DNA from: Halobacteriovoraceae bacterium
Lineage (GTDB): Bacteria > Bdellovibrionota > Bacteriovoracia > Bacteriovoracales > Bacteriovoracaceae
Direction: 5' to 3'
DNA: 64,000 bases
Assembly: GCA_002711995.1 (NCBI GenBank)
Contig: PASN01000014.1
Coordinates: forward strand, 186,001-250,000
Shown here: piece after piece, positions 1-64,000 of the stretch
How the letters are laid out: each line of letters starts with the position of its first letter
Position numbering within the stretch: the stretch's first letter is position 1
The notes under the pieces: model-generated
What the model was told of the DNA's origin: nothing
Database searches by the model: none
Seen by the model: the letters and a program-made list of their open reading frames with translations, nothing else
Made by a program: the position numbers and the translations under genes

Positions 1-220
1 AGCGAAGGATGTCATGGAATCTAATAACACAAGGAAAGGTGATGTTTTCATCCTTCATTTCCTTGATGATTTCCGCAAGACTTATTTTTGGCCCGTTCGG
101 ATTTTGCGAGGGGCAGGCGCAGATTTCTCCGTCTTGGTTGACGTTAAAGTAACCTTCGCCCCACCTGAGAATTTGGTATTCATTGACTGCATCCTCGACG
201 CTCCAATTACTTGAATTCAT
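1..220 (-). CDS. speA: Biosynthetic arginine decarboxylase, N-terminal part
   Basis: The gene reads leftward and leaves the window after 73 codons, so only the N-terminus is visible. The start ATG (complement of 218-220) has an AGAGG ribosome site 5 bases upstream. The peptide carries the SpeA opening: NWSVEDAVNEYQILRWGEGY, then a short strand and turn, then ISLAEIIKEM and a segment ending VIRFHDILR. These match the start of the PLP-dependent, alanine-racemase-fold arginine decarboxylase that makes agmatine for polyamine synthesis. The PLP lysine and the rest of the barrel lie outside the window. Family assignment is firm from the N-terminal pattern, but activity cannot be judged. Confidence 0.85.
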   Translation of the reverse strand, partial: MNSSNWSVEDAVNEYQILRWGEGYFNVNQDGEICACPSQNPNGPKISLAEIIKEMKDENITFPCVIRFHDILR

Positions 221-317
221 ACAACCTCTTTATTTTTTCTGCATCTTATCCGTGAGTGCTTAAAAAATAAATAGGGAAGTATAATTAAATGCCCACATTA
301 TGAGTGGACGCCCAGGG

Positions 318-479
318 TTAAATCCTGTCGTAGTAGGCCCTTGGGAACATCTCATTTATGGCCTGCTGATCTTTTTTGTTCTTTTCCACGTCCGCATTTT
401 CAGGTTTAGCGGAAAAGCTTGAGCAGGAGCTTAGAATAGTTGCCGTAGAAAGGACTAATAAAGCTTTGATAATTGACAT
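318..479 (-). CDS. Small lipoprotein, 53 aa
   Basis: This short reading frame starts at ATG (complement of 477-479) with a perfect AGGAGG 4 bases upstream. The peptide opens MSIIKALLVLSTATILSSCS. It has a basic or neutral start, a hydrophobic stretch and a lipobox ending LSSC at residue 19, so it should be processed and lipid-anchored. The remaining 34 residues are charged and end AYYDRI; no domain is recognised. It lies about 100 bases upstream of speA on the same strand and may share its transcript. An inverted repeat (GGATTC, 6-base loop, GAATCC, 500-517) sits just upstream of the ribosome site. Gene reality rests on the ribosome site plus the lipobox. Confidence 0.65.
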   Translation of the reverse strand: MSIIKALLVLSTATILSSCSSFSAKPENADVEKNKKDQQAINEMFPRAYYDRI

Positions 480-634
480 AAAACCTCCTGGTAGTTAGAG
501 GATTCTTCCTCGAATCCCTTGCTATATAGTATTGCTAGGCCTGCGCCAATGTTAGACATGAGATTCCAGGTGTTTAGGTATGTTGGGCGGTGGCGTTATG
601 GCCATGAATTAGTGTCAAAGAGGCCGTTTTACTA

Positions 635-1075
635 CTATTTAGTGGCGATAATCTTATAGTAGTAACGTTGTTCTTCAATGGAGAGCGGTTTAACGCTTTC
701 AACGTTTCTTTTCTTTATACCCCTTGAGCGAATTACTTCGTTGAATAATCTGAGCTTTCGGGTAAGGCCTAGGCTTGCTTGAATAAGCCAAGGTGGAAAT
801 TGTTTTTTTAGCTGTTCTTGAGGAATTTTAACCAAGACGGTAGGCTCCACAGAAATAACGTCAGCAGACCTAGGTTGTTTGTCAAAGAAAGAGAACTCGC
901 CGAAATAATCATCTGCTGTAAGGTATGCCAGAGGTGTTACCATGTGATTGTTTCGAGTGCAGATCATTAGTTTGCCCGAAATAATTTTAAATAGGTCTCT
1001 GGACTCATCACCGGCCCGGCAGATGACCTCGTCTTTTTTAACATTAACTATAAAGTCTTTTTCTTCCATAATCAT
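635..1075 (-). CDS. Stand-alone cyclic-nucleotide-binding domain protein
   Basis: This 146-residue protein is almost entirely one cNMP-binding (CRP/PKA-R type) beta-roll. The phosphate-binding cassette is visible as YFGEFSFFDKQPRSADV at about residues 57-73, with the G-E pair and the R-S that contact the cyclic phosphate and ribose. After the C-helix region there is a basic tail (IRSRGIKKRNVESVKP) but no helix-turn-helix, so it is not a CRP-type transcription factor as it stands. It overlaps the upstream gene by the four bases ATGA, indicating translational coupling. A start two codons later (MEEKD) is possible. It is probably a ligand-dependent regulatory subunit of unknown partner. Confidence 0.75.
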   Translation of the reverse strand: MIMEEKDFIVNVKKDEVICRAGDESRDLFKIISGKLMICTRNNHMVTPLAYLTADDYFGEFSFFDKQPRSADVISVEPTVLVKIPQEQLKKQFPPWLIQASLGLTRKLRLFNEVIRSRGIKKRNVESVKPLSIEEQRYYYKIIATK

Positions 1076-2190
1076 AACTTTAGCAGCTTTTTTATTCTAT
1101 CGGCAATGGTGTTTGCCGTCTTTTCCAAATAAAGGTTTTGAGGGTAGATATCGTCCATAAAAACGACTCCGTTGTTTGCATTGTCTTGCAGAAGTCCATG
1201 AAGATCAAAATAGGCGGCGTCGTGCTTGTCAGCAGCTTTTTTTAAGATGCTGTTGTAGACAGGGTTGCTTCTCCAGTTTTTGCAGTCAAATGCCGCTGCA
1301 AGCTCGAGGTATTGGCGGGCCTCCTGATTCTTTCCTAGCTTTTTTGCTATTTTTCCGTGAATGAATTGAGAATTAGCGTTGCTGTTGTTAATCAATGCCA
1401 AGTCTTTGCTTATATTGTAAGCGAGTTTGAAATCTTTCTTTTTAACAAGCTCTATAACCTTGTTCAGTTTTGGTCTGAAGCTCTCATCAAATGAGCCTGG
1501 GCATGAGCTCTTGGGCGCAATATCGAGGTTGATAGGAGAGGAGATTGCCAAGAAATAACTGTTTCTGTCCTTTGCATAGGTTATGAGTTCTTCGATCTCA
1601 CTCTCAAACAGTTTGAAAGTTATTTCATTTCTTTTTTGCACATCCAGTTGGTTGTATTCTGTTTCATCTTCAACAAGCTCTCTTGTGAATCTAACATAAT
1701 CTACTGGATGGTAGATATACTTTGAGAGTTCTGGCCAAATCATGAGCAGACTCTGAACTCTATCATCGCTGTAAAGTGAAAGATTCTTCTTTATAGTTGG
1801 TATTTCCTTGGTGAGGAAGCGCTTTTCATAGTGCTCCTCAGACGAGCCCAAATAAACAATGATGAGAGGAAGCTTTTTAAGGGACTTTAGCTTCTTTAGT
1901 GTGCGGTGAAGGCCTTCGCCTTTTTGGGCGATGCTTTGGATTTTAATTGGTTTGCTTAGGTTTTGAGACATCCTTTTGGCCATAAGTTTGCTAAAACTTC
2001 CAAGTCTTTCTCCTAAGCGATCTCCAATGATTAGGATTGGAGCGTCAACGTCTAAATCCTCATACAAGTCATTTTGGAATATGTAAGGGTATGGAGTGGT
2101 GGACGAGACATTATTTTGATGCCTTTCATAAAGAAAGTTTCCGGCCAAGAATATTCCCGCGGATAAAAGAATAATGACGATTTTTTTCAA
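1072..2190 (-). CDS. Membrane-anchored SGNH-like protein with degenerate catalytic motifs
   Basis: This 372-residue protein starts at TTG (complement of 2188-2190). An uncleaved or signal-type hydrophobic N-terminus (KKIVIILLSAGIFLAGNFL) is followed by an SGNH-hydrolase-like layout. Block I reads IIGDRLGERLG (residues 54-64), where the family has GDSxG. Block V reads MDDIYP near residue 346, where the family has DxxH. The usual Ser and His are therefore Arg and Tyr, and hydrolase activity is doubtful. A middle region (about 230-300) has helical, TPR-like character. It is translationally coupled to the cyclic-nucleotide-binding gene downstream. Fold assignment is inferred from motif placement only. 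Confidence 0.55.
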   Translation of the reverse strand: MKKIVIILLSAGIFLAGNFLYERHQNNVSSTTPYPYIFQNDLYEDLDVDAPILIIGDRLGERLGSFSKLMAKRMSQNLSKPIKIQSIAQKGEGLHRTLKKLKSLKKLPLIIVYLGSSEEHYEKRFLTKEIPTIKKNLSLYSDDRVQSLLMIWPELSKYIYHPVDYVRFTRELVEDETEYNQLDVQKRNEITFKLFESEIEELITYAKDRNSYFLAISSPINLDIAPKSSCPGSFDESFRPKLNKVIELVKKKDFKLAYNISKDLALINNSNANSQFIHGKIAKKLGKNQEARQYLELAAAFDCKNWRSNPVYNSILKKAADKHDAAYFDLHGLLQDNANNGVVFMDDIYPQNLYLEKTANTIADRIKKLLKL

Positions 2191-2277
2191 TTTCCATCCC
2201 TGATTCGATAATTTTGAGATAATAACAGTTTATCTTATTCTCAGATTTTGGTAAATGGGCAGATATCAAGGATTTAT

Positions 2278-3474
2278 ATGATTAAAGTACCCGAGTTGCT
2301 TGCCCCGGCGGGCAGCCTAGATAAATTAAAAGTGGCAGTGGATTACGGAGCCGATGCAGTGTATTTGGCAGGACTTAAGTTTGGTCTTAGAAGCGCTGCT
2401 GAAAACTTCACCATCCAAGAGCTTGAGGAGGGTGTTAAATACGCCCATGACAGAGGTGCGGTGGTTTACACCGTCATCAATGGCTTTTTACATGATCAAG
2501 ATCTGGCCGAATTGCCCGAATTTGTGAAAATTCTTGAGTCCCTTAAAATTGACGCAATTATTGCTAGCGATTTAGGGGTAATAAAAACTATTAAAGATAA
2601 TTCAAATATACCTATCCATCTTTCCACCCAGGCCAGCTGCTTAAATGTTGAAAGTGCCAAATTCTGGAAAAAGCAAGGTGTGGAAAGAGTTGTTCTTGGA
2701 AGAGAGACAAGCATCAAAGAGGCCGGAAAAATTAAAAGAGAGGCCGGCGTCGAAGTGGAGATGTTTGTTCATGGCTCTATGTGCATGGCCTATTCTGGAA
2801 ATTGTGTGATCTCAAACTTCACCCAAGGAAGAGACAGCAATAGAGGTGGATGCGCTCATAGTTGCAGGTTCGAATACTCGCTTAAATTTGAAAATGAAGA
2901 GGCCAAGAAGAAAGCTTTCTTTATGAGTTCAAAAGACCTGAATGGCCTTGCTGTTTTGGAAGAGTTTATCAAAGAAGGCATTGACTCCATTAAAGTCGAA
3001 GGAAGGATGAAAAGCCATCTTTACGCTGGAACTATCAGCAAGGTGTACTCCGAAGCTTTAAAGTACTATGCCGAGCATGGAAACTTTCTAAGCGATCAAA
3101 TTTATGAATGGGAGCGTGAACTTAAAAAAGTGACCCACAGGGCCTATGCCGCTTCAAACCTTACTGAAAAGGCCGACGCCTCAACGATCTTCAATGAAAG
3201 AGAGTCTGATCCAAACGTAGATTACATAATGATTGGCAATGTGATCGACACCGTGAAAGACGAGTTTATGCTTGTTGAGGTTAAAAACGCTTTTGAAAAA
3301 AATCAGACACTGGAGCTTCTACCTTTTACCGGAGCCGCAGTTCCATTTAAGGCCAATGAGATAACTGGCCTTGATAATGAATCAGTGGATCGAACCAAGC
3401 CATCCACACTCGTTAAAGTTCCATGGGTGGAGGGCGCTGCTAAAAATAACATACTAAGGGCGCAGCGATGCTAG
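2278..3474 (+). CDS. trhP: U32 family protein, TrhP/YegQ-type tRNA hydroxylation
   Basis: This 398-residue U32 protein starts at ATG 2278, which has AAGGA about 5 bases upstream; a TTG 30 bases earlier is not needed. It opens VPELLAPAGSLDKLKVAV, the standard U32 start. It contains the U32 signature HGSMCMAYSGNC followed by GGCAHSCR at about residues 164-195, giving four cysteines suited to a 4Fe-4S cluster. TrhP-type U32 proteins act in prephenate-dependent 5-hydroxyuridine formation at tRNA position 34, and other U32 members include UbiU/UbiV and RlhA. The length and the neighbouring second U32-like gene favour the TrhP group. It overlaps the next gene by 7 bases. Confidence 0.75.
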   Translation: MIKVPELLAPAGSLDKLKVAVDYGADAVYLAGLKFGLRSAAENFTIQELEEGVKYAHDRGAVVYTVINGFLHDQDLAELPEFVKILESLKIDAIIASDLGVIKTIKDNSNIPIHLSTQASCLNVESAKFWKKQGVERVVLGRETSIKEAGKIKREAGVEVEMFVHGSMCMAYSGNCVISNFTQGRDSNRGGCAHSCRFEYSLKFENEEAKKKAFFMSSKDLNGLAVLEEFIKEGIDSIKVEGRMKSHLYAGTISKVYSEALKYYAEHGNFLSDQIYEWERELKKVTHRAYAASNLTEKADASTIFNERESDPNVDYIMIGNVIDTVKDEFMLVEVKNAFEKNQTLELLPFTGAAVPFKANEITGLDNESVDRTKPSTLVKVPWVEGAAKNNILRAQRC

Positions 3475-4613
3475 TAGTAACTTATATCCAAAATATGAAA
3501 GAGCTAGGCCTTGCTAAAGAGCATGGCGTTTCTGAAGTCATAATTTCTCCCAAAGGCCCATCAAGATTTGGAACTCTTAAAGACTCTGAGGTCAATGAGC
3601 TTGGTAGGCAGGCGAAGGAGATTGGCCTAAAGAGTGTCCTTGAGCTTGACGCCCTTTTAACTGAACAAGAACTATTAAATGTTGATCTTAAAAGTTATGA
3701 GCTTTCAAATTTTGACGCTTTAAGGGTACAGGATCCTGGACTTTTAGAGTTAGTTCTACACAAAACCAAACTTCCTGTTCAACTTATCCTAGAGGGTGGC
3801 AATCACAATCTACCAGGACTTATGGAATGGAGAGACTATCTAGGGCCTAGGCTTGATAGAATGGTTCTTTCAATTGAGCTTCCAAAAGACAAGCTTCAAG
3901 AATACAAAGAGGCCCTCAGTGTGCCGGTTGAATTTCTAGTGCTTGGAAGAATTCTTTTGTTCTACACTCCAAGAAATCTTCTCTCTGCCATGCTTCCTGA
4001 AGATGACGAACTCAGAACGAAACCACAGATCACCGCTGTTGGTGAGAGTGAAGAAAGTCCTCATAAAGGTTTTCCAGTGCTTGAAAACAATAGAGGCACC
4101 TTTATGTTTCACATTAAGCACCAATTTTTGATGGAGCACTTAAGCGAGCTTCAATTCCTTGACGCTGCCAGAGTGGATCTTAGGTTTGACTCCGACTTTG
4201 AGCTCATTGAAAAAGTGAAGGACGTTTTTAACTCAAAAATGAGTGGAAAAGAGTTTAAAGAAATTTACCCATTTGATGTAATTAAAGGCTTCTACAAGGT
4301 TAATAAGTCTGATGTTTTGTTTAAGAAGTTAAAAAACAGCCGTATTCAGCGTAAGGATGAGAACTATATAGGGGAAGTACTCGAGATTAAAAAAGGGTCT
4401 CACCAGGCCATTCGTCTTAAGGGAAGAACTGGAATCCAAAAGGGGATGAAGCTTCTTTTTATCGCTCCAGAAGGAAAAGAGTTTAGCTGTCCAGTTGTTG
4501 AACTTAAAAACACCAAGCTTGAAGATATTGAAAAGACAACTGACGAAGGTCTTGTTCTTATGAATTATCTAGGTGGAGTTTGGGTCAAGTCACAAGTTTA
4601 TATTCAGGAATAA
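3468..4613 (+). CDS. U32-like partner protein lacking the cysteine cluster
   Basis: This 381-residue protein begins inside the end of the U32 gene and is surely co-translated. Segments such as EFLVLGRILLFYTPRNLL (about residues 155-172) correspond to the conserved GR-x-P-x-MxTR/SPR stretch of U32 proteins. The early VTYIQNMKELGLAKEHG fits the barrel start. The signature Cys-x6-Cys and following Cys pair of U32 enzymes are absent. The C-terminal third (from about 300) resembles a small beta domain (IGEVLEIKKGSHQAIRLKGR) like that at the end of TrhP proteins. It is likely a non-catalytic or RNA-binding partner of the upstream enzyme; that role is inference. Confidence 0.6.
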   Translation: MLVVTYIQNMKELGLAKEHGVSEVIISPKGPSRFGTLKDSEVNELGRQAKEIGLKSVLELDALLTEQELLNVDLKSYELSNFDALRVQDPGLLELVLHKTKLPVQLILEGGNHNLPGLMEWRDYLGPRLDRMVLSIELPKDKLQEYKEALSVPVEFLVLGRILLFYTPRNLLSAMLPEDDELRTKPQITAVGESEESPHKGFPVLENNRGTFMFHIKHQFLMEHLSELQFLDAARVDLRFDSDFELIEKVKDVFNSKMSGKEFKEIYPFDVIKGFYKVNKSDVLFKKLKNSRIQRKDENYIGEVLEIKKGSHQAIRLKGRTGIQKGMKLLFIAPEGKEFSCPVVELKNTKLEDIEKTTDEGLVLMNYLGGVWVKSQVYIQE

Positions 4614-4643
4614 AAAAAACGCGCGGGGAGAGAGACCCGCGCG
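4612..4643 (-). terminator. Rho-independent terminator on the minus strand
   Basis: A perfect stem CGCGCGGG/CCCGCGCG (4620-4627 with 4636-4643) encloses the 8-base loop GAGAGAGA. Read on the minus strand it is followed at once by eight T residues (complement of 4612-4619). It would end transcripts from the lipoprotein gene at 4750-5328. It abuts the stop codon of the plus-strand U32-like gene, so the hairpin may also serve that gene, although there is no T run on the plus strand. Confidence 0.75.
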
Positions 4644-4726
4644 TCCTTAAGAGAGGGAGAGAGATTGTCGCATTAAGGCGCGACAGACCTTTCTGTTTTT
4701 TCTAATTTTTTACTTTTTTTGATCAA

Positions 4727-4747
4727 GAGCGCCGCCTAAGGGCGCTC
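4727..4747 (-). terminator. Hairpin immediately after the lipoprotein stop codon
   Basis: GAGCGCC and GGCGCTC (4727-4733 and 4741-4747) form a 7-bp stem with a 7-base loop. It lies two bases beyond the lipoprotein stop codon on the minus strand. No T tract follows directly, so it may be a 3'-end stability hairpin, with the true terminator about 100 bases further on. Confidence 0.4.
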
Positions 4748-4749
4748 AA

Positions 4750-5328
4750 TTATTGATAGTACTGCTGGTTTCTACACAGGCTTGACTGTGCTTGTGTGCC
4801 TTGTACGTGTATAGGTCTGAAGCCTAGGTAGTACGGTTGGCCGTAGCTTGACGCTAGCTGTACGTCTGCATTTGACACTTGGCCCATAGGACATGAATAA
4901 GAGTTCTCTACAACCACCTGGCTCATTAAATTGCCCTGTCCTGTGAGTCCTGCTCTTGGACATAGGTACATGTGCATCACAGACTGTCCGTTTTCATTTC
5001 TAATAACTGCTATGTCTCCGTAGCTTGTTACGCCGACATATAGCGCTCCTACATTAACTTGAGCGTTTACTTGAATTTTTGTGGTTGCCCTCTGTCCTCC
5101 TTGTTGACAGCGGTTCTCATTAGAGACAATGTCCATCCAATTGCTGGGAAGGCTGTTGCCGTTTCCGCCTTGATAGACGCCTCCGCCAAATCCACCCCAA
5201 CCAACATTGCCATTGCTGTTGTCGCCGGATTTGTTGTTTTTACCACATGCAACTGAAAGTGTTGCAACGAATAAAATGACTGCCAGATTTTTAAGGCCTC
5301 TAGCAAACCTTCTCTCTGTTGTTCTCAT
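4750..5328 (-). CDS. Exported lipoprotein with Gly/Asn-rich linker
   Basis: This 192-residue protein has a long basic start (MRTTERRFARGLKNL), a hydrophobic core and the lipobox LSVAC at about residues 24-28. A Gly/Asn/Ser-rich linker (KSGDNSNGNVGWGGFGGG and onward) follows, then a compact domain with five further cysteines that could form disulphides. No family was recognised. The start has a long purine tract (GAGAGAGAGGAGAGAAAG) ahead of it that supplies the ribosome site. Two hairpins follow the stop. It is divergent from the rsbS operon, and the site array at 5434-5490 lies between them. Confidence 0.75.
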   Translation of the reverse strand: MRTTERRFARGLKNLAVILFVATLSVACGKNNKSGDNSNGNVGWGGFGGGVYQGGNGNSLPSNWMDIVSNENRCQQGGQRATTKIQVNAQVNVGALYVGVTSYGDIAVIRNENGQSVMHMYLCPRAGLTGQGNLMSQVVVENSYSCPMGQVSNADVQLASSYGQPYYLGFRPIHVQGTQAQSSLCRNQQYYQ

Positions 5329-5433
5329 CTTTCTCTCCTCTCTCTCTCTTTAAAGCTGACTGAACAGCTTTGTTATGCCTTTAATAATGCATAGCGTGTG
5401 CCAACTTTTTTTACGAAAAAACAGAGGGTTAGG

Positions 5434-5490
5434 TGTCCAGATCTTGTACATATTATGTACACCTTCACAAAACTGTACAATCCTTGGACA
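5434..5490. promoter_or_regulatory. Array of five TGTACA/TGTCCA operator-like sites
   Basis: Hexamers sit at 5434 (TGTCCA), 5445 (TGTACA), 5456 (TGTACA), 5474 (TGTACA) and 5485 (TGGACA, the complement of TGTCCA). Start-to-start distances are 11, 11, 18 and 11, so most sites lie on one face of the helix. The middle pair forms the perfect inverted repeat TGTACATA-T-TATGTACA (5445-5461). A TATATT that could be a -10 element lies just downstream at 5492-5497, without a good -35. The array is between divergent genes and about 60 bases ahead of the rsbS start. The binding regulator is not known. Confidence 0.6.
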
Positions 5491-5548
5491 GTATATTAGG
5501 AATATTTTTGAGCAAGACTTAAACAAAATTAAGAAAAAGGAGTTTGGA

Positions 5549-5977
5549 ATGGGTTCAGAAGGGCTAACAAGTAGTAGTGATTTCAATCATTTGGTACAGG
5601 TGGCAAATTTGTGGGATGGAATACTGTTTCTTTCTTTGACAGGTTTTATCGATTCAGCAAGATCTGAGACTATTATAAACAAATCTCTCAGTAAGATTCA
5701 TAACACTGACGCCCCCTATTTGGTGGTAGATATCTCTGGTGTTCATGCAGTGGATTCAGCTGTGGCCAAACACTTGTTTGACCTAAATAGCGCTGCGGCA
5801 CTGATGGGGTGTGAAGCTGTGTTTTGTGGGTTAAGCCCAGCGGTGGCGCATTCAATGGTTTCCTTAAACCTTGACTTTCAAAACGTTACAACGAGAACCA
5901 CTATTCAAGCAGCTCTAAACTACTGTCTGTCTGGGCAAGGTTATGAGGTTACTAGGAAGTCTGGAGTTTCGGAGTAA
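5549..5977 (+). CDS. rsbS: RsbS-type STAS domain protein
   Basis: This 142-residue STAS protein starts at ATG 5549 with AAAAGGAG 7 bases upstream; the longer frame from 5375 runs through the promoter region and is rejected. Key segment: PYLVVDISGVHAVDSAVAKH, with the VDS serine near residue 69 where RsbS is phosphorylated. It is followed by ALMGCEAVFCGLSPAVAHSM and VTTRTTIQAALNY, both typical of RsbR/RsbS proteins. In the Rsb stressosome, RsbS holds the RsbT kinase until phosphorylated. Here rsbT follows two genes on. Its end overlaps the next gene by 35 bases. Assignment is strong; the downstream target (sigma factor, cyclase or phosphatase) is not in the window. Confidence 0.82.
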   Translation: MGSEGLTSSSDFNHLVQVANLWDGILFLSLTGFIDSARSETIINKSLSKIHNTDAPYLVVDISGVHAVDSAVAKHLFDLNSAAALMGCEAVFCGLSPAVAHSMVSLNLDFQNVTTRTTIQAALNYCLSGQGYEVTRKSGVSE

Positions 5978-6266
5978 GTCGTTGGAATATATAAACATTG
6001 GTAAATCAAACGCCACATTCCATCTTTTTCATGGTGAGTGCGAAGACTATAGGAGAGAGTTTGTTTTGCCTCTTGAAGAAATCTTGAATGATAAAGGCAT
6101 TATAGATGTTTATCTGGACTTCGGTAGACTCAGTTATGTGACTGAGAAGGAGGCCCAGGCAATAGAAAGACTGAAAAGCACACTCTCGCTTTTAGATCTA
6201 AATACTAAGGATGAGAATATGCGACCTTCGGTATCTCTCGCACTAAGTCGCTGGGGAAATCCCTAG
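5943..6266 (+). CDS. Short divergent STAS-like protein
   Basis: This 107-residue protein is encoded between rsbS and rsbT, overlapping rsbS. It has a weak STAS pattern. A central strand and turn IDVYLDFGRLSYVTEKEAQA sits where STAS proteins have D-[LF]-x-x-[VL]-x-x-[VI]-D. A final MRPSVSLALSRWG resembles the (G)LRPEVA-x-x-L segment of RsbR/S. The phospho-acceptor Ser/Thr position is occupied by Thr (YVTEKEA). By position it could replace the RsbR scaffold or be a second RsbT antagonist. The start is uncertain because no good ribosome site is seen at 5943. Confidence 0.5.
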   Translation: MRLLGSLEFRSKSLEYINIGKSNATFHLFHGECEDYRREFVLPLEEILNDKGIIDVYLDFGRLSYVTEKEAQAIERLKSTLSLLDLNTKDENMRPSVSLALSRWGNP

Positions 6267-6277
6267 AAAGGTTATGA

Positions 6278-6694
6278 ATGGATAGTGTTTTTAAATTTTC
6301 TAGAGATTTGAAAATCGAAAAAGACATTATGGGCCTTGTGAACTGTGTGTTCGAACTAGGCAAAAGATATGAGCTGGAGAGTGTGGACTTGTGCAAGAGT
6401 GCGACCGCCATCAGCGAGCTTGCAACCAATTTGGTAAAATACGCAAAGAATGGCTCAATGACTGTTCATTTGTCCAAATCCGACAGTGATTTCTTGTTGT
6501 CGATAGAGTCAAAGGATGATGGACCTGGAATAGAAGATATTGAACTTGCGATGTCAGAAAACTTTAGTTCGGGTAAAAGTTTGGGTGTAGGGCTTCCAGC
6601 GGTTAAGAGATTGACCGACACATTTGAAATAGAATCATCTTCTGAAGGCACTCTTATAAAAGTTAGTAAAAGGATTGGGAGGTTAAATGCTTGA
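6278..6694 (+). CDS. rsbT: RsbT-type serine kinase (HATPase)
   Basis: This 138-residue GHKL ATPase has the N-box SELATNLVKYAKNG (about residues 48-61), the G1 box DDGPGIEDIE, the G2 box GKSLGVGLPAVKRLTD and a closing SEGTLIKVSKR. The order and spacing match RsbT, the switch kinase that phosphorylates RsbS/RsbR and, once free, activates a partner such as RsbU. It lies between the STAS genes and a histidine kinase and overlaps the latter by 8 bases. Neither an RsbU phosphatase nor a sigma factor is nearby, so its output is unknown. Confidence 0.82.
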   Translation: MDSVFKFSRDLKIEKDIMGLVNCVFELGKRYELESVDLCKSATAISELATNLVKYAKNGSMTVHLSKSDSDFLLSIESKDDGPGIEDIELAMSENFSSGKSLGVGLPAVKRLTDTFEIESSSEGTLIKVSKRIGRLNA

Positions 6695-7775
6695 TCATGT
6701 TGTCTTTCCAATTTATAGCTACAAGGAGGTAGGGTCTTTTCTGGAGATTGTTCATGACGTTTTGAGGGAGAAAGGCGTTTCTTTCATAAAGATCATAGAC
6801 ATTTGCTCTGAGTTGGATCAATTATTCTCTCAGATTTTAGAGCGTGAGAGCACTTTTGAAATCAATATCTTGGATTCCGTCAGGATAATGTGTAAGGTTG
6901 ATTTTCAAGTAAAACTTGTTGATTTAAAAGAAAGCGGTGAAGGGGCGGAGCTATCAATACCTTTTTTTGAACTTAACGATGAAGTTAGGGAACTCTTTAT
7001 TTCAAGACAGAGTCATAAGCAGAAGGCCCAGTACGTAAAGCTTTTAAATAAGTCATTGCAAGATAAAAACGAACAAATACAAAAGATGTATGACTCAAAA
7101 AGCTATCTTGTAAACTTCTTGGCACATGAGCTCAGAAATCCTTTGATGGCGATACTAAACTCTATTGAATTAATGCGGACAGCTCCCGAGATGATCTCCA
7201 CTATGGAACTAGATAAGGTTCTCGAAAATGTTGCTGGTAACATGAAGAAACTGGTGGATGATGTTTTAGACTTTTCCAAGCTTGAAACAAACAAAATGGA
7301 ATTCGAAACCCAAGAAGTCGAGGTCAAAACTTTTTGTGCGGAGTTTGCAAAATACGGCGAAACTTTAACTGAGAGTCGGGAGTTAGACTGGAAAACAATT
7401 GGTATAGAAAATCTGAATGGGGCAACGATGAAGGTGGACCCTTTTAGAGTTAGACAGATTTTATCCAACCTAGTAGGGAATGCTCTTAAATTTACCGAAA
7501 AAGGTCACGTCGCTTTCAGTGCCAAGGTTGAAGATGGCAAAGTGCTTCTAGGTGTTCATGACACAGGAAGAGGCATTGAGAAGAAGTTCCAATCATCCAT
7601 TTTTAAAGAATTCACTCAAGAAAGCTCTTCCATAAGTAGAGAGTTTGGTGGATCTGGCTTGGGACTCAATATTTGTTACAATCTTTGTAAAAAAATGAAT
7701 GGCGATCTTTGGTTCGAAACCGAAGCAGGGAAGGGAACATCATTTTTCGTAGGGCTTCCACTGGCAAAGCAGTAA
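6687..7775 (+). CDS. Soluble sensor histidine kinase
   Basis: This 362-residue histidine kinase has no membrane segment. Residues 1-130 are an unrecognised sensor region ending in a coiled coil (KLLNKSLQDKNEQIQKMYDS). The HisKA H-box NFLAHELRNPL has the phospho-His near residue 147. It is followed by an N-box (RQILSNLVGNALKFTEKG), a G1 box (GVHDTGRGI), an F-box (IFKEFTQ) and a G2 box (GGSGLGLNIC). It is the last gene of the Rsb-type operon. Coupling of a two-component kinase to a partner-switching module suggests phosphorelay input or output. No response regulator gene is adjacent. A terminator follows. Confidence 0.85.
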   Translation: MLDHVVFPIYSYKEVGSFLEIVHDVLREKGVSFIKIIDICSELDQLFSQILERESTFEINILDSVRIMCKVDFQVKLVDLKESGEGAELSIPFFELNDEVRELFISRQSHKQKAQYVKLLNKSLQDKNEQIQKMYDSKSYLVNFLAHELRNPLMAILNSIELMRTAPEMISTMELDKVLENVAGNMKKLVDDVLDFSKLETNKMEFETQEVEVKTFCAEFAKYGETLTESRELDWKTIGIENLNGATMKVDPFRVRQILSNLVGNALKFTEKGHVAFSAKVEDGKVLLGVHDTGRGIEKKFQSSIFKEFTQESSSISREFGGSGLGLNICYNLCKKMNGDLWFETEAGKGTSFFVGLPLAKQ

Positions 7776-7801
7776 AAGGCCTGCGGTTGCCCACAGGCCT
7801 T
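7776..7801. terminator. Hairpin terminator between convergent operons
   Basis: AAGGCCTG (7776-7783) pairs perfectly with CAGGCCTT (7794-7801) around a 10-base loop. It lies between the histidine kinase stop and the end of the convergent DUF3618-like gene. The flanks are moderately T-rich on both strands (aggtttaatt; ttttactg), so it may act in both directions. It has the AAGGCC-type stem seen at other terminators in this window. Confidence 0.65.
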
Positions 7802-7809
7802 AGGTTTAA

Positions 7810-8712
7810 TTAGTGAAAATTAAATTGTTTTAGCTCATCGATTAAGTGGTTTTTGATCCTGTTGCCAGACTCTCTGACCGCATGATCAACATCGTTTGAA
7901 AGCCTTTGAAGCTGCTTTTGAAATTTTTCATCTCTAAGACCTTTCTCACGAGAAGTCTCAGGAAAAGATGCTCCAATAGTGGCGCCTAAACCAAGTCCCA
8001 CTGAGGCGATAGCAAAAGGATGAAGGTTGCCAACTACTTCCTCTGGGTGGAAGTTTTCTCGAGCATTTCTCATGCTTGCTTTGGCATTCTCAATTCTTTG
8101 AGACCCTTTTTGTTTCATCTCTGAAAACTTTTGTGATCCTTTTTCTTTCAACTCACGCGCTTTGTCCCTTGCGCGATGTTTTTCGCTGGAAAGCTCACTC
8201 CCATAGGAGCTGGCCTGAGATTCGAACTCCGATCTCTTAGTGGATGCTCTCTGGCCTAACTCGTCCTTTTTGGCAGAAGCTTTGTGTTTCAGCTCTTCGC
8301 CCTTGCGCTCAATTTTATGCTTTGCCTCTTGGGCCTTGAGCTTTGCTTTGTCGGCCAACTCGCTCGCCTTATGAGAGATATTCTCTTTTCCGTGCTCATA
8401 CCTGACCTTGCCCTTGTCAACGGCGGCTCCCCCCTGTCCTCTGAGCCTTCTCTCATAAGTCACATGTTGTTGATCCTCCATGAGAAGAAGCGTTCCTAGA
8501 GATAGAAACATAGTGCCCATAGGATTGTTTTTTAAGTGAGTGTAGGTGTCGCTTAAACTCTGTCCGTGTGGGTAAAAGATCGCATCATCAAGAATGGCAC
8601 CTGGGCTCATTCTAGATTTAGCGTAATCAATGTTTCTTCCAATTTTGTCAATTTGTCCGTGAACTTCTTTTTGAAGTTGCTCGCTTGTTTTATTAGTGTC
8701 TTGTGATTTCAT
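7810..8712 (-). CDS. DUF3618-like membrane-associated protein with long charged helical region
   Basis: This 300-residue protein starts at ATG (complement of 8710-8712), supported by AAGGAG upstream. The N-terminal part (residues 8-60, with IDKIGRNIDYAKSRMSPGAI) resembles the DUF3618 domain, followed by a short hydrophobic segment (GTMFLSLGTLLLME). The middle (about 100-220) is a long Lys/Glu/Ala/Ser-rich helix with LEA-like repeats of AKxKAxE and KGSQ type. Near the C-terminus a Gly-rich hydrophobic stretch (FAIASVGLGLGATIGASF) could insert in a membrane. It overlaps the upstream gene by 20 bases. In many bacteria DUF3618 genes sit beside DUF1469 genes, as here, in stress-responsive envelope clusters. 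Confidence 0.65.
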   Translation of the reverse strand: MKSQDTNKTSEQLQKEVHGQIDKIGRNIDYAKSRMSPGAILDDAIFYPHGQSLSDTYTHLKNNPMGTMFLSLGTLLLMEDQQHVTYERRLRGQGGAAVDKGKVRYEHGKENISHKASELADKAKLKAQEAKHKIERKGEELKHKASAKKDELGQRASTKRSEFESQASSYGSELSSEKHRARDKARELKEKGSQKFSEMKQKGSQRIENAKASMRNARENFHPEEVVGNLHPFAIASVGLGLGATIGASFPETSREKGLRDEKFQKQLQRLSNDVDHAVRESGNRIKNHLIDELKQFNFH

Positions 8713-9526
8713 TTGTTTTCTCCTTAAACATTTCGCCCATGTGGTCAAATGACTCCATTGAACGGTGCGGAGTCAAACTGTCGCCTGATAGTTTTTTCTT
8801 GGCCGCCGCCATAAGTCCTATGCCAATTAGCAATAGGCCTACACCTGTAATAAGCGCTGCCAACCACCAAGATACAACGTATCCAAGAGCTATGATGATT
8901 GTTGCCGCTATCGCCTGAATCCCCACAAATGCCACAATTGTGCCTGTTGTAATGGAGACTGCCCCTTGCTTAATTAATGAGGTCTTTTCCCCAAGCTCAG
9001 TTCTGATAAGATCCGACTCTTTTCTTATTAAAGTTGAGAAATCTGTGTAGAACTCGTTGTAGAGTTGTTTCCAATTCTTTCTAGAACTAGACTCATATCC
9101 CTCATCGCGATCATATGCAGCTCTGTGGTAATGTCTTTCAGGCTCATATGGCTCTCTGCCTATGTCACTGTCTCTTGAGCGTCTATCGTGTTCCGATTCA
9201 CTGCTACTTGAGCCTCTATAGGATTGAGAGTGGTGGCCTGCGCGGGCTATTCGATCACGCTCTCTAAGATCCTTTTCGTTCCCATAGTAATGGGTGGAAA
9301 AGTCTCGGTCAGAACTTCTCATTCCAGTTTTCTCTTTGGCGTAAGTATGCTCAGTTGAGCTTGCGGACCTGCCCCTTTGGTCAATGTCTCTTGATCTACT
9401 TGTGAAACCCTCTCCATGTTGGGTCCCTGGCTCTGGATTGTAGCCTGAAGGTGTTGCGCCTGATCCCTGAGGTCCAGTTACTCTAGATTTTCTTCTTGAA
9501 CGTATATTTTCGTTTCTATTTTCCAT
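8693..9526 (-). CDS. DUF1469/YqjE-like (phage-holin superfamily III-like) membrane protein
   Basis: This 277-residue protein has a clear AAGGAG ribosome site. The first 150 residues are a disordered, Arg/Ser/Asp/Tyr-rich tail. The C-terminal half begins NWKQLYNEFYTDFSTLIRKE, continues with an amphipathic helix (LIRTELGEKTSLIKQ), and has two transmembrane helices (about 185-207 and 211-235) with a Gly-rich turn and a basic end. This is the DUF1469/YqjE layout, an inner-membrane protein of unknown biochemical role. The long charged N-terminal tail is unusual for the family. It is the middle gene of the three-gene cluster. Confidence 0.72.
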   Translation of the reverse strand: MENRNENIRSRRKSRVTGPQGSGATPSGYNPEPGTQHGEGFTSRSRDIDQRGRSASSTEHTYAKEKTGMRSSDRDFSTHYYGNEKDLRERDRIARAGHHSQSYRGSSSSESEHDRRSRDSDIGREPYEPERHYHRAAYDRDEGYESSSRKNWKQLYNEFYTDFSTLIRKESDLIRTELGEKTSLIKQGAVSITTGTIVAFVGIQAIAATIIIALGYVVSWWLAALITGVGLLLIGIGLMAAAKKKLSGDSLTPHRSMESFDHMGEMFKEKTNEITRH

Positions 9527-9540
9527 GTCTTGCTCCTTTT

Positions 9541-10176
9541 TTATATATTTTTGTTTTGTCTATTTTGATTGGTATATCCCTGGCCTTGATTGCTTGATAC
9601 TGATCCGCTTACATCTCTTGGAGAAGAAGTCCCAGCACTTTCGGCAGTGTCAACTCTTGGGTCCATTTGTGGATCAAATTCACTTTCAGACTTTGTTCTT
9701 GCCGCGCCAACATTTTGTCCACTGGTAGATTCAGTGTTTTCTTTGACCGCATACTTGCCAATTCTTCCGAAAACACTGCCGGCCAAAAGGGAAGTTGCGA
9801 ATAAGGCCGCAGGGTGCTGCTTGCCTTGAGACTCTACAAAATCCAAAAGCTCTTCCGGGCTGCTATCTTTCAGCCTTTGTTCCAGTTTCTCTGTCCACTG
9901 GGCGCCTTCTTTAAACCAAGAGGCTACGACCTTTTTTTCTTCAGACCCTGATGAGTCATTTTGAAGCTCCTTGGCCGCGCTCTTTAAACCTGAATTTATA
10001 TGGTTAATGTATTGATTAAACTCTTCCCCATACTTGTTGAATACTTCCATCAATGGGGCAAGCCCTTCCTTTCCATATTCTTGAAGTTTGTCCACGCCAA
10101 TGTCTTTTGCTTGCTTCGCATAGTTTTCGCCGGAGCTGCGATGCCCTGGGTCTGTCTCGAATTGCTCTGTATTCAT
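9541..10176 (-). CDS. Hypothetical stress-cluster protein (nutrient-deprivation-induced-like)
   Basis: This 211-residue protein is the first gene of the DUF1469/DUF3618 cluster, with GGGAGGA ahead of the ATG. It has an N-terminal helical region (about 20-115; KQAKDIGVDKLQEYGKEGLA and onward). A conserved-looking segment HPAALFATSLLAGSVFGRIGK could be a membrane hairpin, and the tail is disordered and Ser/Gln/Asn-rich. Proteins of this shape commonly precede DUF1469/DUF3618 pairs and have been called nutrient-deprivation-induced proteins. The same HPxAxxxxxLxxG-type hydrophobic motif occurs in the DUF3618-like neighbour, so the three may form one envelope complex (inference). Confidence 0.6.
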   Translation of the reverse strand: MNTEQFETDPGHRSSGENYAKQAKDIGVDKLQEYGKEGLAPLMEVFNKYGEEFNQYINHINSGLKSAAKELQNDSSGSEEKKVVASWFKEGAQWTEKLEQRLKDSSPEELLDFVESQGKQHPAALFATSLLAGSVFGRIGKYAVKENTESTSGQNVGAARTKSESEFDPQMDPRVDTAESAGTSSPRDVSGSVSSNQGQGYTNQNRQNKNI

Positions 10177-10334
10177 AAGTCCTCCCGCTTAAAATTGACT
10201 TTCTAGTTTAGTTTTAAGCTGCAAACCTTGTTCCACTATTTATAAATGGCAACAACAGGCGACCCGACTATAAGTTTAAAAATTAAATGCTGGAGGAATT
10301 ACATTTATTAAGATTGGAAGGAGGGTGTTTGTGT

Positions 10335-11426
10335 CTAACTTTTGTCAATGACCTTTATACAAAAGTTTACTTTGATTCCATTGTTGTTGAATGGAATCTT
10401 TATTGGGAAAGGTATTTGAACATCGGAAGGAATAATCATTCCATATAATTTGGGTTTAAACTCTTTTTCTATCTGCTTTATCAACGACTCAAAATAAGCT
10501 TTCTTTTTACCCTGTATTTTTACTCTTTTCCCATAGGGGGGATTGCATATCAAATAGCTTCCCTTAACGAGCGTTTTGTTTTTATCAGGTAGGGATGTGA
10601 AGATGTCATGGGTCTCAATGAGCAAGTTCTCTGATGTTTTTGCCACAGGCTCCAGATCAAACCCGTAGCATGATTTAACTAAAACTTTCTCAGTCATTTC
10701 ACTTATTAGCTTGTCACTCTTCACAATCGACCATCGTTTATATGGAAAGTCTCTAGTGGTGTTTGGTTTGAAAAACTCAAGAGCCTCATGAAGAAAGCTT
10801 CCGGTTCCACACATGGGATCCACAAGTTTTTCAATGGGAAGCTTATCTTCGGATAAAAGCAGCATTAAAAGGCAGCTTGCATAACTTTCCCTAAGAGAGG
10901 CCTTTCCTCGATTCCTTCTTTCTCCGCGAATATGCAAAAGCTCTCCGCTAGTGTCCAGGCTCATGGTTAGCTCGTCCTTATCGAAGCGAAGAAATACTTT
11001 TTGTTTGGATGACTCTTTATTCGCTTCCAAAACTTTCTTTGAAAGAGGTTGTCCTTGAAAAAACTTTTGAAGCGCTCTCTGGCAAGTCTCTTCTGCCTTG
11101 GACGTGTTTATTATACGGGAGCTTTTGGTGGTAATTCTCCACTCAACCTCTTCTTTTACTAAATAGTCTCGCCAAGGGATTTGGCCTATAGTTTTGAACA
11201 GCTTTGGAAAGTCCCTGCACTTTTTAGTTTTTAATCTAAGTAAAATTCTAGTTGGAGTTTTAAGCAGAGTATTTAATGAGAGCCCCAACTCAAGGGGACA
11301 GGTGAACTCTATGCCGCCCTGCAGTGTCTTGAGGTCTTCTAGCTCTGAGAATAGCCCTTTAAGTCTCAGTTCGCGCATTACGGAATCTTCAAGGCCAATT
11401 GGGCAAATAAGGTAAAATAAGTTCAT
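10335..11426 (-). CDS. THUMP-domain RNA guanine-N2 methyltransferase (RlmL/Trm14-like)
   Basis: This 363-residue SAM-dependent RNA methyltransferase has an N-terminal ferredoxin-like/THUMP region (residues 1-150; VEWRITTKSSRIINTSKAEE). The methylase core has motif I VDPMCGTGSFLHEA (about 203-216), an acidic motif II CYGFDLEPVA, and the catalytic NPPYGKRV (about 290-297). NPPY indicates N-methylation of a base exocyclic amine, here probably guanine N2 in rRNA or tRNA. It is much shorter than E. coli RlmL and lacks the RlmK half, so the substrate cannot be named. It is transcribed alone, divergent from the CBM9-like gene. Confidence 0.8.
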   Translation of the reverse strand: MNLFYLICPIGLEDSVMRELRLKGLFSELEDLKTLQGGIEFTCPLELGLSLNTLLKTPTRILLRLKTKKCRDFPKLFKTIGQIPWRDYLVKEEVEWRITTKSSRIINTSKAEETCQRALQKFFQGQPLSKKVLEANKESSKQKVFLRFDKDELTMSLDTSGELLHIRGERRNRGKASLRESYASCLLMLLLSEDKLPIEKLVDPMCGTGSFLHEALEFFKPNTTRDFPYKRWSIVKSDKLISEMTEKVLVKSCYGFDLEPVAKTSENLLIETHDIFTSLPDKNKTLVKGSYLICNPPYGKRVKIQGKKKAYFESLIKQIEKEFKPKLYGMIIPSDVQIPFPIKIPFNNNGIKVNFCIKVIDKS

Positions 11427-11488
11427 GAATACTTATTAATGCGCACGGCCTTCCTTGTCATTATATTGATGATATTTTATAAGGTCGT

Positions 11489-12016
11489 ATGTTAAATTTG
11501 CAGCCTCATAAGGCAAATAAGCAACAAATAGTGGCTCCAAGATTCCATATGGAGATCGCCGGCAAGTCCCTTAAAGTTGAGTTTCACCAGAATTTTTATT
11601 CTAGTCCAAATGTGAATGAAAGCTTCTCGCATGAATTTCAAAATTGGGGGCTGTGGGAGCATGATGTGTTTGAGGTATTTCTTACTAAAAACGATTCTGG
11701 CCTTCCCTATCTTGAGATGCAAGTCTCTCCTTTAAACCAAAAATTTGCCTTGATTGTTAAAAGGCCAAGAGAGGAAACTGAATACCCGAAAGTATGTCCT
11801 TTTAGATCCCATGCTGAAATCAAAGATGGTGAATGGCACTCATGGATTGAAGTCGATCTTGATCAAATCCCAGGTGATTCAAACGTAATTAAAGGGAATG
11901 TTCACGCAATCATTGGCGATACCAGAAGCTTCTTTTCCTATAATGTTAACTCTGAGGATGAGCCGGACTTTCACAAACCAGAACTTTTTAAAGAATTAAT
12001 AAAAGCGAGATCTTAA
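11489..12016 (+). CDS. CBM9-like domain protein
   Basis: This 175-residue protein looks like a single beta-sandwich of the CBM9/DOMON-like superfamily. WGLWEHDVFEVFLTKN (about residues 54-69) followed by YLEMQVSPLNQKF is the typical CBM9-like core, and the later HSWIEVDLDQIPG and NVHAIIGDTRSFFSY fit too. No signal peptide is present, so it is apparently cytoplasmic and may bind a sugar or other ligand. Its stop overlaps the next start (TTAATG type), placing it first in the methylase/mevalonate operon. No link to isoprenoid synthesis is evident from the sequence. Confidence 0.65.
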   Translation: MLNLQPHKANKQQIVAPRFHMEIAGKSLKVEFHQNFYSSPNVNESFSHEFQNWGLWEHDVFEVFLTKNDSGLPYLEMQVSPLNQKFALIVKRPREETEYPKVCPFRSHAEIKDGEWHSWIEVDLDQIPGDSNVIKGNVHAIIGDTRSFFSYNVNSEDEPDFHKPELFKELIKARS

Positions 12017-12711
12017 TGAAGGGAACACTGACACTTATTCCCACACCAATTGATGATGAGAACCCTTTAGAGCAAAAGGCCTTTGAAACACTAAAACTAG
12101 CTGTGGAAAAGGGTGACATAATAGCTGTGGAAGAGGCAAAGACCTGTAGAAGACGTTGGATTCACTGGGGACTGCCAAGGGAGGCGATTCAAGACTTCGT
12201 TTTGTATAATGAGCATACTAGGTCTAACCAGGCGAGCGAGCTGCTAAAAGAGCTTGGCAGGGGCAAAAATGTGTATCTATTAAGCGACTGCGGACTGCCG
12301 GCCTTTTGTGACCCAGGAAGAAAACTTGTGTCCTTGTGCCATGAGCATTCTATAAAGGTTACAGCAACTCCATTTCCTAATTCAATTTCTTTGGCAATGG
12401 CGCTGAGTGGATTTGATCACGACCGCTTTATTTTCGAAGGATTCATACCTGCGCGAGGAAGTGAGAGATCAAAGGCCTTAAAGAGAATCCTGACTCAGAA
12501 AGAAGTATCAATAATTATGGACACTCCATACAGGCTACAAAGTCTTCTTAAAGAAATGAAAGAGATCAACGGCGCTAGGGAAGTGTTTATCGGCATGAAC
12601 CTCAACACCTGTGAAGAGAGGCTTGTCAGGGGAAGATTAAAAGAAATAAAAACTCCAGAGGGCAAGCATGAATTCGTCCTTGTAGTGGGAGGACAAAATG
12701 AGCGAAAGTAG
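12016..12711 (+). CDS. RsmI-like tetrapyrrole-methylase-family SAM methyltransferase
   Basis: This 231-residue protein opens GTLTLIPTPIDDENP, where RsmI has G-x-L-x-x-V-x-T-P-I-G-N. It continues with AVEEAKTCRRR, an HTRSNQASELL segment, and SDCGLPAFCDPGRKLV, matching the SDAGTPxISDPG motif of RsmI. RsmI 2'-O-methylates C1402 of 16S rRNA. This version is shorter at the C-terminus and has Cys-Gly-Leu in place of Ala-Gly-Thr, so it belongs to the YraL-like side branch and its substrate is uncertain. It overlaps the preceding gene by one base and fni by 14 bases. Confidence 0.72.
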   Translation: MKGTLTLIPTPIDDENPLEQKAFETLKLAVEKGDIIAVEEAKTCRRRWIHWGLPREAIQDFVLYNEHTRSNQASELLKELGRGKNVYLLSDCGLPAFCDPGRKLVSLCHEHSIKVTATPFPNSISLAMALSGFDHDRFIFEGFIPARGSERSKALKRILTQKEVSIIMDTPYRLQSLLKEMKEINGAREVFIGMNLNTCEERLVRGRLKEIKTPEGKHEFVLVVGGQNERK

Positions 12712-13708
12712 AAAACAAGATCATATTGAATTAACCTTTAAATCTCAAACAAGCGAGAGCCAGAATTATGGGTTGGTTTACGAGCCAATGTTGACCGGCA
12801 TTTCTGAAACTCCAGATATCAGTGTAAATATAGCCGGAAAAAGATTGGAAGCTCCACTTTGGGTTTCCAGCATGACTGGAGGAACTGAGAAGGCGAAATT
12901 CATCAACAAGAACCTCGCACTTGCGGCCGGAAAGGCCAAGATTGGAATGGGGTTAGGCTCTTGTAGATCACTCCTAGATTCCAACGATAGATTGGAGGAC
13001 TTTAATGTTCGCCAATTTATTGGAGACTCACCTCTGTTTGCCAACTTGGGGATCGCTCAGGTTGAAGAGCTAATCGAACAAAATCAGGTATTTAAAATCC
13101 AAGAAATGCTCAAAACGGTTGAGGCGGACGGCCTGATAGTCCATGTTAACCCCTTGCAGGAGTACATGCAGCCAGAGGGTGATAGGTATTCTAAATCCCC
13201 TTTGGAGACCATAAAAAGGCTAATAGACACTCTAAATGCGCCAATTATAGTGAAAGAGGTCGGCCAAGGCATGGGCCCATCCAGTTTGTTGGAGCTGTGC
13301 AAGCTTCCATTGGCGGCCGTGGAATTTGCTGCGTTTGGTGGTACAAATTTCACTAAAATAGAACAGGCTAGACATGATGCGTTCAAATCGGGTAAAAAGA
13401 CCCTGCTATTAGATTTTACCGCAAATGGACACGGTGCGTCTGAGATGGTCGGTTGGGTGAATTCCATCCTCAAAAAAGAGGAAGTGAATTGCAAAACATT
13501 CATCATCTCTGGAGGAATTAAATCCATGGTTCATGGACACTCCCTTCGAGAGAGATTAAATGCTGACTCTGCCATTGGGATGGCCTCCGTATACTTGCAA
13601 AAGGCACTGGTTGACCAAAATGCGGTTGATGAGTTGATCTCAGAGCAAATAGAGGCACTGAGGCTTGCAAAAATGCTTTTAAAGAGGAGCCCTTTTGAAA
13701 ACGATTAG
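12698..13708 (+). CDS. fni: Type 2 isopentenyl-diphosphate Delta-isomerase
   Basis: This 336-residue FMN/NADPH-dependent isomerase interconverts IPP and DMAPP in the cytoplasm. Visible motifs are the N-terminal RKQDHIEL, APLWVSSMTGGTEKAKFINK (about residues 49-68), and GMGLGSCRSLL. Later blocks are HVNPLQEYMQPEGDR, IIVKEVGQGMG, and a GGTNFTKIE / SGGIKSMVHG pair for flavin and phosphate binding. GGGAGG sits 5 bases upstream of the ATG. It begins inside the methylase gene and overlaps the HMG-CoA reductase start by 14 bases. This heads the mevalonate block. Confidence 0.93.
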   Translation: MSESRKQDHIELTFKSQTSESQNYGLVYEPMLTGISETPDISVNIAGKRLEAPLWVSSMTGGTEKAKFINKNLALAAGKAKIGMGLGSCRSLLDSNDRLEDFNVRQFIGDSPLFANLGIAQVEELIEQNQVFKIQEMLKTVEADGLIVHVNPLQEYMQPEGDRYSKSPLETIKRLIDTLNAPIIVKEVGQGMGPSSLLELCKLPLAAVEFAAFGGTNFTKIEQARHDAFKSGKKTLLLDFTANGHGASEMVGWVNSILKKEEVNCKTFIISGGIKSMVHGHSLRERLNADSAIGMASVYLQKALVDQNAVDELISEQIEALRLAKMLLKRSPFEND

Positions 13709-15017
13709 TGGATTTTCCAAATTAAATAAAGATCAAAAAATAGAATGGCTTTCACAGCAGTTGGGCGAAGCTCAAGGCGAAAGCTTTCTTAAGATAAAAG
13801 ACTTCTGGCATGCTGATGAACAAGTTCAAAAAATCATGGACGACTTCAGCGAAAACACTGTCAGCAATTTTTACTTTCCATTCGGAGTCGCGCCAAATTT
13901 TTGTGTGAACGATAAAATTTATCATGTGCCAATGGTTATCGAAGAGAGCTCTGTTGTTGCGGCCGCAAGTAAGAGTGCCAAGTTCTGGCTCAATCGCGGT
14001 GGCTTTAAGGCCAAAGTTGTTAACGCCACCAAGGCCGGACAGGTTCACTTTATTTATAGAGGAGACAAAGAGAAACTTTTCTCCTTTTTCAATGTTAACA
14101 AAAGCCGGCTTAAAAGCGCGGCCGCTCCACTTGCGGCCAATATGGAAAAACGTGGCGGGGGCATTAAAGATATTGCTCTTAGGGACAAGACCTCAAGCTT
14201 GGAAAATTATTACCAGCTTGATGTGAGCTTTGACACCTGCGACGCCATGGGCGCTAATTTCATAAATTCAATTCTTGAAAAATTTGCTGAAACATTTCAG
14301 GATATGGCCGCTCAGCACACGGCGTTCAATGAGGTTGAACAAGAAGTGCAGATCATCATGTCCATTCTTACAAACTATACACCTGACTGCAGAGTGATTG
14401 CCACTGTTGAGTGCCCTATAGAAGAGCTTGGAGAGTTTTCAGGTGGGATGGGTGCCAAGGAGTTTGCTGAAAAGTTTGAGAGAGCTGTTCAGATTGCAAA
14501 AGTCGATGTGAATAGGGCCGTTACCCATAACAAAGGCATCTTGAATGGGATCGACGCTGTTGTGCTTGCAACCGGCAATGACTTTAGAGCTGTCGAGGCA
14601 TGTGTTCATGCTTACGCCGCAAGAGACGGTCAGTACAGAAGCCTTTCAGACTGCACTGTGGATGACGGCATATTTAAATTTGAACTTGATATACCTTAGG
14701 CCTTGGGAACTGTTGGCGGTCTGACATCACTTCACCCAATGGCCAAAACATCACTTGAGCTTCTAGGCGGCCCTGATGCAAAAGAGCTGATGATGATTAC
14801 TGCCTGTGTGGGACTAGCTCAAAACTTTGGAGCTGTAAGGTCACTTGTAACAACAGGAATTCAAAAAGGTCATATGAAGATGCACCTTCTAAATATTCTG
14901 AACCAGCTAGAAGCAAGTGAAGGTCAAATTGTTGAGGCCAAAAAGAAATTTGAAAATCATGCGGTTTCTTTTGCGGCCGTCAGAGAGTTTTTAGAACAGA
15001 GCGCGCCTGCGCGATAA
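13695..15017 (+). pseudogene. mvaA: Class II HMG-CoA reductase interrupted by one in-frame TAG
   Basis: The enzyme would reduce HMG-CoA to mevalonate. It starts at TTG 13695 with GAGGAG 5 bases upstream. Residues 1-334 include the Glu motif VIEESSVVAA, DAMGANFIN, and VTHNKGILNGIDAVVLATGN with the catalytic Lys and Asp. A TAG at 14697-14699 then interrupts DIP-[stop]-ALGTVGGLTSLHPMAK. The frame continues unchanged for 105 more codons to 15017 and includes GHMKMH, the catalytic His region. Without the stop the protein is 440 residues, normal for class II. The stop stands where homologues usually have Leu, one base away from TTG. A TTG two codons after the stop could allow reinitiation. Genes on both sides are intact. 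Labelled pseudogene only formally: nonsense mutation, base-call error and readthrough all remain open. Confidence 0.85.
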
Positions 15018-15031
15018 GAGGGAAATATTTA

Positions 15032-16024
15032 ATGAGAGAGCAGACCTATTACGGGCACGGAAAGTTGTTGTTGAGCGGAGAATACTTTGTTCTTGATGGA
15101 GCAAAGTCGTTGGCGCTTCCATGCAAACTTGGACAGGTGATGAATGTTAGGCATAGTAGAAGCGACAACCCTGTATTGCATTGGAAAAGCTATGACAATG
15201 AAGGAAAGCTTTGGTTTGAGGCCAAGTACGAACTTTGGCGCTTTAGACTTTTAACTGAAGAGGATCAGGCCTCTTTGGATCTTCAGAAAATCCTTCGTCA
15301 GGCAAGACATCAAAACATACATTTTTTAAGAGATGAAGTGGACACTCTAGTAGAGACTAAGGTCGAATTCCCACTAAATTGGGGACTTGGTTCAAGTTCA
15401 ACTCTCATCTATAACATTGCCCAATGGGCCTACATATCGCCATTTGAACTGCTTGCAAAAACCTTTGGAGGTTCAGGCTACGACATTGCCTGCGCTCAAA
15501 GCATGGGACCAATTATATACTCTAATCTTGGTGGTACGCCTTCTTGGCAAAGTGTGAACTTCAGTCCTTTGTTTAGAGACAAGCTTTACTTTGTTCATTT
15601 AAACCAAAAACAAAACTCGAGAAGAGAAATAGAAAGATACCAATCAATTGAGCTTGAGGATAAAAGGTCTCTTGTAGAACAAATCAACTCTTTGACGGTG
15701 GCCATGAGTGAGGCCTTGGATCTTCAAGAGTTTGAGGCCTACATCTATGAACATGAAAATCTTCTTTCTAGTTCTTTGGACATGCCTAGAGTTAAAGACT
15801 TGCACTTCCAGGATTATTGGGGAGCTGTTAAGTCTTTAGGAGCATGGGGCGGTGATTTCGCACTTGTAACTTCAGACAAAGGCATTGAGCGAACTCGTGA
15901 GTACTTCTCCTCAAAAGGTTTCGACACTGTTCTTGGGTATGACGAAATTATTTGCAACAATCCAATGAACGTATCAGAAACACTTTCTCAACTGAACGAG
16001 CGATTAAATGAAATTGAAGTTTAA
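15032..16024 (+). CDS. GHMP kinase, GYDIA family, in mevalonate cluster
   Basis: This 330-residue GHMP-superfamily kinase opens YYGHGKLLLSGEYFVLDGAK, the mevalonate-kinase-like substrate block. It has a P-loop-like FPLNWGLGSSSTLIYN (about residues 112-127) and then GGSGYDIACAQSMGPIIY, the sequence that names the GYDIA family. GYDIA kinases are known as companions of mevalonate genes, for example in Bacteroidota. Because the window also holds a mevalonate kinase and MvaD, this enzyme is a good candidate for the phosphomevalonate kinase step; that is inference. It overlaps mvaD by 17 bases. Confidence 0.8.
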   Translation: MREQTYYGHGKLLLSGEYFVLDGAKSLALPCKLGQVMNVRHSRSDNPVLHWKSYDNEGKLWFEAKYELWRFRLLTEEDQASLDLQKILRQARHQNIHFLRDEVDTLVETKVEFPLNWGLGSSSTLIYNIAQWAYISPFELLAKTFGGSGYDIACAQSMGPIIYSNLGGTPSWQSVNFSPLFRDKLYFVHLNQKQNSRREIERYQSIELEDKRSLVEQINSLTVAMSEALDLQEFEAYIYEHENLLSSSLDMPRVKDLHFQDYWGAVKSLGAWGGDFALVTSDKGIERTREYFSSKGFDTVLGYDEIICNNPMNVSETLSQLNERLNEIEV

Positions 16025-17054
16025 AAAGGCCATGGTGGAGTGTGTGGCTCCATCAAATATAGCCTTAGTAAAGTATTGGGGAAAAAGGGATGTTCAGATT
16101 CCTTTGAACAGCTCCGTTAGTTTTTCTCTAAGATCCTGCCTAACCCAAACCAAAGCGGAGTTTTCTTTTGGGGACGGTGAAAGAGAGATAGGGTTCTTCT
16201 TTCACGGTAAGGAGACACCCTCTTTTGTGAAAAAAATCGAAACATTTATCAATCGGGTTGAGAATCAGTACCCGTGGGTTAAAGACATATCCGGCCTGAC
16301 ACTGCACTCTGAAAACTCATTTCCACATTCATCTGGAATTGCCTCTTCCGCAAGTGGATTTGCAGCGCTTGCAACTTGTTTTGAAAAAGTTCACTCCGAA
16401 CTTATGGGTGAGAAGTTCAATTATTCTCGCGCAAGTGAGGCCGCAAGACTTGGATCTGGAAGTGCCTGTCGCAGTGTGTTTGGAGAATTTAATATTTGGG
16501 GAGAACTAGAACAAGGTATTGGGAACAACCAATATTCTCAAGCTCTCACTTATATTCATCCCATTTTTAAATCAGTTAGAGATGCTATTTGCATCGCCAG
16601 TTCCGGGGAGAAAAGCGTTGGCAGCACCGCAGGGCACGCCTTGATGAACGGTCACGTCTATGGAGAACAAAGAATCACCCAGGCGCAAAGCAACTCAAAG
16701 GCATTGTTGAAGTGTCTTGAAAGTGGAGACCTATGGAAGGCCGGTGAGATTATAGAAGAAGAGGCGCTAGGTCTGCACGCTCTTATGATGACTTCTAGGC
16801 CATCATTTATACTGATGAAACCTAATACATTAAAGATGATAGAAATTATCCGAAACTTTCGACAAAACCAAAATATCCCTGTATTTTTCACCCTCGACGC
16901 AGGCCCTAACCCGCATGTAATCTACTTTGATGAGGGTGCCACCCTTGTTGAAAGCGAACTTCTCGAGCAGTTGAGACCTCATTGCGAAGACGGAAGAATC
17001 ATCATGGACGGTATTGGAAGTGGGCCAAAGATTTTGGAGTCCTTTTTTGAATAA
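16008..17054 (+). CDS. mvaD: Diphosphomevalonate decarboxylase
   Basis: This 348-residue GHMP-fold enzyme performs ATP-dependent decarboxylation of diphosphomevalonate to IPP. Diagnostic blocks are VAPSNIALVKYWGKRD with IPLNSSVSFSL, and the P-loop-like SENSFPHSSGIASSASGFAA (about residues 103-122). RLGSGSACRSVFGEF follows, then FFTLDAGPNPHVIY with the catalytic Asp. The start at 16008 lies inside the preceding gene; an ATG at 16032 (MVECVAPSN) gives the length seen in many homologues and is the alternative. It overlaps the mevalonate kinase start by 8 bases. Confidence 0.93.
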   Translation: MKLKFKKAMVECVAPSNIALVKYWGKRDVQIPLNSSVSFSLRSCLTQTKAEFSFGDGEREIGFFFHGKETPSFVKKIETFINRVENQYPWVKDISGLTLHSENSFPHSSGIASSASGFAALATCFEKVHSELMGEKFNYSRASEAARLGSGSACRSVFGEFNIWGELEQGIGNNQYSQALTYIHPIFKSVRDAICIASSGEKSVGSTAGHALMNGHVYGEQRITQAQSNSKALLKCLESGDLWKAGEIIEEEALGLHALMMTSRPSFILMKPNTLKMIEIIRNFRQNQNIPVFFTLDAGPNPHVIYFDEGATLVESELLEQLRPHCEDGRIIMDGIGSGPKILESFFE

Positions 17055-17922
17055 GTTTTGTGGCAAAGTTTTATTATTTGGTGAATACTCGGTTGTTAAA
17101 GGTGGGAATGGACTTGCTTTGCCATTTTTTGACTATAGCGGACAGCTTGAGAAAAATTGTGGAAGTGTTGATTCTGGCCTTGAAGACTTTGCCAAGTTTC
17201 TAAGAAATTCAAGTATCTTAAATGACACCTTAAATGTTGAAGCTTTTATGGAAGATGTTCAAGGTGGATTAAGGTTTAATAGCGACATCCCGCAAGGTTC
17301 AGGTGTTGGCAGCTCTGGAGCGCTTTGCGCCGCCATCTATTCCACATACCATAAAGGAAAAGACCTATGCTCCATTCAAAACACTTCGGACATGTCTGAA
17401 GTTAAAGACCATATGTCTTTGATGGAGTCTTTTTACCATGGGTCTTCTTCTGGATTGGACCCTCTAATTTCCTTGGCACAAAAACCTGCTTTGGTTAAAA
17501 ACAGAAACAATATTGAGTTCGTTGATTTTAAAGAAAAGCCAAAGCTCAATCTATATTTGTACAACACTGGTGTGAGTAGACACACATCTCCTTTGGTTCA
17601 CGAATTTTTAAAACAATGTGAAGAGCCGGAGTACGAAAAGAAGACTCAGGAGTTTATAGAGATCTCCAATCAGCTTATTTTGGCCTCTATGACAAATGAT
17701 TATAAAAGTTTTGATGAGTTGTTTTATAGATTAAGCAAATGGCAGTACCTTAACTTTAGGCCTATGATTTGTTCTTCTGTAGACTCATTGTGGCTTGAGG
17801 GACTTGAATCTAAGGAATTCTATCTTAAACTTTGCGGCGCCGGCGGCGGTGGGCATTATATTGTTTATGAAAGAGTCCCTGGAGAAGGTCGCTTCTCCAA
17901 GGCATGTAAGGTTCAATTTTAA
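17047..17922 (+). CDS. mvk: Mevalonate kinase
   Basis: This 291-residue GHMP kinase phosphorylates mevalonate. The preferred start is TTG 17047, with GGAG 7 bases upstream, giving MNKFCGKVLLFGEYSVVKGG, the expected mevalonate-kinase N-terminus; a TTG 33 bases earlier only adds non-homologous residues. Other motifs are the ATP loop IPQGSGVGSSGALCAA (about residues 83-98), SSGLDPLIS, and the closing KLCGAGGGGHY. The start codon overlaps the mvaD stop. The stop at 17920-17922 abuts the stop of the convergent crotonase gene with no spacer, leaving no room for a separate terminator. Confidence 0.87.
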   Translation: MNKFCGKVLLFGEYSVVKGGNGLALPFFDYSGQLEKNCGSVDSGLEDFAKFLRNSSILNDTLNVEAFMEDVQGGLRFNSDIPQGSGVGSSGALCAAIYSTYHKGKDLCSIQNTSDMSEVKDHMSLMESFYHGSSSGLDPLISLAQKPALVKNRNNIEFVDFKEKPKLNLYLYNTGVSRHTSPLVHEFLKQCEEPEYEKKTQEFIEISNQLILASMTNDYKSFDELFYRLSKWQYLNFRPMICSSVDSLWLEGLESKEFYLKLCGAGGGGHYIVYERVPGEGRFSKACKVQF

Positions 17923-18762
17923 TTACTGGCGAGGCCCTTTGCCTTTATTTTCAGAGTCTTTAACGATGCTTAGCTTTACGGAGTGAGACATGCTCTTGCC
18001 TTCCATAAAGTCTCCGTCTTCCTCTTTCCAGTCTTCACTAACCATTGCAGCTTCTGAAACTCTTCTTTCGTATTTAGTGGCGCGCTCAAACTCCAGTCTT
18101 GCGTGCTCAAGAAGGCCTAGTTTGGTCTGAATGCGCTGAACAGGAGCACAGTGAGAGACAGATTGAAGCAACTCTTGAATGCATTCTTGGCGATTGTCTT
18201 CTTTGTATTGCTCGCTAATAAAGCCACTCATAAGTAGCTGAGACGACGCAATCTCTTTACCTGTAAGGGTCCAGTTTCTGGCCATTGCCTGGCCTACAAT
18301 TATACTTAGAAAGCCAATCCCGCCAGAAGAGGGAACAAGGCCTACTCTATTATGATTGAATGCTATTGATGCGTCTTCTTCAGAGATTCTTATGTCCGCG
18401 CCTAATGCAAGCTCACTAGCAAGGTCAAAACTTCCTTTTCCCAAATCCATGATTATGGTCTGAGGCAAGTGGTACATTGCGTGCACAATTGTCTGAAGTT
18501 TTTTGGACATTTTTTCCAATTTCTTAGCACTCATGTTTGGAAGCTTTTCCTTATTGATTCCTTCAGAGAAAAAGCTGTTTGCGCTCGAAATGAAAATTGA
18601 TTTGATCTCAACACGGCTGCTTGCCCACGCGAGAATGGATTCTAATTCAAAAAGGGTCTCCAAAGTGATGTTTGGGCAATCCTCTTTAAAAGAGATGTTT
18701 AAAGTCTTTGTTGGGCGTGATAACGCCACCTTCAATGTGCTGTAACTAAATAACTCGTTCAT
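17923..18762 (-). CDS. Enoyl-CoA hydratase/isomerase (crotonase) family protein
   Basis: This 279-residue crotonase-fold protein has FISSANSFFSEGINKEKL as the first oxyanion-hole region (around residue 60). The second is DLGKGSFDLASELALGADIR, in place of the usual GxAxGGGxxLAxxCD. It continues FNHNRVGLVPSSGGIGFL, where the usual GxxPxxG is recognisable. The catalytic Glu positions of hydratases are not clear, and the Gly-Gly-Gly is replaced by Lys-Gly-Ser-Phe, so hydratase activity is uncertain. The C-terminal tail is charged and disordered. It is transcribed alone, convergent with the mevalonate operon. Confidence 0.72.
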   Translation of the reverse strand: MNELFSYSTLKVALSRPTKTLNISFKEDCPNITLETLFELESILAWASSRVEIKSIFISSANSFFSEGINKEKLPNMSAKKLEKMSKKLQTIVHAMYHLPQTIIMDLGKGSFDLASELALGADIRISEEDASIAFNHNRVGLVPSSGGIGFLSIIVGQAMARNWTLTGKEIASSQLLMSGFISEQYKEDNRQECIQELLQSVSHCAPVQRIQTKLGLLEHARLEFERATKYERRVSEAAMVSEDWKEEDGDFMEGKSMSHSVKLSIVKDSENKGKGPRQ

Positions 18763-18939
18763 TACCCCTTCCTTGGTTTAATGAGTTTGCGTCCTGCTAA
18801 TAATATTCTTGAATGTCAGGCGCTTAAAGTCAAACGTCTAAAAAACTTTATAACAGCTGCTAGAATTATTGGTAACTTAGAGTGTGAAAGTTGTATGTTT
18901 TGGTATGGTTTTTCTGGGTTGAGATGAGGTCGGGAATAT

Positions 18940-18962
18940 GCTCGGCCCAAAAAGGACCGAGC
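18940..18962 (-). terminator. Hairpin downstream of the trxB operon
   Basis: GCTCGGCCC and GGACCGAGC (18940-18948 with 18954-18962) pair with one C-A mismatch around a 5-base A loop. It begins 9 bases beyond the trxB stop on the minus strand. No T run follows on that strand, so termination would be weak; it may instead protect the 3' end. Confidence 0.45.
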
Positions 18963-18970
18963 TAAAATAA

Positions 18971-19912
18971 TTAAGCTTTACCGTGTTCTTCTAGGTATCT
19001 TTCTGCGCGAATTGCGGCCATACAGCCTGATCCAGCAGCACTGATTGCTTGTCTGTAGTATGAGTCTTGAACGTCTCCACAAGCGAATACACCTGGGATA
19101 TTGGTGTCTGGGTGTCCACCTTCAGTAACAATGAACCCGTGGTCGTCTGTTTTTATTTGTCCGTCCAAAAACTTCGTGTTTGGAGTGTGTCCAATACCCA
19201 TAAATAGGCCATCAGTTTTTCTCTCAGATTTTTCACCGGTCTTAGTGTTAACAACTTGGATGCCAGTCACACCAGTTTCATCGTGAAGAATTTCTTCAAC
19301 TTCAGTGTTCCAAACAAACTCAATTTTTGGATTGTTGAATGCTCTTTCTTGCATAGCTTTAGAAGCTCTAAGTTCGTCTCTTCTGTGGATAACGTGAACC
19401 ATGGAAGCAAACTTTGTAAGAAACGTTGCTTCCTCCATTGCAGTGTCACCACCGCCCACAACGTGAACAACTTTATCTCTATAAAAGAATCCGTCACAAG
19501 TTGCACAAGCAGAAACACCTTTTCCAATTAGCTCCATCTCGTTTGCAAGGCCAAGATACTTAGCACTTGCACCTGTGGAGATAATCACAGTTTGAGCTTC
19601 AACTTGGTGTCCATTAGCGCAAGTGATCAAGAAAGGTCTTTTTGAAAGATCCACTTTCTCAACCATAGTTGCCAAGTAGTCAGTTCCAAATCTCTTGGCC
19701 TGCTCTTTCATCTTGTGCATAAGGTCTGGACCCATTACACCTTCAGGAAAACCTGGAAAGTTTTCAACGTCTGTAGTGGTTGTTAACTGTCCGCCAGGCT
19801 CTGTGCCTTCAATTACCAATGGTTTTAAATCCGCTCTAGAAGCGTATAAAGCCGCAGTATAACCTGCAGGGCCTGAGCCTATAATGGCCACATCTCTTTT
19901 TTCTGGTTGCAT
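18971..19912 (-). CDS. trxB: Thioredoxin-disulfide reductase
   Basis: This 313-residue flavoprotein reduces thioredoxin with NADPH. It has the FAD motif IIGSGPAGYTAALYASRA at residues 10-27, the redox pair CATC at 136-139 followed by DGFFYRDK, an NADPH motif VVGGGDTAMEEA and the closing GVFACGDVQD. Length and order match bacterial low-molecular-weight TrxB exactly. It lies 14 bases downstream of a 63-residue gene and is probably co-transcribed with it. Confidence 0.95.
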   Translation of the reverse strand: MQPEKRDVAIIGSGPAGYTAALYASRADLKPLVIEGTEPGGQLTTTTDVENFPGFPEGVMGPDLMHKMKEQAKRFGTDYLATMVEKVDLSKRPFLITCANGHQVEAQTVIISTGASAKYLGLANEMELIGKGVSACATCDGFFYRDKVVHVVGGGDTAMEEATFLTKFASMVHVIHRRDELRASKAMQERAFNNPKIEFVWNTEVEEILHDETGVTGIQVVNTKTGEKSERKTDGLFMGIGHTPNTKFLDGQIKTDDHGFIVTEGGHPDTNIPGVFACGDVQDSYYRQAISAAGSGCMAAIRAERYLEEHGKA

Positions 19913-19926
19913 GTTCTAATACCTTT

Positions 19927-20118
19927 TTATTCTTCTTCCACGCCAAGCATCTTTTTAATGTCTGCAGGGCGGTCGTCTTTCTCAGGGTTCATTTCGTAAT
20001 ATGCTTTTACACTAATTAGGTCATCAGGGTTTGAGGCCTTTGCAGTAACTGTGTATTGTTCACCTGTCATAGCGCACTCATATTTATAAAATTTCTTTTC
20101 TTTTCTTCTTTTGGCCAC
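19927..20118 (-). CDS. Small conserved-type protein upstream of trxB
   Basis: This 63-residue protein starts at GTG with GAGGAG upstream, which strongly supports expression. It opens with a basic run (MAKRRKEKKFYKYECAM), has a single Cys, then an acidic C-terminal half (YYEMNPEKDDRPADIKKMLG). The K/R-rich start and the short YxCxxTGExYTVT strand recall small ribosome-associated beta proteins, but it lacks the paired cysteines of a zinc ribbon. It probably shares a transcript with trxB. No function is assigned. Confidence 0.65.
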   Translation of the reverse strand: MAKRRKEKKFYKYECAMTGEQYTVTAKASNPDDLISVKAYYEMNPEKDDRPADIKKMLGVEEE

Positions 20119-20245
20119 AATGTCTCCTCAATAAATTTAGATGGTTATTTATAAATGATTTCTTGCGTCTAATCAAGGTTCTTTGATACCATACAAGTAT
20201 AAGTCGGTATCCAAACCAGCATGTCAAGGCCCAAGGAGGAATGTT

Positions 20246-21757
20246 TTGACGCGTTTAGTTGTAATTCTTGTCATTGCATTGAACTCTTACGCCTGGTCCA
20301 TGGACTATAGCGTTAAAATTAGTCAAGTTTCCAGCTCCGGAAAAACCGTGGTGCTCAATAAGGGCCTAAACGATCGGATTAAGACGGATGATTACGGTGT
20401 TCTGCTAAAGGAAATGCTTCGAAAGGATGATAAGACTGGCCAGAGCTACACTGTGTATAAACCTGTGGCAAAACTGAAGGCCGTAAGAGCTTTGTCGGAC
20501 ATCTCTATTTGGATAGCATTCCGCTCTTTTCTTCCCAACGAACTAACCAAAGACAATAAACTCATTCTCCTTTCCGAAACAGAGCTTCTACAAGGTAGAA
20601 GAAAGCTAAAAGTAGATAGAAGAAGCATCGTCTCAAAGAAAAGTGAAATAAAAGAGAACTTAAAGAGAAGCCTGAAAGGGGATGGTGAGTCCATGGCAAA
20701 CAAGCTTGGTGACTATCAGGCGGCTCTTACCCTTGAAAAAAATAAAAAGCACCACGATTCAGATGTGACTCTAATAGATCTTAAAAAGTGGGAAAATGCT
20801 AGTTTTCAGGGCAATAAACACTACCAAGGATTTTACGAAAGTCCGCATGCCGAAGTTTTTCGTCAAAGAAAAAGGGTTCATACCTTTGAGAAAATGGTTG
20901 TCCAATTTGTTCAAAAACATTCTGACAAAAACTTCACCAAGAAAAAACTCTACGCCGAACAAAAAAGAGATGAAAACCTTCCCATGTTTCAGGATCGAAG
21001 CCTTAGAGGCTCTGTTTATAGCCAGAGTGAGTATGAGAGTGAGCTTCGACGCAAAAGAAATGAAAGACTTAGAAGTGATCTTTTGGCCCAAGGGGAAGAT
21101 TGGTCAGATGGATATTCCGACGAAGAGCTTGCTCGGCTGGTAAAAAAAATTGGGGTTGCAAAAGAGTTGGAGAGAAGAAGGTCCATTACAACCAATCTGT
21201 TTGACTACCAAGCATATGCATCAATTGGCATAAACATGCTGGATAATGAGAACACCTCCGACCAAGTCAACACTCAAGATGGAAGATATGATGCGGAAGC
21301 GGCCCTGGAGTGGTTTTTTCTTAAAAGAAATGAACAGACTTCAAAGTTTGCTTTTGAAGTAAGCGCTAGGTTTGCCAAAGACTCTTTAAGCACTGGTGGC
21401 TTTAACGCTGTTAGCACTGAGTATAGCAGCGCTATTCATTTGAACTGGTATCCTTTCTTGCCTCCTAACACCGTGGGGGACAATATTATTTATGTGGGCA
21501 CATTTTTTCGATATGGATGGGCCACTAGAGAGATCCCTAGCCAAAATGAACAGGGCAACTACCAAATCTACTCATTTCCAGGTTTAAGAGCTGGCATAAA
21601 ATATAATTTCCCAAGTGGTTATGGAGCTCGTGTAAACGCAACTCTTGAAAATATTCAAAGCGACCGATTGACGAAAAATGAGGATGGTGGAGAGTTGCCA
21701 GATAGGGTAAGTCATCTTGACGGAAAAGTTTCAATTGGACTTAGTCGGTTTTTTTAG
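20246..21757 (+). CDS. Exported protein with predicted outer-membrane beta-barrel C-terminus
   Basis: This 503-residue protein starts at TTG 20246, 6 bases after AGGAGG. That gives a signal peptide (MTRLVVILVIALNSYAWS); the longer frame from 20183 lacks this. A small N-terminal domain (about residues 20-110) has the phrase GKTVVLNKGLNDRIKTDDYG, like the 'N-x-G-x-x-D-G-[LI]-K-x-G-D' strand-turn of FlgT-C-type domains. A charged helical middle follows. From about residue 320 alternating hydrophobic/aromatic strands run to a terminal Phe-Phe (IGLSRFF), as in outer-membrane barrels. The next gene is a paralogue. Confidence 0.65.
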   Translation: MTRLVVILVIALNSYAWSMDYSVKISQVSSSGKTVVLNKGLNDRIKTDDYGVLLKEMLRKDDKTGQSYTVYKPVAKLKAVRALSDISIWIAFRSFLPNELTKDNKLILLSETELLQGRRKLKVDRRSIVSKKSEIKENLKRSLKGDGESMANKLGDYQAALTLEKNKKHHDSDVTLIDLKKWENASFQGNKHYQGFYESPHAEVFRQRKRVHTFEKMVVQFVQKHSDKNFTKKKLYAEQKRDENLPMFQDRSLRGSVYSQSEYESELRRKRNERLRSDLLAQGEDWSDGYSDEELARLVKKIGVAKELERRRSITTNLFDYQAYASIGINMLDNENTSDQVNTQDGRYDAEAALEWFFLKRNEQTSKFAFEVSARFAKDSLSTGGFNAVSTEYSSAIHLNWYPFLPPNTVGDNIIYVGTFFRYGWATREIPSQNEQGNYQIYSFPGLRAGIKYNFPSGYGARVNATLENIQSDRLTKNEDGGELPDRVSHLDGKVSIGLSRFF

Positions 21758-21771
21758 CTTAAACTATCTAT

Positions 21772-22854
21772 ATGAAATATTTAAAGATTATAATTGCTTG
21801 CCTGATTATTACACCCTCATTTGCCTTGGAGATTGATGAAAAACTCACTCTGAGAATCGTTAAGACTTCTGATACAAGAAAAACTGTTCTGATAAATAGA
21901 GGACAAGAAGATGGCCTAGCTAAAGGGGACCATGCAAAGTTTTATCTGAGTGTTGGTGTTGTGGCCAGAGGTGTTGTAATCAAAGTATCTCCCACAAGAT
22001 CTGTATGGGCGCTATATCGTCTTGTGAACGCCAATTACATTAAAGACGATCAAGTTATGAAACTCAAGATCACAGCTCCTGTAAAGATCACTAAGGATGA
22101 GTCCCGTGATCTTGTAGGGGATGATGTGCCAAGCAGAGTGTCCAAAGATCCCAGAGACCTTGGCATTCCTCTCGCTTCCGGCGCTGATGATATTGAATTG
22201 GAAAATGAAATGGGAAGAGCTGATGGCCCAGTGTTTGTTGAGACCTCTTTCAAAAGTGAGAGAATTAACAGCTCTAATAAAGAAGTCTTTGGCACTTTCT
22301 ATTACGATAGCAAGTCATCAACAGTTTCAGCAAACAGTGGAGCTGAGTTCTCTGGAACAGATATGTCCATGATTCTCGACGCTGGACTGGAGTACTTTTT
22401 CTCCAATCAAAGCAACTGGCTTTCCAGGCTGTCTTTAATTGGGGCCTATAGGATGATTAGTCGAAGCACTTTGGCGTTTGAGGGGACCGAGGTTCAAGAA
22501 AACGCCAGTCTTTTTGGTGTGGGAACTAGCCTTTATCCATTGGCCAAACCAGATGTCACTCATCGCATTATTCCATTTGCTCAATTCATGTATTTTACAG
22601 GAAGCTTGAAGTCGAACTACGCCATACAGAACCCATCCACGGCCACTGTTGGCAACCAAGAGTTGTCGGCCGTGATCACTATGTTTTCAGTTGGCGGTGG
22701 GGCAAAGTATATTTTTAATAATGGGTTTGGTGTAAGTGCCAAACTTGAGTATCAAAGTAGAGTCGACGCCTTTGAGGCGGACGCCGCAAATGTTAGTTGG
22801 GACAAAAGCTCATCAGGTCCTAAAATTATGAGCTCTTTTAGTTATCGTTTCTAA
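21772..22854 (+). CDS. Paralogous exported beta-barrel protein
   Basis: This 360-residue protein has a signal peptide (MKYLKIIIACLIITPSFA). The N-terminal domain carries RKTVLINRGQEDGLAKGDHA, matching the same phrase in the preceding gene. A Ser/Asp-rich linker follows, then a C-terminal barrel-like half ending SSFSYRF with the terminal Phe of outer-membrane proteins. It starts 14 bases after the preceding stop and is co-transcribed. It lacks the long charged middle of its neighbour. Its last 17 bases overlap glpD on the other strand, and a terminator hairpin follows inside glpD. Confidence 0.65.
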   Translation: MKYLKIIIACLIITPSFALEIDEKLTLRIVKTSDTRKTVLINRGQEDGLAKGDHAKFYLSVGVVARGVVIKVSPTRSVWALYRLVNANYIKDDQVMKLKITAPVKITKDESRDLVGDDVPSRVSKDPRDLGIPLASGADDIELENEMGRADGPVFVETSFKSERINSSNKEVFGTFYYDSKSSTVSANSGAEFSGTDMSMILDAGLEYFFSNQSNWLSRLSLIGAYRMISRSTLAFEGTEVQENASLFGVGTSLYPLAKPDVTHRIIPFAQFMYFTGSLKSNYAIQNPSTATVGNQELSAVITMFSVGGGAKYIFNNGFGVSAKLEYQSRVDAFEADAANVSWDKSSSGPKIMSSFSYRF

Positions 22855-24223
22855 CTTCTTTAATAAGGCCCTCAATTTGGGCCTTTGTTAATTTAAGTTG
22901 ATCTGGGTAAAGCATTGATAATCTTCTTTTGATAATATCATCGCTTGTCTTTGGAAGCTCTTCTAAAATAATATTCTTAATTTCTTCCTCGGTAATTTCG
23001 TCCCCTTTAGGATACATGCCAATTCGAGATCTCTTTTTGAGAGGGGCCAAGCTGAGATCTCTTTTAAATGCTCGTCCTTGGTCTTGATGCATTTTCTTAA
23101 CAACGTCTTCAGCCATAACTCTAAATGTTGTGTACTTGCCTCCAACAATTACATACATGTTTTCATCTGGTGAAAAGACCTTGTGTTGTCTGGAGACTTT
23201 GCCTCTGGCCTTATTTCCCTCCGCCACTAAGGGGCGCACACCTGCGAAAGTGGAGAGTATGGAGTCCTGATCTATGCCAGCTGTGGGAAAGTATTGGTTA
23301 ATGGCGTCGATAAGGTAGTTGATTTCTTCTTCGGACGCCTGGATGTTGAAAATGTCAGTATTAGGTTCAAGTGCCTTTTCAGTCGTTCCAACTAAAATGG
23401 CGTCTCTCTGAGGGATCACAAAGATGACCCTGTTGTCTTTGGTTTGTAGCACCATGGGATGAGCAAGCTCAAGGCCTTCTCGCTTAAGCCAAATATGACT
23501 ACCTTTTGACAGGATCATTTTAGGCTGCCACTCAATATTGAGTTTCTTCAAAAGTTGATCGGTAAAAGGGCCTGTGGCGAATATCACGTTTTTGGCAAAG
23601 AAAGTTTCTGTTGAATCATCTAGAGTGCTCCTAATATCCACCTTCCACATGCCATCGGTTTTCTCAACTTTTTCAACTTCGCTGTAATTGATTGCGCTTC
23701 CCCATTCACCTAAGGAGTCATAAATGCACTCAAGCGCTAGCTTGCTGTCTTCAACAACCGCATCGCTATATACTCCAGCGCCTTTTAGGTTTTTAGGGTT
23801 TAGATTAGGAAGAGCTTTTAGCGTTTCTTTTGCATTCAAAACTTTTCTTTTTGGGTTTTTAAAAAAGGAGAGAAGGTCGTATATAAATAGGCCAATTCTC
23901 ACAAAGAATAACGGCCATTTGGATTCTTTATACACAGGAATGTAGAACATCTCTTCTTTTGTGAGGTGAGGAGTTAGGTCGGTCCACGCCTTCTTTTCCT
24001 TTAAGGCCTCTCTAACCAATGCAAAGTCGAAGTTCTCCAGGTAGCGAATCCCTCCATGAAGCATTTTGCTGCTGGATTGACTGGTTTGAGATGAGAAATC
24101 ACCTTTTTCAATAAGAAGTGTGTTTTCTTGGCGAAGAGTTAATTCTCTTAAAATGCCGGCCCCGACAATGCCACCACCAATAATGATGTTTTCGTGTGTG
24201 TTTTTTATCGCTTGTTTATCCAT
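22838..24223 (-). CDS. glpD: FAD-dependent glycerol-3-phosphate dehydrogenase
   Basis: This 461-residue flavoenzyme oxidises glycerol-3-phosphate to DHAP at the membrane, feeding electrons to quinone. It has the FAD dinucleotide motif IIIGGGIVGAGILREL near residue 15, then EKGDFSSQTSQSSSKMLHGG and IRYLENFDFALVREAL, both standard for GlpD. It closes with IVGGKYTTFRVMAEDV. The start is taken at MDKQ (24223); an ATG 18 bases earlier is possible. It is slightly shorter than the 500-residue E. coli enzyme, mainly at the C-terminal cap. It overlaps the end of the YbjQ-type gene upstream. Confidence 0.9.
   Translation of the reverse strand: MDKQAIKNTHENIIIGGGIVGAGILRELTLRQENTLLIEKGDFSSQTSQSSSKMLHGGIRYLENFDFALVREALKEKKAWTDLTPHLTKEEMFYIPVYKESKWPLFFVRIGLFIYDLLSFFKNPKRKVLNAKETLKALPNLNPKNLKGAGVYSDAVVEDSKLALECIYDSLGEWGSAINYSEVEKVEKTDGMWKVDIRSTLDDSTETFFAKNVIFATGPFTDQLLKKLNIEWQPKMILSKGSHIWLKREGLELAHPMVLQTKDNRVIFVIPQRDAILVGTTEKALEPNTDIFNIQASEEEINYLIDAINQYFPTAGIDQDSILSTFAGVRPLVAEGNKARGKVSRQHKVFSPDENMYVIVGGKYTTFRVMAEDVVKKMHQDQGRAFKRDLSLAPLKKRSRIGMYPKGDEITEEEIKNIILEELPKTSDDIIKRRLSMLYPDQLKLTKAQIEGLIKEVRNDN
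22865..22886 (+). terminator. Terminator hairpin inside the 3' end of glpD
   Basis: AAGGCCC (22865-22871) and GGGCCTT (22879-22885) form a perfect 7-bp stem with a 7-base loop, followed by tgttaattt. It begins 10 bases after the stop of the plus-strand beta-barrel gene. It lies within the C-terminal codons of glpD on the opposite strand, so coding and termination signals share the same DNA. Confidence 0.6.
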
Positions 24224-25818
24224 ACCACCGAGCCTGAACATGTTAGTTGATATTGATCACGGCCGTTAGAGTTCTGGGTTGAGCCTATTGGTGTCACATG
24301 CAAAGTGACTCCAACAATGGCGTTACCTTTGAGTGAAACGGCCTGATGCTTGAGCTTGCCGACAAGCTCTTTTTGAATGTCATTTACTGAGATTGATTTC
24401 TTAGACTCAGAAGTGGGAGAGTGAGCAAGAATGTCTTCTGGTGGAAGAGAGTTGGATGCCAAGAGGTTTTCTCTTTCTACTTGAGCAATCCTTTGTCTAT
24501 CTTGTTGAAACTCTGGAAGCCTTTCAATGAGTTGTTCTTCAAGCTTTCCCGAAGAGATTAGTGTTTCCGAATCTATGATGGCGCTTTCAGAGACTATTCC
24601 CAAGTACTCCAGGATATCGTGTCCTTCAAAGTAAGGGGTGGTTGAGACCATGATTTCCTCAGATGAGGTTTGCTCTTTTTTTAAGTTGTAATGATGAGAT
24701 CTAGAATTATAAACAGAGTGCTTGCTCACAATTCCTCTGTCTTCAGACTCATAGTCCTTAGGTGGATTGATCTCCTCTGTAAGACCCATCAAAATGTTGA
24801 TGTCATACTTTCTAAGTTTGTGACAAATCAAAATTGCGCTGTATTCTCCAAGTCTTGGTATCAGAAGGCTTGATCTATTGAGACTCTCTATTGTTCTTTT
24901 TTCGTCTTGCTCATCCTTGATGATTTGAAACTCTTTTAAGAGTTGAACAATGTCATCAATATCCTCTTTGTACTTAACATCTTTAAGAACAATAGAGAAT
25001 GGAGGATTGCCTTCGGTTGCAAGGTTTCCATAAGAAATGTTTTTTGCAAACTGCGCAAGCTCTTGGAGATCTTCCTGAGCAGGAGGCGCTGATTTTGGTT
25101 CTTCTTTAAGAAACGAACGGGGTTCGCTCTTCTCTGTTAGGCCATCCGCAATCGAAGAAGGCACATCTTCAACCTTGATTTCCTCTTTGGGTTCAATGGA
25201 TTCAAAGTCGTCGCTTTTTTCGTCGACTGGCGCTGCTGGAGGCAGCTCCTCTTTAGGTTCATCCTCAAAATTATCAAATAATTCAGCAGTTACTGTTTCT
25301 TGTTGAAGGGAGTCCAAATCATCAAGCGACTCCTCATTTGCATCTTCGAAAGAAGCAAAGTCTTCGTCTTCGTCATTATTGAAATCATCATTGGAAAAAG
25401 AACTATTATCAAAGTCGGTGTCGTCGTCGAAGCTTTCCTGTGAGAGGCCATCATCATCTGAAGGTTCTTCAAAACTGGAAGTAAAGTCGGAGTCCTCACC
25501 GTTGTCTTCCTCGCCAGAGTCGAACTCGGATGAAGTGTCAAAGTTGGTGTCTTCATCTTCTGGAATTTCTGGAAGCTGTTCGTTTTCCATCGCTTCAAAA
25601 TCTGTTTCTTCCTCAAAAGAGTCAGTGGAGAAGTTTTGAGTAAACTCTGGTGGAAGCTCAATATTAGGATCGGTTTTAGCGTCCATTAAGTCGAAGTCAT
25701 CAGCGCCCTCGAAAGACTCGAGGCCATCCATATCTTCATCTTCGTCGTGCAAATACTCGGACAAGTCCTCAATTCTTGTTAAATCAGACTTGTCCTCGTT
25801 TTTATTATTGTCACTCAA
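24205..25818 (-). CDS. Very acidic protein with C-terminal YbjQ-like domain
   Basis: This 537-residue protein starts at TTG three bases after the secA stop. Residues 1-250 are extremely Asp/Glu/Ser/Phe-rich and disordered, with repeats of D-x-x-F/S-F-E-x type (for example SFDDDTDFDNSSFSNDD). A folded middle (about 250-360; FSIVLKDVKYKEDIDDIVQL) may be a small alpha/beta domain. The C-terminal 150 residues have the YbjQ signature VSTTPYFEGHDILEYLGIVS, then KHQAVSLKGNAIVGVTLHV and a CSGSVVWI end. YbjQ domains are putative metal-binding oligomers of unknown role. Coupling to secA and glpD suggests an envelope-related context only weakly. Confidence 0.6.
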   Translation of the reverse strand: MSDNNKNEDKSDLTRIEDLSEYLHDEDEDMDGLESFEGADDFDLMDAKTDPNIELPPEFTQNFSTDSFEEETDFEAMENEQLPEIPEDEDTNFDTSSEFDSGEEDNGEDSDFTSSFEEPSDDDGLSQESFDDDTDFDNSSFSNDDFNNDEDEDFASFEDANEESLDDLDSLQQETVTAELFDNFEDEPKEELPPAAPVDEKSDDFESIEPKEEIKVEDVPSSIADGLTEKSEPRSFLKEEPKSAPPAQEDLQELAQFAKNISYGNLATEGNPPFSIVLKDVKYKEDIDDIVQLLKEFQIIKDEQDEKRTIESLNRSSLLIPRLGEYSAILICHKLRKYDINILMGLTEEINPPKDYESEDRGIVSKHSVYNSRSHHYNLKKEQTSSEEIMVSTTPYFEGHDILEYLGIVSESAIIDSETLISSGKLEEQLIERLPEFQQDRQRIAQVERENLLASNSLPPEDILAHSPTSESKKSISVNDIQKELVGKLKHQAVSLKGNAIVGVTLHVTPIGSTQNSNGRDQYQLTCSGSVVWINKR

Positions 25819-25821
25819 GCT

Positions 25822-28371
25822 CTAGGCTCCATGGCAGTGTTTGAATTTTTTTCCTGAACCACATGGGCAAGGATCGTTTCTACCAACTTTTACATTGCCT
25901 CTTCTAACAGGAGCTTCATCCTGTTTTTGCTGCGCCTCTTGTGCCTTCTTGTGGGCCTCAAGCTGCGCTTCAAGCATTGCCTGCTGTTGCTTTTTAATCT
26001 CTTCAATCTCTTCTGGAGTGTAGAGTCTTACGTTGTAGACTCTTTCAACAACAGTTCTTCGAACAGTCTCTTTCATTTGCTCGTAAAGGCTAAAAGACTC
26101 TCTTTTGTATTCTACTAGAGGATCTTTTTGACCGTGAGCTCTAAGGTTGATCCCTTCTTTGAGTTGATCCATGTTTAAAAGGTGGTCCTTCCACAGTTGA
26201 TCAAATGTCCCAAGAAGAATCTCGCGAAGAGTAAGCTTAACTTGCTCTGGGTCATACTGAGAGAACTTTTTCTCAAGTCTTTCTTTGGCCTTCTCGACTA
26301 TGTATTGGTCTAGCTGGCTGTTGTGCTTTTCTGAGCATTCCTGAACAGTAAGTGTTTCGTCAGAGTTAAAAATCTGTTGAAACGCCTTGTTGATGTCTTC
26401 CCAATTCCATTCGTTCAGTGGCAGCTTTCTATCTGGTCTAAACGCTGCAACCAGTTGGTCCGCCACGTCCAAAATCATCTCATTGATAAGCTCGTGATTG
26501 CCCTCATCATTAAGAATCTCTCTTCTTAATCTGTAGATAACTTTTCTTTGCTCGTTCATAACATTGTCAAAATCAAGCAAGTGCTTTCTGATGTCAAAGT
26601 TATGGGTTTCAACACGCTTTTGGGCCTTGACAATGGCATTTGAGATCATCTTATGCTCAATTGGCTCATCCTCTTTAAGGCCCATTCTGGTCATAAGACC
26701 TTTAATCTTGTCAGAGCCAAAGATTCTCATTAGGTCGTCTTCTAAAGAAAGGAAGAACTTGGAAGCGCCTGGGTCACCTTGTCGACCAGAACGACCTCTA
26801 AGTTGGTTGTCAATTCTTCTAGACTCGTGTCTCTCTGTACCTATGATATATAGACCGCCGGCCTCTTTGGTTTCAGGAGTAAGTTTGATGTCTGTACCAC
26901 GACCGGCCATGTTGGTTGCAATTGTGATCGCTCCCGGTTGGCCTGCATTGGCGATGATATCCGCCTCTCTAGCATGTTGTTTTGCGTTTAAGACTTCGTG
27001 CTTAAGTCCTGCTTGATTAAGGTACTTGGAAAGAACCTCTGAGGACTCAATAGCAACTGTCCCCACAAGAACCGGCTGCTTTCTAGCGGCACACTCTTTG
27101 ATTAATTCCGCGACTGCTTTATATTTTGCTGCCTTGCTGGCATAAATAACATCAGCGTGATCTTGTCTTACAATTGGAAGGTTGGTTGGAACAACAACAA
27201 CCTCTAGGTTGTAGATCTTTCCAAATTCTTCAGCTTCAGTATCAGCAGTACCCGTCATACCTGCAAGACGATTGTAGAGTTTAAAGTAGTTTTGAAATGT
27301 GATCGAAGCAAGTGTTTGGTTCTCGTTCTTAATTTGAACGCCTTCTTTGGCCTCAATAGCTTGGTGAAGTCCGTCAGACCATCTAGATCCTTCTTTAAGT
27401 CTTCCTGTGAACTCATCTACAATGATAACCTTTCCATCTTTAACAACGTACTCTTTGTCGATTGTAAAAAGAGTGTGAGCTCTTAGGGATTGGTTTACGT
27501 GGTGAAGAATCTCGATGTTTTGAACGTCAAAAAGGTTCCCAACATTAAGCATCTCTTGGACTTTGTTAACACCTTCATCTGTTAGAACCGCAGAATGCGA
27601 CTTCTCTTCAACGGTATAGTGTTTCTCTTTTTCAAGCTTAGGGATAATCTTATCAACCTTAAGGTAAAGCTCGGTGTTTCCTTCGCTTGGACCAGAGATA
27701 AGAAGAGGGGTCCTTGCTTCGTCAATTAGGATGGAGTCAACCTCATCCACAATACAAAAATTATGTTCTCTCTGAACATAGTCGTCCAGGTCAAACTTCA
27801 TATTGTCTCTTAAGTAGTCAAATGCAAATTCATTGTTTGTTCCGTAAGTGATGTCCGCTTTGTAGGCATCTTTTCTGTCTTCGTCATCCATATCATGAAC
27901 AATGCAACCAACAGTTAGTCCCATCCACTTGTAAAGAACACCCATCTCTTCAGCATCTCTCGATGCCAAGTAGTCGTTTACCGTTACTAGGTGAGCGCCT
28001 TTGCCTTCAAGTCCATGAAGGTACATTGGCAAAGTGGCGGTCAAAGTCTTACCTTCCCCGGTTTTCATCTCCGCAATCTTGCCTTCACTTAACACAATCC
28101 CACCCATGATTTGTACATCATAAGGTCTCATGCCCAAAACACGCTTACTCGCTTCTCTCATTGTGGCGAATGCCTCTGGAAGGATGTCGTTTAGAGTGGC
28201 CCCATTCTTGAGCTGCTCTCTAAATTTCGGTGTTTGCGCTTGAAGTTCTTCGTCGCTTAACTTTTGAATTTCCTCTTCAAGAGAGTTAATTCTTTCTAGC
28301 ATTGGTCGCAAGTCTTTGATGTCGCGATCTTGCTTAGTTCCAAAAAATTTCTTCATTACACTGTTTAACAT
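25822..28371 (-). CDS. secA: Preprotein translocase ATPase subunit
   Basis: This 849-residue motor drives protein export through SecYEG. Visible features are the Walker [13 protein letters not shown] (residues 101-112), the DEAD-like [29 protein letters not shown], the arginine-finger region [18 protein letters not shown], and the C-terminal SEC-C zinc site with cysteines at 835, 837 and 846 plus His 845/847. AGAGG lies 6 bases ahead of the ATG. Length and domain order are standard. The downstream YbjQ-type gene begins only 3 bases after the stop. Confidence 0.97.
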
Positions 28372-28396
28372 TCTTAACCTCTAGCGCTATTTAAAT

Positions 28397-29494
28397 TTAC
28401 TCAAGTACAAAATAAAGTGGGTCCACTGCAATGCCGTTTACGCGAACTTCATAATGAAGGTGCGGTCCAGTGGAGTAGCCGGTGCTGCCAACTTTGGCGA
28501 TGGTTTTTCCTCGCTTAACTTTTTGACCGTTCTTTGCGAGAACTTTTTGGGCATGGGCATAAATTGTTTCAATGCCGTATCCATGGTCAATTTGAACAAA
28601 ATTGCCAAAGCCAGGCTTGTGCCCGGCAAAAGTAATAACCCCGTCAGCGGGGGCCACTATTGGTGTGCCAAATGGAGCCCCAACATCGAGGCCTTCGTGC
28701 ATCTTTACTTTTCCAGCATATGGAGAAACACGGTGACCAAAGTAAGACGTAATCCAACCTACAGAAGGTAGTATCGTCGGAGTGGATCTTAATATTGAAT
28801 TCTTATCCAATAAATATTGGTCTAATTCATGTATATTGGTTTCAAGTCTTGAAACAACCTCTTTAATCTTCCCAAATTTGTAATCAAACTTGGCGTATTC
28901 ACTCGATAGGGTGAAGCTCTTCTTGATCAAGTCAGACCACTGACGGGTAATCTGATACTGCTTGCTAAAACCAAGGTTTGCAGCAATCTTTTTGTCATAT
29001 AGTGACTTTAGCTCTAGGTATTGAGGGGAGGTTTCAACCTCATCAAACTTTAAATTAAGCTCTAGCTCTGGCGCCATAGTTTGGTCGCTGTCAATGTCTC
29101 TACCCATTGAAGAAGAGGAGGAGTGATCATCCATCATCTCCATTCCTTCACTGCCGTTGACAATGGGAACTGTTTTTTCTGCGTCGTCCAGGCCTGTTAT
29201 GATTCGAAGCTTCTTTTCGAAAGTGTGAACTCGTTCAAGATCTTCCCCTAAGGAATTGATCTTCATTTGAAATAATTGGATTTGCTCTCTCAATTGGCGG
29301 TTTTCAAGAGTTAAATGTTTGTTCTCGTGAATCTGTCCAATAACTTTCCAGTAGTCATATAGGAGAATTCCAACCAAAATTGAAATTAAAACTAGCACTA
29401 TGGAGAAAGATCTAAATAGAAGACCAGGAATTTTAAAAGATTTCACTCCCTTTTCTTTTTCAGGAATGATCATCAAGGTATAATGCTTGTCCAA
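28397..29494 (-). CDS. Membrane-anchored M23 peptidoglycan endopeptidase
   Basis: This 365-residue protein starts at TTG. A short cytoplasmic segment is followed by one transmembrane helix (about residues 28-48) and a periplasmic coiled coil (about 50-100, HENKHLTLENRQLREQ). A linker leads to a C-terminal LytM/M23 domain: HEGLDVGAPFGTPIVAPADG, DHGYGIETIYAHAQKV and GYSTGPHLHYEVRVNG. These carry the H-x3-D and H-x-H zinc ligands, so it should be catalytically active. This layout matches MepM-like or divisome-associated LytM proteins. It lies just upstream of secA on the same strand. Confidence 0.88.
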   Translation of the reverse strand: MDKHYTLMIIPEKEKGVKSFKIPGLLFRSFSIVLVLISILVGILLYDYWKVIGQIHENKHLTLENRQLREQIQLFQMKINSLGEDLERVHTFEKKLRIITGLDDAEKTVPIVNGSEGMEMMDDHSSSSSMGRDIDSDQTMAPELELNLKFDEVETSPQYLELKSLYDKKIAANLGFSKQYQITRQWSDLIKKSFTLSSEYAKFDYKFGKIKEVVSRLETNIHELDQYLLDKNSILRSTPTILPSVGWITSYFGHRVSPYAGKVKMHEGLDVGAPFGTPIVAPADGVITFAGHKPGFGNFVQIDHGYGIETIYAHAQKVLAKNGQKVKRGKTIAKVGSTGYSTGPHLHYEVRVNGIAVDPLYFVLE

Positions 29495-29603
29495 GGCAAA
29501 GCTCCAAATTGCAGTTAATTCAACTTGTTAAGTATGACTTATTTTAGAGGCGAGGAGTTGATAAAGCAAACAAGAAAAATCTGGTCAACCCTCAAAACGC
29601 ACT

Positions 29604-30350
29604 TTATTTTGCAAGAGCTATAATCGCTGAAATATTGTCCTGTCCGCCATTGGCATTAGCTTGATCTATTAATGCTTGAACGGTTTGGTCAAGTGCTGTC
29701 TGATCTGCCAAGGCCGGCTCTGGTATATGTTTGTTAACGATATGCAAAATGTCTTCATCTGAAACTTTTCCATGCAGGCCATCTGAACAAATTAGAAATA
29801 AATCATTCCTGGCCACTTTATATTGATAGACGTCAACCAACACTTCCGGCTCATACCCAACAGTTCTTATCAGGACGTTCTTTTGAGGATCTGCTTTTGC
29901 GCCTTCACGGTCATAAAGACCCATAGTCAACTTTTCCTGAACAAGAGAGTGGTCCCGGGTCATTTGATAAATTTTGCTTTTACTTATCAAGTAAGTGCGA
30001 GAGTCTCCAACGTTTGCAATGTTCACGTTCGGGCCATCGAAATAGATGGCAGCAATAGTAGTGCCCATGCCTTTGAGTTCTTCATGCTGAGTGCTGTGAT
30101 CATAAATTGACTGATTTACATGAATAATACTTTCTTTGAGCAGTTCGTTGGCCTTCATGCAGTCAAAGTTATTCTCAATATAGTCAGGAAGTAACTTCAC
30201 AGACATTTGCGAGGCAATGTCACCTCCATTATGGCCACCCATTCCATCTGCCACGACATAGAAGTGTCGTTTCGTATAAAGACAAATCGAGTCCTGGTTG
30301 CTTTTGCGTTTTTGTCCGATATCGGTGGCGCCTGAGGCAATAATGGCCAA
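29604..30350 (-). CDS. PP2C-family serine/threonine phosphatase
   Basis: This 248-residue PP2C (Stp/PppA-like) enzyme has KRKSNQDSICLY, then VVADGMGGHNGGDIASQMSV, the first metal motif (about residues 36-55). ANVGDSRTYLI, LICSDGLHGKVSDEDI and GGQDNISAIIAL give the further metal-binding Asp residues. The start is taken at TTG 30350, which has AGGAG 7 bases upstream; the TTG at 30356 leaves only one base of spacing. It is divergent from the prkA kinase operon, so it may oppose PrkA or another Ser/Thr kinase (inference). Confidence 0.87.
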   Translation of the reverse strand: MAIIASGATDIGQKRKSNQDSICLYTKRHFYVVADGMGGHNGGDIASQMSVKLLPDYIENNFDCMKANELLKESIIHVNQSIYDHSTQHEELKGMGTTIAAIYFDGPNVNIANVGDSRTYLISKSKIYQMTRDHSLVQEKLTMGLYDREGAKADPQKNVLIRTVGYEPEVLVDVYQYKVARNDLFLICSDGLHGKVSDEDILHIVNKHIPEPALADQTALDQTVQALIDQANANGGQDNISAIIALAK

Positions 30351-30486
30351 ATCCAAACTCCTGTTATTATTTTAATGATTACATCATTATAACCCTTTAC
30401 GGCATTTCACCAAAATTATGTAGCAATTTAATCATTAAAGTCTGAGTGAAGCACTCCGATAAGGCTCGGGAATCTTTGTTTTTACT

Positions 30487-30516
30487 TTGAAATCAGTTCT
30501 CTTTTAAGGGTACAAT
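30487..30516 (+). promoter_or_regulatory. Sigma-70-like promoter of the prkA operon
   Basis: TTGAAA (30487-30492) and TACAAT (30511-30516) are separated by 18 bases, 42 bases upstream of the prkA ATG. It is the best consensus-like promoter in the 200-base divergent gap with the PP2C gene. No experimental support is available. Confidence 0.5.
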
Positions 30517-30558
30517 AAGGGAGAAGCCTATTTCAGAAGCAACACTTTGGAGGTACTT

Positions 30559-32616
30559 ATGAGCGGCATTGATATTAAGGATTTTATTGAAGAAAATTAC
30601 TCGAAAGAAGATTTTTCCCATCTTCATTGGAGCGGAACCTTCCAAGAGTATGTGGATCTAGTACAAAAAAATCCTCACATTTCAAGAAACGCGTTCCAAA
30701 GAGTTCACGATATGATTATGTCATATGGAACTTCAACATATACCGAATATAAAAAAGAGATTACACGCTACCACTTCTTTGATGACCCAATGGAAAACGG
30801 GAAGGACGCAATCTTTGGGATTGATGTCCACCTAATGAAGCTGGTGAACTTTTTTAAGTCCGCCGCACAGGGATATGGAACCGAAAAAAGGGTGTTGCTC
30901 CTACATGGTCCAGTTGGCTCTGCGAAGTCCTCAATCTCCAGGCTATTGAAAAAAGGCCTCGAACTATACTCCAAAACTGATGAAGGCGCCCTTTATACTT
31001 ATGAGTGGGTTGATGATGTTGAATCCGACATCCTTGGTGGAAGTAAAAAATTTCCTTCACCGATGCATGAGGAACCGCTAAAACTCATCCCAACTGAAGT
31101 TAGGGAAAAGTTTTTGGAAGAGCTCAACAAAAACTCTGATGGAAAGTACAAAATAAAAATCAAAGGGAATGTTAACCCAGCATGCAGATTTATACTTTCA
31201 GAATATATGTTGAAATACGACGGTGACTGGAACGAAGTAATGAAGCACATTCGTGTTCACCGATTAATACTTTCTGAAAAAGACAGAGTTGGCATTGGCA
31301 CATTCCAGCCAAAAGATGAAAAAAACCAAGACTCCACGGAACTAACTGGTGATATTAACTACAGAAAAATCGCTCTATACGGTTCTGACTCAGATCCTAG
31401 GGCCTTTAACTTTGACGGAGAGTTTAATATCGCAAACAGAGGTATCGTTGAGTTTATCGAGATGCTTAAACTTGATGTGGCCTTCCTCTATGACTTGTTG
31501 GGAGCCTCTCAAGAGCAGTCCATCAAGCCTAAAAAGTTCTCCCAAACTGATATTGATGAAGTTATTCTTGGTCACACCAACGAGCCCGAGTTTAGAAAAC
31601 TTCAATCAAACGAGTTTATGGAGGCCTTAAGAGATAGAACTGTTAAGATTGATGTCCCTTACATCACAAGACTTGATCAGGAGATCAAGATCTACGAAAA
31701 AGACTTTAACTCTGAAAGAATTCCTCATATGCACATTGCTCCTCACGCATTGGACATGGCGAGTATGTGGGCCATTTTAACTAGACTTGAGGAGCCTAAG
31801 AAGGCCGATCTAACGAAGCTTCAAAAACTAAAACTATACAATGGCAAAACACTGCCGGGCTACAACGAGGACAACGTTAAAGAGCTTAGGAAAGAGGCAA
31901 ATAGAGAAGGACTTGATGGTATTTCTCCAAGATACATTCAGGACAAGATTTCAAACGCTCTTGTTAAGAATGCAAACTCTGGTTGTTTAAATCCATTTAT
32001 GATTTTTAACGAGCTTGAGTCTGGGCTAAAGCACCACACACTTGTTAGCTCGCCTGATCAACTTGAGCACTTTAGAGAAATGCTTGCGGTTGCAAGACAA
32101 GAGTATGAAGACATTGTTAAAAATGACGTGCAGAAAGCAATCAGTGTTGATGAGACAGCAATTCAAACTCTTTGCGCCAATTACATCGATAATGTGAAGG
32201 CATACACTCAGAAGGAAAAAATTAGAAACAAGTACTCTGGGAAGATGGAAGAGGCCGACGAGAGATTTTTGAGATCCATTGAAGAAAAAATTGATATTCC
32301 AGAGTCTCGCAAAGACGACTTTAGAAGAGAAATCATGAACTATATTGGCGCCTTGGCAATCGAAGGTAAGCAGTTCGATTACAAGATGAATGAAAGACTT
32401 CATAGAGCGCTTGAGCTTAAACTTTTTGAAGATCAAAAAGACAGCATCAAGCTTACAACAATTATTTCAAATGTTGTGGACAAGGCGACCCAAGAGAAAA
32501 TCGATGTCATTAAGAGCCGAATGATGAAAAACTTTGGCTATTGCGATATTTGCGCAACAGACGCTTTAAACTTTGTTGCAAGCATCTTCGCAAAGGGCGA
32601 TTCGATTAAATCATAG
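30559..32616 (+). CDS. prkA: PrkA (YeaG) AAA+ serine protein kinase
   Basis: This 685-residue protein starts at ATG 30559, 5 bases after GGAGG. The N-terminal AAA+ region has [20 protein letters not shown] and the Walker [21 protein letters not shown] (about residues 113-132). A sensor/arginine region follows, then the PrkA C-terminal half (for example [16 protein letters not shown]) that resembles protein kinases. PrkA/YeaG acts in stationary-phase and nitrogen stress in enterobacteria and in sporulation in Bacillus; protease activity has been reported for homologues. It leads the conserved prkA-yeaH-spoVR operon, seen here complete. Confidence 0.95.
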
Positions 32617-32639
32617 GAATCTTAATTTAAGGAGATCAA

Positions 32640-33755
32640 GTGGATCATCCAATTAAGCGCGACCACGCTCGCTTTAGAAAAATTGTTAAAGGCAAGGTTC
32701 GTGAAAACCTGCGCAAATACGTCTCCCAAGGGCAACAAATAATTCCCAAGGGAGATGATAAATTCACCGTTCCAATGCCAAGCATTGATATTCCAAGGTT
32801 TAAGTTTGGAGATAAGTCTGAAGGTGGAACAGGCCAAGGCCAAGGTGAACAAGGTGAGCCTGTAGATGGTGAACCGGGTGAAGGCCAACCTGGAGAAGGT
32901 GAGGCCGGCGAAGGGGAAGGCAACAAAGAACTTGAAGTCGAGATGGGAGTTGACGAACTTGCAAAGATTCTTGGTGAAGAACTCGAACTTCCAAACATCG
33001 AACCTAAGGGAAAACAGCAAATCGCTTCCACTGTGGATAAGTACACGTCCATTGGAACCGTAGGACCTGATTCTCTTAAACATCTTAAAAGAACTTATAA
33101 GCAAGCACTTAAGCGTCAGATGGCCACAGGGATCTATGATCCCAGCAACCCGAGAGTTGTTCCTATTAGAAGCGACTATAGATATAGAAGCGCCGACACC
33201 AAGATTGAAATGGAAAACTCCGCAGTGGTTATCTACATGATGGATGTTTCTGGGTCGATGGGCGAGGAACAAAAAGAGATCGTTAGAACAGAATCTTTTT
33301 GGATCAATTTGTGGCTGAAAAGCCAGTATAAAGACATTGATATTCGCTACATCATCCACGACGCCACTGCAAAAGAAGTTGAAGAAGAAACCTTTTTTAG
33401 AACAAGAGAATCTGGTGGAACTTTAATTTCTTCCGCATTTAAACTGTGCAAACACATTATTGAAACAGACTATGATCCAAACGAGTGGAATATTTATCCT
33501 TTTCACTTTTCCGATGGTGACAACTGGTCTGCAGACGACACAAAGATGTGTTTAAGCTTGCTCGACGACCATATCCTGCCTGCTTCCAATATGTTTTGCT
33601 ATGGACAGGTGGAGAGTCGCTATGGTTCAGGACAGTTTTATAAAGACCTGAACGCCAAGTATCACTTGGATCACGAGAAAGTAATTCTTTCGAAAATTAA
33701 GAACAAAGACGCCATCTTGGATTCCATTAAGGAATTCTTGGGCAAGGGGAAGTAA
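32640..33755 (+). CDS. yeaH: YeaH/YhbH family (DUF444) VWA-type protein
   Basis: This 371-residue protein starts at GTG 32640 with AAGGAG upstream. The N-terminal [20 protein letters not shown] is standard DUF444. A Gly/Glu/Gln-rich linker (about residues 60-100) precedes a VWA-like domain with the MIDAS motif [14 protein letters not shown], and later [15 protein letters not shown]. It is always found with PrkA and SpoVR, presumably as a client or adaptor of the PrkA AAA+ ATPase, in the style of MoxR-VWA pairs (inference). Its stop is 2 bases before the spoVR start. Confidence 0.93.
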
Positions 33756-33757
33756 TT

Positions 33758-35260
33758 ATGTTGAGGGCCAAACCAATTAGCGGAGATTTACTTGAGCTTC
33801 AAAGAGAAATTCAAGGCTACGCCGATGAATTCGGCCTAGATTACTTCCCACAAGTTTTTGAAATGTGCGACTACGACACCATCAACATCCTTGCTGCCCA
33901 AGGTGGATTTCCGATTAGGTATCCACACTGGAAGTTTGGAATGGACTACGACCAGCTTTCAAAAGGCTACAGGTTTGGGATTCAAAAAATCTACGAAATG
34001 GTCATCAACTCAGACCCTTGTTACGCATATTTGTTAGAGGTCAACAACTGGTTGGATCAAAAGTTGGTTATGGCGCACGTCTACGGACACAATGACTTCT
34101 TCAAAAACAATATGTGGTTCTCCAATACCAATAGAAAAATGATGGATGTTATGGCAAACCATGGCACCAAAATTAGAAGGTACATGGAGAAGTACGGACA
34201 AGAAAAAGTTGAATCCTTTATCGACAAGGCCTTGTCCATCGAAAACCTTTTGGATATCAACCATCTCTTTGAAACCAATGAAGTTTTGGAGAGTAGGCGA
34301 AGAAAGGAAGAGCTCGCAAAGATCGAAGGCGAGAACGACGGCTACATGAACGATGACAGGTCTGCGGCGCTGAAAAGCTTTATGCGCGGGCAAGAGAAAA
34401 TTAAAAGCAATGATATAGGCCCTGAAGAGGAGGATGTTGCTGAGAAAAATGTCGGTCGTGGTGAGCGGGACATTATGCGCTTTCTTATTCAAAACGCTCC
34501 CATTGAAGAGTGGCAGGCCGATATACTTGGCTGTATAAGAGAAGAGGCCTATTACTTTCTGCCTCAAAGAATTACAAAGATTATGAATGAGGGCTGGGCA
34601 AGTTACTGGCACTCCACAATAATGACCACACGAGCGATGAACTCCAATGAGTTTATAGACTTTGCGGACAAACATGCTGGCGTCATGGTCATGAGCAAGC
34701 AGAATATCAACCCTTACAAAATTGGAATTGAGCTTTTCAGAGATATTGAGTTTCGTTGGAACACTGGCCGCTTTGGTAAAGACTACAATGAATGCGAGTC
34801 TTTGGAAGAGAAAGAGAACTGGAATAGGAATCTTGGGCTGGGTAGAGAAAAAATATTTGAGATTAGAAAATCTCACAATGACATCTCTTTTATTGATGAG
34901 TTTTTGACTCCTGAGTTTTGCAATCGCCAGCAGTTGTTTACTTATAAGTTCAATCCTCGAAGTTCACGTATGGAGATCGACACTCGTGACTTCCAGGCCA
35001 TAAAACAAAAGCTTCTGACTCAGTTAACAAACTTTGGACAGCCACTTATCCAAGTCGAGGATGCAAACTTCATGAATAGGAAGGAGCTCCTGCTTAAACA
35101 TGTTCATCAAGGCGTGGATTTGGATATGCAGTTTGCCTCTCAAACTATGTCTAATATCTTTGCTATTTGGAAAAGGCCCGTGAATCTATCCACTCAATAC
35201 GAAGACAAAGAAGTTGTTTTTCACTTTGATGGCAAGGAGATGAAGCAGCTAAACAAATAG
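33758..35260 (+). CDS. spoVR: SpoVR family protein
   Basis: This 500-residue protein is the third member of the prkA operon (E. coli YcgB). It has the family's N-terminal block DYFPQVFEMCDYDTINILAA followed by GFPIRYPHWKFGMDYDQLSK. It has PCYAYLLEVNNWLDQKLVMA with Cys and Glu, a VYGHNDFFKNN segment, and ESLEEKENWN. The biochemical function of SpoVR is unknown. The full-length frame is undamaged. Its last 12 bases overlap the convergent matrixin gene. Confidence 0.95.
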   Translation: MLRAKPISGDLLELQREIQGYADEFGLDYFPQVFEMCDYDTINILAAQGGFPIRYPHWKFGMDYDQLSKGYRFGIQKIYEMVINSDPCYAYLLEVNNWLDQKLVMAHVYGHNDFFKNNMWFSNTNRKMMDVMANHGTKIRRYMEKYGQEKVESFIDKALSIENLLDINHLFETNEVLESRRRKEELAKIEGENDGYMNDDRSAALKSFMRGQEKIKSNDIGPEEEDVAEKNVGRGERDIMRFLIQNAPIEEWQADILGCIREEAYYFLPQRITKIMNEGWASYWHSTIMTTRAMNSNEFIDFADKHAGVMVMSKQNINPYKIGIELFRDIEFRWNTGRFGKDYNECESLEEKENWNRNLGLGREKIFEIRKSHNDISFIDEFLTPEFCNRQQLFTYKFNPRSSRMEIDTRDFQAIKQKLLTQLTNFGQPLIQVEDANFMNRKELLLKHVHQGVDLDMQFASQTMSNIFAIWKRPVNLSTQYEDKEVVFHFDGKEMKQLNK

Positions 35261-36028
35261 CTTAAAAAGTTTTCTGCTATTAAATGCAAGGCCTGCTAAT
35301 AAAACTCCAAACAACGCGGAGGCCATAAAGCCTCCTGGAAAGTTGTCATTGTCGTCATTAGAGTTGTCTTGAATTGTTCCCATTGCACCTAATATTGGAA
35401 GAAAGTCGCAACCAAGCGCTGGCTCATCGTAAGGGTAGAGGTAAGTCACACCGTCAATGTCATCTTGGCCTAACCAAGTTTGAGTCTTTCCTGAAACACT
35501 GTAGTACATCAAATTGTGACTTATTTCTGTGTGGCCAAGACCGATGGCATGGCCTAACTCGTGAGCGATTACAGCGATTTGAGTGTTTCGATCTTGATCT
35601 GGCATAGCACTCTCAGAGCCTGCGTTAATTATTAGAACCGCCTGACAGTTGTCACCATTGCATTTCATGACCGCGCCACCCAGTGTTGTTGAGCTTGAAA
35701 AGGTTTCATTGCACCCGGCCAGGATGGTGTTGTTGGCCACAAGTCCGGAGTTGAGGATATCGCTGTGGGACTGGCCAGTAATGTCAATGTTTGTGATACC
35801 TTTGACGTTTAACTTAAGATCCGCAGTTGGGACTGCGTTCCAATAGTCGTCAGCAGCATCCTCAACAAGATCTCTAAAGGTTTCTGTGGAAAACCCCGCG
35901 CCTGTACAGTCTGTCAGTGAGACCAGCACATCTATTTCATTTTTTGCGAACCCTCTTCCTGTATTGGGATTCAGAGTTGAAGCAAAGAGGGAGAATGTGA
36001 AAACTAACGTAAAAAATAAAATTCTCAT
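35249..36028 (-). CDS. Exported matrixin-type metalloprotease with C-terminal membrane anchor
   Basis: This 259-residue protein starts at ATG 36028, which overlaps the preceding stop as ATGA; an ATG three codons earlier is less likely. It has a signal peptide (MRILFFTLVFTFSLFA). The zinc motif VIAHELGHAIGLGHTE, with three His and the catalytic Glu, is followed by the metzincin Met-turn region ISHNLMYYS. There is no obvious Cys-switch propeptide. The C-terminus has an Asp/Asn-rich linker, a hydrophobic helix (about residues 231-248) and basic residues (NSRKLFKLFV), the pattern of a sorting or membrane anchor. It is likely a surface or periplasmic protease. Confidence 0.85.
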   Translation of the reverse strand: MRILFFTLVFTFSLFASTLNPNTGRGFAKNEIDVLVSLTDCTGAGFSTETFRDLVEDAADDYWNAVPTADLKLNVKGITNIDITGQSHSDILNSGLVANNTILAGCNETFSSSTTLGGAVMKCNGDNCQAVLIINAGSESAMPDQDRNTQIAVIAHELGHAIGLGHTEISHNLMYYSVSGKTQTWLGQDDIDGVTYLYPYDEPALGCDFLPILGAMGTIQDNSNDDNDNFPGGFMASALFGVLLAGLAFNSRKLFKLFV

Positions 36029-36600
36029 AAATACCAATTGTAAGTAAGAATATAATTGAAGGCCCTGTTTTCCAAGTCTCTTGCATTCATCATATTAAAA
36101 TCTAACCGAACTGACCTATTAGGTTTGAGAAAAAATTCACCACCTAAATCAAGTGTGGTGTAGTAGGAATCTCTGGGACTCGAAAGAGCTGTATAGTCTG
36201 TGTAGCTGTCACCGTTTCTCAGGTTTATAGAGCCGCCATCTCCACTAATTCTTTGCCAATAAGTTGTGAAACCGTAGCGAATGATGAAAGAGGGATTTAA
36301 AATGTAGCTGAAGTTATAGTGATAAAATAGAATCCGCTTTCTCGTTTTTTTTGCACTCTCGTGATAGTAGGCAAGGCCTAACTCCGGCACAAAGTAATGA
36401 GCTCCAAACATATGAAATTGAAGGCCATAAGAGACGTAGGGTGTAAGTTCAAATTTGGTGGTGGCCCCAGAGTCGCTAGACTGGGATTTGCCAAAGTAAG
36501 GAACAAACGTTCCAGCGCTCACTAGATGAGCTGCTATGGCAGAGTTTGCTAGGCTAGTAAGAATGAGTGCCTGAATTAATATGGTTTTGAATAAGCTCAA
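36025..36600 (-). CDS. Small predicted outer-membrane beta-barrel protein
   Basis: This 191-residue protein has a signal peptide (MSLFKTILIQALILTSLANS, then AIA). Alternating hydrophobic/aromatic strands fill the rest (YVSYGLQFHMFGAHYFVPEL, FYHYNFSYILNPSFIIRYGF), and the end is aromatic (YILTYNWYL). Size suggests eight strands. It overlaps the aminotransferase upstream by 47 bases and the protease downstream by 4, so all three are one operon. No family was recognised. Confidence 0.65.
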   Translation of the reverse strand: MSLFKTILIQALILTSLANSAIAAHLVSAGTFVPYFGKSQSSDSGATTKFELTPYVSYGLQFHMFGAHYFVPELGLAYYHESAKKTRKRILFYHYNFSYILNPSFIIRYGFTTYWQRISGDGGSINLRNGDSYTDYTALSSPRDSYYTTLDLGGEFFLKPNRSVRLDFNMMNARDLENRAFNYILTYNWYL

Positions 36601-37438
36601 TATAACACTTCCTTAGTGCCTCGGTTACTGGCCTTTGGGCACTGGATTCAGCGTATATTTTGGAGTCAAGTTTGTAAACTGGCATGATGCCTTTGGTGGA
36701 TGATGTAATGAAGATCTCGTCAGCATCGATTAGCTCTTGAGTTGTGATCGCCCTCTCCTCAAAATCAAATTTATTCGCAATGCATAAATCTATTACTTTT
36801 GCTCGGGTTATACCTTTTAAAAGCCCTGATGTTGGATGTGGAGTCATTACTTTGCCATTCTTTACAATCCAAATGTTGAAAGTTGTGCCCTCTGTGACTT
36901 CTCCGGCCTGATTTGCCATAACCGCGTCATCAGCACCCACAAGCTTTGCCTCTTGAAGGGCAAGAATGTTGTTTAAGTAATTTCCACTCTTTGCATTGGG
37001 GTCAAGGCTTCGTTTATCATTTCTGACCCTTGAAACCAGACTTAAATGAAGCCCTTTATCGTAGAGCTCTGAGGAGTATTGAATATTTGGTTTAATGTAG
37101 ATGACCACGTTCTGGCGAAAATCTGCTGTTCCAATACTTAAATCGCTTTCTCCACGGGTGACAATTACTCTTGCATAAGTCTCGTCAAGGTTGGAGGCCT
37201 TGGCGGTTGAAATGAGTCTATCAATAAGCTCTTCGCGATCAATCTGCAAGTCCATGCCTATGAGTCTTGCGGAGTTCCACAATCTATCTAAGTGCTCTTC
37301 TAGAAAGACGAAGGTTCGAGAGTTTGAATAGGTTACTTCGTATATAGAATCGCCAAATAAGAAACCACGATCAAAAACACTTATTTTTGCTTCTTCTTCA
37401 CCGACAATTTTCCCATTAATATTTATGAACTTGGACAT
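36554..37438 (-). CDS. Class IV PLP aminotransferase (BCAT/DAAT/ADC-lyase family)
   Basis: This 294-residue protein is taken from MSKFININGKIVGEEEAKIS, the normal family start; the frame extends 17 codons further without homology. It has SVFDRGFLFGDSIYEV (Arg for substrate phosphate), YARVIVTRGESD, and KSGNYLNNILALQEAKL with the PLP lysine near residue 157. EVTEGTTFNIWIVK follows, then GLLKGITRAKVIDLC. It could be a branched-chain aminotransferase, a D-amino-acid transaminase or aminodeoxychorismate lyase; the sequence alone does not decide. Confidence 0.85.
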   Translation of the reverse strand: MSKFININGKIVGEEEAKISVFDRGFLFGDSIYEVTYSNSRTFVFLEEHLDRLWNSARLIGMDLQIDREELIDRLISTAKASNLDETYARVIVTRGESDLSIGTADFRQNVVIYIKPNIQYSSELYDKGLHLSLVSRVRNDKRSLDPNAKSGNYLNNILALQEAKLVGADDAVMANQAGEVTEGTTFNIWIVKNGKVMTPHPTSGLLKGITRAKVIDLCIANKFDFEERAITTQELIDADEIFITSSTKGIMPVYKLDSKIYAESSAQRPVTEALRKCYIELIQNHINSGTHSY

Positions 37439-37503
37439 GCATCTGCTCTTTTTTTTCGAGATATTAATGGAATAGGGCCAAGTGCGCAAGGTATTTTGAA
37501 GCG

Positions 37504-38928
37504 TTAAAGGCCTGGAATTAGTTCTATTTGGGCGTCCTCTAGTTCTTCAATATTCTTTTGGTTTATAAAAAACGTCTCTTCTAAAGGGTTTACTGTAAAA
37601 GTCTCTGTGTACGCTTCCAAGAGGTTGTCTGAATCTTGAAATACAGGGTCTTCTCTGTCTGCAAGAAGAGTAAGGTCTTCCCAAACCAGCATATGGGCGC
37701 GGATCCAACAAGCATGTCCATCCTTTTGAGTACAGGCCTTGTTTGTGTACTTGAAGAGCTCTTCCGGCGCCTTGGAAACAAAGGAGTTGTATGCAAGAAG
37801 TTGATTAACCTCCAGGGGAGTCTGTCCCTGTTTGTTTTTAATAATTGTCTTAAGGTTCTCCCTTGCTTCTTCATGCTTGTTTGCTTTGGTTAAAAAAGCT
37901 GCCTGCAGAGCTAGGCGCTGGTTGTTGTTTTGGGAGGTGGTGTCCAGCATCTTGGAAAATTTCGCTCCATCTTCCCATTGATTTAGCCGCCAAGCTGTTG
38001 GAAGAATTCTTTCCAGAGCATTTTGAGAGTTGCTTTTTCTTTTTAACGCCAGTTTAAATTGTGCGTAGGCCAGCTCATATTTTGATTGGGCAAGGTATAG
38101 GTTCCCTTTAATATTCTCCGAGTTTGGAGTTGAAAGGTCCTCTATAAGTTCGTAGGCCTTAACTATTTCTCCTTGCCTGTAATAAAGCAGGCCTAGAAGT
38201 TCTCGAGTACGAGGATTTCTAAAAATCTCTCCCGATAAGTAGGGGATTCTTGCCAAAATTGTATCAGGTTCATTCAAGTAAAGGGCCAGCTTCAAATAGA
38301 GCCTCAAGAGGTCTCCTCTTTCGTTTTCAATGTTTACGCCGTCTAGAGGGCTTGCGGCAACTTTGGTTTCCTGCTCAAACTTTAATGCGACGAGAGCATC
38401 CATCCACAAATTGTTTGATGTGGCCTTGCCAGCTAAGTATCTTCTACAGTTTCTCCAGTTTTCACTTGCTTCCGAGGCCTTGTCTACGATGATGTAGTTT
38501 AACGTCTCCATTAAACATATCTTGTCTTTATATTTTATTCTGGAGAGTTCCTTTTGCTGCAATACTTCAAGGCTTTTTGAATAGTTCCCAGTAATAAACT
38601 CCAAGATTGCAAGGTATCTTGCCTGAATCGGCATGGAAAAATTTTTGTCGTATTTTGCGTCAAGAAGAAGAATCCTGGCCAAGGAATAGTCGCCGTTTAT
38701 TATGGCCAACTTAATGCGGGCAAGAGCGTTAACAATGGAGTTTACTTTGTTGTGTTTCTTTTCCAATGCCACTTCCTTGTCCTGTGCCTTTGAAGTGGGG
38801 AATTGAAGATCCTCCCGATACTCTCTAATATAGGTTGGCATGAAATCCATGGATTTCTCATGGTCTTTTGGCTGACCAAAACTTAAGGCCTGAGCAGAAA
38901 TGACCACAATGGCTAAAAACTTCTTCAT
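37504..38928 (-). CDS. Exported TPR-repeat protein
   Basis: This 474-residue protein is taken from MKKFLAIVVISAQALSFG, a clean signal peptide with AGG about 9 bases upstream; the frame itself extends 14 codons further. The body is helical with TPR-like units, for example SLARILLLDAKYDKNFSMPI, YRQGEIVKAYELIEDL, AQSKYELAYAQFKLALKRKS and TKANKHEEARENLKTI. It is probably a periplasmic scaffold. It lies 65 bases from the aminotransferase gene on the same strand and is divergent from the gene at 38970 with a 41-base gap. Confidence 0.7.
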   Translation of the reverse strand: MKKFLAIVVISAQALSFGQPKDHEKSMDFMPTYIREYREDLQFPTSKAQDKEVALEKKHNKVNSIVNALARIKLAIINGDYSLARILLLDAKYDKNFSMPIQARYLAILEFITGNYSKSLEVLQQKELSRIKYKDKICLMETLNYIIVDKASEASENWRNCRRYLAGKATSNNLWMDALVALKFEQETKVAASPLDGVNIENERGDLLRLYLKLALYLNEPDTILARIPYLSGEIFRNPRTRELLGLLYYRQGEIVKAYELIEDLSTPNSENIKGNLYLAQSKYELAYAQFKLALKRKSNSQNALERILPTAWRLNQWEDGAKFSKMLDTTSQNNNQRLALQAAFLTKANKHEEARENLKTIIKNKQGQTPLEVNQLLAYNSFVSKAPEELFKYTNKACTQKDGHACWIRAHMLVWEDLTLLADREDPVFQDSDNLLEAYTETFTVNPLEETFFINQKNIEELEDAQIELIPGL

Positions 38929-38969
38929 CTTATTTAACCTATCGTAATTTTGTGTCGATATATTAAACA

Positions 38970-40586
38970 ATGAAAGTAAGTATAGTGTTTATTTCCTGTC
39001 TGTTTTACTCGGTCGCAAGTGCCCTTGTGCCTTTAAAGGGAATTGTGAAGGGAGAGGTGGAGGATGTTGTTCAATACGACCCGCTTACTTCAATCTTTTC
39101 CCAAAGGTTCAATAAAGAAGACCCGGACAAGAATGAAAAAAGAAAATTTAAAATCTTTGAAGGAATGTTTAATCAAGCGGTGAATCTTTTGGACTCTTGC
39201 CAAGTGGAGAGGTACTACAACTATCCTGCCAAATGGGAAGAAGATAGCGCTAAAAGAAGTGTTGTGGGGGCGTTGCAGTTTGTTGGACTTGATCATAGTG
39301 TCAAAGCAATCGCCAAATATTCAAGAACTTTGGACATATCAGAAGAATCCTATAGAAATCTTGTGAATAATTTAGTGGTCAACACCTGCTCAGAAAACAT
39401 TACCGTTTATAGTAAGAAACTTCTGAAAAACAATCTTTTAAATTACTACCAAAATGATGTGAACTTTGAAGTTCCTAGCTTAAAGGGATCACCGTATTTT
39501 GGCCCTGACTTAATTGTCCAGAGTGAAAGTGTTGAGGCCAAAAAGAAAGAGCTGAACTATGCCATAAAAAGTTTTCGGGCATTATGCTCGTGGGATGGGG
39601 ACACAGACAATTATGCCTTATTGCCACCTTTTCTGCAAAACCCAATAGTAATGGCCCAAATTATTAACCATATGACTGGAAAGGATCTCCGGTATAAGGA
39701 AGACATAGAAGAGACTGTATTAAAAGATGTGCCAGACACAGCGAAGGTTGCTTGTGAAAACTTAGTGTGTAGAAAAAGAAGCGACTCTGCCTTTACTAGA
39801 CTTTTTCCTAGGATGGTTGGATCAACAGATTTAAGAGATGATCTTGAGTTGTTGTATTGTAATCACTTTAGGGAAACGAGTATTAAAACTTTAGGAGCAA
39901 GCAAAACTGTAAAGCGTTGGATAAAGGCCCAAAGTTTAGAAGAGTCAAAAATCCAGGGGATGTATCTTGTGTCGCTTCTTTCTGGCTATTCAGACCCTAT
40001 ATACTCTGCAAAAGATTATGGTGACATAAAAAAAATGTACTCAAAGACATTTGAAAACCGTTGGGACGTATGGAGTAATGAAAAGACTGAGCAATTAGTG
40101 CTTGATCTCTTGTACGAAGAGTCCCTTTATGTTGACCTTGCTCCTGAAAATGAAATTTTAAGTGCTAGGGGGGACTTTGATCTAGTGTTCGACTTCAATT
40201 TAGGGGAACTGGATCGAGAGGTGAAAGTTGTAGACAAGATCTCAGCAAGCTTTAATTTGAAGTTTCCAAAAAGTTATTTTCGTTGGATAAGAGGCGCTTA
40301 CATCCAGGCGATCAACAAGAGTCGCTACAAAGAGCAGGGAAATTTGGAGAAGCGATTTGCTGAGTACATAGACCTTCAACTCCAGTCCAAGAAAAAGTAC
40401 TTTAAAGCGAAGCTCTGGAATAAGGCACTTTCCATTATTATGGCCAATGAGCTCTTAAAAAGATTAAGCTCCTACAATGGCAAGAAATTCAAAGATCTAG
40501 GACATGAAGAACTTGTTGTTCCGGTTAAATTTCGTTTCGGTTTGTTTGCTCTAAAATATCTAAGAGACAAATATAAATTAAAATGA
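38970..40586 (+). CDS. Exported hypothetical protein, 538 aa
   Basis: It has a signal peptide (MKVSIVFISCLFYSVASA) followed by a large, soluble, mixed alpha/beta sequence with at least seven cysteines after the signal (for example LLDSCQVERYYNYPAKW, TCSENIT, FRALCSWDGD, KVACENLVCRKR, LLYCNHF). These may form disulphides in the periplasm. No family was recognised. There is no strong ribosome site at 38970, but an ATG with a signal peptide directly after it is convincing. It is monocistronic, upstream of rpoH. Confidence 0.65.
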   Translation: MKVSIVFISCLFYSVASALVPLKGIVKGEVEDVVQYDPLTSIFSQRFNKEDPDKNEKRKFKIFEGMFNQAVNLLDSCQVERYYNYPAKWEEDSAKRSVVGALQFVGLDHSVKAIAKYSRTLDISEESYRNLVNNLVVNTCSENITVYSKKLLKNNLLNYYQNDVNFEVPSLKGSPYFGPDLIVQSESVEAKKKELNYAIKSFRALCSWDGDTDNYALLPPFLQNPIVMAQIINHMTGKDLRYKEDIEETVLKDVPDTAKVACENLVCRKRSDSAFTRLFPRMVGSTDLRDDLELLYCNHFRETSIKTLGASKTVKRWIKAQSLEESKIQGMYLVSLLSGYSDPIYSAKDYGDIKKMYSKTFENRWDVWSNEKTEQLVLDLLYEESLYVDLAPENEILSARGDFDLVFDFNLGELDREVKVVDKISASFNLKFPKSYFRWIRGAYIQAINKSRYKEQGNLEKRFAEYIDLQLQSKKKYFKAKLWNKALSIIMANELLKRLSSYNGKKFKDLGHEELVVPVKFRFGLFALKYLRDKYKLK

Positions 40587-40655
40587 CTTCCATAGGTTGA
40601 CTTTTTTGACTTTAAAACCAACTTTTGAACTGTATTACTAAACAGAAGGAAACCC

Positions 40656-41699
40656 TTGAGCAGTAAAAACGATAAAGATAGAAAAACCCTTGAAGGGGAG
40701 GTTCTCGGCCCAGAGGAACAAAATGAGGTCTTTGAAGAGTTGGATGAGGAGTTCTCTGGCCTGGCCTCCGAATCAGATCAAACAGAGGAGGAGCAAATAG
40801 AGGCGTTAGAGACTCTATTGCCAACTATTGGAACAAGCAAAGACCTTGCAAAGACACAACAAGTTAAGCCTCACGACCCACTATACCAATATATTAAAGA
40901 GATTAGTCAGTACAAGCTTCTAGAAAGGGACGAAGAGGAGAGACTTATAAAGCAACTCACCGAAACGGGAGATATTGAGGCTGCTAAAAAGCTTGTCGTG
41001 GCAAACCTTCGATTAGTCGTTAAAATTGCGATGGAATATAGGAATGCCTATAAAAACATTATGGACCTTATCCAAGAGGGTAATATAGGTCTCATGAAGG
41101 CGGTTTCTAAATACAATCCAGAAAAAGGCGCAAAGCTTTCTTACTATGCTAGTTGGTGGATCAAGTCTTACATATTGAAATTCATATTGGACAATTTTAG
41201 GTTAATCAAAATTGGAACCACTGCAGAGCAGAAGAAGCTGTTTTACAATCTCATGAGAGAAAAAGAACGCCTGATGAACCAGGGTATCGAACCTGAACAC
41301 AAGCTGTTGAGTGAGAACCTGGGTGTGTCTGAAAAGGCAGTTAAGGAAATGGATCTTAGACTTAGTTCAAGTGGCGCGGAGATGAGTCTTGACCAAAAAC
41401 TTGGAGAGGATAGTGGTTCAGCAAGCTTCTTGGACACATTACCTGGTTCGGATATTCCCATTGATGATAATCTAGGCCATCTGGAGTCACTAGAAATTCT
41501 AGAGGATCAATTAAAAAACTTCATAGAAGAGCTAAAGCCAAGAGACAAAGAAATCTTCAAAAAACGACTGCTTAGCGAAGTTCCTCCATCACTTCAAAGT
41601 ATAGCTGATGATTATGGTGTCTCCAGGGAAAGGATTCGCCAAATTGAGGCCAGACTCATCGAGAAATTAAAGGTTTACATGTCCGATTATTTAGGGTAA
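40656..41699 (+). CDS. rpoH: Heat-shock sigma factor sigma-32
   Basis: This 347-residue sigma factor starts at TTG 40656 with AGAAGGAAA upstream. Residues 1-75 are an acidic extension absent from E. coli RpoH. Region 2 follows: LVVANLRLVVKIAMEYRNAY, MDLIQEGNIGLMKAVSKYNP and YYASWWIKSYILKF. An RpoH-box-like EQKKLFYNLMREK sits just after region 2.4. Region 4.2 is SIADDYGVSRERIRQIEARL. The RpoH box distinguishes it from sigma-70. It would direct chaperone and protease genes. The acidic N-terminal extension is an unusual feature. Confidence 0.9.
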   Translation: MSSKNDKDRKTLEGEVLGPEEQNEVFEELDEEFSGLASESDQTEEEQIEALETLLPTIGTSKDLAKTQQVKPHDPLYQYIKEISQYKLLERDEEERLIKQLTETGDIEAAKKLVVANLRLVVKIAMEYRNAYKNIMDLIQEGNIGLMKAVSKYNPEKGAKLSYYASWWIKSYILKFILDNFRLIKIGTTAEQKKLFYNLMREKERLMNQGIEPEHKLLSENLGVSEKAVKEMDLRLSSSGAEMSLDQKLGEDSGSASFLDTLPGSDIPIDDNLGHLESLEILEDQLKNFIEELKPRDKEIFKKRLLSEVPPSLQSIADDYGVSRERIRQIEARLIEKLKVYMSDYLG

Positions 41700-41797
41700 A
41701 AGTAGCCCTTAAATTTTAATCTAGAAAGATTGATTCGTATTAGATCAACCTTCTCTCGGTTACAAAGGTATTTTTGTTACTTGGAAAGGAGAAAAGC

Positions 41798-42064
41798 ATG
41801 CTAACAAAAGAAAGAAGAGCAGAACTTGTTCAAAAGTTCGGTGGAAGCGAGAAAAACTCTGGTAAAGCTGAAGTTCAAATCGCGATCATGACAGAAAGAA
41901 TTAGCTATTTGACTACTCACTTTGGTTCTCACAAGTTGGACCATCACTCTAAGAGAGGTCTAATGAAGCTAATTGGTAGAAGAAGAAGAATGCTTCGCTA
42001 CCTAAATAAAAAATCCGCTGATAGATATCAAGCGGTAATCAAAGAACTAGGTCTTAGAAAGTAA
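41798..42064 (+). CDS. rpsO: 30S ribosomal protein S15
   Basis: This 88-residue protein starts at ATG 41798, 7 bases after AAAGGAG. Its motifs include GSEKNSGKAEVQIAIMTERI, LTTHFGSHKLDHHSKRGLMK and RRRMLRYLNKKSADRY, all standard for S15, which binds 16S rRNA helix 22 and nucleates platform assembly. The rpsO-pnp order is conserved in most bacteria. The 100-base leader has short inverted repeats (for example TTGAT/ATCAA) that may be the S15 autoregulatory site (not demonstrable here). A strong terminator follows. Confidence 0.97.
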   Translation: MLTKERRAELVQKFGGSEKNSGKAEVQIAIMTERISYLTTHFGSHKLDHHSKRGLMKLIGRRRRMLRYLNKKSADRYQAVIKELGLRK

Positions 42065-42068
42065 TTAT

Positions 42069-42098
42069 AAGGGAGTCTATTGACTCCCTTTTTTCTTT
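42069..42098 (+). terminator. Rho-independent terminator after rpsO
   Basis: AAGGGAGTC (42069-42077) pairs with GACTCCCTT (42082-42090) around the loop TATT and is followed by ttttctttt. The hairpin starts five bases after the rpsO stop codon and separates rpsO from pnp, unless read through. Confidence 0.88.
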
Positions 42099-42258
42099 TA
42101 AAACCGATCAAGAATTACTAAGATTTTTATGACAAAGTTGATGGATTATCAGGGCAGTTTTAAAGGATATATGGCCTAAAAACAGTGTTTTTTGAGCTTT
42201 ATATCTTTTAAACCTGCAATCATCTATCTCCTTTTGTCATTTGATATTTAAATTGCTC

Positions 42259-42281
42259 AAGCAAAGGGTTTTGCTTTGCTT
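42259..42281 (+). promoter_or_regulatory. pnp leader hairpin
   Basis: AAGCAAAG (42259-42266) and CTTTGCTT (42274-42281) form an 8-bp stem with a 7-base loop, 27 bases upstream of the pnp ATG. In E. coli the pnp leader carries an RNase III-cleaved stem through which PNPase represses itself. This hairpin is in the right place but is much shorter, so the analogy is tentative. No other gene-like content is seen between the rpsO terminator and pnp. Confidence 0.4.
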
Positions 42282-42308
42282 AGGCTCGACAAAGTTCAAG
42301 GAGAAAAC

Positions 42309-44426
42309 ATGTTGAACAACAAAAAAGAATTTACCATTAATTATGGTGGTAAAGAAGTAACACTTGAGACTGGCAGATTTGCTAAACAAGCTGACGGATC
42401 AGTATTCGTAACTTGTGGTGGAACCCAAGTTCTTGTAACTGTGGTTAGTGCTCATGAAGTGAAAGAAGGGCAGGACTTTTTTCCACTAATGGTTGATTAC
42501 AAAGAAAAGTTTCCTGCTGTAGGTAAATTTCTTGGCGGCTTCATGAAAAGAGAAGGTCGTCCTTCAAACGAAGAAATTCTTCTAATGAGAATGATCGATC
42601 GTCCACTAAGACCATTGTTCCCTGAAGGCTACCTTGCTGAGACAATCGTTATGGCACAGGTTCTTTCTTATGATGGCGAAAATGATCCAGAAGTTCTTGC
42701 TGGTCTTGGAACAACTGCGGCACTTGCTGTTTCCGATATCCCTTTCAATGGACCTGTAGGGTTCTGTAAAGTTGGAAAGATTGATGGAAAACTTGTTCTT
42801 AACCCAACTCGCGAGCAGATGGAAAACACTGACATTGAGCTTGTTCTTGCAGCCTCTAAAAACGCCATCTTAATGGTAGAGGGTGAGGCCAACGAAGTTT
42901 CTGAAGAAGAAATGATGGAAGCTCTTAAATTTGGCCACGAATCAATTAAAGAATTCTGCGACCTACTTGAAACTATGGCGAAAGAAGCTGGTAAACCAAA
43001 AAGAGATTGGGATCAGCCTGTTGCAAATGAAAAGCTTAATGAAAAAATGAACGACTATAAGCAAGACGTTCTTGAAGCACTAAAAATTAACGAAAAACTT
43101 CAAAGATCAGCTGCTATCAAGAAGCTTACTAAGAAAGTCGCTGGTGATATCGAAGCAAACAGAGAAGCCTTTGGCGTTTCTGAAAACGATAGTGCTGGAG
43201 CTGCCGCATACCAAGGTGTTGACGCTCTTGTTTACAGCATTATGAGAAATGACATTCTTGACAACGGCAACCGTATCGCTGGTAGAGCTCTTACTGAAGT
43301 TCGTGAAATCGAAACTGAAGTAAGTGTACTTGAAAAACCACACGGATCATCTTTGTTCACTAGAGGTGAGACTCAAGTTCTTGCCACTGCCACTGTTGGT
43401 GGTAAAGAAGGTGAGCAAATGAAAGATAGCATCTATGGCATTTCTTATGAGAACTTCTACCTTCACTATACATTTGCTCCATATTCTGTTGGCGAGGCCA
43501 GAGGATATAGAGGTGTTGGCCGTAGAGAAGTTGGTCACGGAAACCTTGCTGAAAGAGCATTGAAGAAAATGATGCCGGACGCTTCTGAATTTCCATACAC
43601 TGTAAGAGTTAATTGTGAAGTTACAGAGTCCAACGGTTCAAGCTCCATGGGATCTGTATGTTCAGGTTCAATGGCCTTGATGGATGCTGGTGTACCTCTT
43701 AAAAAGCCAGTTGCAGGTGTTGCAATGGGTCTTATTAAAGATGGAGACAAGTTTCAAGTTCTTACCGACATCCTTGGTGATGAAGACCACTTAGGAGATA
43801 TGGACTTTAAAGTTGCTGGAACAACCGACGGTATTACAGCAATTCAAATGGATATCAAGATTGAAGGTATCACTAACGAGATCTTCTCTAAAGCAATGGC
43901 ACAGGCCAAAGAGGGAAGACTACATATCCTTGGAGAAATGGCGAAAACTATTTCTGCAGCGAGACCTGAGTTTAAGGAAGGTGTTCCTCAAATCAAAAGC
44001 ACTCAGATTCCTAAGGACAAAATTGGTGCTCTTATTGGTCCTGGTGGAAAGAACATCAAGGCTATTCAGGAAGAGTACAATGTTTCCATCGAAATTACTG
44101 AAGAAGGTATGGTTAAAACATTGGGAACTGATCCATTGGTTCTTGATGAAGTTAACAACCTTATTGATATGCAAATTAACGGTCCAAAGATTGATGCTGT
44201 ATACAACGCAAAAGTTGTTACCATTAAAGAATATGGAGCGTTTGTTGACATCGCCACAGGTATCTCCGGTCTTGTTCACGTAAGTGAATTTGCTGATGAG
44301 AGAGTTCAAGACGTTAACGAATATGTAAGCGAAGGCGACATGATTGACGTTAAAGTTCTTGAAATCGACAGATTTGGCAAAATCAAGTTGTCTGCAAAGG
44401 CAGTTAAGCCACTGACTAAAAAGTAA
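42309..44426 (+). CDS. pnp: Polyribonucleotide nucleotidyltransferase (PNPase)
   Basis: This 705-residue phosphorolytic 3'-5' exonuclease starts at ATG 42309, 6 bases after AAGGAG; the upstream extension from 42276 is not needed. The first RNase PH core has GFMKREGRPSNEEILLMRMI and DRPLRPLFPEGY. The second core has SLFTRGETQVLATATVGG, YAPYSVGE-type FAPYSVGEARGYRG and GSVCSGSMALMDAGVPLKKP. DILGDEDHLGDMDFKVAGT carries the catalytic Asp residues. A KH domain (GALIGPGGKNIKAIQE) and an S1 domain (AKVVTIKEYGAFVDI) complete it. All parts are intact. Ala codons here favour GCT, as in a highly expressed gene. Confidence 0.97.
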   Translation: MLNNKKEFTINYGGKEVTLETGRFAKQADGSVFVTCGGTQVLVTVVSAHEVKEGQDFFPLMVDYKEKFPAVGKFLGGFMKREGRPSNEEILLMRMIDRPLRPLFPEGYLAETIVMAQVLSYDGENDPEVLAGLGTTAALAVSDIPFNGPVGFCKVGKIDGKLVLNPTREQMENTDIELVLAASKNAILMVEGEANEVSEEEMMEALKFGHESIKEFCDLLETMAKEAGKPKRDWDQPVANEKLNEKMNDYKQDVLEALKINEKLQRSAAIKKLTKKVAGDIEANREAFGVSENDSAGAAAYQGVDALVYSIMRNDILDNGNRIAGRALTEVREIETEVSVLEKPHGSSLFTRGETQVLATATVGGKEGEQMKDSIYGISYENFYLHYTFAPYSVGEARGYRGVGRREVGHGNLAERALKKMMPDASEFPYTVRVNCEVTESNGSSSMGSVCSGSMALMDAGVPLKKPVAGVAMGLIKDGDKFQVLTDILGDEDHLGDMDFKVAGTTDGITAIQMDIKIEGITNEIFSKAMAQAKEGRLHILGEMAKTISAARPEFKEGVPQIKSTQIPKDKIGALIGPGGKNIKAIQEEYNVSIEITEEGMVKTLGTDPLVLDEVNNLIDMQINGPKIDAVYNAKVVTIKEYGAFVDIATGISGLVHVSEFADERVQDVNEYVSEGDMIDVKVLEIDRFGKIKLSAKAVKPLTKK

Positions 44427-44436
44427 TTTTTCGTCA

Positions 44437-45696
44437 ATGACTAAAGTCAAGTCTACCGAAATTATCAAATCTTTTGAAAAGGGACCTGTTCGCAGGTCTC
44501 TTTTTAGTAATGGCGCGGTCACTTTATTCCATCAGTTCAAAGGAATGGAGTCTGCTTGTGCCAACCTCTACATCCTTGCAGGTTCAATTTTTGAAAAGCC
44601 TAGTGAGCATGGTATTGCCCATGTCATAGAGCATATGCTTTTTAAAGAGGAGAAAACGAACTCTGTGGTAAGGGATATGGAGAAAGAAGGGGCCCAAATT
44701 AACGCATATACCTACAAAGAGTATGTGTGTTTTGAACTGGAGTGCGCCGCTGTGAAGCTAGAGCGGTTTCTGCCCAAGTTTTTGTCTTTGTTTTTAAACC
44801 CAGTCTTTACAAAAAAAGATCTCGCTTTGGAGAAAAAGGTGATCTTGCAAGAGCTTCGAGAGGACAAAGATGACCACGAGACTGAAGGGTTGGAATATAT
44901 TTATAAGAAAAATTTTAAAGCACCTCTAGCTCACTCTATTGGCGGCAATATCAAGAATGTAAAATCATTCACCCCAGATGATTTAAGCAAGTTCTACAAG
45001 AAGTACTACACTCCAAATAGAATGGTTTTGTCAGTTGTGAGTGGGAGAAAGTTTTCAAAACTTGAGAGCATTTTCTGCTCACAATTTAAAGAGACGACTT
45101 CACGCAAACCTTTTAGAATTAAAAATAAACTTCGTTTTTCTGCCCTTGAGCATGTTAACTCAAAGCTCAAGAGGAAGATGGAAAGCTCCATCGTTTACTA
45201 CTCTTTCAATGGCGCAAGTATTTTTCACAAAGACTATTACACCTATATGGTTTTGGATGAATATTTATTCGGGGGAATGTCCTCTAAGCTATTTGTTGAG
45301 CTAAGAGAGAAAAGCGGACTTGTTTATGGTCTTGGCTCGGCGCTAAATAGCTACGCGGGGCAGGGCAATTATATAATGATTTTTAACACCCATAAGTCCA
45401 ACATTAGAAAGCTTCAAGCGCGGGTAGAGAGCGTTCTCACGGAATTTATAGACAAAGGACTTGATGAGGCCGAAGTTAAATCAATTAGGGACAGGGTCGC
45501 TCTTGGTTGGAAGCTTGGCTTTGATGATATGTTGGAGAGAAATGAGTATCTCGCCGAGCTTGAGATGCTGAATATGAAAGACTACAGTCTATCAACTCAA
45601 ACAAAAAGACTCGACGAAGTTGATTCAAAAAGCATGCAAGCTTTGGTAGAAAAGGTATTTAATAGCAAATACACCAAATTGGTGATGTCTTCTTAG
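44437..45696 (+). CDS. M16 family zinc peptidase
   Basis: This 419-residue M16 protein has the inverted zinc motif HVIEH at residues 62-66 in GIAHVIEHMLFK, followed by a downstream acidic stretch ILQELREDKDDHE that should supply the third ligand. The C-terminal domain has the partner-domain motif ELREKSGLVYGLGSAL with the conserved R and Y. No signal peptide is visible, so it is probably cytoplasmic, like Bacillus MlpA/YmxG, which also follows pnp in many genomes. It begins 10 bases after pnp and precedes dut, and is likely co-transcribed with both. Confidence 0.88.
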   Translation: MTKVKSTEIIKSFEKGPVRRSLFSNGAVTLFHQFKGMESACANLYILAGSIFEKPSEHGIAHVIEHMLFKEEKTNSVVRDMEKEGAQINAYTYKEYVCFELECAAVKLERFLPKFLSLFLNPVFTKKDLALEKKVILQELREDKDDHETEGLEYIYKKNFKAPLAHSIGGNIKNVKSFTPDDLSKFYKKYYTPNRMVLSVVSGRKFSKLESIFCSQFKETTSRKPFRIKNKLRFSALEHVNSKLKRKMESSIVYYSFNGASIFHKDYYTYMVLDEYLFGGMSSKLFVELREKSGLVYGLGSALNSYAGQGNYIMIFNTHKSNIRKLQARVESVLTEFIDKGLDEAEVKSIRDRVALGWKLGFDDMLERNEYLAELEMLNMKDYSLSTQTKRLDEVDSKSMQALVEKVFNSKYTKLVMSS

Positions 45697-45705
45697 GAGT
45701 TTTTT

Positions 45706-46161
45706 GTGCCTACCATAAAGATTAAGAAACTTGAAAATTACGACAATGAATTGCCTTTGCCTAAATATGAAACGGCTCAGGCCGCTGGAGCGGACGTTAG
45801 AGCTAGCCTGGGGCCAGGTGAAAGCATGGCCATAGCGCCTGGACAGAGAGTTCTAGTGCCTACTGGTATGGCCTTTGAAATAGAGCCAGGCTACGAAGTG
45901 CAGGTAAGGCCTAGAAGTGGCCTGAGCTTTAAAACTTCCCTAATGGTGGTAAATTCACCAGGGACGATCGACGCCGATTATAGAGGTGAAGTGAAAGTGA
46001 TCATAGGAAATATGGGCACCAAAGAAGAAGTCATAAACCACGGAGATAGAATTGCTCAGTTGGTGGTGGCACCGGTTCATCAAGCAACTTTTGAAACCGT
46101 TGAAGCTCTTGGTGAGACTGAAAGAGGGGCCGGAGGATTTGGCTCCACAGGGAAAAATTAA
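45706..46161 (+). CDS. dut: dUTP diphosphatase
   Basis: This 151-residue trimeric dUTPase starts at GTG 45706 after TAGGAG. The five motifs are in order: AAGADVRASL, RPRSGLSFK, VNSPGTIDADYRGEVKV, HGDRIAQLVV and the C-terminal ERGAGGFGSTG. It hydrolyses dUTP to dUMP and PPi, protecting DNA from uracil and feeding thymidylate synthesis. Length and motif spacing are standard and no residue is missing. Confidence 0.96.
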   Translation: MPTIKIKKLENYDNELPLPKYETAQAAGADVRASLGPGESMAIAPGQRVLVPTGMAFEIEPGYEVQVRPRSGLSFKTSLMVVNSPGTIDADYRGEVKVIIGNMGTKEEVINHGDRIAQLVVAPVHQATFETVEALGETERGAGGFGSTGKN

Positions 46162-46179
46162 TAATTTTAAGGAGATATC

Positions 46180-46464
46180 ATGGACAAGACAATTCAGTAC
46201 GACAAAACAAGCAACAAGGAAGAAGCATACGAGGCCGTAAAGAAGGCCATAACTCCTGAAACCATCGCTAAATTTAAAGTTTCAGCAGACCTTAATTATA
46301 AGGATGCTGACAAGAAAATCTTGGCCAAAGGCAAGGGCTTTGAGTTAAAGATTGATTTTATGGATGATCAGCTTAGCATCGACCTCTCTTTGTCATTTAT
46401 GCTTAAGCCGTTCAAACCAAAAATCATTGAAGGACTCGAGAAGCAATTAGTGAGAATCGTTTAA
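46180..46464 (+). CDS. Small protein resembling polyhydroxyalkanoate-system (PHA_gran_rgn) family
   Basis: This 94-residue protein starts at ATG 46180 after AAGGAGATATC. The second half, AKGKGFELKIDFMDDQLSID followed by LSLSFMLKPFKPKIIEGLEK, resembles the C-terminal strand-strand-helix of the PHA_gran_rgn family (short proteins ending ...LGFLLRPFKxxIExxL). The first half is a helix and strand. No PHA synthesis gene is in the window, so the name reflects similarity only. Its stop abuts the start of the ferredoxin gene. Confidence 0.5.
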   Translation: MDKTIQYDKTSNKEEAYEAVKKAITPETIAKFKVSADLNYKDADKKILAKGKGFELKIDFMDDQLSIDLSLSFMLKPFKPKIIEGLEKQLVRIV

Positions 46465-46908
46465 ATGCCTAAAATTAAGCTATTGCCGCAAAACACATTG
46501 GTTGATGTCAGCGAAGACAAGGATTTATATTCCGAACTGAAAGAAAAAGGAATCCATATAAATTCGACATGTGGCGGTTGTGCAAGTTGTGCTAAATGCA
46601 TTATTACAGTTGTTGAAGGTGAAGAGAATTTGAATGAGATTCCTTTTGAGGAGAAACAACTTCTTGGAAACGTATTCCATATAACCAAGGAGCGCTTGGC
46701 CTGTCAGGTGAAAGCAAGCGGTCCTGCAACAATAGATATCAGTATGCACGAACAAACTAAATCAAAGCCAGTTATCAAAAGACGTAAGAAAGAAGACGTC
46801 TCAAAAATGATCGAAGAGAGAAAAGAAAAAAGAAAAGAACGGCCAAAAAAATTAGGTGGGGGGAGAAAGCCTAAGGCCTTTGACTTTAGAGAAGATAAGG
46901 AGAGTTAA
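46465..46908 (+). CDS. 2Fe-2S ferredoxin-like protein with basic C-terminal tail
   Basis: This 147-residue protein begins with a plant-type 2Fe-2S ferredoxin fold of about 95 residues. The cysteine pattern is NSTCGGCASCAKC (about residues 33-45), with the fourth ligand in KERLACQVKA. A Lys/Arg-rich tail (about 105-147, SKMIEERKEKRKERPKKLGG) is unusual and could bind nucleic acid or a partner. The start codon directly follows the preceding stop. It would carry electrons in the cytoplasm; the partner is unknown. Confidence 0.82.
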   Translation: MPKIKLLPQNTLVDVSEDKDLYSELKEKGIHINSTCGGCASCAKCIITVVEGEENLNEIPFEEKQLLGNVFHITKERLACQVKASGPATIDISMHEQTKSKPVIKRRKKEDVSKMIEERKEKRKERPKKLGGGRKPKAFDFREDKES

Positions 46909-46910
46909 AG

Positions 46911-48344
46911 ATGAGCAACACCACAACCACCACCGCCGATGCGAAAGCCTCGACCGGATTTCCCTCACAGATCAAGTACATTGTATGGAACGAAGCATGT
47001 GAAAGGTACAGCTACTATGGAATGAGATCGATTCTTGTAATCTTTCTAGTTCAGTACCTAATGATGTCCAAAGCGGACGCCACGGCTGACTACCATATAT
47101 TTGCTGGCGCCTGTTATTTGTTTCCAGTTCTTGGAGCATACATTTCTGACCGCTTCTGGGGAAAGTACAAAACCATTCTATGGCTTTCACTCGTATATTG
47201 TCTTGGTCACTTATTCCTAGCGCTCTTTGAGCATGACAAGACTGGTTTTTATTGGGGTCTTGGACTTATTGCTCTTGGTTCCGGAGGGATTAAGCCATGT
47301 GTTTCAGCTCACGTTGGAGATCAGTTTAAACCAAGTCAAAAAGACGCTTTGAAGAAAGTTTTCGATCTTTTCTACTGGATGATTAACTTTGGTTCTTTCT
47401 TCTCAACTATGATCACTCCTTGGACTTTAGAACACTATGGCCCAGGAATCGCTTTTGGTATTCCAGGTATCCTGATGGCGATCGCCACATTTATCTTCTG
47501 GCTTGGAAGAAATGAGTTTGTTCATATTCCGCCAACTGGCAAACAAGAGCACGGAACTGGAAGAGTTTTATTGTCTGCAATTAAGAACTTTGGCCAAAGA
47601 GGGGACCAAGGTATTCTTGGTGGCGCTCTAAAAGATCACCCTAAAAAAGATGTTGAGGCCGTTAAAGCCGCACTTGATGTAGGTAAGATCTTCATTGCTG
47701 TAACTATCTTTTGGGCCTTGTTTGACCAACACGGATCATCTTGGGTTCTTCAAGCAAAAGAGATGGTGCTTGATGTAAATTTTCTTGGATGGGAGACAAA
47801 ACTTCTTCCTTCTCAGATTCCAGCTCTGAACCCAATTATGGTCATGGCGCTGATTCCTATATTCACTTTTGGTGTGTATCCGTTTATTGAGAAGAAACTT
47901 GGCATTGCCATGACTCCTCTTAGAAGAATGGGAGCCGGGATGTTTGTTACTTCATTAAGTTTTGTTTTCGTGGCAATCTTTCAATACCTTCTAGATGGTG
48001 GAACTCCAGTAAGTGTTTTATGGCAAGTTGTTCCTTACCTGGTCATCACAATGGCAGAGGTAATGGTTTCCATTACAGGCCTTGAATTCGCTTATACTCA
48101 AGCGCCAAGAAGCATGAAATCCACAATCATGAGTATGTGGCTTTTAACAGTGTTCTTTGGAAACATGATCACTGCATACATCGCAAAGATCAACGTTTTT
48201 GAGGGTGGAAACTTCTTTATGTTCTTCGCCATTCTAATGGCAGCGTTTGGAGTTGTGTTCGCATTGATTGCGAAGAACTACCAAGTGAAAGACTTTATGG
48301 AAGACGGTGATGTCGCTGTAAATCCTGAGAATGAACTAAACTAG
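46911..48344 (+). CDS. POT-family proton-dependent oligopeptide transporter
   Basis: This 477-residue inner-membrane transporter has about 12-14 hydrophobic helices. The first helix carries the POT signature IVWNEACERYSYYGMRSILV, containing ExxER and YYGMR, used for proton and peptide coupling. It is followed by FAGACYLFPVLGAYISDRFW and the loop GGIKPCVSAHVGDQF, the second POT signature region. It imports di- and tripeptides with protons, which suits a protein-consuming heterotroph or predator. AAGGAG lies upstream. It ends the pnp-to-POT gene run, with a terminator 14 bases beyond. Confidence 0.93.
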   Translation: MSNTTTTTADAKASTGFPSQIKYIVWNEACERYSYYGMRSILVIFLVQYLMMSKADATADYHIFAGACYLFPVLGAYISDRFWGKYKTILWLSLVYCLGHLFLALFEHDKTGFYWGLGLIALGSGGIKPCVSAHVGDQFKPSQKDALKKVFDLFYWMINFGSFFSTMITPWTLEHYGPGIAFGIPGILMAIATFIFWLGRNEFVHIPPTGKQEHGTGRVLLSAIKNFGQRGDQGILGGALKDHPKKDVEAVKAALDVGKIFIAVTIFWALFDQHGSSWVLQAKEMVLDVNFLGWETKLLPSQIPALNPIMVMALIPIFTFGVYPFIEKKLGIAMTPLRRMGAGMFVTSLSFVFVAIFQYLLDGGTPVSVLWQVVPYLVITMAEVMVSITGLEFAYTQAPRSMKSTIMSMWLLTVFFGNMITAYIAKINVFEGGNFFMFFAILMAAFGVVFALIAKNYQVKDFMEDGDVAVNPENELN

Positions 48345-48357
48345 TTTTAGAAATATC

Positions 48358-48385
48358 AAGGCCCTCTTTCGAGGGCCTTTTTTTT
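48358..48385 (+). terminator. Rho-independent terminator after the POT gene
   Basis: AAGGCCCTC (48358-48366) pairs with GAGGGCCTT (48371-48379) around TTTC and is followed by six T residues. It also lies just beyond the stop of the convergent lipoprotein gene. It is one of the AAGGCC-stem hairpins in this window. Confidence 0.9.
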
Positions 48386-48388
48386 GCC

Positions 48389-49867
48389 TTAAAGTTTCTG
48401 TCCAGGGAAGGGACTTGATCCACCAACCGCTTCAAAGTAATTCACAGTTTCTAAACAAGCACCTGGTGTTGTGTCGAATACAGAGTTGGCGTCAAAGAAG
48501 TCATCCCAGTCTGTAATGTCGTTCCATGGTGTGCCATCAATGTTTGATTGTGAAGAGTCAATATATTGTGTAAGAGCGTCATAGTCACTTATATATTGCA
48601 TAATTGTTTCTGCGTTAGTTGGATACTTTCTATCCCACTCTCGTATGTGAAGTCTTATCTGAGCTTTCACATCATATGCCGCATCCAAACATTTGAAGCT
48701 GTAGTATGCTGATGTTGAGTAAACACTTCTGAATGGATTTTCCGTCCATGAAACAGCATCTCTTTCTCTAATATTTGCAGATCCAGACGCAAGGTTTTGT
48801 TCTGAGCCCAATCTGTTCAAGCTTAATGTCTTTGATAAAACAGGACTATAGGCAGTGGTGTTAAACTGTTCAATATTGTCACCCTCAAAGAAAGTGGTCC
48901 AGTCATCTGTTGAGTCAGGCTCACAGGTGTTTTCATTCGCCATAAACCTTGAGAAACTAGCGATATATCTATTGTCCGATGGTCCTGTCGCAAAGTCCCT
49001 AGAGGTTGGAGCTGCAATTTCAAATGACTCTGATATCGCTGAAAGATCCAAGTTCCCATAAATTCTAGTCGTGGCATTTCCTTCGCTAAAAAAGTCTTTC
49101 GCAGGGCCACCAATACAGTTTAAATGGTCGCCACCACAGTCAGTTTCAATTGAGTCTACTGCGACCGCATCGAAAGTAGGACCTGTTCGGCAAACATCCT
49201 CGGTTGTGGGGTCAGTATCATGATCCCAAAGGTCATCCAATTCTAAAGTAATTGTGGTTATAGTGCCTTCATCACAATTTTCGCCATAAGGAGTTGTGGA
49301 GTAGTCAAAATTACATGTAGGCGCCTCAATAATTTGTCCACCTAAGTGAGCTGTTGTCGATCCTGTGTTTGGACCTGAGCCATCGTCAAATTCTTCCCAA
49401 GTCGTCCCACATAAAGTTGAACATTGGTCATCCTCACAGGTAATTTCATAAACGGTCTTTTGTGTATCGCCCACTGGTTGCTCAAAAAAACGAAGGGGAG
49501 TGTATGAATAGTACTCGCACATGTCAGCTGAGGCCTCAAAAGTAAACTTTGCTCCATTATGATAAAGGTCCAGCTCTTGAACCTCTAAAACACAATCTTG
49601 AGTGTAGACAGAGCTTGATCTGGTGTAATCATCGGCGTCAAAACCACCTGTTGGCTCCTTTAATTCACAAGGCTGGTCACCTGCACCACCTTGGTGAAGG
49701 TAAAAGCTCATGTTCTTATCCATGTCATGCTTAAGTCTTAACGACTTTGTCTCAGTTGTAGAGGTTTGGGAGCTTTTTGAATTTTTTAATTCTTCAGCAA
49801 CTTCCTCCGTACAACCTGCAACCAGGCCTACAATGAACATCATTAGAAGCTTTTTAGAGTGTTTCAT
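48389..49867 (-). CDS. Large cysteine-containing lipoprotein
   Basis: This 492-residue protein has the signal MKHSKKLLMMFIVGLVAGC with the lipobox VAGC at residue 19. The mature part is acidic, rich in Asp/Thr/Ser, with many paired cysteines (for example CEDDQCSTLCGTTW, CNFDYSTTPYGENC, ETDCGGDHLNCIGG). It is a probable surface or periplasmic disulphide-rich protein. No family was recognised. It shares its terminator with the POT gene and is divergent from the gene at 50048. Confidence 0.72.
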   Translation of the reverse strand: MKHSKKLLMMFIVGLVAGCTEEVAEELKNSKSSQTSTTETKSLRLKHDMDKNMSFYLHQGGAGDQPCELKEPTGGFDADDYTRSSSVYTQDCVLEVQELDLYHNGAKFTFEASADMCEYYSYTPLRFFEQPVGDTQKTVYEITCEDDQCSTLCGTTWEEFDDGSGPNTGSTTAHLGGQIIEAPTCNFDYSTTPYGENCDEGTITTITLELDDLWDHDTDPTTEDVCRTGPTFDAVAVDSIETDCGGDHLNCIGGPAKDFFSEGNATTRIYGNLDLSAISESFEIAAPTSRDFATGPSDNRYIASFSRFMANENTCEPDSTDDWTTFFEGDNIEQFNTTAYSPVLSKTLSLNRLGSEQNLASGSANIRERDAVSWTENPFRSVYSTSAYYSFKCLDAAYDVKAQIRLHIREWDRKYPTNAETIMQYISDYDALTQYIDSSQSNIDGTPWNDITDWDDFFDANSVFDTTPGACLETVNYFEAVGGSSPFPGQKL

Positions 49868-49940
49868 GTCTTTTCCTTATAAAGTTCTCTATTCCACTCA
49901 TCGGATACAAAAAAAATTCATTTAAAAGTAATTCAATCTA

Positions 49941-49966
49941 TTTTACCGTACACCGAGTACGTAAAA
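49941..49966. promoter_or_regulatory. Imperfect inverted repeat in divergent promoter region
   Basis: TTTTACCGTAC (49941-49951) and GTACGTAAAA (49957-49966) are complementary except for one extra C, with a 5-base spacer. The site lies between the lipoprotein gene (start 49867) and the exported protein gene (start 50048), where a shared operator would be expected. The regulator is unknown. No other structure is evident in the 180-base gap. Confidence 0.35.
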
Positions 49967-50047
49967 ACAGCTACTTACCGTCTCTGGACAGAAAACTGAA
50001 TAATTTCAAACTGTTATTTTCATAAATTTCATTTAAAATATTATTAA

Positions 50048-50905
50048 ATGACTCAATTTAAGAATGTGTTCCTATTCATCGCCACTTTTATGTGGCTCCT
50101 TACAAGTGCTAAAGCTGCTCAATGGGCAAGGGTTTCAGCTGAAAAGGCCATAATTTACTCTGATGTGGAGATGAGCTCTCCAATTGGATTTCTAAAAAGA
50201 GGTCAAAAGTTGAGGGTTGGGGATGTTCCTAGAAATAAAGGCAGGGTGTTGCCTACTGTGTATAAAGAAAGAGTTGTTTTTGTAAAAACCACCGACATCC
50301 AAACAAATAAGAATCAGGCCGTGGTTAAAACCGCCTCAATGAGAATCAAAGATCAGATTGAAAGAAAGAGTCGAGAGAGTCTGATCGCTGTGGGAGCAAA
50401 CGGTCTGGCCTCAACAATCGACGATCCGGACGCTTTACCTGGGTCTCCCGATAGCTATGTTTTTTCTGGGCTTGGAGTGCAAGGGGTTATTAGAGAATTC
50501 GATAGCCCAAAGGCACTGCTTCTCAATATGAGTTACCTACAAGCAACTGAAGACACCCGCTCAATTGAAACATTTTTAATAGGAGTGGATCAGGCGTATA
50601 GATTTATTAATTTAGAAAAGTATGACATGAGCGCTTTCGCAGGAGTGCTAGTATCCCCTTACTCTCAGTATGAAATAGATAATCAATTTAAGGTAAACGG
50701 CTATGGAGCTGGTGTTGAGGTTGGCATAAACTCTCTTGTTAAACTAGGACGCACTGTTGGGATTTTACTAGAGGCCAAGTATCAGTACCTTAAATTCTTT
50801 GGCTTTGATCTGCCTGAATCCACAACGAACATCACTGTTCAAGAAGACTTTTCTCCAAGCATTTTTGGGCCAAGCTTTGGGGCCTTCTTAAGCTTTAGCT
50901 TCTAA
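50048..50905 (+). CDS. Exported protein with SH3-like N-terminus and predicted beta-barrel
   Basis: This 285-residue protein has a signal peptide (MTQFKNVFLFIATFMWLLTS, then AKAA). Residues 25-85 look like a bacterial SH3-type domain (ARVSAEKAIIYSDVEMSSPI, FLKRGQKLRVGDVPRNKGRV, ERVVFVKTTDI). From about residue 125 amphipathic strands continue to a terminal Phe (FGAFLSFSF), as in outer-membrane barrels. It may tether the outer membrane to the cell wall (inference). Its stop overlaps the convergent C45 gene by the four bases CTAA. Confidence 0.62.
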   Translation: MTQFKNVFLFIATFMWLLTSAKAAQWARVSAEKAIIYSDVEMSSPIGFLKRGQKLRVGDVPRNKGRVLPTVYKERVVFVKTTDIQTNKNQAVVKTASMRIKDQIERKSRESLIAVGANGLASTIDDPDALPGSPDSYVFSGLGVQGVIREFDSPKALLLNMSYLQATEDTRSIETFLIGVDQAYRFINLEKYDMSAFAGVLVSPYSQYEIDNQFKVNGYGAGVEVGINSLVKLGRTVGILLEAKYQYLKFFGFDLPESTTNITVQEDFSPSIFGPSFGAFLSFSF

Positions 50906-52503
50906 TAAGCATAGATAACATCAAGCATTTCTATTCTTGGAAAGATAAACTTTCTTAAAAATCTTAAGGCCTGAGGTCTAAGCTTCATTTCTTTATCGAA
51001 AAGCTTTTTTAAATTCTCATTTTTTATATCAGAAGGAGAGTGAAGGATCGTATGCCCTAATATCCGCTCTAGTCTCATTAGAAAAAGCTTTCTGTGATCT
51101 TCCAAGTAAGGTGGAAGTTTCCCCTCAAGAGATTCAAAATCAGTGTGGAGATAGGCAAACTCTTTGTTTGTGCCTTCATAAAGATATTGCATTATAAGGA
51201 AATAAAATTGAACAATGCTCTTTTCACTCTTGCCATCAAGCAAAGCAATGGCCATCTGGATGTTGTGATAAGCGGACTCCACGCGGCCAGCATCAAGCTC
51301 ACTTTGAAACTTTGCAAGCCTTTCATAGGATTCAATGTATTTCTCATCAAGCTTAACTTTTGAAGAAAGCTCTTTTTGCTTCAATGCTTTAAAAATTTGA
51401 GAATACTTTACTCTTTCACCTTTAAAAAACTTAGGACCTGCTCCTGGAATGAAAAGACTTTCCAGCGTGGCATTGTTGAAGGTCACGCACTGTATCGAGC
51501 TTGGCGTTATGGAATCCATTTTCCATTTGCTGCCTTTTGAGGTTTTCTTTGAGCTTGGAGACCCTAAAAGTTTAAGCACCTGTAGGTCATCCAAGTTTTG
51601 AAGGTCGCACTTTTTGAGCTTTTCAACGACGGAATCTCTTCTCATTTTACACTGAGACAGAGCTCCGAAGGGTTGAGACTCTTTCAAAGACGGATCTTTT
51701 AAAAGAGGACGATTGTTAAAGTAAAGGTAAGGGTATTCTTTAAGGTTAAACTTCTCCTGATAAACCTCTCTGCCTCTAACATCAATGCTTGCAACATCCC
51801 CATTTCTGTCACTTAAGTATAGTCCCCAGTGACTCATACTAGGATAGTTTTTTAAAAACTTTTTCACCTCATGGATGTCGGCACAGTAGGAAACTATCTG
51901 GTAAGCGATAGAAAAAATGCTGTCACCCTTCAAGTCTAAATAGTTTCCATGTTTATAGTGCAAGGCCAGTGTAAGGCCTCTTTCGTTCATGGCGGTAACA
52001 CCTGGAAACGGAAGCCCTGTTGAGCAGTAACTAAAAGTTTTTAACCTTCCTTTGAAATCATAGAGAGCGCTTCTTTCATGTTTCTCAAACGGGCCGGACA
52101 AAGCGTAGTCAAGGATTCTGCCGTGGATTACACCATCGTTTTTATGGTCATAGGCAAACAAACTTGAGCAACCGGGTATGACACTCATTAAATTGGGAAG
52201 CCATTTATTGAATGAGGCCACTATTTCAGGCAAGAGCATAGTGAAGTAAACATCATTCACAGGGCGTTCTAGGCCCTCTGCATAGGCCTTAATCTCTTTA
52301 GATAAATTAATTGAACCACGACTCTTTAGATTTACCGCCAGTTCTGTACTCATTTTAAGGGCATGTGCAAGGAAATCGGCCCGAGCGCAAAGTCTTGTGA
52401 TCTGCTCATAAATGTCTTGGTAGGAATCTTTGTCCTTTACGCCTAAAGCGTAAAAGTTTTCTTCCGGGTCACCGAAAAGATGAATGTGAGCAGTTTTGTT
52501 CAT
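50902..52503 (-). CDS. C45-family autoproteolytic acyltransferase/hydrolase
   Basis: This 533-residue Ntn-hydrolase-type protein is related to isopenicillin N acyltransferase (peptidase C45). The hallmark is VIPGCSSLFAYDHKNDGVIH followed by GRILDY. The Cys near residue 111 would be the N-terminal nucleophile after self-cleavage; GLPFPGVTAMNERGLTLALH and the later SIQCVTFNNATLES also fit. The C-terminal 150 residues are helical and outside the usual domain. No signal peptide is visible. Family members release or transfer acyl groups from amides; the substrate is unknown. Confidence 0.78.
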   Translation of the reverse strand: MNKTAHIHLFGDPEENFYALGVKDKDSYQDIYEQITRLCARADFLAHALKMSTELAVNLKSRGSINLSKEIKAYAEGLERPVNDVYFTMLLPEIVASFNKWLPNLMSVIPGCSSLFAYDHKNDGVIHGRILDYALSGPFEKHERSALYDFKGRLKTFSYCSTGLPFPGVTAMNERGLTLALHYKHGNYLDLKGDSIFSIAYQIVSYCADIHEVKKFLKNYPSMSHWGLYLSDRNGDVASIDVRGREVYQEKFNLKEYPYLYFNNRPLLKDPSLKESQPFGALSQCKMRRDSVVEKLKKCDLQNLDDLQVLKLLGSPSSKKTSKGSKWKMDSITPSSIQCVTFNNATLESLFIPGAGPKFFKGERVKYSQIFKALKQKELSSKVKLDEKYIESYERLAKFQSELDAGRVESAYHNIQMAIALLDGKSEKSIVQFYFLIMQYLYEGTNKEFAYLHTDFESLEGKLPPYLEDHRKLFLMRLERILGHTILHSPSDIKNENLKKLFDKEMKLRPQALRFLRKFIFPRIEMLDVIYAY

Positions 52504-52531
52504 ATGACAATTGTAAACTTCGGAGGCCCTG

Positions 52532-52747
52532 ATGCAAATTGAATTTTTTAATGATCCAAAAATAATTCTTGTATGTTTATGCCTGGCCTCAGTACGAGTT
52601 TATTTGGAAATCATCGGATTTAATCTGCAAAAATTGCCTCTTACCAGTAAGCTTCTGGGCGAGAGAGGGGCCAACTTCCACAAGACAGGGCTATATATTA
52701 GTGTGGGATATATCTTGTTGTTTGCGCCGCAAGCACTGATGTCCTAG
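52532..52747 (+). CDS. Small membrane protein, 71 aa
   Basis: The start ATG has GGAGG 5 bases upstream, which supports expression. There are two hydrophobic segments: about residues 9-28 (KIILVCLCLASVRVYLEIIG) and 50-67 (TGLYISVGYILLFAPQAL), with a short charged loop between them. No family was recognised. It is divergent from the C45 gene with a 28-base gap and convergent with the App1-type gene, overlapping its stop by the four bases CTAG. Confidence 0.55.
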   Translation: MQIEFFNDPKIILVCLCLASVRVYLEIIGFNLQKLPLTSKLLGERGANFHKTGLYISVGYILLFAPQALMS

Positions 52748-53820
52748 CCAATATAGTATTTTACCAATGGCTTTTGAGACTGAATAAAGTCGAATGCGTG
52801 GGTGCGATTCTTGGTATCTTCCAAGTTTTCCTGAGTGCATCTAATATGAATGTTAAGCTCTTTAATATTTCCGCTCCTGCTCATTTCTCCAAGACGGTAA
52901 AACTTCGATAAAAAGTGGAAGTTCTGTTTTGTAGTGAGCTTGAAGCTTTTCTCTGTTTTTACTCGATTCCAAACTTGCCATGGATCCTGTCTATCCACCA
53001 GAATGGATGCCAAAACAAGGTAGATAAACTCATCCGACTCAAAGCTATCACCCATTAAAGTGAGCTCTTGGGGTATGCCGGTCATTACCAGGATGTTCAC
53101 AAGCTGATTGAGTTTATAAAAGGATTGTTTTTTTAAATCCTTTGTAGTCAGTATTCCCTGAGTTAAAGAAAAGATATTTCTATAATCTTTCAAAAATATG
53201 CTGCCGGCGTAAATCTTGTTTTGGTAAAGCCAGTCTCTAATAGCATTCTCATAAAAGTGTGGGGAGGCCGAAAGTATAAAAGGCTGAAACTTGTTTTCGG
53301 TGTATTCAAAAAACAAATCCAAGCTGTTTTGAACAACAGGGAAGTGGTGAATTGGCCTTCGTAAAGACTGGTAAAGTTCCCAGGCGGTTGAGTACCTTGT
53401 GTCCACCAAGGTTTTATCAAAATCAGAAATAATAATCTTCTTGGGACTTTCTATTCTGTAAGGGAGATAGGTGCCCATGAGAATTTCGACACCGGGCTCA
53501 TAGCTGGTTTCGAAGATTTGAAGCTTTTCAATGGGCTCGTCCAGGACTTTATTTGGGATCGTAAAATCAAAGAGTCCGAACCTGTCAGATTCATACTCTT
53601 TGGAAAAAACTACGTTTTGGCCATGGCCTAGTCACTCTACTTTAATCCTATATTCATCCGAGTAGATAAGTCCTATACTCTGAATAGGGGAGGTCGGTTT
53701 CACCTTATGCCCGGTCCTTTTTTCCACTAGAGGTGTTTTGGAATCTGTAACCGCCGCTTTTACCGATATGCGGTCATCGGAGTCTACTGCAGTGAAACTA
53801 ACTAGATAAGGCCTTTTCAT
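52744..53820 (-). pseudogene. App1-type (DUF2183) phosphatidate phosphatase-like gene interrupted by one in-frame TGA
   Basis: Two open segments in the same frame (53820 to 53635, and 53631 to 52744) are separated only by a TGA at 53632-53634. Joined, they give about 358 residues. There is a beta-rich N-terminal domain (YLVSFTAVDSDDRISVKAAV; after the stop, VVFSKEYESDRFGLFDFTIP) and then the HAD motif KKIIISDFDKTLVDTRYS with DxDxT. FILSASPHFYENAIRD and LMGDSFESDEFIY follow. This is the App1 (LNS2/DUF2183) order. TGG (Trp) is one base from the TGA. The stop is followed by CTAG. If translation began only at ATG 53478, the N-terminal domain would be lost. Formal pseudogene; mutation, base-call error or readthrough are all possible. 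Confidence 0.72.
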
Positions 53821-53879
53821 AAACGAATTTTATCAGTTTTTCGTGTTTTTTCATGTTATATTTTTAATAAGATGGAGGA

Positions 53880-54164
53880 ATGATGTTAGAGATGAGATTG
53901 ACAATTCATGGAAGAGTTCAGGGTGTTGGCTATAGATACAGCATTTTAAACCACTTGGAACAGAATCAAATCATGGTGCGTGGCTATGTGAAAAACAAAC
54001 CTAATGGCACCGTGGAAATTGTAGGGCAAGGTGATGTTGAGGCCTTAAAGGATTTGAGACGCTTTGCTGTTGCTGGAAGTTCTAGATCCGAGGTTCGTGA
54101 AATAGAAGAAACCTATCTTGAAATCGGTGAATACACTTTTGACAGTTTCTCAATTGATTATTAG
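53880..54164 (+). CDS. acyP: Acylphosphatase
   Basis: This 94-residue protein has the acylphosphatase signature HGRVQGVGYRYS with the catalytic Arg near residue 20. It continues RGYVKNKPNGTVEIVGQG, with the catalytic Asn, and ends FDSFSIDY. It hydrolyses carboxyl-phosphate bonds of small acyl phosphates. GGAGG lies just upstream. The start is one of two adjacent ATGs (53880 or 53883), and a third at 53892 gives the minimal fold. The stop overlaps the convergent coiled-coil gene by TTAG. Confidence 0.93.
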   Translation: MMLEMRLTIHGRVQGVGYRYSILNHLEQNQIMVRGYVKNKPNGTVEIVGQGDVEALKDLRRFAVAGSSRSEVREIEETYLEIGEYTFDSFSIDY

Positions 54165-55321
54165 GCCAGCATTACCTTGAAAGTAAGCATTCCGTCATTG
54201 TAACTCTTTTCAATCTCATTCTCATTGATGATTTGATCTACTGAAAAACTTCTCGTTAAAGTCTCCACTCTTTTTAGTTTTTCCTGGCCGCCATCTTCCT
54301 TAGTTGTATTTTCAAATCTTCTGTTTAATGAAAGTGTGATATCTCTCTTGTGACCGTTTAACTCCACTTCAGATGCATTTTCCTCAGAAACTTCAAGGTG
54401 GATTAAGTAATGATCAGGACCTTTTTCAACGATAGGGTCTAAACCGGTAACTGCATAGAATGGATCTCCAACCTTTTGAGAGTCTAATTTATGTGTCTCT
54501 AAAACCTCATTTCTTAGGTTTTGGATGATCTCGCTTTTTTTGGCGATCAGTTTCTTTAAAAGCTTTTCATTGTTTTTTTGAAGCTCTTGAAACTTCTTCT
54601 CGAATAAGGCCTGGGTTTTTTGATTCTTTATTGTGCCATCCGATTTGATTCTTTTGATTTCATTTTGAAAGTTCTTAGTTTTGCTTAAAATCTCTGCCTG
54701 GAACTTTCTTTCTTCTTTGGTAATTAAATTTTGATAATTTTCTTTCTGTTTTGAAAGAGCTCTTTGATATTTGTCTTCGCTTGCGTACTTTTTATTAAGG
54801 TATGACTTCTTAGTCATACTCAGCTTTTTTTCGCCTAGCGCCTCGACCTGTCCCATTTCGAATTTTGAGGCCTGAGTAAGCTCTTGTTTTTTACTGTTGA
54901 TCTCTCTTTGCAAGCGATTTAGCTCGATTTGGGCCTTTTGATGGAGCTCATCCATCACCATTTCATGTTTAGTTCGCTCGGTTTGAAGCTTTTCGTGATG
55001 TTGAAGTCTTTGGTTTTTAATATTCTTATCAATTGAATCTAAGGTGTCAGCCTCTCTTTTGACGGCCGTCTTCTTTGTCTTTTCCATGCTCTCTTTGAGC
55101 TTCTCAAGGGTTTTTTCCTGACGGTGGGTGAGATCAATTAGCTTTCTATGTCCTTCGCTTCTTTTTGTGATCAGTTCTTGGGCCTGGTTTAGCTCAAGTT
55201 GATTTTTCTGCTTCTTATGGTTGATGCGGACTTTTTCAAGCTCATTTTGATGCTTCTCTTTTAAAGCTTTCATGTTCTTTCTATGTGTGGAAAGGGCAGA
55301 GTTATGATCTATTTTAGTCAT
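54161..55321 (-). CDS. Long coiled-coil protein with alpha-crystallin-like C-terminal domain
   Basis: This 386-residue protein has no signal peptide. Residues 10-275 are an almost unbroken Lys/Glu/Gln-rich coiled coil (for example ALKEKHQNELEKVRINHKKQ, EKKFQELQKNNEKLLKKLIA). Residues 285-386 resemble an Hsp20/alpha-crystallin domain: DHYLIHLEVSEENASEVELN, then LTRSFSVDQIINENEIEKSY followed by NDGMLTFKVML. This matches the 'RSFxLPxxVDxxxIxAxYxNGVLxV' end of small heat-shock proteins. The final I-x-I tail is absent. It may be a filamentous scaffold with a chaperone head. It is coupled to two small genes upstream by ATGA and TAATG overlaps. Confidence 0.6.
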   Translation of the reverse strand: MTKIDHNSALSTHRKNMKALKEKHQNELEKVRINHKKQKNQLELNQAQELITKRSEGHRKLIDLTHRQEKTLEKLKESMEKTKKTAVKREADTLDSIDKNIKNQRLQHHEKLQTERTKHEMVMDELHQKAQIELNRLQREINSKKQELTQASKFEMGQVEALGEKKLSMTKKSYLNKKYASEDKYQRALSKQKENYQNLITKEERKFQAEILSKTKNFQNEIKRIKSDGTIKNQKTQALFEKKFQELQKNNEKLLKKLIAKKSEIIQNLRNEVLETHKLDSQKVGDPFYAVTGLDPIVEKGPDHYLIHLEVSEENASEVELNGHKRDITLSLNRRFENTTKEDGGQEKLKRVETLTRSFSVDQIINENEIEKSYNDGMLTFKVMLA

Positions 55322-55599
55322 TGAAGAATCTCCGCTGGAAGCTGAGCATAAGGGCTAGGACAAATGCTTCTTTTTCCTGTGTGGCCTGGACAAATCCAAG
55401 TCCTTAATAGGTCAACTGCTATCATGGAGCCGCCGCCGTTATAGGTTTTGTAAGTAGTTGGATCCAACGTGGAAATTACCACGGATGAGGCCGGCTGGTC
55501 TTCTATATCCACCTTTTGGGTTATGACATATTGATATGCCCTGTATTCGGCCATGCTTGATAATGTGAATAGGGAGAGTAGTCCTACTATTTTAATCAT
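55318..55599 (-). CDS. Small exported protein, 93 aa
   Basis: It has a signal peptide (MIKIVGLLSLFTLSSMAEY, cleaved near residue 17). The mature part is strand-like (YRAYQYVITQKVDIEDQPAS) and has a Cys-containing C-terminal segment (RTWICPGHTGKRSICPSPYA). No family was recognised. Its start overlaps the preceding stop (TAATG) and its stop overlaps the coiled-coil gene start (ATGA), so the three are one translationally coupled unit. Confidence 0.65.
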   Translation of the reverse strand: MIKIVGLLSLFTLSSMAEYRAYQYVITQKVDIEDQPASSVVISTLDPTTYKTYNGGGSMIAVDLLRTWICPGHTGKRSICPSPYAQLPAEILQ

Positions 55600-55898
55600 T
55601 AGTGAAGGGTTTTAAGATCCTGAAGAATATCTCTTTCCACCATTTTAAAAAATGACTGGATAAACTCAGCTCTTTCTTCCTCTGAGAAGCTTTCCATCAT
55701 GGTTTTCTTTCTTTCTATTGTTCTATGTTTTGAAAGCTTGTCAAATACTTGGTCTACATTCTTTTTGGCGTTTCTATAAGTTAATGCCTGGGACGTTTGC
55801 AGTGGCCCCTCCAACCATTCTGTGAAAAATAGAGGGTAGTGCCCAGTTTTGGCCATGTTGATGTAATTTTTGATTGAGTTGCTTTCGGTATTTGTCAT
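55599..55898 (-). CDS. Small helical cytoplasmic protein, 99 aa
   Basis: The start is set at MTNTESNSIKNYINMAK (55898), where AGGAGGAG lies about 7 bases upstream; the frame extends 25 codons further without support. The protein is mostly helical and charged (NAKKNVDQVFDKLSKHRTIE, ESFSEEERAEFIQSFFKMVE) and lacks a signal or membrane segment. It is the first gene of the operon with the small exported protein and the coiled-coil/Hsp20-like protein. Function unknown. Confidence 0.68.
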   Translation of the reverse strand: MTNTESNSIKNYINMAKTGHYPLFFTEWLEGPLQTSQALTYRNAKKNVDQVFDKLSKHRTIERKKTMMESFSEEERAEFIQSFFKMVERDILQDLKTLH

Positions 55899-56044
55899 TA
55901 ATAATCTCCTCCTGTCTATTTTACACAGGGAAGGGGTTTCGTTGCAGAAGGAGTAATTTTCCGCAAATTGCATAATTGAGATTAATTTTTTCCGATCCTG
56001 AGATCATGATAAACTTTTGAAGGTCAGAGCTAAGGAGATCCAAA

Positions 56045-56944
56045 GTGTCTAAGAAGTTAATATTATGTAGTGAATGTAGAAAAACCATTGCACATGGGGA
56101 TAAAGCATTATTTGTAGACCAGTCTAGTAGTAGACCATTTTGTTCGGAAAAGTGCATCATGGATTATCACGCTCCTCATATGGAAAGTTTTGAAAGAGAA
56201 GAGATTGAGAGAAGAGAAAGTGTTGGTGCCGAACTCGATGAAGGGCTTGCTCCCATGTATCAAAACCACGAATATTTTCAAAAGGCCTTATATTCGCCAG
56301 ATGAAGTTTGGATTGCAAAAAATGGCATTGGCGAGGAGTTCTACACCCACATCGCTAGGGTTAATAAAGAAAAAAATCCATTCACTTACATCGTTGTCTG
56401 CAGTTATTTCGATAATGAGCCTTCATTTGTATATTTTAAATGCCTGACTAAGAATGAGAATTTGGTTGAAAGTTATAGAGAGCAAAGTCTATTGGACCCA
56501 TCAGAGCTTGTGAAGAGTAAACCGGCCGAAGAAGAGGAAGAAGCTTTAAAAGAGGACGAAATCAAACTGCCACCAGAGGTTATGGAGAGTTTGGAACTTA
56601 AAAAAAGCGAATATCTTGCCAATCTTCTTCAAATCAGAAGCGATGAAGACATTCCTTTTGAGAGGTTTACTGAATATGATGAATACACCTCCAAAAGCTT
56701 GGAAGATCCTGATGAGATTTTTACGAGGGAAGATGAGGCAGGTGATAAAATTAGAACCTACATCAAAAGCTTCAAGGTAAGCGGACAAGTTTTTTATTAC
56801 GTTGTGGTGTGTATTTCTGTTCCTATAAAAGAACTCGATAATCAAGAAGCCTTGCTTCCAGTAATTGGATTTCCATCTACGGATCAGGCCTTGTATAAAG
56901 AGTACGCGATAGGTGAGCGTTACTCAGATATCATTAAAAATTAA
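56045..56944 (+). CDS. Zinc-finger protein with a duplicated domain
   Basis: This 299-residue protein starts at GTG with AAGGAG upstream. Residues 8-37 form a treble-clef/MYM-like zinc finger: CSECRKTI at the start and FCSEKCIMDYH at the end. Two copies of one domain follow. Copy 1 (about 75-155) has SPDEVWIAKNGIGEEFYTHI followed by an IVVCSYF strand. Copy 2 (about 215-295) has DPDEIFTREDEAGDKIRTYI followed by VVVCISV. The PDE[VI] start, the central YI and the long strand recall PBECR-type domains found in phage-associated nuclease/toxin families, but no catalytic set is obvious. Its stop overlaps the convergent lipoprotein by TTAA. Confidence 0.6.
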   Translation: MSKKLILCSECRKTIAHGDKALFVDQSSSRPFCSEKCIMDYHAPHMESFEREEIERRESVGAELDEGLAPMYQNHEYFQKALYSPDEVWIAKNGIGEEFYTHIARVNKEKNPFTYIVVCSYFDNEPSFVYFKCLTKNENLVESYREQSLLDPSELVKSKPAEEEEEALKEDEIKLPPEVMESLELKKSEYLANLLQIRSDEDIPFERFTEYDEYTSKSLEDPDEIFTREDEAGDKIRTYIKSFKVSGQVFYYVVVCISVPIKELDNQEALLPVIGFPSTDQALYKEYAIGERYSDIIKN

Positions 56945-57609
56945 AAACTGACCTGCTTGTAATGATTGCTGTGGTTATCTGTAAATGAGGTGCAAACCAT
57001 AGATGCGTACTGTTGAGCGGCATTTATGCAGTTTTGATCATACATACACCCTGGATGACCATTGATGTAGTCTGATTTTGCATTTAGACACTGCATGAAT
57101 GGATTCAAGCTTGAATACTTAATAACCATTACAGCATTTATTTGTTTGTTTTGGTTTTTATATAAAACTGGGTAGTAAGTTGTGTTTGCTTGGTTGTGGA
57201 CACACTCGGCCCTGCCAACATTGTAAGACACAGCTCTTTGATACTGGTCATAATATAGGTGCATTGGAACAAAGCAGGTTCCTACGCTTGCATCGGCCTG
57301 GGCAAAGCTTGTTGCAAAGACTCTTTCGTCTTGCGTGCTTTGACACACACCAAAGCTTCCAATGGATCCACCATCATATCTATGTCCTAAATTGCAGTTT
57401 TCAAAGCCTGGCCTTGAAGGGGTAGCGGGATCAGAAGGATCTTGGTAAGGATCATCGCTTGATTCATCTTGACTTGTGCCGCCATCGGTAAAAACGCCGT
57501 CGACCGAGCCAACACCGCTGTTGTAGGTTGGAGTGGTCGGGTACCTAGTTTGTTTAGGGGCATCGCACGCGAAGGCCAAGAATAAAGAAGCAAAAAATAG
57601 TGTTTTCAT
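56941..57609 (-). CDS. Cysteine-containing lipoprotein, 222 aa
   Basis: The start is at MKTLFFASLFLAFACDA (57609), with GGAGG 4 bases upstream; the frame extends 25 codons beyond. The lipobox is AFAC at residue 15. A Thr/Pro/Asp-rich linker (residues 20-65) precedes a folded domain with seven cysteines (ENCNLGHRYDG, GVCQSTQDE, GTCFVPMHLYYDQY, RAECVHNQ, MQCLNAKSDY and a CMYDQNC pair). No family was recognised. It is transcribed alone. Confidence 0.68.
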   Translation of the reverse strand: MKTLFFASLFLAFACDAPKQTRYPTTPTYNSGVGSVDGVFTDGGTSQDESSDDPYQDPSDPATPSRPGFENCNLGHRYDGGSIGSFGVCQSTQDERVFATSFAQADASVGTCFVPMHLYYDQYQRAVSYNVGRAECVHNQANTTYYPVLYKNQNKQINAVMVIKYSSLNPFMQCLNAKSDYINGHPGCMYDQNCINAAQQYASMVCTSFTDNHSNHYKQVSF

Positions 57610-57697
57610 AGATCCTCCAAAATCCTTATCGGAGCAATATAATAGAAATTTAATTAAATTTTTCAAAAGCCGATGAAGAGTCACATAATAAGGTCAT

Positions 57698-58918
57698 ATG
57701 AAAAAGATTATTATCCTAACCACTTTATTTTTCTCGGTATTGTTGGCTGCAGGGGCGGTAGCTTTTGCCTTTCCGTATTATTTCTACAGCAAGACAATTA
57801 AGGGGGAGTACAAGTCCCGCTGGTATCATGTCTCTGACTTTGACCCTAAAGTGTTGTCGCCAGAAAGGGTTGAGCTGGAAGAGCCTAATATCGGCAATGA
57901 TGATCTTTGGCAGAAATTTCAAATGAAGGACACTCTGGTTCCATTGCCAGTAAGGAATCCTTTTTACTTTGTAGCGCCAATCTTGAATTTTAATAAACAG
58001 ACAAAGAAGACAAGGCTGGGAATGACCGTTTACGGGACAGGGCTTAGAAAAATTTCGAAAATATTTTTTGTATCCAATGCCGTTATGAACTCAGAGCTTC
58101 GCTCCCAAGAGCTTTTTAAACTACCCATTGTGGCAAATATACTCAAAAGTAAAACCCCTGAAGAGGTTTGGATGGATATGTTCACAAAGCAACTAGGTGA
58201 CTGGAACATCCCATTCTCTGAAATGGCCTATAACCTATACTTGCTTCAGCTAAGGCTTAAATTGTTTCCTGGAAACATGATTTCTTTTGGAGCGCTGAAT
58301 GACAGCACCGGTATTGTTCGTCTTGAGTCTAAAAACAAGGACTACATTACAGAGCTTGTCATGACCAGGGCAAGAGGTGTGATCTATAGCTATCTGATAC
58401 TGACTGAAGAGAACAACAGGGACTCCAATGTTCTAAGATATAAGTTTTTAAGAGATATTGAATTTCGACCAGGTTCAAAATCATTGGCCTCTATCCTATA
58501 CAAGGAGTTTAAAGCGTTGCCTTTTAATAAGAAGGTGGATCATGAAGGCATGTTCTACCTTATGTCCGCTTTTAGTCATGACCTTGAAAACAGAGAGTAT
58601 CTAAAGCAAATGATCTTTTGGCTGGAAAGAGGCGAGGACAATCAAAAACAGCTTAAACCTCTCTATGAATTTGCATCCAAAAAGTATGGCAAGGTCTTTA
58701 CGAACAAACTTGTTGAAGACCTGAAAGTTGACCCGGAGATTCTTCTTAAAAGAAATATTGAGCTGGAAAGGGCCAGAGAAATAAGAAAAGTGAAAAATAA
58801 AAAGATAGATGATCGGCCTCAGACCCGAAACTTGTCTCAAGAGGAGCGGTATAAGGAAAGAGTGAGAGAGTCAAAGAAAGTTAAAAGAATCAAAGAAAAT
58901 AGAATGATTATGGATTAA
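57698..58918 (+). CDS. Membrane-anchored hypothetical protein, 406 aa
   Basis: One N-terminal transmembrane helix or signal anchor (about residues 4-30, IIILTTLFFSVLLAAGAVAF) is followed by a large soluble, probably periplasmic region. It is rich in aromatic strands and helices (for example YFVAPILNFNKQTKKTRLGM, YLLQLRLKLFPGNM). The last 60 residues are very basic and helical (REIRKVKNKKIDDRPQTRNL, KERVRESKKVKRIKENRMIM). No family was recognised. It is monocistronic with a terminator 5 bases after the stop. Confidence 0.65.
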   Translation: MKKIIILTTLFFSVLLAAGAVAFAFPYYFYSKTIKGEYKSRWYHVSDFDPKVLSPERVELEEPNIGNDDLWQKFQMKDTLVPLPVRNPFYFVAPILNFNKQTKKTRLGMTVYGTGLRKISKIFFVSNAVMNSELRSQELFKLPIVANILKSKTPEEVWMDMFTKQLGDWNIPFSEMAYNLYLLQLRLKLFPGNMISFGALNDSTGIVRLESKNKDYITELVMTRARGVIYSYLILTEENNRDSNVLRYKFLRDIEFRPGSKSLASILYKEFKALPFNKKVDHEGMFYLMSAFSHDLENREYLKQMIFWLERGEDNQKQLKPLYEFASKKYGKVFTNKLVEDLKVDPEILLKRNIELERAREIRKVKNKKIDDRPQTRNLSQEERYKERVRESKKVKRIKENRMIMD

Positions 58919-58922
58919 GCAA

Positions 58923-58950
58923 AAGGCCAGCAATAGAGCTGGCCTTTTTT
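58923..58950 (+). terminator. Rho-independent terminator
   Basis: AAGGCCAGC (58923-58931) pairs with GCTGGCCTT (58938-58946) around a 6-base loop and is followed by four more T residues. It separates the convergent genes ending at 58918 and 58962, and it again has the AAGGCC/GGCCTT outer stem. Confidence 0.88.
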
Positions 58951-58961
58951 ATAGTGTTTAC

Positions 58962-59393
58962 TTAGAAGTCAAATTCACAAGATACATTGTTGTAGTATGC
59001 TTGACACTTGAAGTAGCCAGCAGTGTCTAGATCCTTAAGAGTTCCAAGTCCGTAAACTTGAACAAAAGATCTGTTGTCAAGGTCATGCCAATTGTTTCCT
59101 TGGCTTACAACAAGACTAGAACCATCAACAACACAAGAATCAACAGCTCGCTCACAAACAATAGAGCCAGAAACATATGGCCTGCTGTGGAATCTGTCAC
59201 TGCCTTGGGTCTTCATTTCAATTTCTAGAGTGTCAGCAGTTGTTTTTACATAGCCTTTAACGATTGTTTCTTTAAGTACTTTCGCTGCTGTACCAGTTAC
59301 TTCAACTACAGCTTCTCTAGAGTCAACAACTCTTACATCAGAAAAAGCAGTTGAGCTCATCATTATTAAAACTAAAGCGCACAAAGATTTCAT
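58962..59393 (-). CDS. Small secreted protein, 143 aa
   Basis: It has a signal peptide (MKSLCALVLIMMSSTAFSDV, cleaved near residue 18). The mature part looks all-beta (VRVVDSREAVVEVTGTAAKV, VKTTADTLEIEMKTQGSD), with four cysteines in two pairs (VCERAVDSCV and KCQAYYNNVSC) suited to disulphides. An AAGGAG lies upstream. No family was recognised. It is monocistronic. Confidence 0.68.
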   Translation of the reverse strand: MKSLCALVLIMMSSTAFSDVRVVDSREAVVEVTGTAAKVLKETIVKGYVKTTADTLEIEMKTQGSDRFHSRPYVSGSIVCERAVDSCVVDGSSLVVSQGNNWHDLDNRSFVQVYGLGTLKDLDTAGYFKCQAYYNNVSCEFDF

Positions 59394-59488
59394 ATATTCT
59401 CCTTATTTGGTTTTTATAAGGAGGCTTGTACACCAATGAATCAAAAAGGAAAAGCACTTATGTAAAAACGTGTAAATAGGTGGTTACT

Positions 59489-60310
59489 TTATGCAAACCT
59501 TTGAAATGTTTCAACCAGCGCAGAGGTTAAAACTGGACGAAGCTTGCCTGCAAGTGACTCGTCCAATGTTCTCTTTGGCTCATCTAGATAGATCCCACGC
59601 TTGATTTCTATTTGAATGTTGTTGGTTTCAGGGAAGGTTGCATCCACGTGTCTAGTAACGTGTCCGCCAAAATATGGGTTGTTTTGGTATACCTTAGGAT
59701 AGTGAGGAGAGAGCTTTTCACAAACAAAGTCGATAAAAGCTTTTTCGCAAGACTTGCCCTCTATGTCTGAAACGCAAAAATCAGGCCTTTCCATTTCTTG
59801 TTTAGGGTTGATCTCTAAATGGTAAGCGGTCGGAGAGGACGGCATGGAATGGAGATCAATAAAAGAAGGGCGCGGATGGTTTCTTTTTAGTTCATTAATC
59901 AGTGCCTTAAGCATTTCGTAGTAAGGGGCATAATACTTTTGGGTTAAAAACGCTCTTGTTTCTTCGCTGAGCTCTTTTCTTACTATCTCAACACCATGGG
60001 AGTTCTTCTTCCAATTGAGCGCTGCCGTCTCCTTTGGACGGTTTAAGTCAACACAGGTCCTATGAATATTGGCCTTGATAACGGCAATTCCCTCTTCATT
60101 TAGCTTTTCAATGTCTATGAGCTTGTGAACCGCAGTGTCCACATCTTGATTTAGAGCACTTAGGTCCTCTGTGAGGTAATCCTTAAATTCATCAGGAATA
60201 ACTTCACCGGAGTGAGGTATTGAAACCGCTCCAATGTATTTGTTTTTTGGAGGGTAATAGTTAAAGATCTGGTTTTGGTCTGCAAGTTTCTGTTTTTCAA
60301 AGACATTCAT
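59489..60310 (-). CDS. N-formylglutamate amidohydrolase family protein
   Basis: This 273-residue zinc amidohydrolase has AVSIPHSGEVIPDEF (about residues 28-42) and IKANIHRTCVDLNRPKE (about 79-95). FIDLHSMPSSP and GGHVTRH supply the metal and substrate residues known for HutG-type FGases. These enzymes split N-formylglutamate in histidine catabolism and related formyl-amino-acid compounds. No hut genes are nearby, so the physiological substrate is open. No signal peptide. It is divergent from gsk with about 110 bases between. Confidence 0.82.
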   Translation of the reverse strand: MNVFEKQKLADQNQIFNYYPPKNKYIGAVSIPHSGEVIPDEFKDYLTEDLSALNQDVDTAVHKLIDIEKLNEEGIAVIKANIHRTCVDLNRPKETAALNWKKNSHGVEIVRKELSEETRAFLTQKYYAPYYEMLKALINELKRNHPRPSFIDLHSMPSSPTAYHLEINPKQEMERPDFCVSDIEGKSCEKAFIDFVCEKLSPHYPKVYQNNPYFGGHVTRHVDATFPETNNIQIEIKRGIYLDEPKRTLDESLAGKLRPVLTSALVETFQRFA

Positions 60311-60418
60311 GTGAAAAAACTACCATAAATCTGGCGAGGTTTGAAGGACCGTGCTATTTTAATTTGCAAAAATCATCTTAAGCGCGACCCAATGGGCTCG
60401 CATACGTATGGAGTCTCC

Positions 60419-61717
60419 ATGAAATTTCCTGGCCGTCGGGACAAAAAACACTACTTTCCTGTTACTGAAAAAGGGAGAAGCGATATTGCTGAACCCAAAC
60501 TTCTTTCAAGAGATGTTTATGTTGTGGGGATTGATCAGCTTCTAGTTGATATTGAAATCGAAGTTGATGACTCGTTTCTTGAAAAATACGATTTTCCAAA
60601 AGGGCAATCTTTCTTAATCCCTGATGACATCGCTGAGGAAGTTTATCAGTGGTCAAGAGATAATAACAAAATTAGAGGGGAGTTCCCTGGTGGAGCTGTT
60701 GGAAACACTCTTCACAACTTTGCAGTTTTAAGCGACGCCAATTGTTACGCATTAGGGGCAATTAAAAGGCAAATAGAAGTTGGGGATTACGCATTTAAAT
60801 ATCTTTCTAAAACTTCTGGGCTTGTGGATATGAGCTACCTGCAACCAAGCGAAAAACCAATGGGTAGGGCCCTGTGCTTTATCACTCCCGACTATGAAAG
60901 AACCTTTGCAATTAGCAAAGGCTGCATGGATGATTTGACAGAGGAGTACATTCCTGAAGAAGTAATAAAAAAATCATGCGCCCTCTTATTGTCCGCTTAC
61001 ACCCTTAGAGGGCAGGAAGAAAGCATCTACAATGCCACAGTTAAGGCCTGTGAAGTGGCCAAAGAAAACAACGTTCCTGTTGTGCTTTCACTAGGCACAA
61101 GCAGTCTGGTTGAAGAAAAGCTAGAGTTTCTAAAAGAGTTCTCTAAAAAACACGCCACAATCTTGGCCATGAACCAAGAGGAGGCAATGGCCTTTACTGG
61201 AATCGAAGATCCTCTTCTTGCATTAGAACAAATATTAGAGTCGGTAGACATGTGTCTGCTAACAGCAGGAAGCAGAGGTCTTTATGTTGGTGGATATTGT
61301 GACAAAAAGAACCTAAGGGCCACAAAAGATCCTTTGGTAACAAAGTCCATTGTTAACTACAACGCATTTGAGTATTCTCGCGCAATGAGAAAAAGCATCT
61401 GTTCAGAGCCTGTAAAAATTTATACCCATGTTAATCCATTCAAGGGTGGCCCAGTTGCAATTAAAAACACTAATGGTGCTGGAGACGCGGCGTTAAGCGC
61501 TCTTTTACACGATATAACCGCAAATCAATATCATAAAGAGATGATCCCAAACAGTCCTAAGCACGATGATCAGTACTTGACCTATTCTTCCATATCTCAG
61601 ATCAGCAAGTACTCAAACAGGGTTTCTTTTGAAGTGCTAATTCAAAGCTCTCCACGACTTTTAAAGGGACTTCCAGAAAAAGAAGACTCTTTGGAAGAAG
61701 CTCACTGGAGCAACTAG
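60419..61717 (+). CDS. gsk: Inosine/guanosine kinase
   Basis: This 432-residue PfkB-family nucleoside kinase starts at ATG 60419, with GGAG 5 bases upstream. It gives MKFPGRRDKKHYFPV, the same start and almost the same length as E. coli Gsk (434); the frame from TTG 60341 adds 26 unsupported residues. Motifs are VVGIDQLLVDIEIEVDD, FPGGAVGNTLHNFAVL, MGRALCFITPDYERTFAISK and the catalytic TNGAGDAALSALLHDITAN. It closes with SPRLLKGLPEKEDSLEEAHW, as in E. coli. It phosphorylates inosine and guanosine for purine salvage, which is useful for a cell feeding on nucleosides. Confidence 0.95.
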   Translation: MKFPGRRDKKHYFPVTEKGRSDIAEPKLLSRDVYVVGIDQLLVDIEIEVDDSFLEKYDFPKGQSFLIPDDIAEEVYQWSRDNNKIRGEFPGGAVGNTLHNFAVLSDANCYALGAIKRQIEVGDYAFKYLSKTSGLVDMSYLQPSEKPMGRALCFITPDYERTFAISKGCMDDLTEEYIPEEVIKKSCALLLSAYTLRGQEESIYNATVKACEVAKENNVPVVLSLGTSSLVEEKLEFLKEFSKKHATILAMNQEEAMAFTGIEDPLLALEQILESVDMCLLTAGSRGLYVGGYCDKKNLRATKDPLVTKSIVNYNAFEYSRAMRKSICSEPVKIYTHVNPFKGGPVAIKNTNGAGDAALSALLHDITANQYHKEMIPNSPKHDDQYLTYSSISQISKYSNRVSFEVLIQSSPRLLKGLPEKEDSLEEAHWSN

Positions 61718-61722
61718 CCTAA

Positions 61723-62712
61723 ATGTCAGCTTCAAAAAGAACAGAGGCCCTTCTCAATGAATACAAAGGAAACTTGTATGAGTTTTTAACAGGCCACCAT
61801 CTCGCGCGTCTAAATGGAATTGAGTCTCAGTTCATGGGCAACTTGAGAGAGGACTTTTTCTCTATGCTCTCTCAACAAGAGGCCTTCATTCGTGAATACT
61901 ATCCCTGGCTCCTCCAAGACCTGCCAGGCCTTGCTCAAGGTCTAGGTGGACAGTTGCAAAAGGCCTTTAACTCCAAAATAAAAGAAGTTTCAATCGTGGG
62001 AAAAACCAATGCATCTGATAAAGAGCACCAGATGGGAGAGGCCGACCTTCTATTAAAATTGGATAACAATGCCAATGCCTATGTCAGTGTAAAGCTTTCC
62101 AAGGCCGGAGCTTTTGTAAACACTAAGAGTGCTGGAATAAAAAGCTTTTTAGGCAAATATTTTTCAAATTGTGAGGGAGTTGACCAGGCTCAAGCAAAAT
62201 TTAGCGAATACTTTGACAAGCGCTACCAAGAGATGGCATTTGAGCTATGTGAGAAGGCCGGAGTTGCCCCCAGTGAAACCTTCGAAGAGTGGAAAGAAAG
62301 TGGTTTTTCAGAGCTTCCAGGGGAGCTGTCTCCCGAACTAAGAACCGTATTTTTGAAAAGTCTGTATGACGTAAGCAATTTTCTTTTTGAAATTCTAAAC
62401 GATCTAAATAAATCCGACTCTGAGCTATTTAAGAAGTCTCTTTTGCCTTTAATAGGGTACTCAAGGTCTGATATGGTTCAGGCCACCACCTTTTATAAGA
62501 ATACCAATGATTCATACAAACTAGAATGTCACAGAGTTGAGAATGATCCTGAAAATTCAATGGGAGAGTTGCAACTCAAAGAACTTATTAATCGTCCTGA
62601 AACTTCAAGTTTTGATATTGTTTTTGAGGATCGAGTTCTTCAGGTTAGAGTCAAGGCCATGAACAAGTTCACTGGCAAAGGCTTCAAAGTAAACTGTGCT
62701 GTAAAAAACTAA
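61723..62712 (+). CDS. Unknown protein, possibly a PD-(D/E)xK-type nuclease fold
   Basis: This 329-residue protein begins 5 bases after gsk and is co-transcribed. The N-terminal helix TEALLNEYKGNLYEFLTGHH, then GEADLLLKLDNNANAYVSVK with LSKAGAFVNTKSAGIKSFLG (about residues 107-145), resembles the E...D...xxK core of restriction-type nucleases. Here Ser stands two residues before the Lys instead of Asp/Glu. The C-terminal part (DIVFEDRVLQVRVKAMNKFT) is beta-rich. It has no signal peptide. The nuclease idea is a fold-level guess; no family was recognised and no modification methylase is nearby. Confidence 0.5.
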   Translation: MSASKRTEALLNEYKGNLYEFLTGHHLARLNGIESQFMGNLREDFFSMLSQQEAFIREYYPWLLQDLPGLAQGLGGQLQKAFNSKIKEVSIVGKTNASDKEHQMGEADLLLKLDNNANAYVSVKLSKAGAFVNTKSAGIKSFLGKYFSNCEGVDQAQAKFSEYFDKRYQEMAFELCEKAGVAPSETFEEWKESGFSELPGELSPELRTVFLKSLYDVSNFLFEILNDLNKSDSELFKKSLLPLIGYSRSDMVQATTFYKNTNDSYKLECHRVENDPENSMGELQLKELINRPETSSFDIVFEDRVLQVRVKAMNKFTGKGFKVNCAVKN

Positions 62713-62818
62713 ATCTTCTATGTGCCAATTTTTCTTGGCGAAACTAATGAAATAAGACCAATTGTCGATAAGGTTAGTGCGATATCTCTAAGGTTTATAA
62801 CTCCTTAGTAGTTAAGCG

Positions 62819-62839
62819 TATAATTGGTCTTTAAAGACC
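62819..62839 (+). promoter_or_regulatory. TATAAT element adjoining a perfect 14-bp palindrome
   Basis: TATAAT (62819-62824) is followed two bases later by the perfect palindrome GGTCTTTAAAGACC (62826-62839), where a transcription start and operator would be expected. Further upstream, AAGACCAATT (62754-62763) is the complement of AATTGGTCTT (62822-62831), so the half-site recurs 68 bases away and could loop. CTAAGG/CCTTAG (62788-62793 and 62803-62808) is a smaller hairpin between them. The region precedes the LVIVD lipoprotein gene. Confidence 0.45.
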
Positions 62840-62859
62840 TTGTTTAATTGGAGTCTGTT

Positions 62860-64000
62860 TTGGCACAACTAAGTGAATGCTCACGTTTATTTTTTTTAGC
62901 TTTGTTGCTCTTAGGTTTTAGTGGTTGCAGCAAGCGCGCGAAAGGAGTTGCTGAGTTATCTCAAAGTGGAGATCCAGGAAACACCAGTACAAGGGTGGGA
63001 CAAAATAGGTTTAATCACAATTTGGATAAGGCAGACCTCGTTCATGTTAGAGGGAATCACCTCTACGCTGGGTCCAAGCTCATTAAGCTAATTGATGTCA
63101 CCACTCCATCAAGTCCTCAAACTCTTTCAACCATTACTTTTCAAAGTCAGGTAAAAGCTATTGTAGAACAAAATGGCCAAGCCCTGTTTATCTCTGGAAC
63201 CGGCCTTTATATTTACGACGTATCTAATTTTAGCAACCCTGTACTGGTGGGAAGTCTAGACTTATGGGCCGTGACACCAATCAAAATGACTGCTGATGGG
63301 ACGACCGCTTATATTGCTGCTGATGACTCTGGAGTGTTGATTGTTGATATATCAAACCCTGCGGCGCCCACTCTTCTTTCAAGTTTTGATACTGTTGGTC
63401 GCGCAAAGGATATAGCTTTTTATAACGGCCATCTACTTATTGCGGACTTTGGCAACGGTTTAGTTGTATTAGACGTATCAAATCCTTCAACGCCTGGCCT
63501 TGTCACCACATATGCAAGCACGGTTGGCTATGTTTATGGGCTTTCCCTAAACGGGGATGTCCTGGTTTTAGATGGTGAGAGTGAGTTTGAATTCGTTGAT
63601 ATAGCGACTCCGGGCACTCCTGCAACAATAGCCGACTTAGATTTGGATTATCAATACCTTGATAGGGTAAGTGTAGCGAGTGATGATGTTTTATACGTGA
63701 GCGCAGAGGAGAGAGGTGTTTTCTTATATGACATTTCAGATCCAGTAAATCCCGTTCATCTGGGGTCTTACAATACAAATGGTTCGGTTCAAGACCTTTC
63801 ATATGAAAATAATTATCTATATGTAGCTGATGGTTCAGGGGTTTCAGTACTAGATGTTGCGGACAAGCAAAGTGTCTTGGCCCTGTCCAAAGCAAGTTTG
63901 CCTACCACCAATCCGGAATACAGTGTTAAAAGTGGAAATTTCCTGTACGTAGCCACCAGAAACGATTTCTTACATGTGTTTGACGTTAGCACTAGCACAA
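62860..64000 (+). CDS. LVIVD-repeat beta-propeller lipoprotein, partial
   Basis: The frame is open from TTG 62860 to the window edge, about 380 codons, with TTGGAG upstream. The signal has a long hydrophobic run ending GFSGC at residue 27, a lipobox. The mature part is a chain of repeats of about 40 residues with a shared phrase. Examples are LIKLIDVTTPSSPQTLSTI, LYIYDVSNFSNPVLVGSLDL, VLIVDISNPAAPTLLSSFDT, LVVLDVSNPSTPGLVTTYAS and VFLYDISDPVNPVHLGSYNT. This is the LVIVD surface-repeat pattern (beta-propeller), usually found on cell-surface adhesion or recognition proteins. At least seven repeats are visible and the C-terminus is outside the window. Confidence 0.85.
   Translation, partial: MAQLSECSRLFFLALLLLGFSGCSKRAKGVAELSQSGDPGNTSTRVGQNRFNHNLDKADLVHVRGNHLYAGSKLIKLIDVTTPSSPQTLSTITFQSQVKAIVEQNGQALFISGTGLYIYDVSNFSNPVLVGSLDLWAVTPIKMTADGTTAYIAADDSGVLIVDISNPAAPTLLSSFDTVGRAKDIAFYNGHLLIADFGNGLVVLDVSNPSTPGLVTTYASTVGYVYGLSLNGDVLVLDGESEFEFVDIATPGTPATIADLDLDYQYLDRVSVASDDVLYVSAEERGVFLYDISDPVNPVHLGSYNTNGSVQDLSYENNYLYVADGSGVSVLDVADKQSVLALSKASLPTTNPEYSVKSGNFLYVATRNDFLHVFDVSTST

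Follow-up and report, generated by a model that had tools for sequence, protein, structure and literature searches.

What does an array of short repeats control when it lies between two divergent transcription units, a lipoprotein gene and an Rsb-type signalling operon? In the 64,000-nucleotide stretch of DNA that we analysed (hereafter the window), five hexamers start at plus-strand positions 5434, 5445, 5456, 5474 and 5485, in steps of 11, 11, 18 and 11. An earlier note on this DNA had reported these positions and steps, which reading the sequence confirms, and had described every hexamer as TGTACA or TGTCCA; this holds for the first four on the plus strand, whereas the fifth (5485–5490) is TGGACA on that strand and TGTCCA on the minus strand. 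Since the two asymmetric outer hexamers point inwards, the natural reading is three 17-bp dyads of the form TGTMCA-N5-TGKACA, to none of which a strand is assigned. O1 (5434–5450, TGTCCA-N5-TGTACA) and O2 (5445–5461) have the half-site at 5445–5450 in common; O2 is the perfect inverted repeat that the note had claimed, TGTACATATTATGTACA; and O3 (5474–5490, TGTACA-N5-TGGACA) stops 2 nt short of a TATATT element (5493–5498, plus strand), against which the array had correctly been said to end. Because the outer hexamers face each other, 11-bp direct repeats of the OmpR/PhoB type are ruled out. A MerR-type spacer operator at O3 was also rejected, a -35 element at the right distance being absent, and the consensus sites of TnrA, CRP/FNR, TraR, NtrC and NifA mismatch in spacing or letters.

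A functionless chance cluster of hexamers would be consistent with two counts in the window: single TGTMCA hexamers exceed expectation only mildly, staying near background (65 against 48 expected), and the looser TGT-N11-ACA occurs at 19 places. The paired dyad behaves differently, with exactly three occurrences in the genome (3.7 Mb in 23 contigs, 96% complete), all within these 57 bp, and none for the backwards control; base composition alone predicts about 1.07 for a genome and 0.018 for 64 kb. Relatives also keep the symmetry and position of the dyad, the conservation that the note had proposed as a check, and the chance reading, already contradicted by these results, is exceedingly improbable. 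The proposal that the sites form an operator array, in phase along one face of the helix and read by a dyad-binding regulator, is supported. The suggested genome scan for TGTACAT-N3-ATGTACA pairs fared otherwise: scanning this genome for the exact TGTMCA dyad revealed no regulon, long reading frames contain four of the five other TGTNCA-N5-TGNACA sites, and a regulon appears only with TGTYTA, the half-site of the relatives.

Between the array and the start codon of the lipoprotein gene lies a sigma-54 -24/-12 promoter, TTGGCACACGCTATGCA (5404–5388, minus strand), with GG-N10-GC set within TTGGCAC-N5-TTGCA, 60 nt before the ATG; the earlier note does not mention it. This is the sole exact match to TTGGCACN6TGCA in the genome, in which a looser sigma-54 pattern occurs 45 times against 4 for the control, a tenfold excess, and an RpoN gene is present. 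The inferred transcription start, near 5377 on the minus strand, places the centres of O1, O2 and O3 at about -65, -76 and -105, with 59 nt from the start of O2 to the -24 GG. The inferred target (4750–5328, minus strand) encodes an exported lipoprotein of 192 aa with a signal peptide and a CGKNNKSG lipobox region, for which no family was found in Pfam or NCBIfam. A strong terminator-like hairpin of 13 pairs (window positions 4615–4648) separates this gene from a pair of U32-peptidase genes. Elsewhere in the genome (contig C11, approximately 8844–9140), the lipoprotein has a second, distant paralogue, whose gene is divergent from a DeoC-like gene and has a dyad, TGTTTAAGTTTTATACA, just upstream.

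Sigma-54 promoters need an AAA+ enhancer-binding protein (bEBP), which binds upstream and reaches the promoter by looping (PMC7057263). The genome yields 14 sigma-54-activator AAA+ hits, and seven of the proteins that were read carry GAFTGA or GSFTGA. For these reasons we read the array, with a probability of about 0.72, as the upstream activating sequence (bacterial enhancer) of the sigma-54 promoter from which the lipoprotein gene is transcribed leftwards, bound by a putative bEBP; bEBP enhancers are an already known kind of element, of which this array is a new case. Dimers of an NtrC-like AAA+ activator with a Fis-type HTH would bind the 17-bp TGT-N11-ACA dyads and oligomerise over the three phased sites, the intervening DNA would loop, and the activator would remodel the sigma-54 polymerase waiting at TTGGCAC-N6-TGCA. 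Here we infer the class of binder, the looping and the activation; dyads beside bEBP genes, which were searched to name the binder, gave nothing convincing.

A congener (G001) keeps two of the three dyads. In O2, symmetric changes in the half-sites give TGTATA-N5-TATACA, with the 59 nt to the -24 GG unchanged; O3 (TGTACAAAACTTGGACG) is conserved except for its last base, and O1 has lost its outer half. The G001 assembly contains two slightly different copies of the intergenic region at contig ends (C454 and C182), probably representing two strains. Before the operon, one copy preserves TATATTAG exactly, whereas the other differs from it by a single change; at the TATATT element, GTATATTAG is kept in one copy and GTGTATTAG stands in the other.

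Orthologues of the lipoprotein occur in many family members, and in one clade (11 genomes from five genera) the sigma-54 promoter precedes all 11 of them, 45–77 nt before the ATG. A TGT-N11-ACA dyad lies 59–89 nt upstream of the promoter in eight of the 11, for example TGTCTAAAAATTAGACA (G066), TGTTTAAAGTATAGACA (G112) and TGTCTAAAAACTATACA (G111), the arrangement expected of a conserved bEBP upstream activating sequence; in G019 and G113 the promoter is present and no clear dyad was found ahead of the lipoprotein orthologue. From the start of the dyad to the GG, the distances are 59, 69, 78–79 and 88–89 nt, advancing in helical steps (R=0.86). When all inverted triplets with spacers of 3–18 were scanned in the 120 nt upstream of the 11 clade sequences, TGT-N11-ACA ranked top, with eight of 11 sequences against 0.52 expected and in none of 300 shuffles, counts to be read with the knowledge that the sequences are related and therefore not independent, that this pattern had been noticed in some of them beforehand, and that some combination of triplet and spacer likewise attained a raw count of 8 in two of the 300 shuffles.

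The same gene appears to have exchanged its promoter elsewhere in the family. In the other orthologue-bearing clade (genera g24, g5 and g66) no sigma-54 motif was found before the lipoprotein gene, and in most cases a sigma-28-like TMAAG-N14-17-CCGATA lies upstream instead, about 63–65 nt before the ATG. One alternative sigma factor has thus apparently been replaced by another at a single gene, whose orthologues would depend on sigma-54 in one clade and on a sigma-28-like factor in another.

On the other side of the array, the plus-strand operon (5549–7775) begins with a STAS-domain (anti-anti-sigma-like) gene (5549–5977; Pfam STAS, 9.6e-14), whose start was picked from AAGGAG and the congener. 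It continues with a 107-aa reading frame (5943–6266; no family found, and possibly with its true start further in), an HATPase (RsbW/SpoIIAB-like) gene (6278–6694; HATPase_c, 9.5e-11; spIIAB, 4.4e-12, below cut-off) and a histidine kinase gene (6687–7775; HisKA and HATPase_c); a response regulator is absent from it. TATATT is a possible -10 element of this operon, and no good -35 was seen at it, which makes the operon promoter itself uncertain. Among 59 genomes searched with the operon HATPase (own genome included, G110–G113 outside the set), a close orthologue occurs only in the own genome and in G001.

The array might mainly regulate this operon, a dimeric regulator at O3 blocking or assisting sigma-70 polymerase while O1 and O2 serve in an auxiliary role. 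The 2-nt gap between O3 and TATATT, the fact that both are largely kept in the operon-bearing congener, and the occurrence of the three-dyad form only where the operon is present would agree with such a role. However, the dyad still precedes the lipoprotein gene in species where the operon was not found, its distances follow the sigma-54 promoter, and a clear -35 for the operon is missing, so that we consider operon-centred regulation quite improbable. Since all 11 orthologues keep the promoter and eight keep the dyad, while the operon was found only in this genome and one congener among those searched, the array is best seen, on comparative sequence grounds, as belonging to the lipoprotein promoter, following the lipoprotein and not the operon. 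Of the targets that the earlier note had offered (the Rsb/kinase operon, the lipoprotein gene or both), the lipoprotein gene is therefore favoured, and the emphasis on the operon gives way to a dyad that persists without it and to a conserved minus-strand sigma-54 promoter at enhancer distance. Control of the operon as well is possible, because O3 adjoins TATATT and the congener largely preserves the two; a regulator at O3 could perhaps also touch polymerase at TATATT, which would couple the operon to the same regulator as the lipoprotein gene.

The dyad extends well beyond this gene. TGTYTA-N5-TARACA occurs 69 times against 18 for the control in the 11 genomes of the clade with the sigma-54 promoter (totals summed over per-genome counts), with 21 against 2 in G112 alone. 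The stricter TGTYTAAA-N-TTTARACA reaches 214 against 7 in 129 family genomes and 56 against 7 in 240 genomes from elsewhere in the phylum (totals summed from a per-genome table); CACC or CACT often comes next. Within 130 nt of a first set of 60 loci, 26 sigma-54 motifs point away from the dyad and 6 towards it; for the second set, 19 dyads taken from other genomes, the counts were 10 outward and none inward, making 36 outward and 6 inward together. Genes behind the dyads of the first set have signal-like N-terminal segments, called by a crude hydropathy rule, in 46 of 48 cases, compared with 6 of 27 reading frames of the window; the second set gave a weaker result (10 of 16 against 5 of 16). 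Phasing in the first set (R=0.49 at 10.25–10.5 bp, p ~0.002, several periods having been tried) did not recur in the small second set.

The own genome has 27 occurrences of the looser TGTNYA-N5-TRNACA against 11 for the control, and three further sites precede both a sigma-54 motif and a gene for an exported protein (C7:49041, C1:129568 and C8 near 81272, TGTCAATAAATTCGACA); among 30 upstream regions of sigma-54 motifs in this genome, a plausible close TGT-N11-ACA dyad was seen in only two. The half-site here, TGTMCA, and that of O2 in G001, TGTATA, both depart from the family TGTYTA. Since position, spacer and target class agree, we file the array as related to the family dyad, its sequence placing it short of a proven member. 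Most likely, the lipoprotein gene is one member of a wider family set of exported-protein genes with a similar site; that the array is a locally re-tuned, three-site version which has also captured the Rsb-type signalling operon on its other side is a more tentative suggestion, and on balance a doubtful one. A defined operator, often accompanied by a sigma-54 promoter, before many exported-protein and lipoprotein genes across the family amounts to a testable regulon, and it is this family-wide dyad that holds the larger interest and deserves a study of its own. The open papers searched contained no match for such an operator; among the papers listed, searches for TGTCTAAA and TTTAGACA turned up unrelated text only, and one for Bdellovibrio with sigma-54 returned nothing on point.

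The wider set also bears on the identity of the binder, which may not be a bEBP, or not a bEBP alone, because a recognisable sigma-54 promoter is missing at about half of the dyads in relatives, where a TATAAT-like element, about 65 nt from where the dyad begins, often takes its place. A non-bEBP global regulator of exported-protein genes, acting at both sigma-70 and sigma-54 promoters, would explain why such sites still precede signal-peptide genes, several with the TATAAT-like element at that distance, and a separate, unseen bEBP would then drive the promoter here. The half-site difference between this array and the relatives is a further point contrary to the bEBP explanation. Yet Desulfovibrio bEBP sites are known before operons that lack sigma-54 promoters (PMC4641369). 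The sigma-54 motifs are, besides, strongly oriented relative to the dyad (36 against 6), and where a promoter is present, at about half of the relatives' dyads, it lies 56–117 nt away; distances of 56–111 nt suit an enhancer. A global regulator of this kind is accordingly unlikely in our view, and an enhancer bound by a bEBP remains the preferred reading.

Among known systems, the NtrC site, TGCACC-N5-GGTGCA, is a 17-bp sigma-54 enhancer dyad that is often paired, and the array resembles it in dyad length and 5-bp spacer; it differs in the letters of its half-sites, TGTMCA, and nitrogen genes are absent nearby. NifA sites, TGT-N10-ACA upstream of a sigma-54 promoter, have the same TGT and ACA half-sites in the same position, but the spacer here is 11 and not 10, and the target is a lipoprotein gene. 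Published bEBP motifs in the sigma-54 regulome of Desulfovibrio vulgaris include TGT and ACA 11 bp apart, at sites that lie upstream of the sigma-54 promoter, mostly by less than 100 nt (PMC4641369). Our array shares these half-sites, their spacing and their place upstream of a sigma-54 promoter, and differs in lineage, in target and in its composition of three overlapping or phased dyads.
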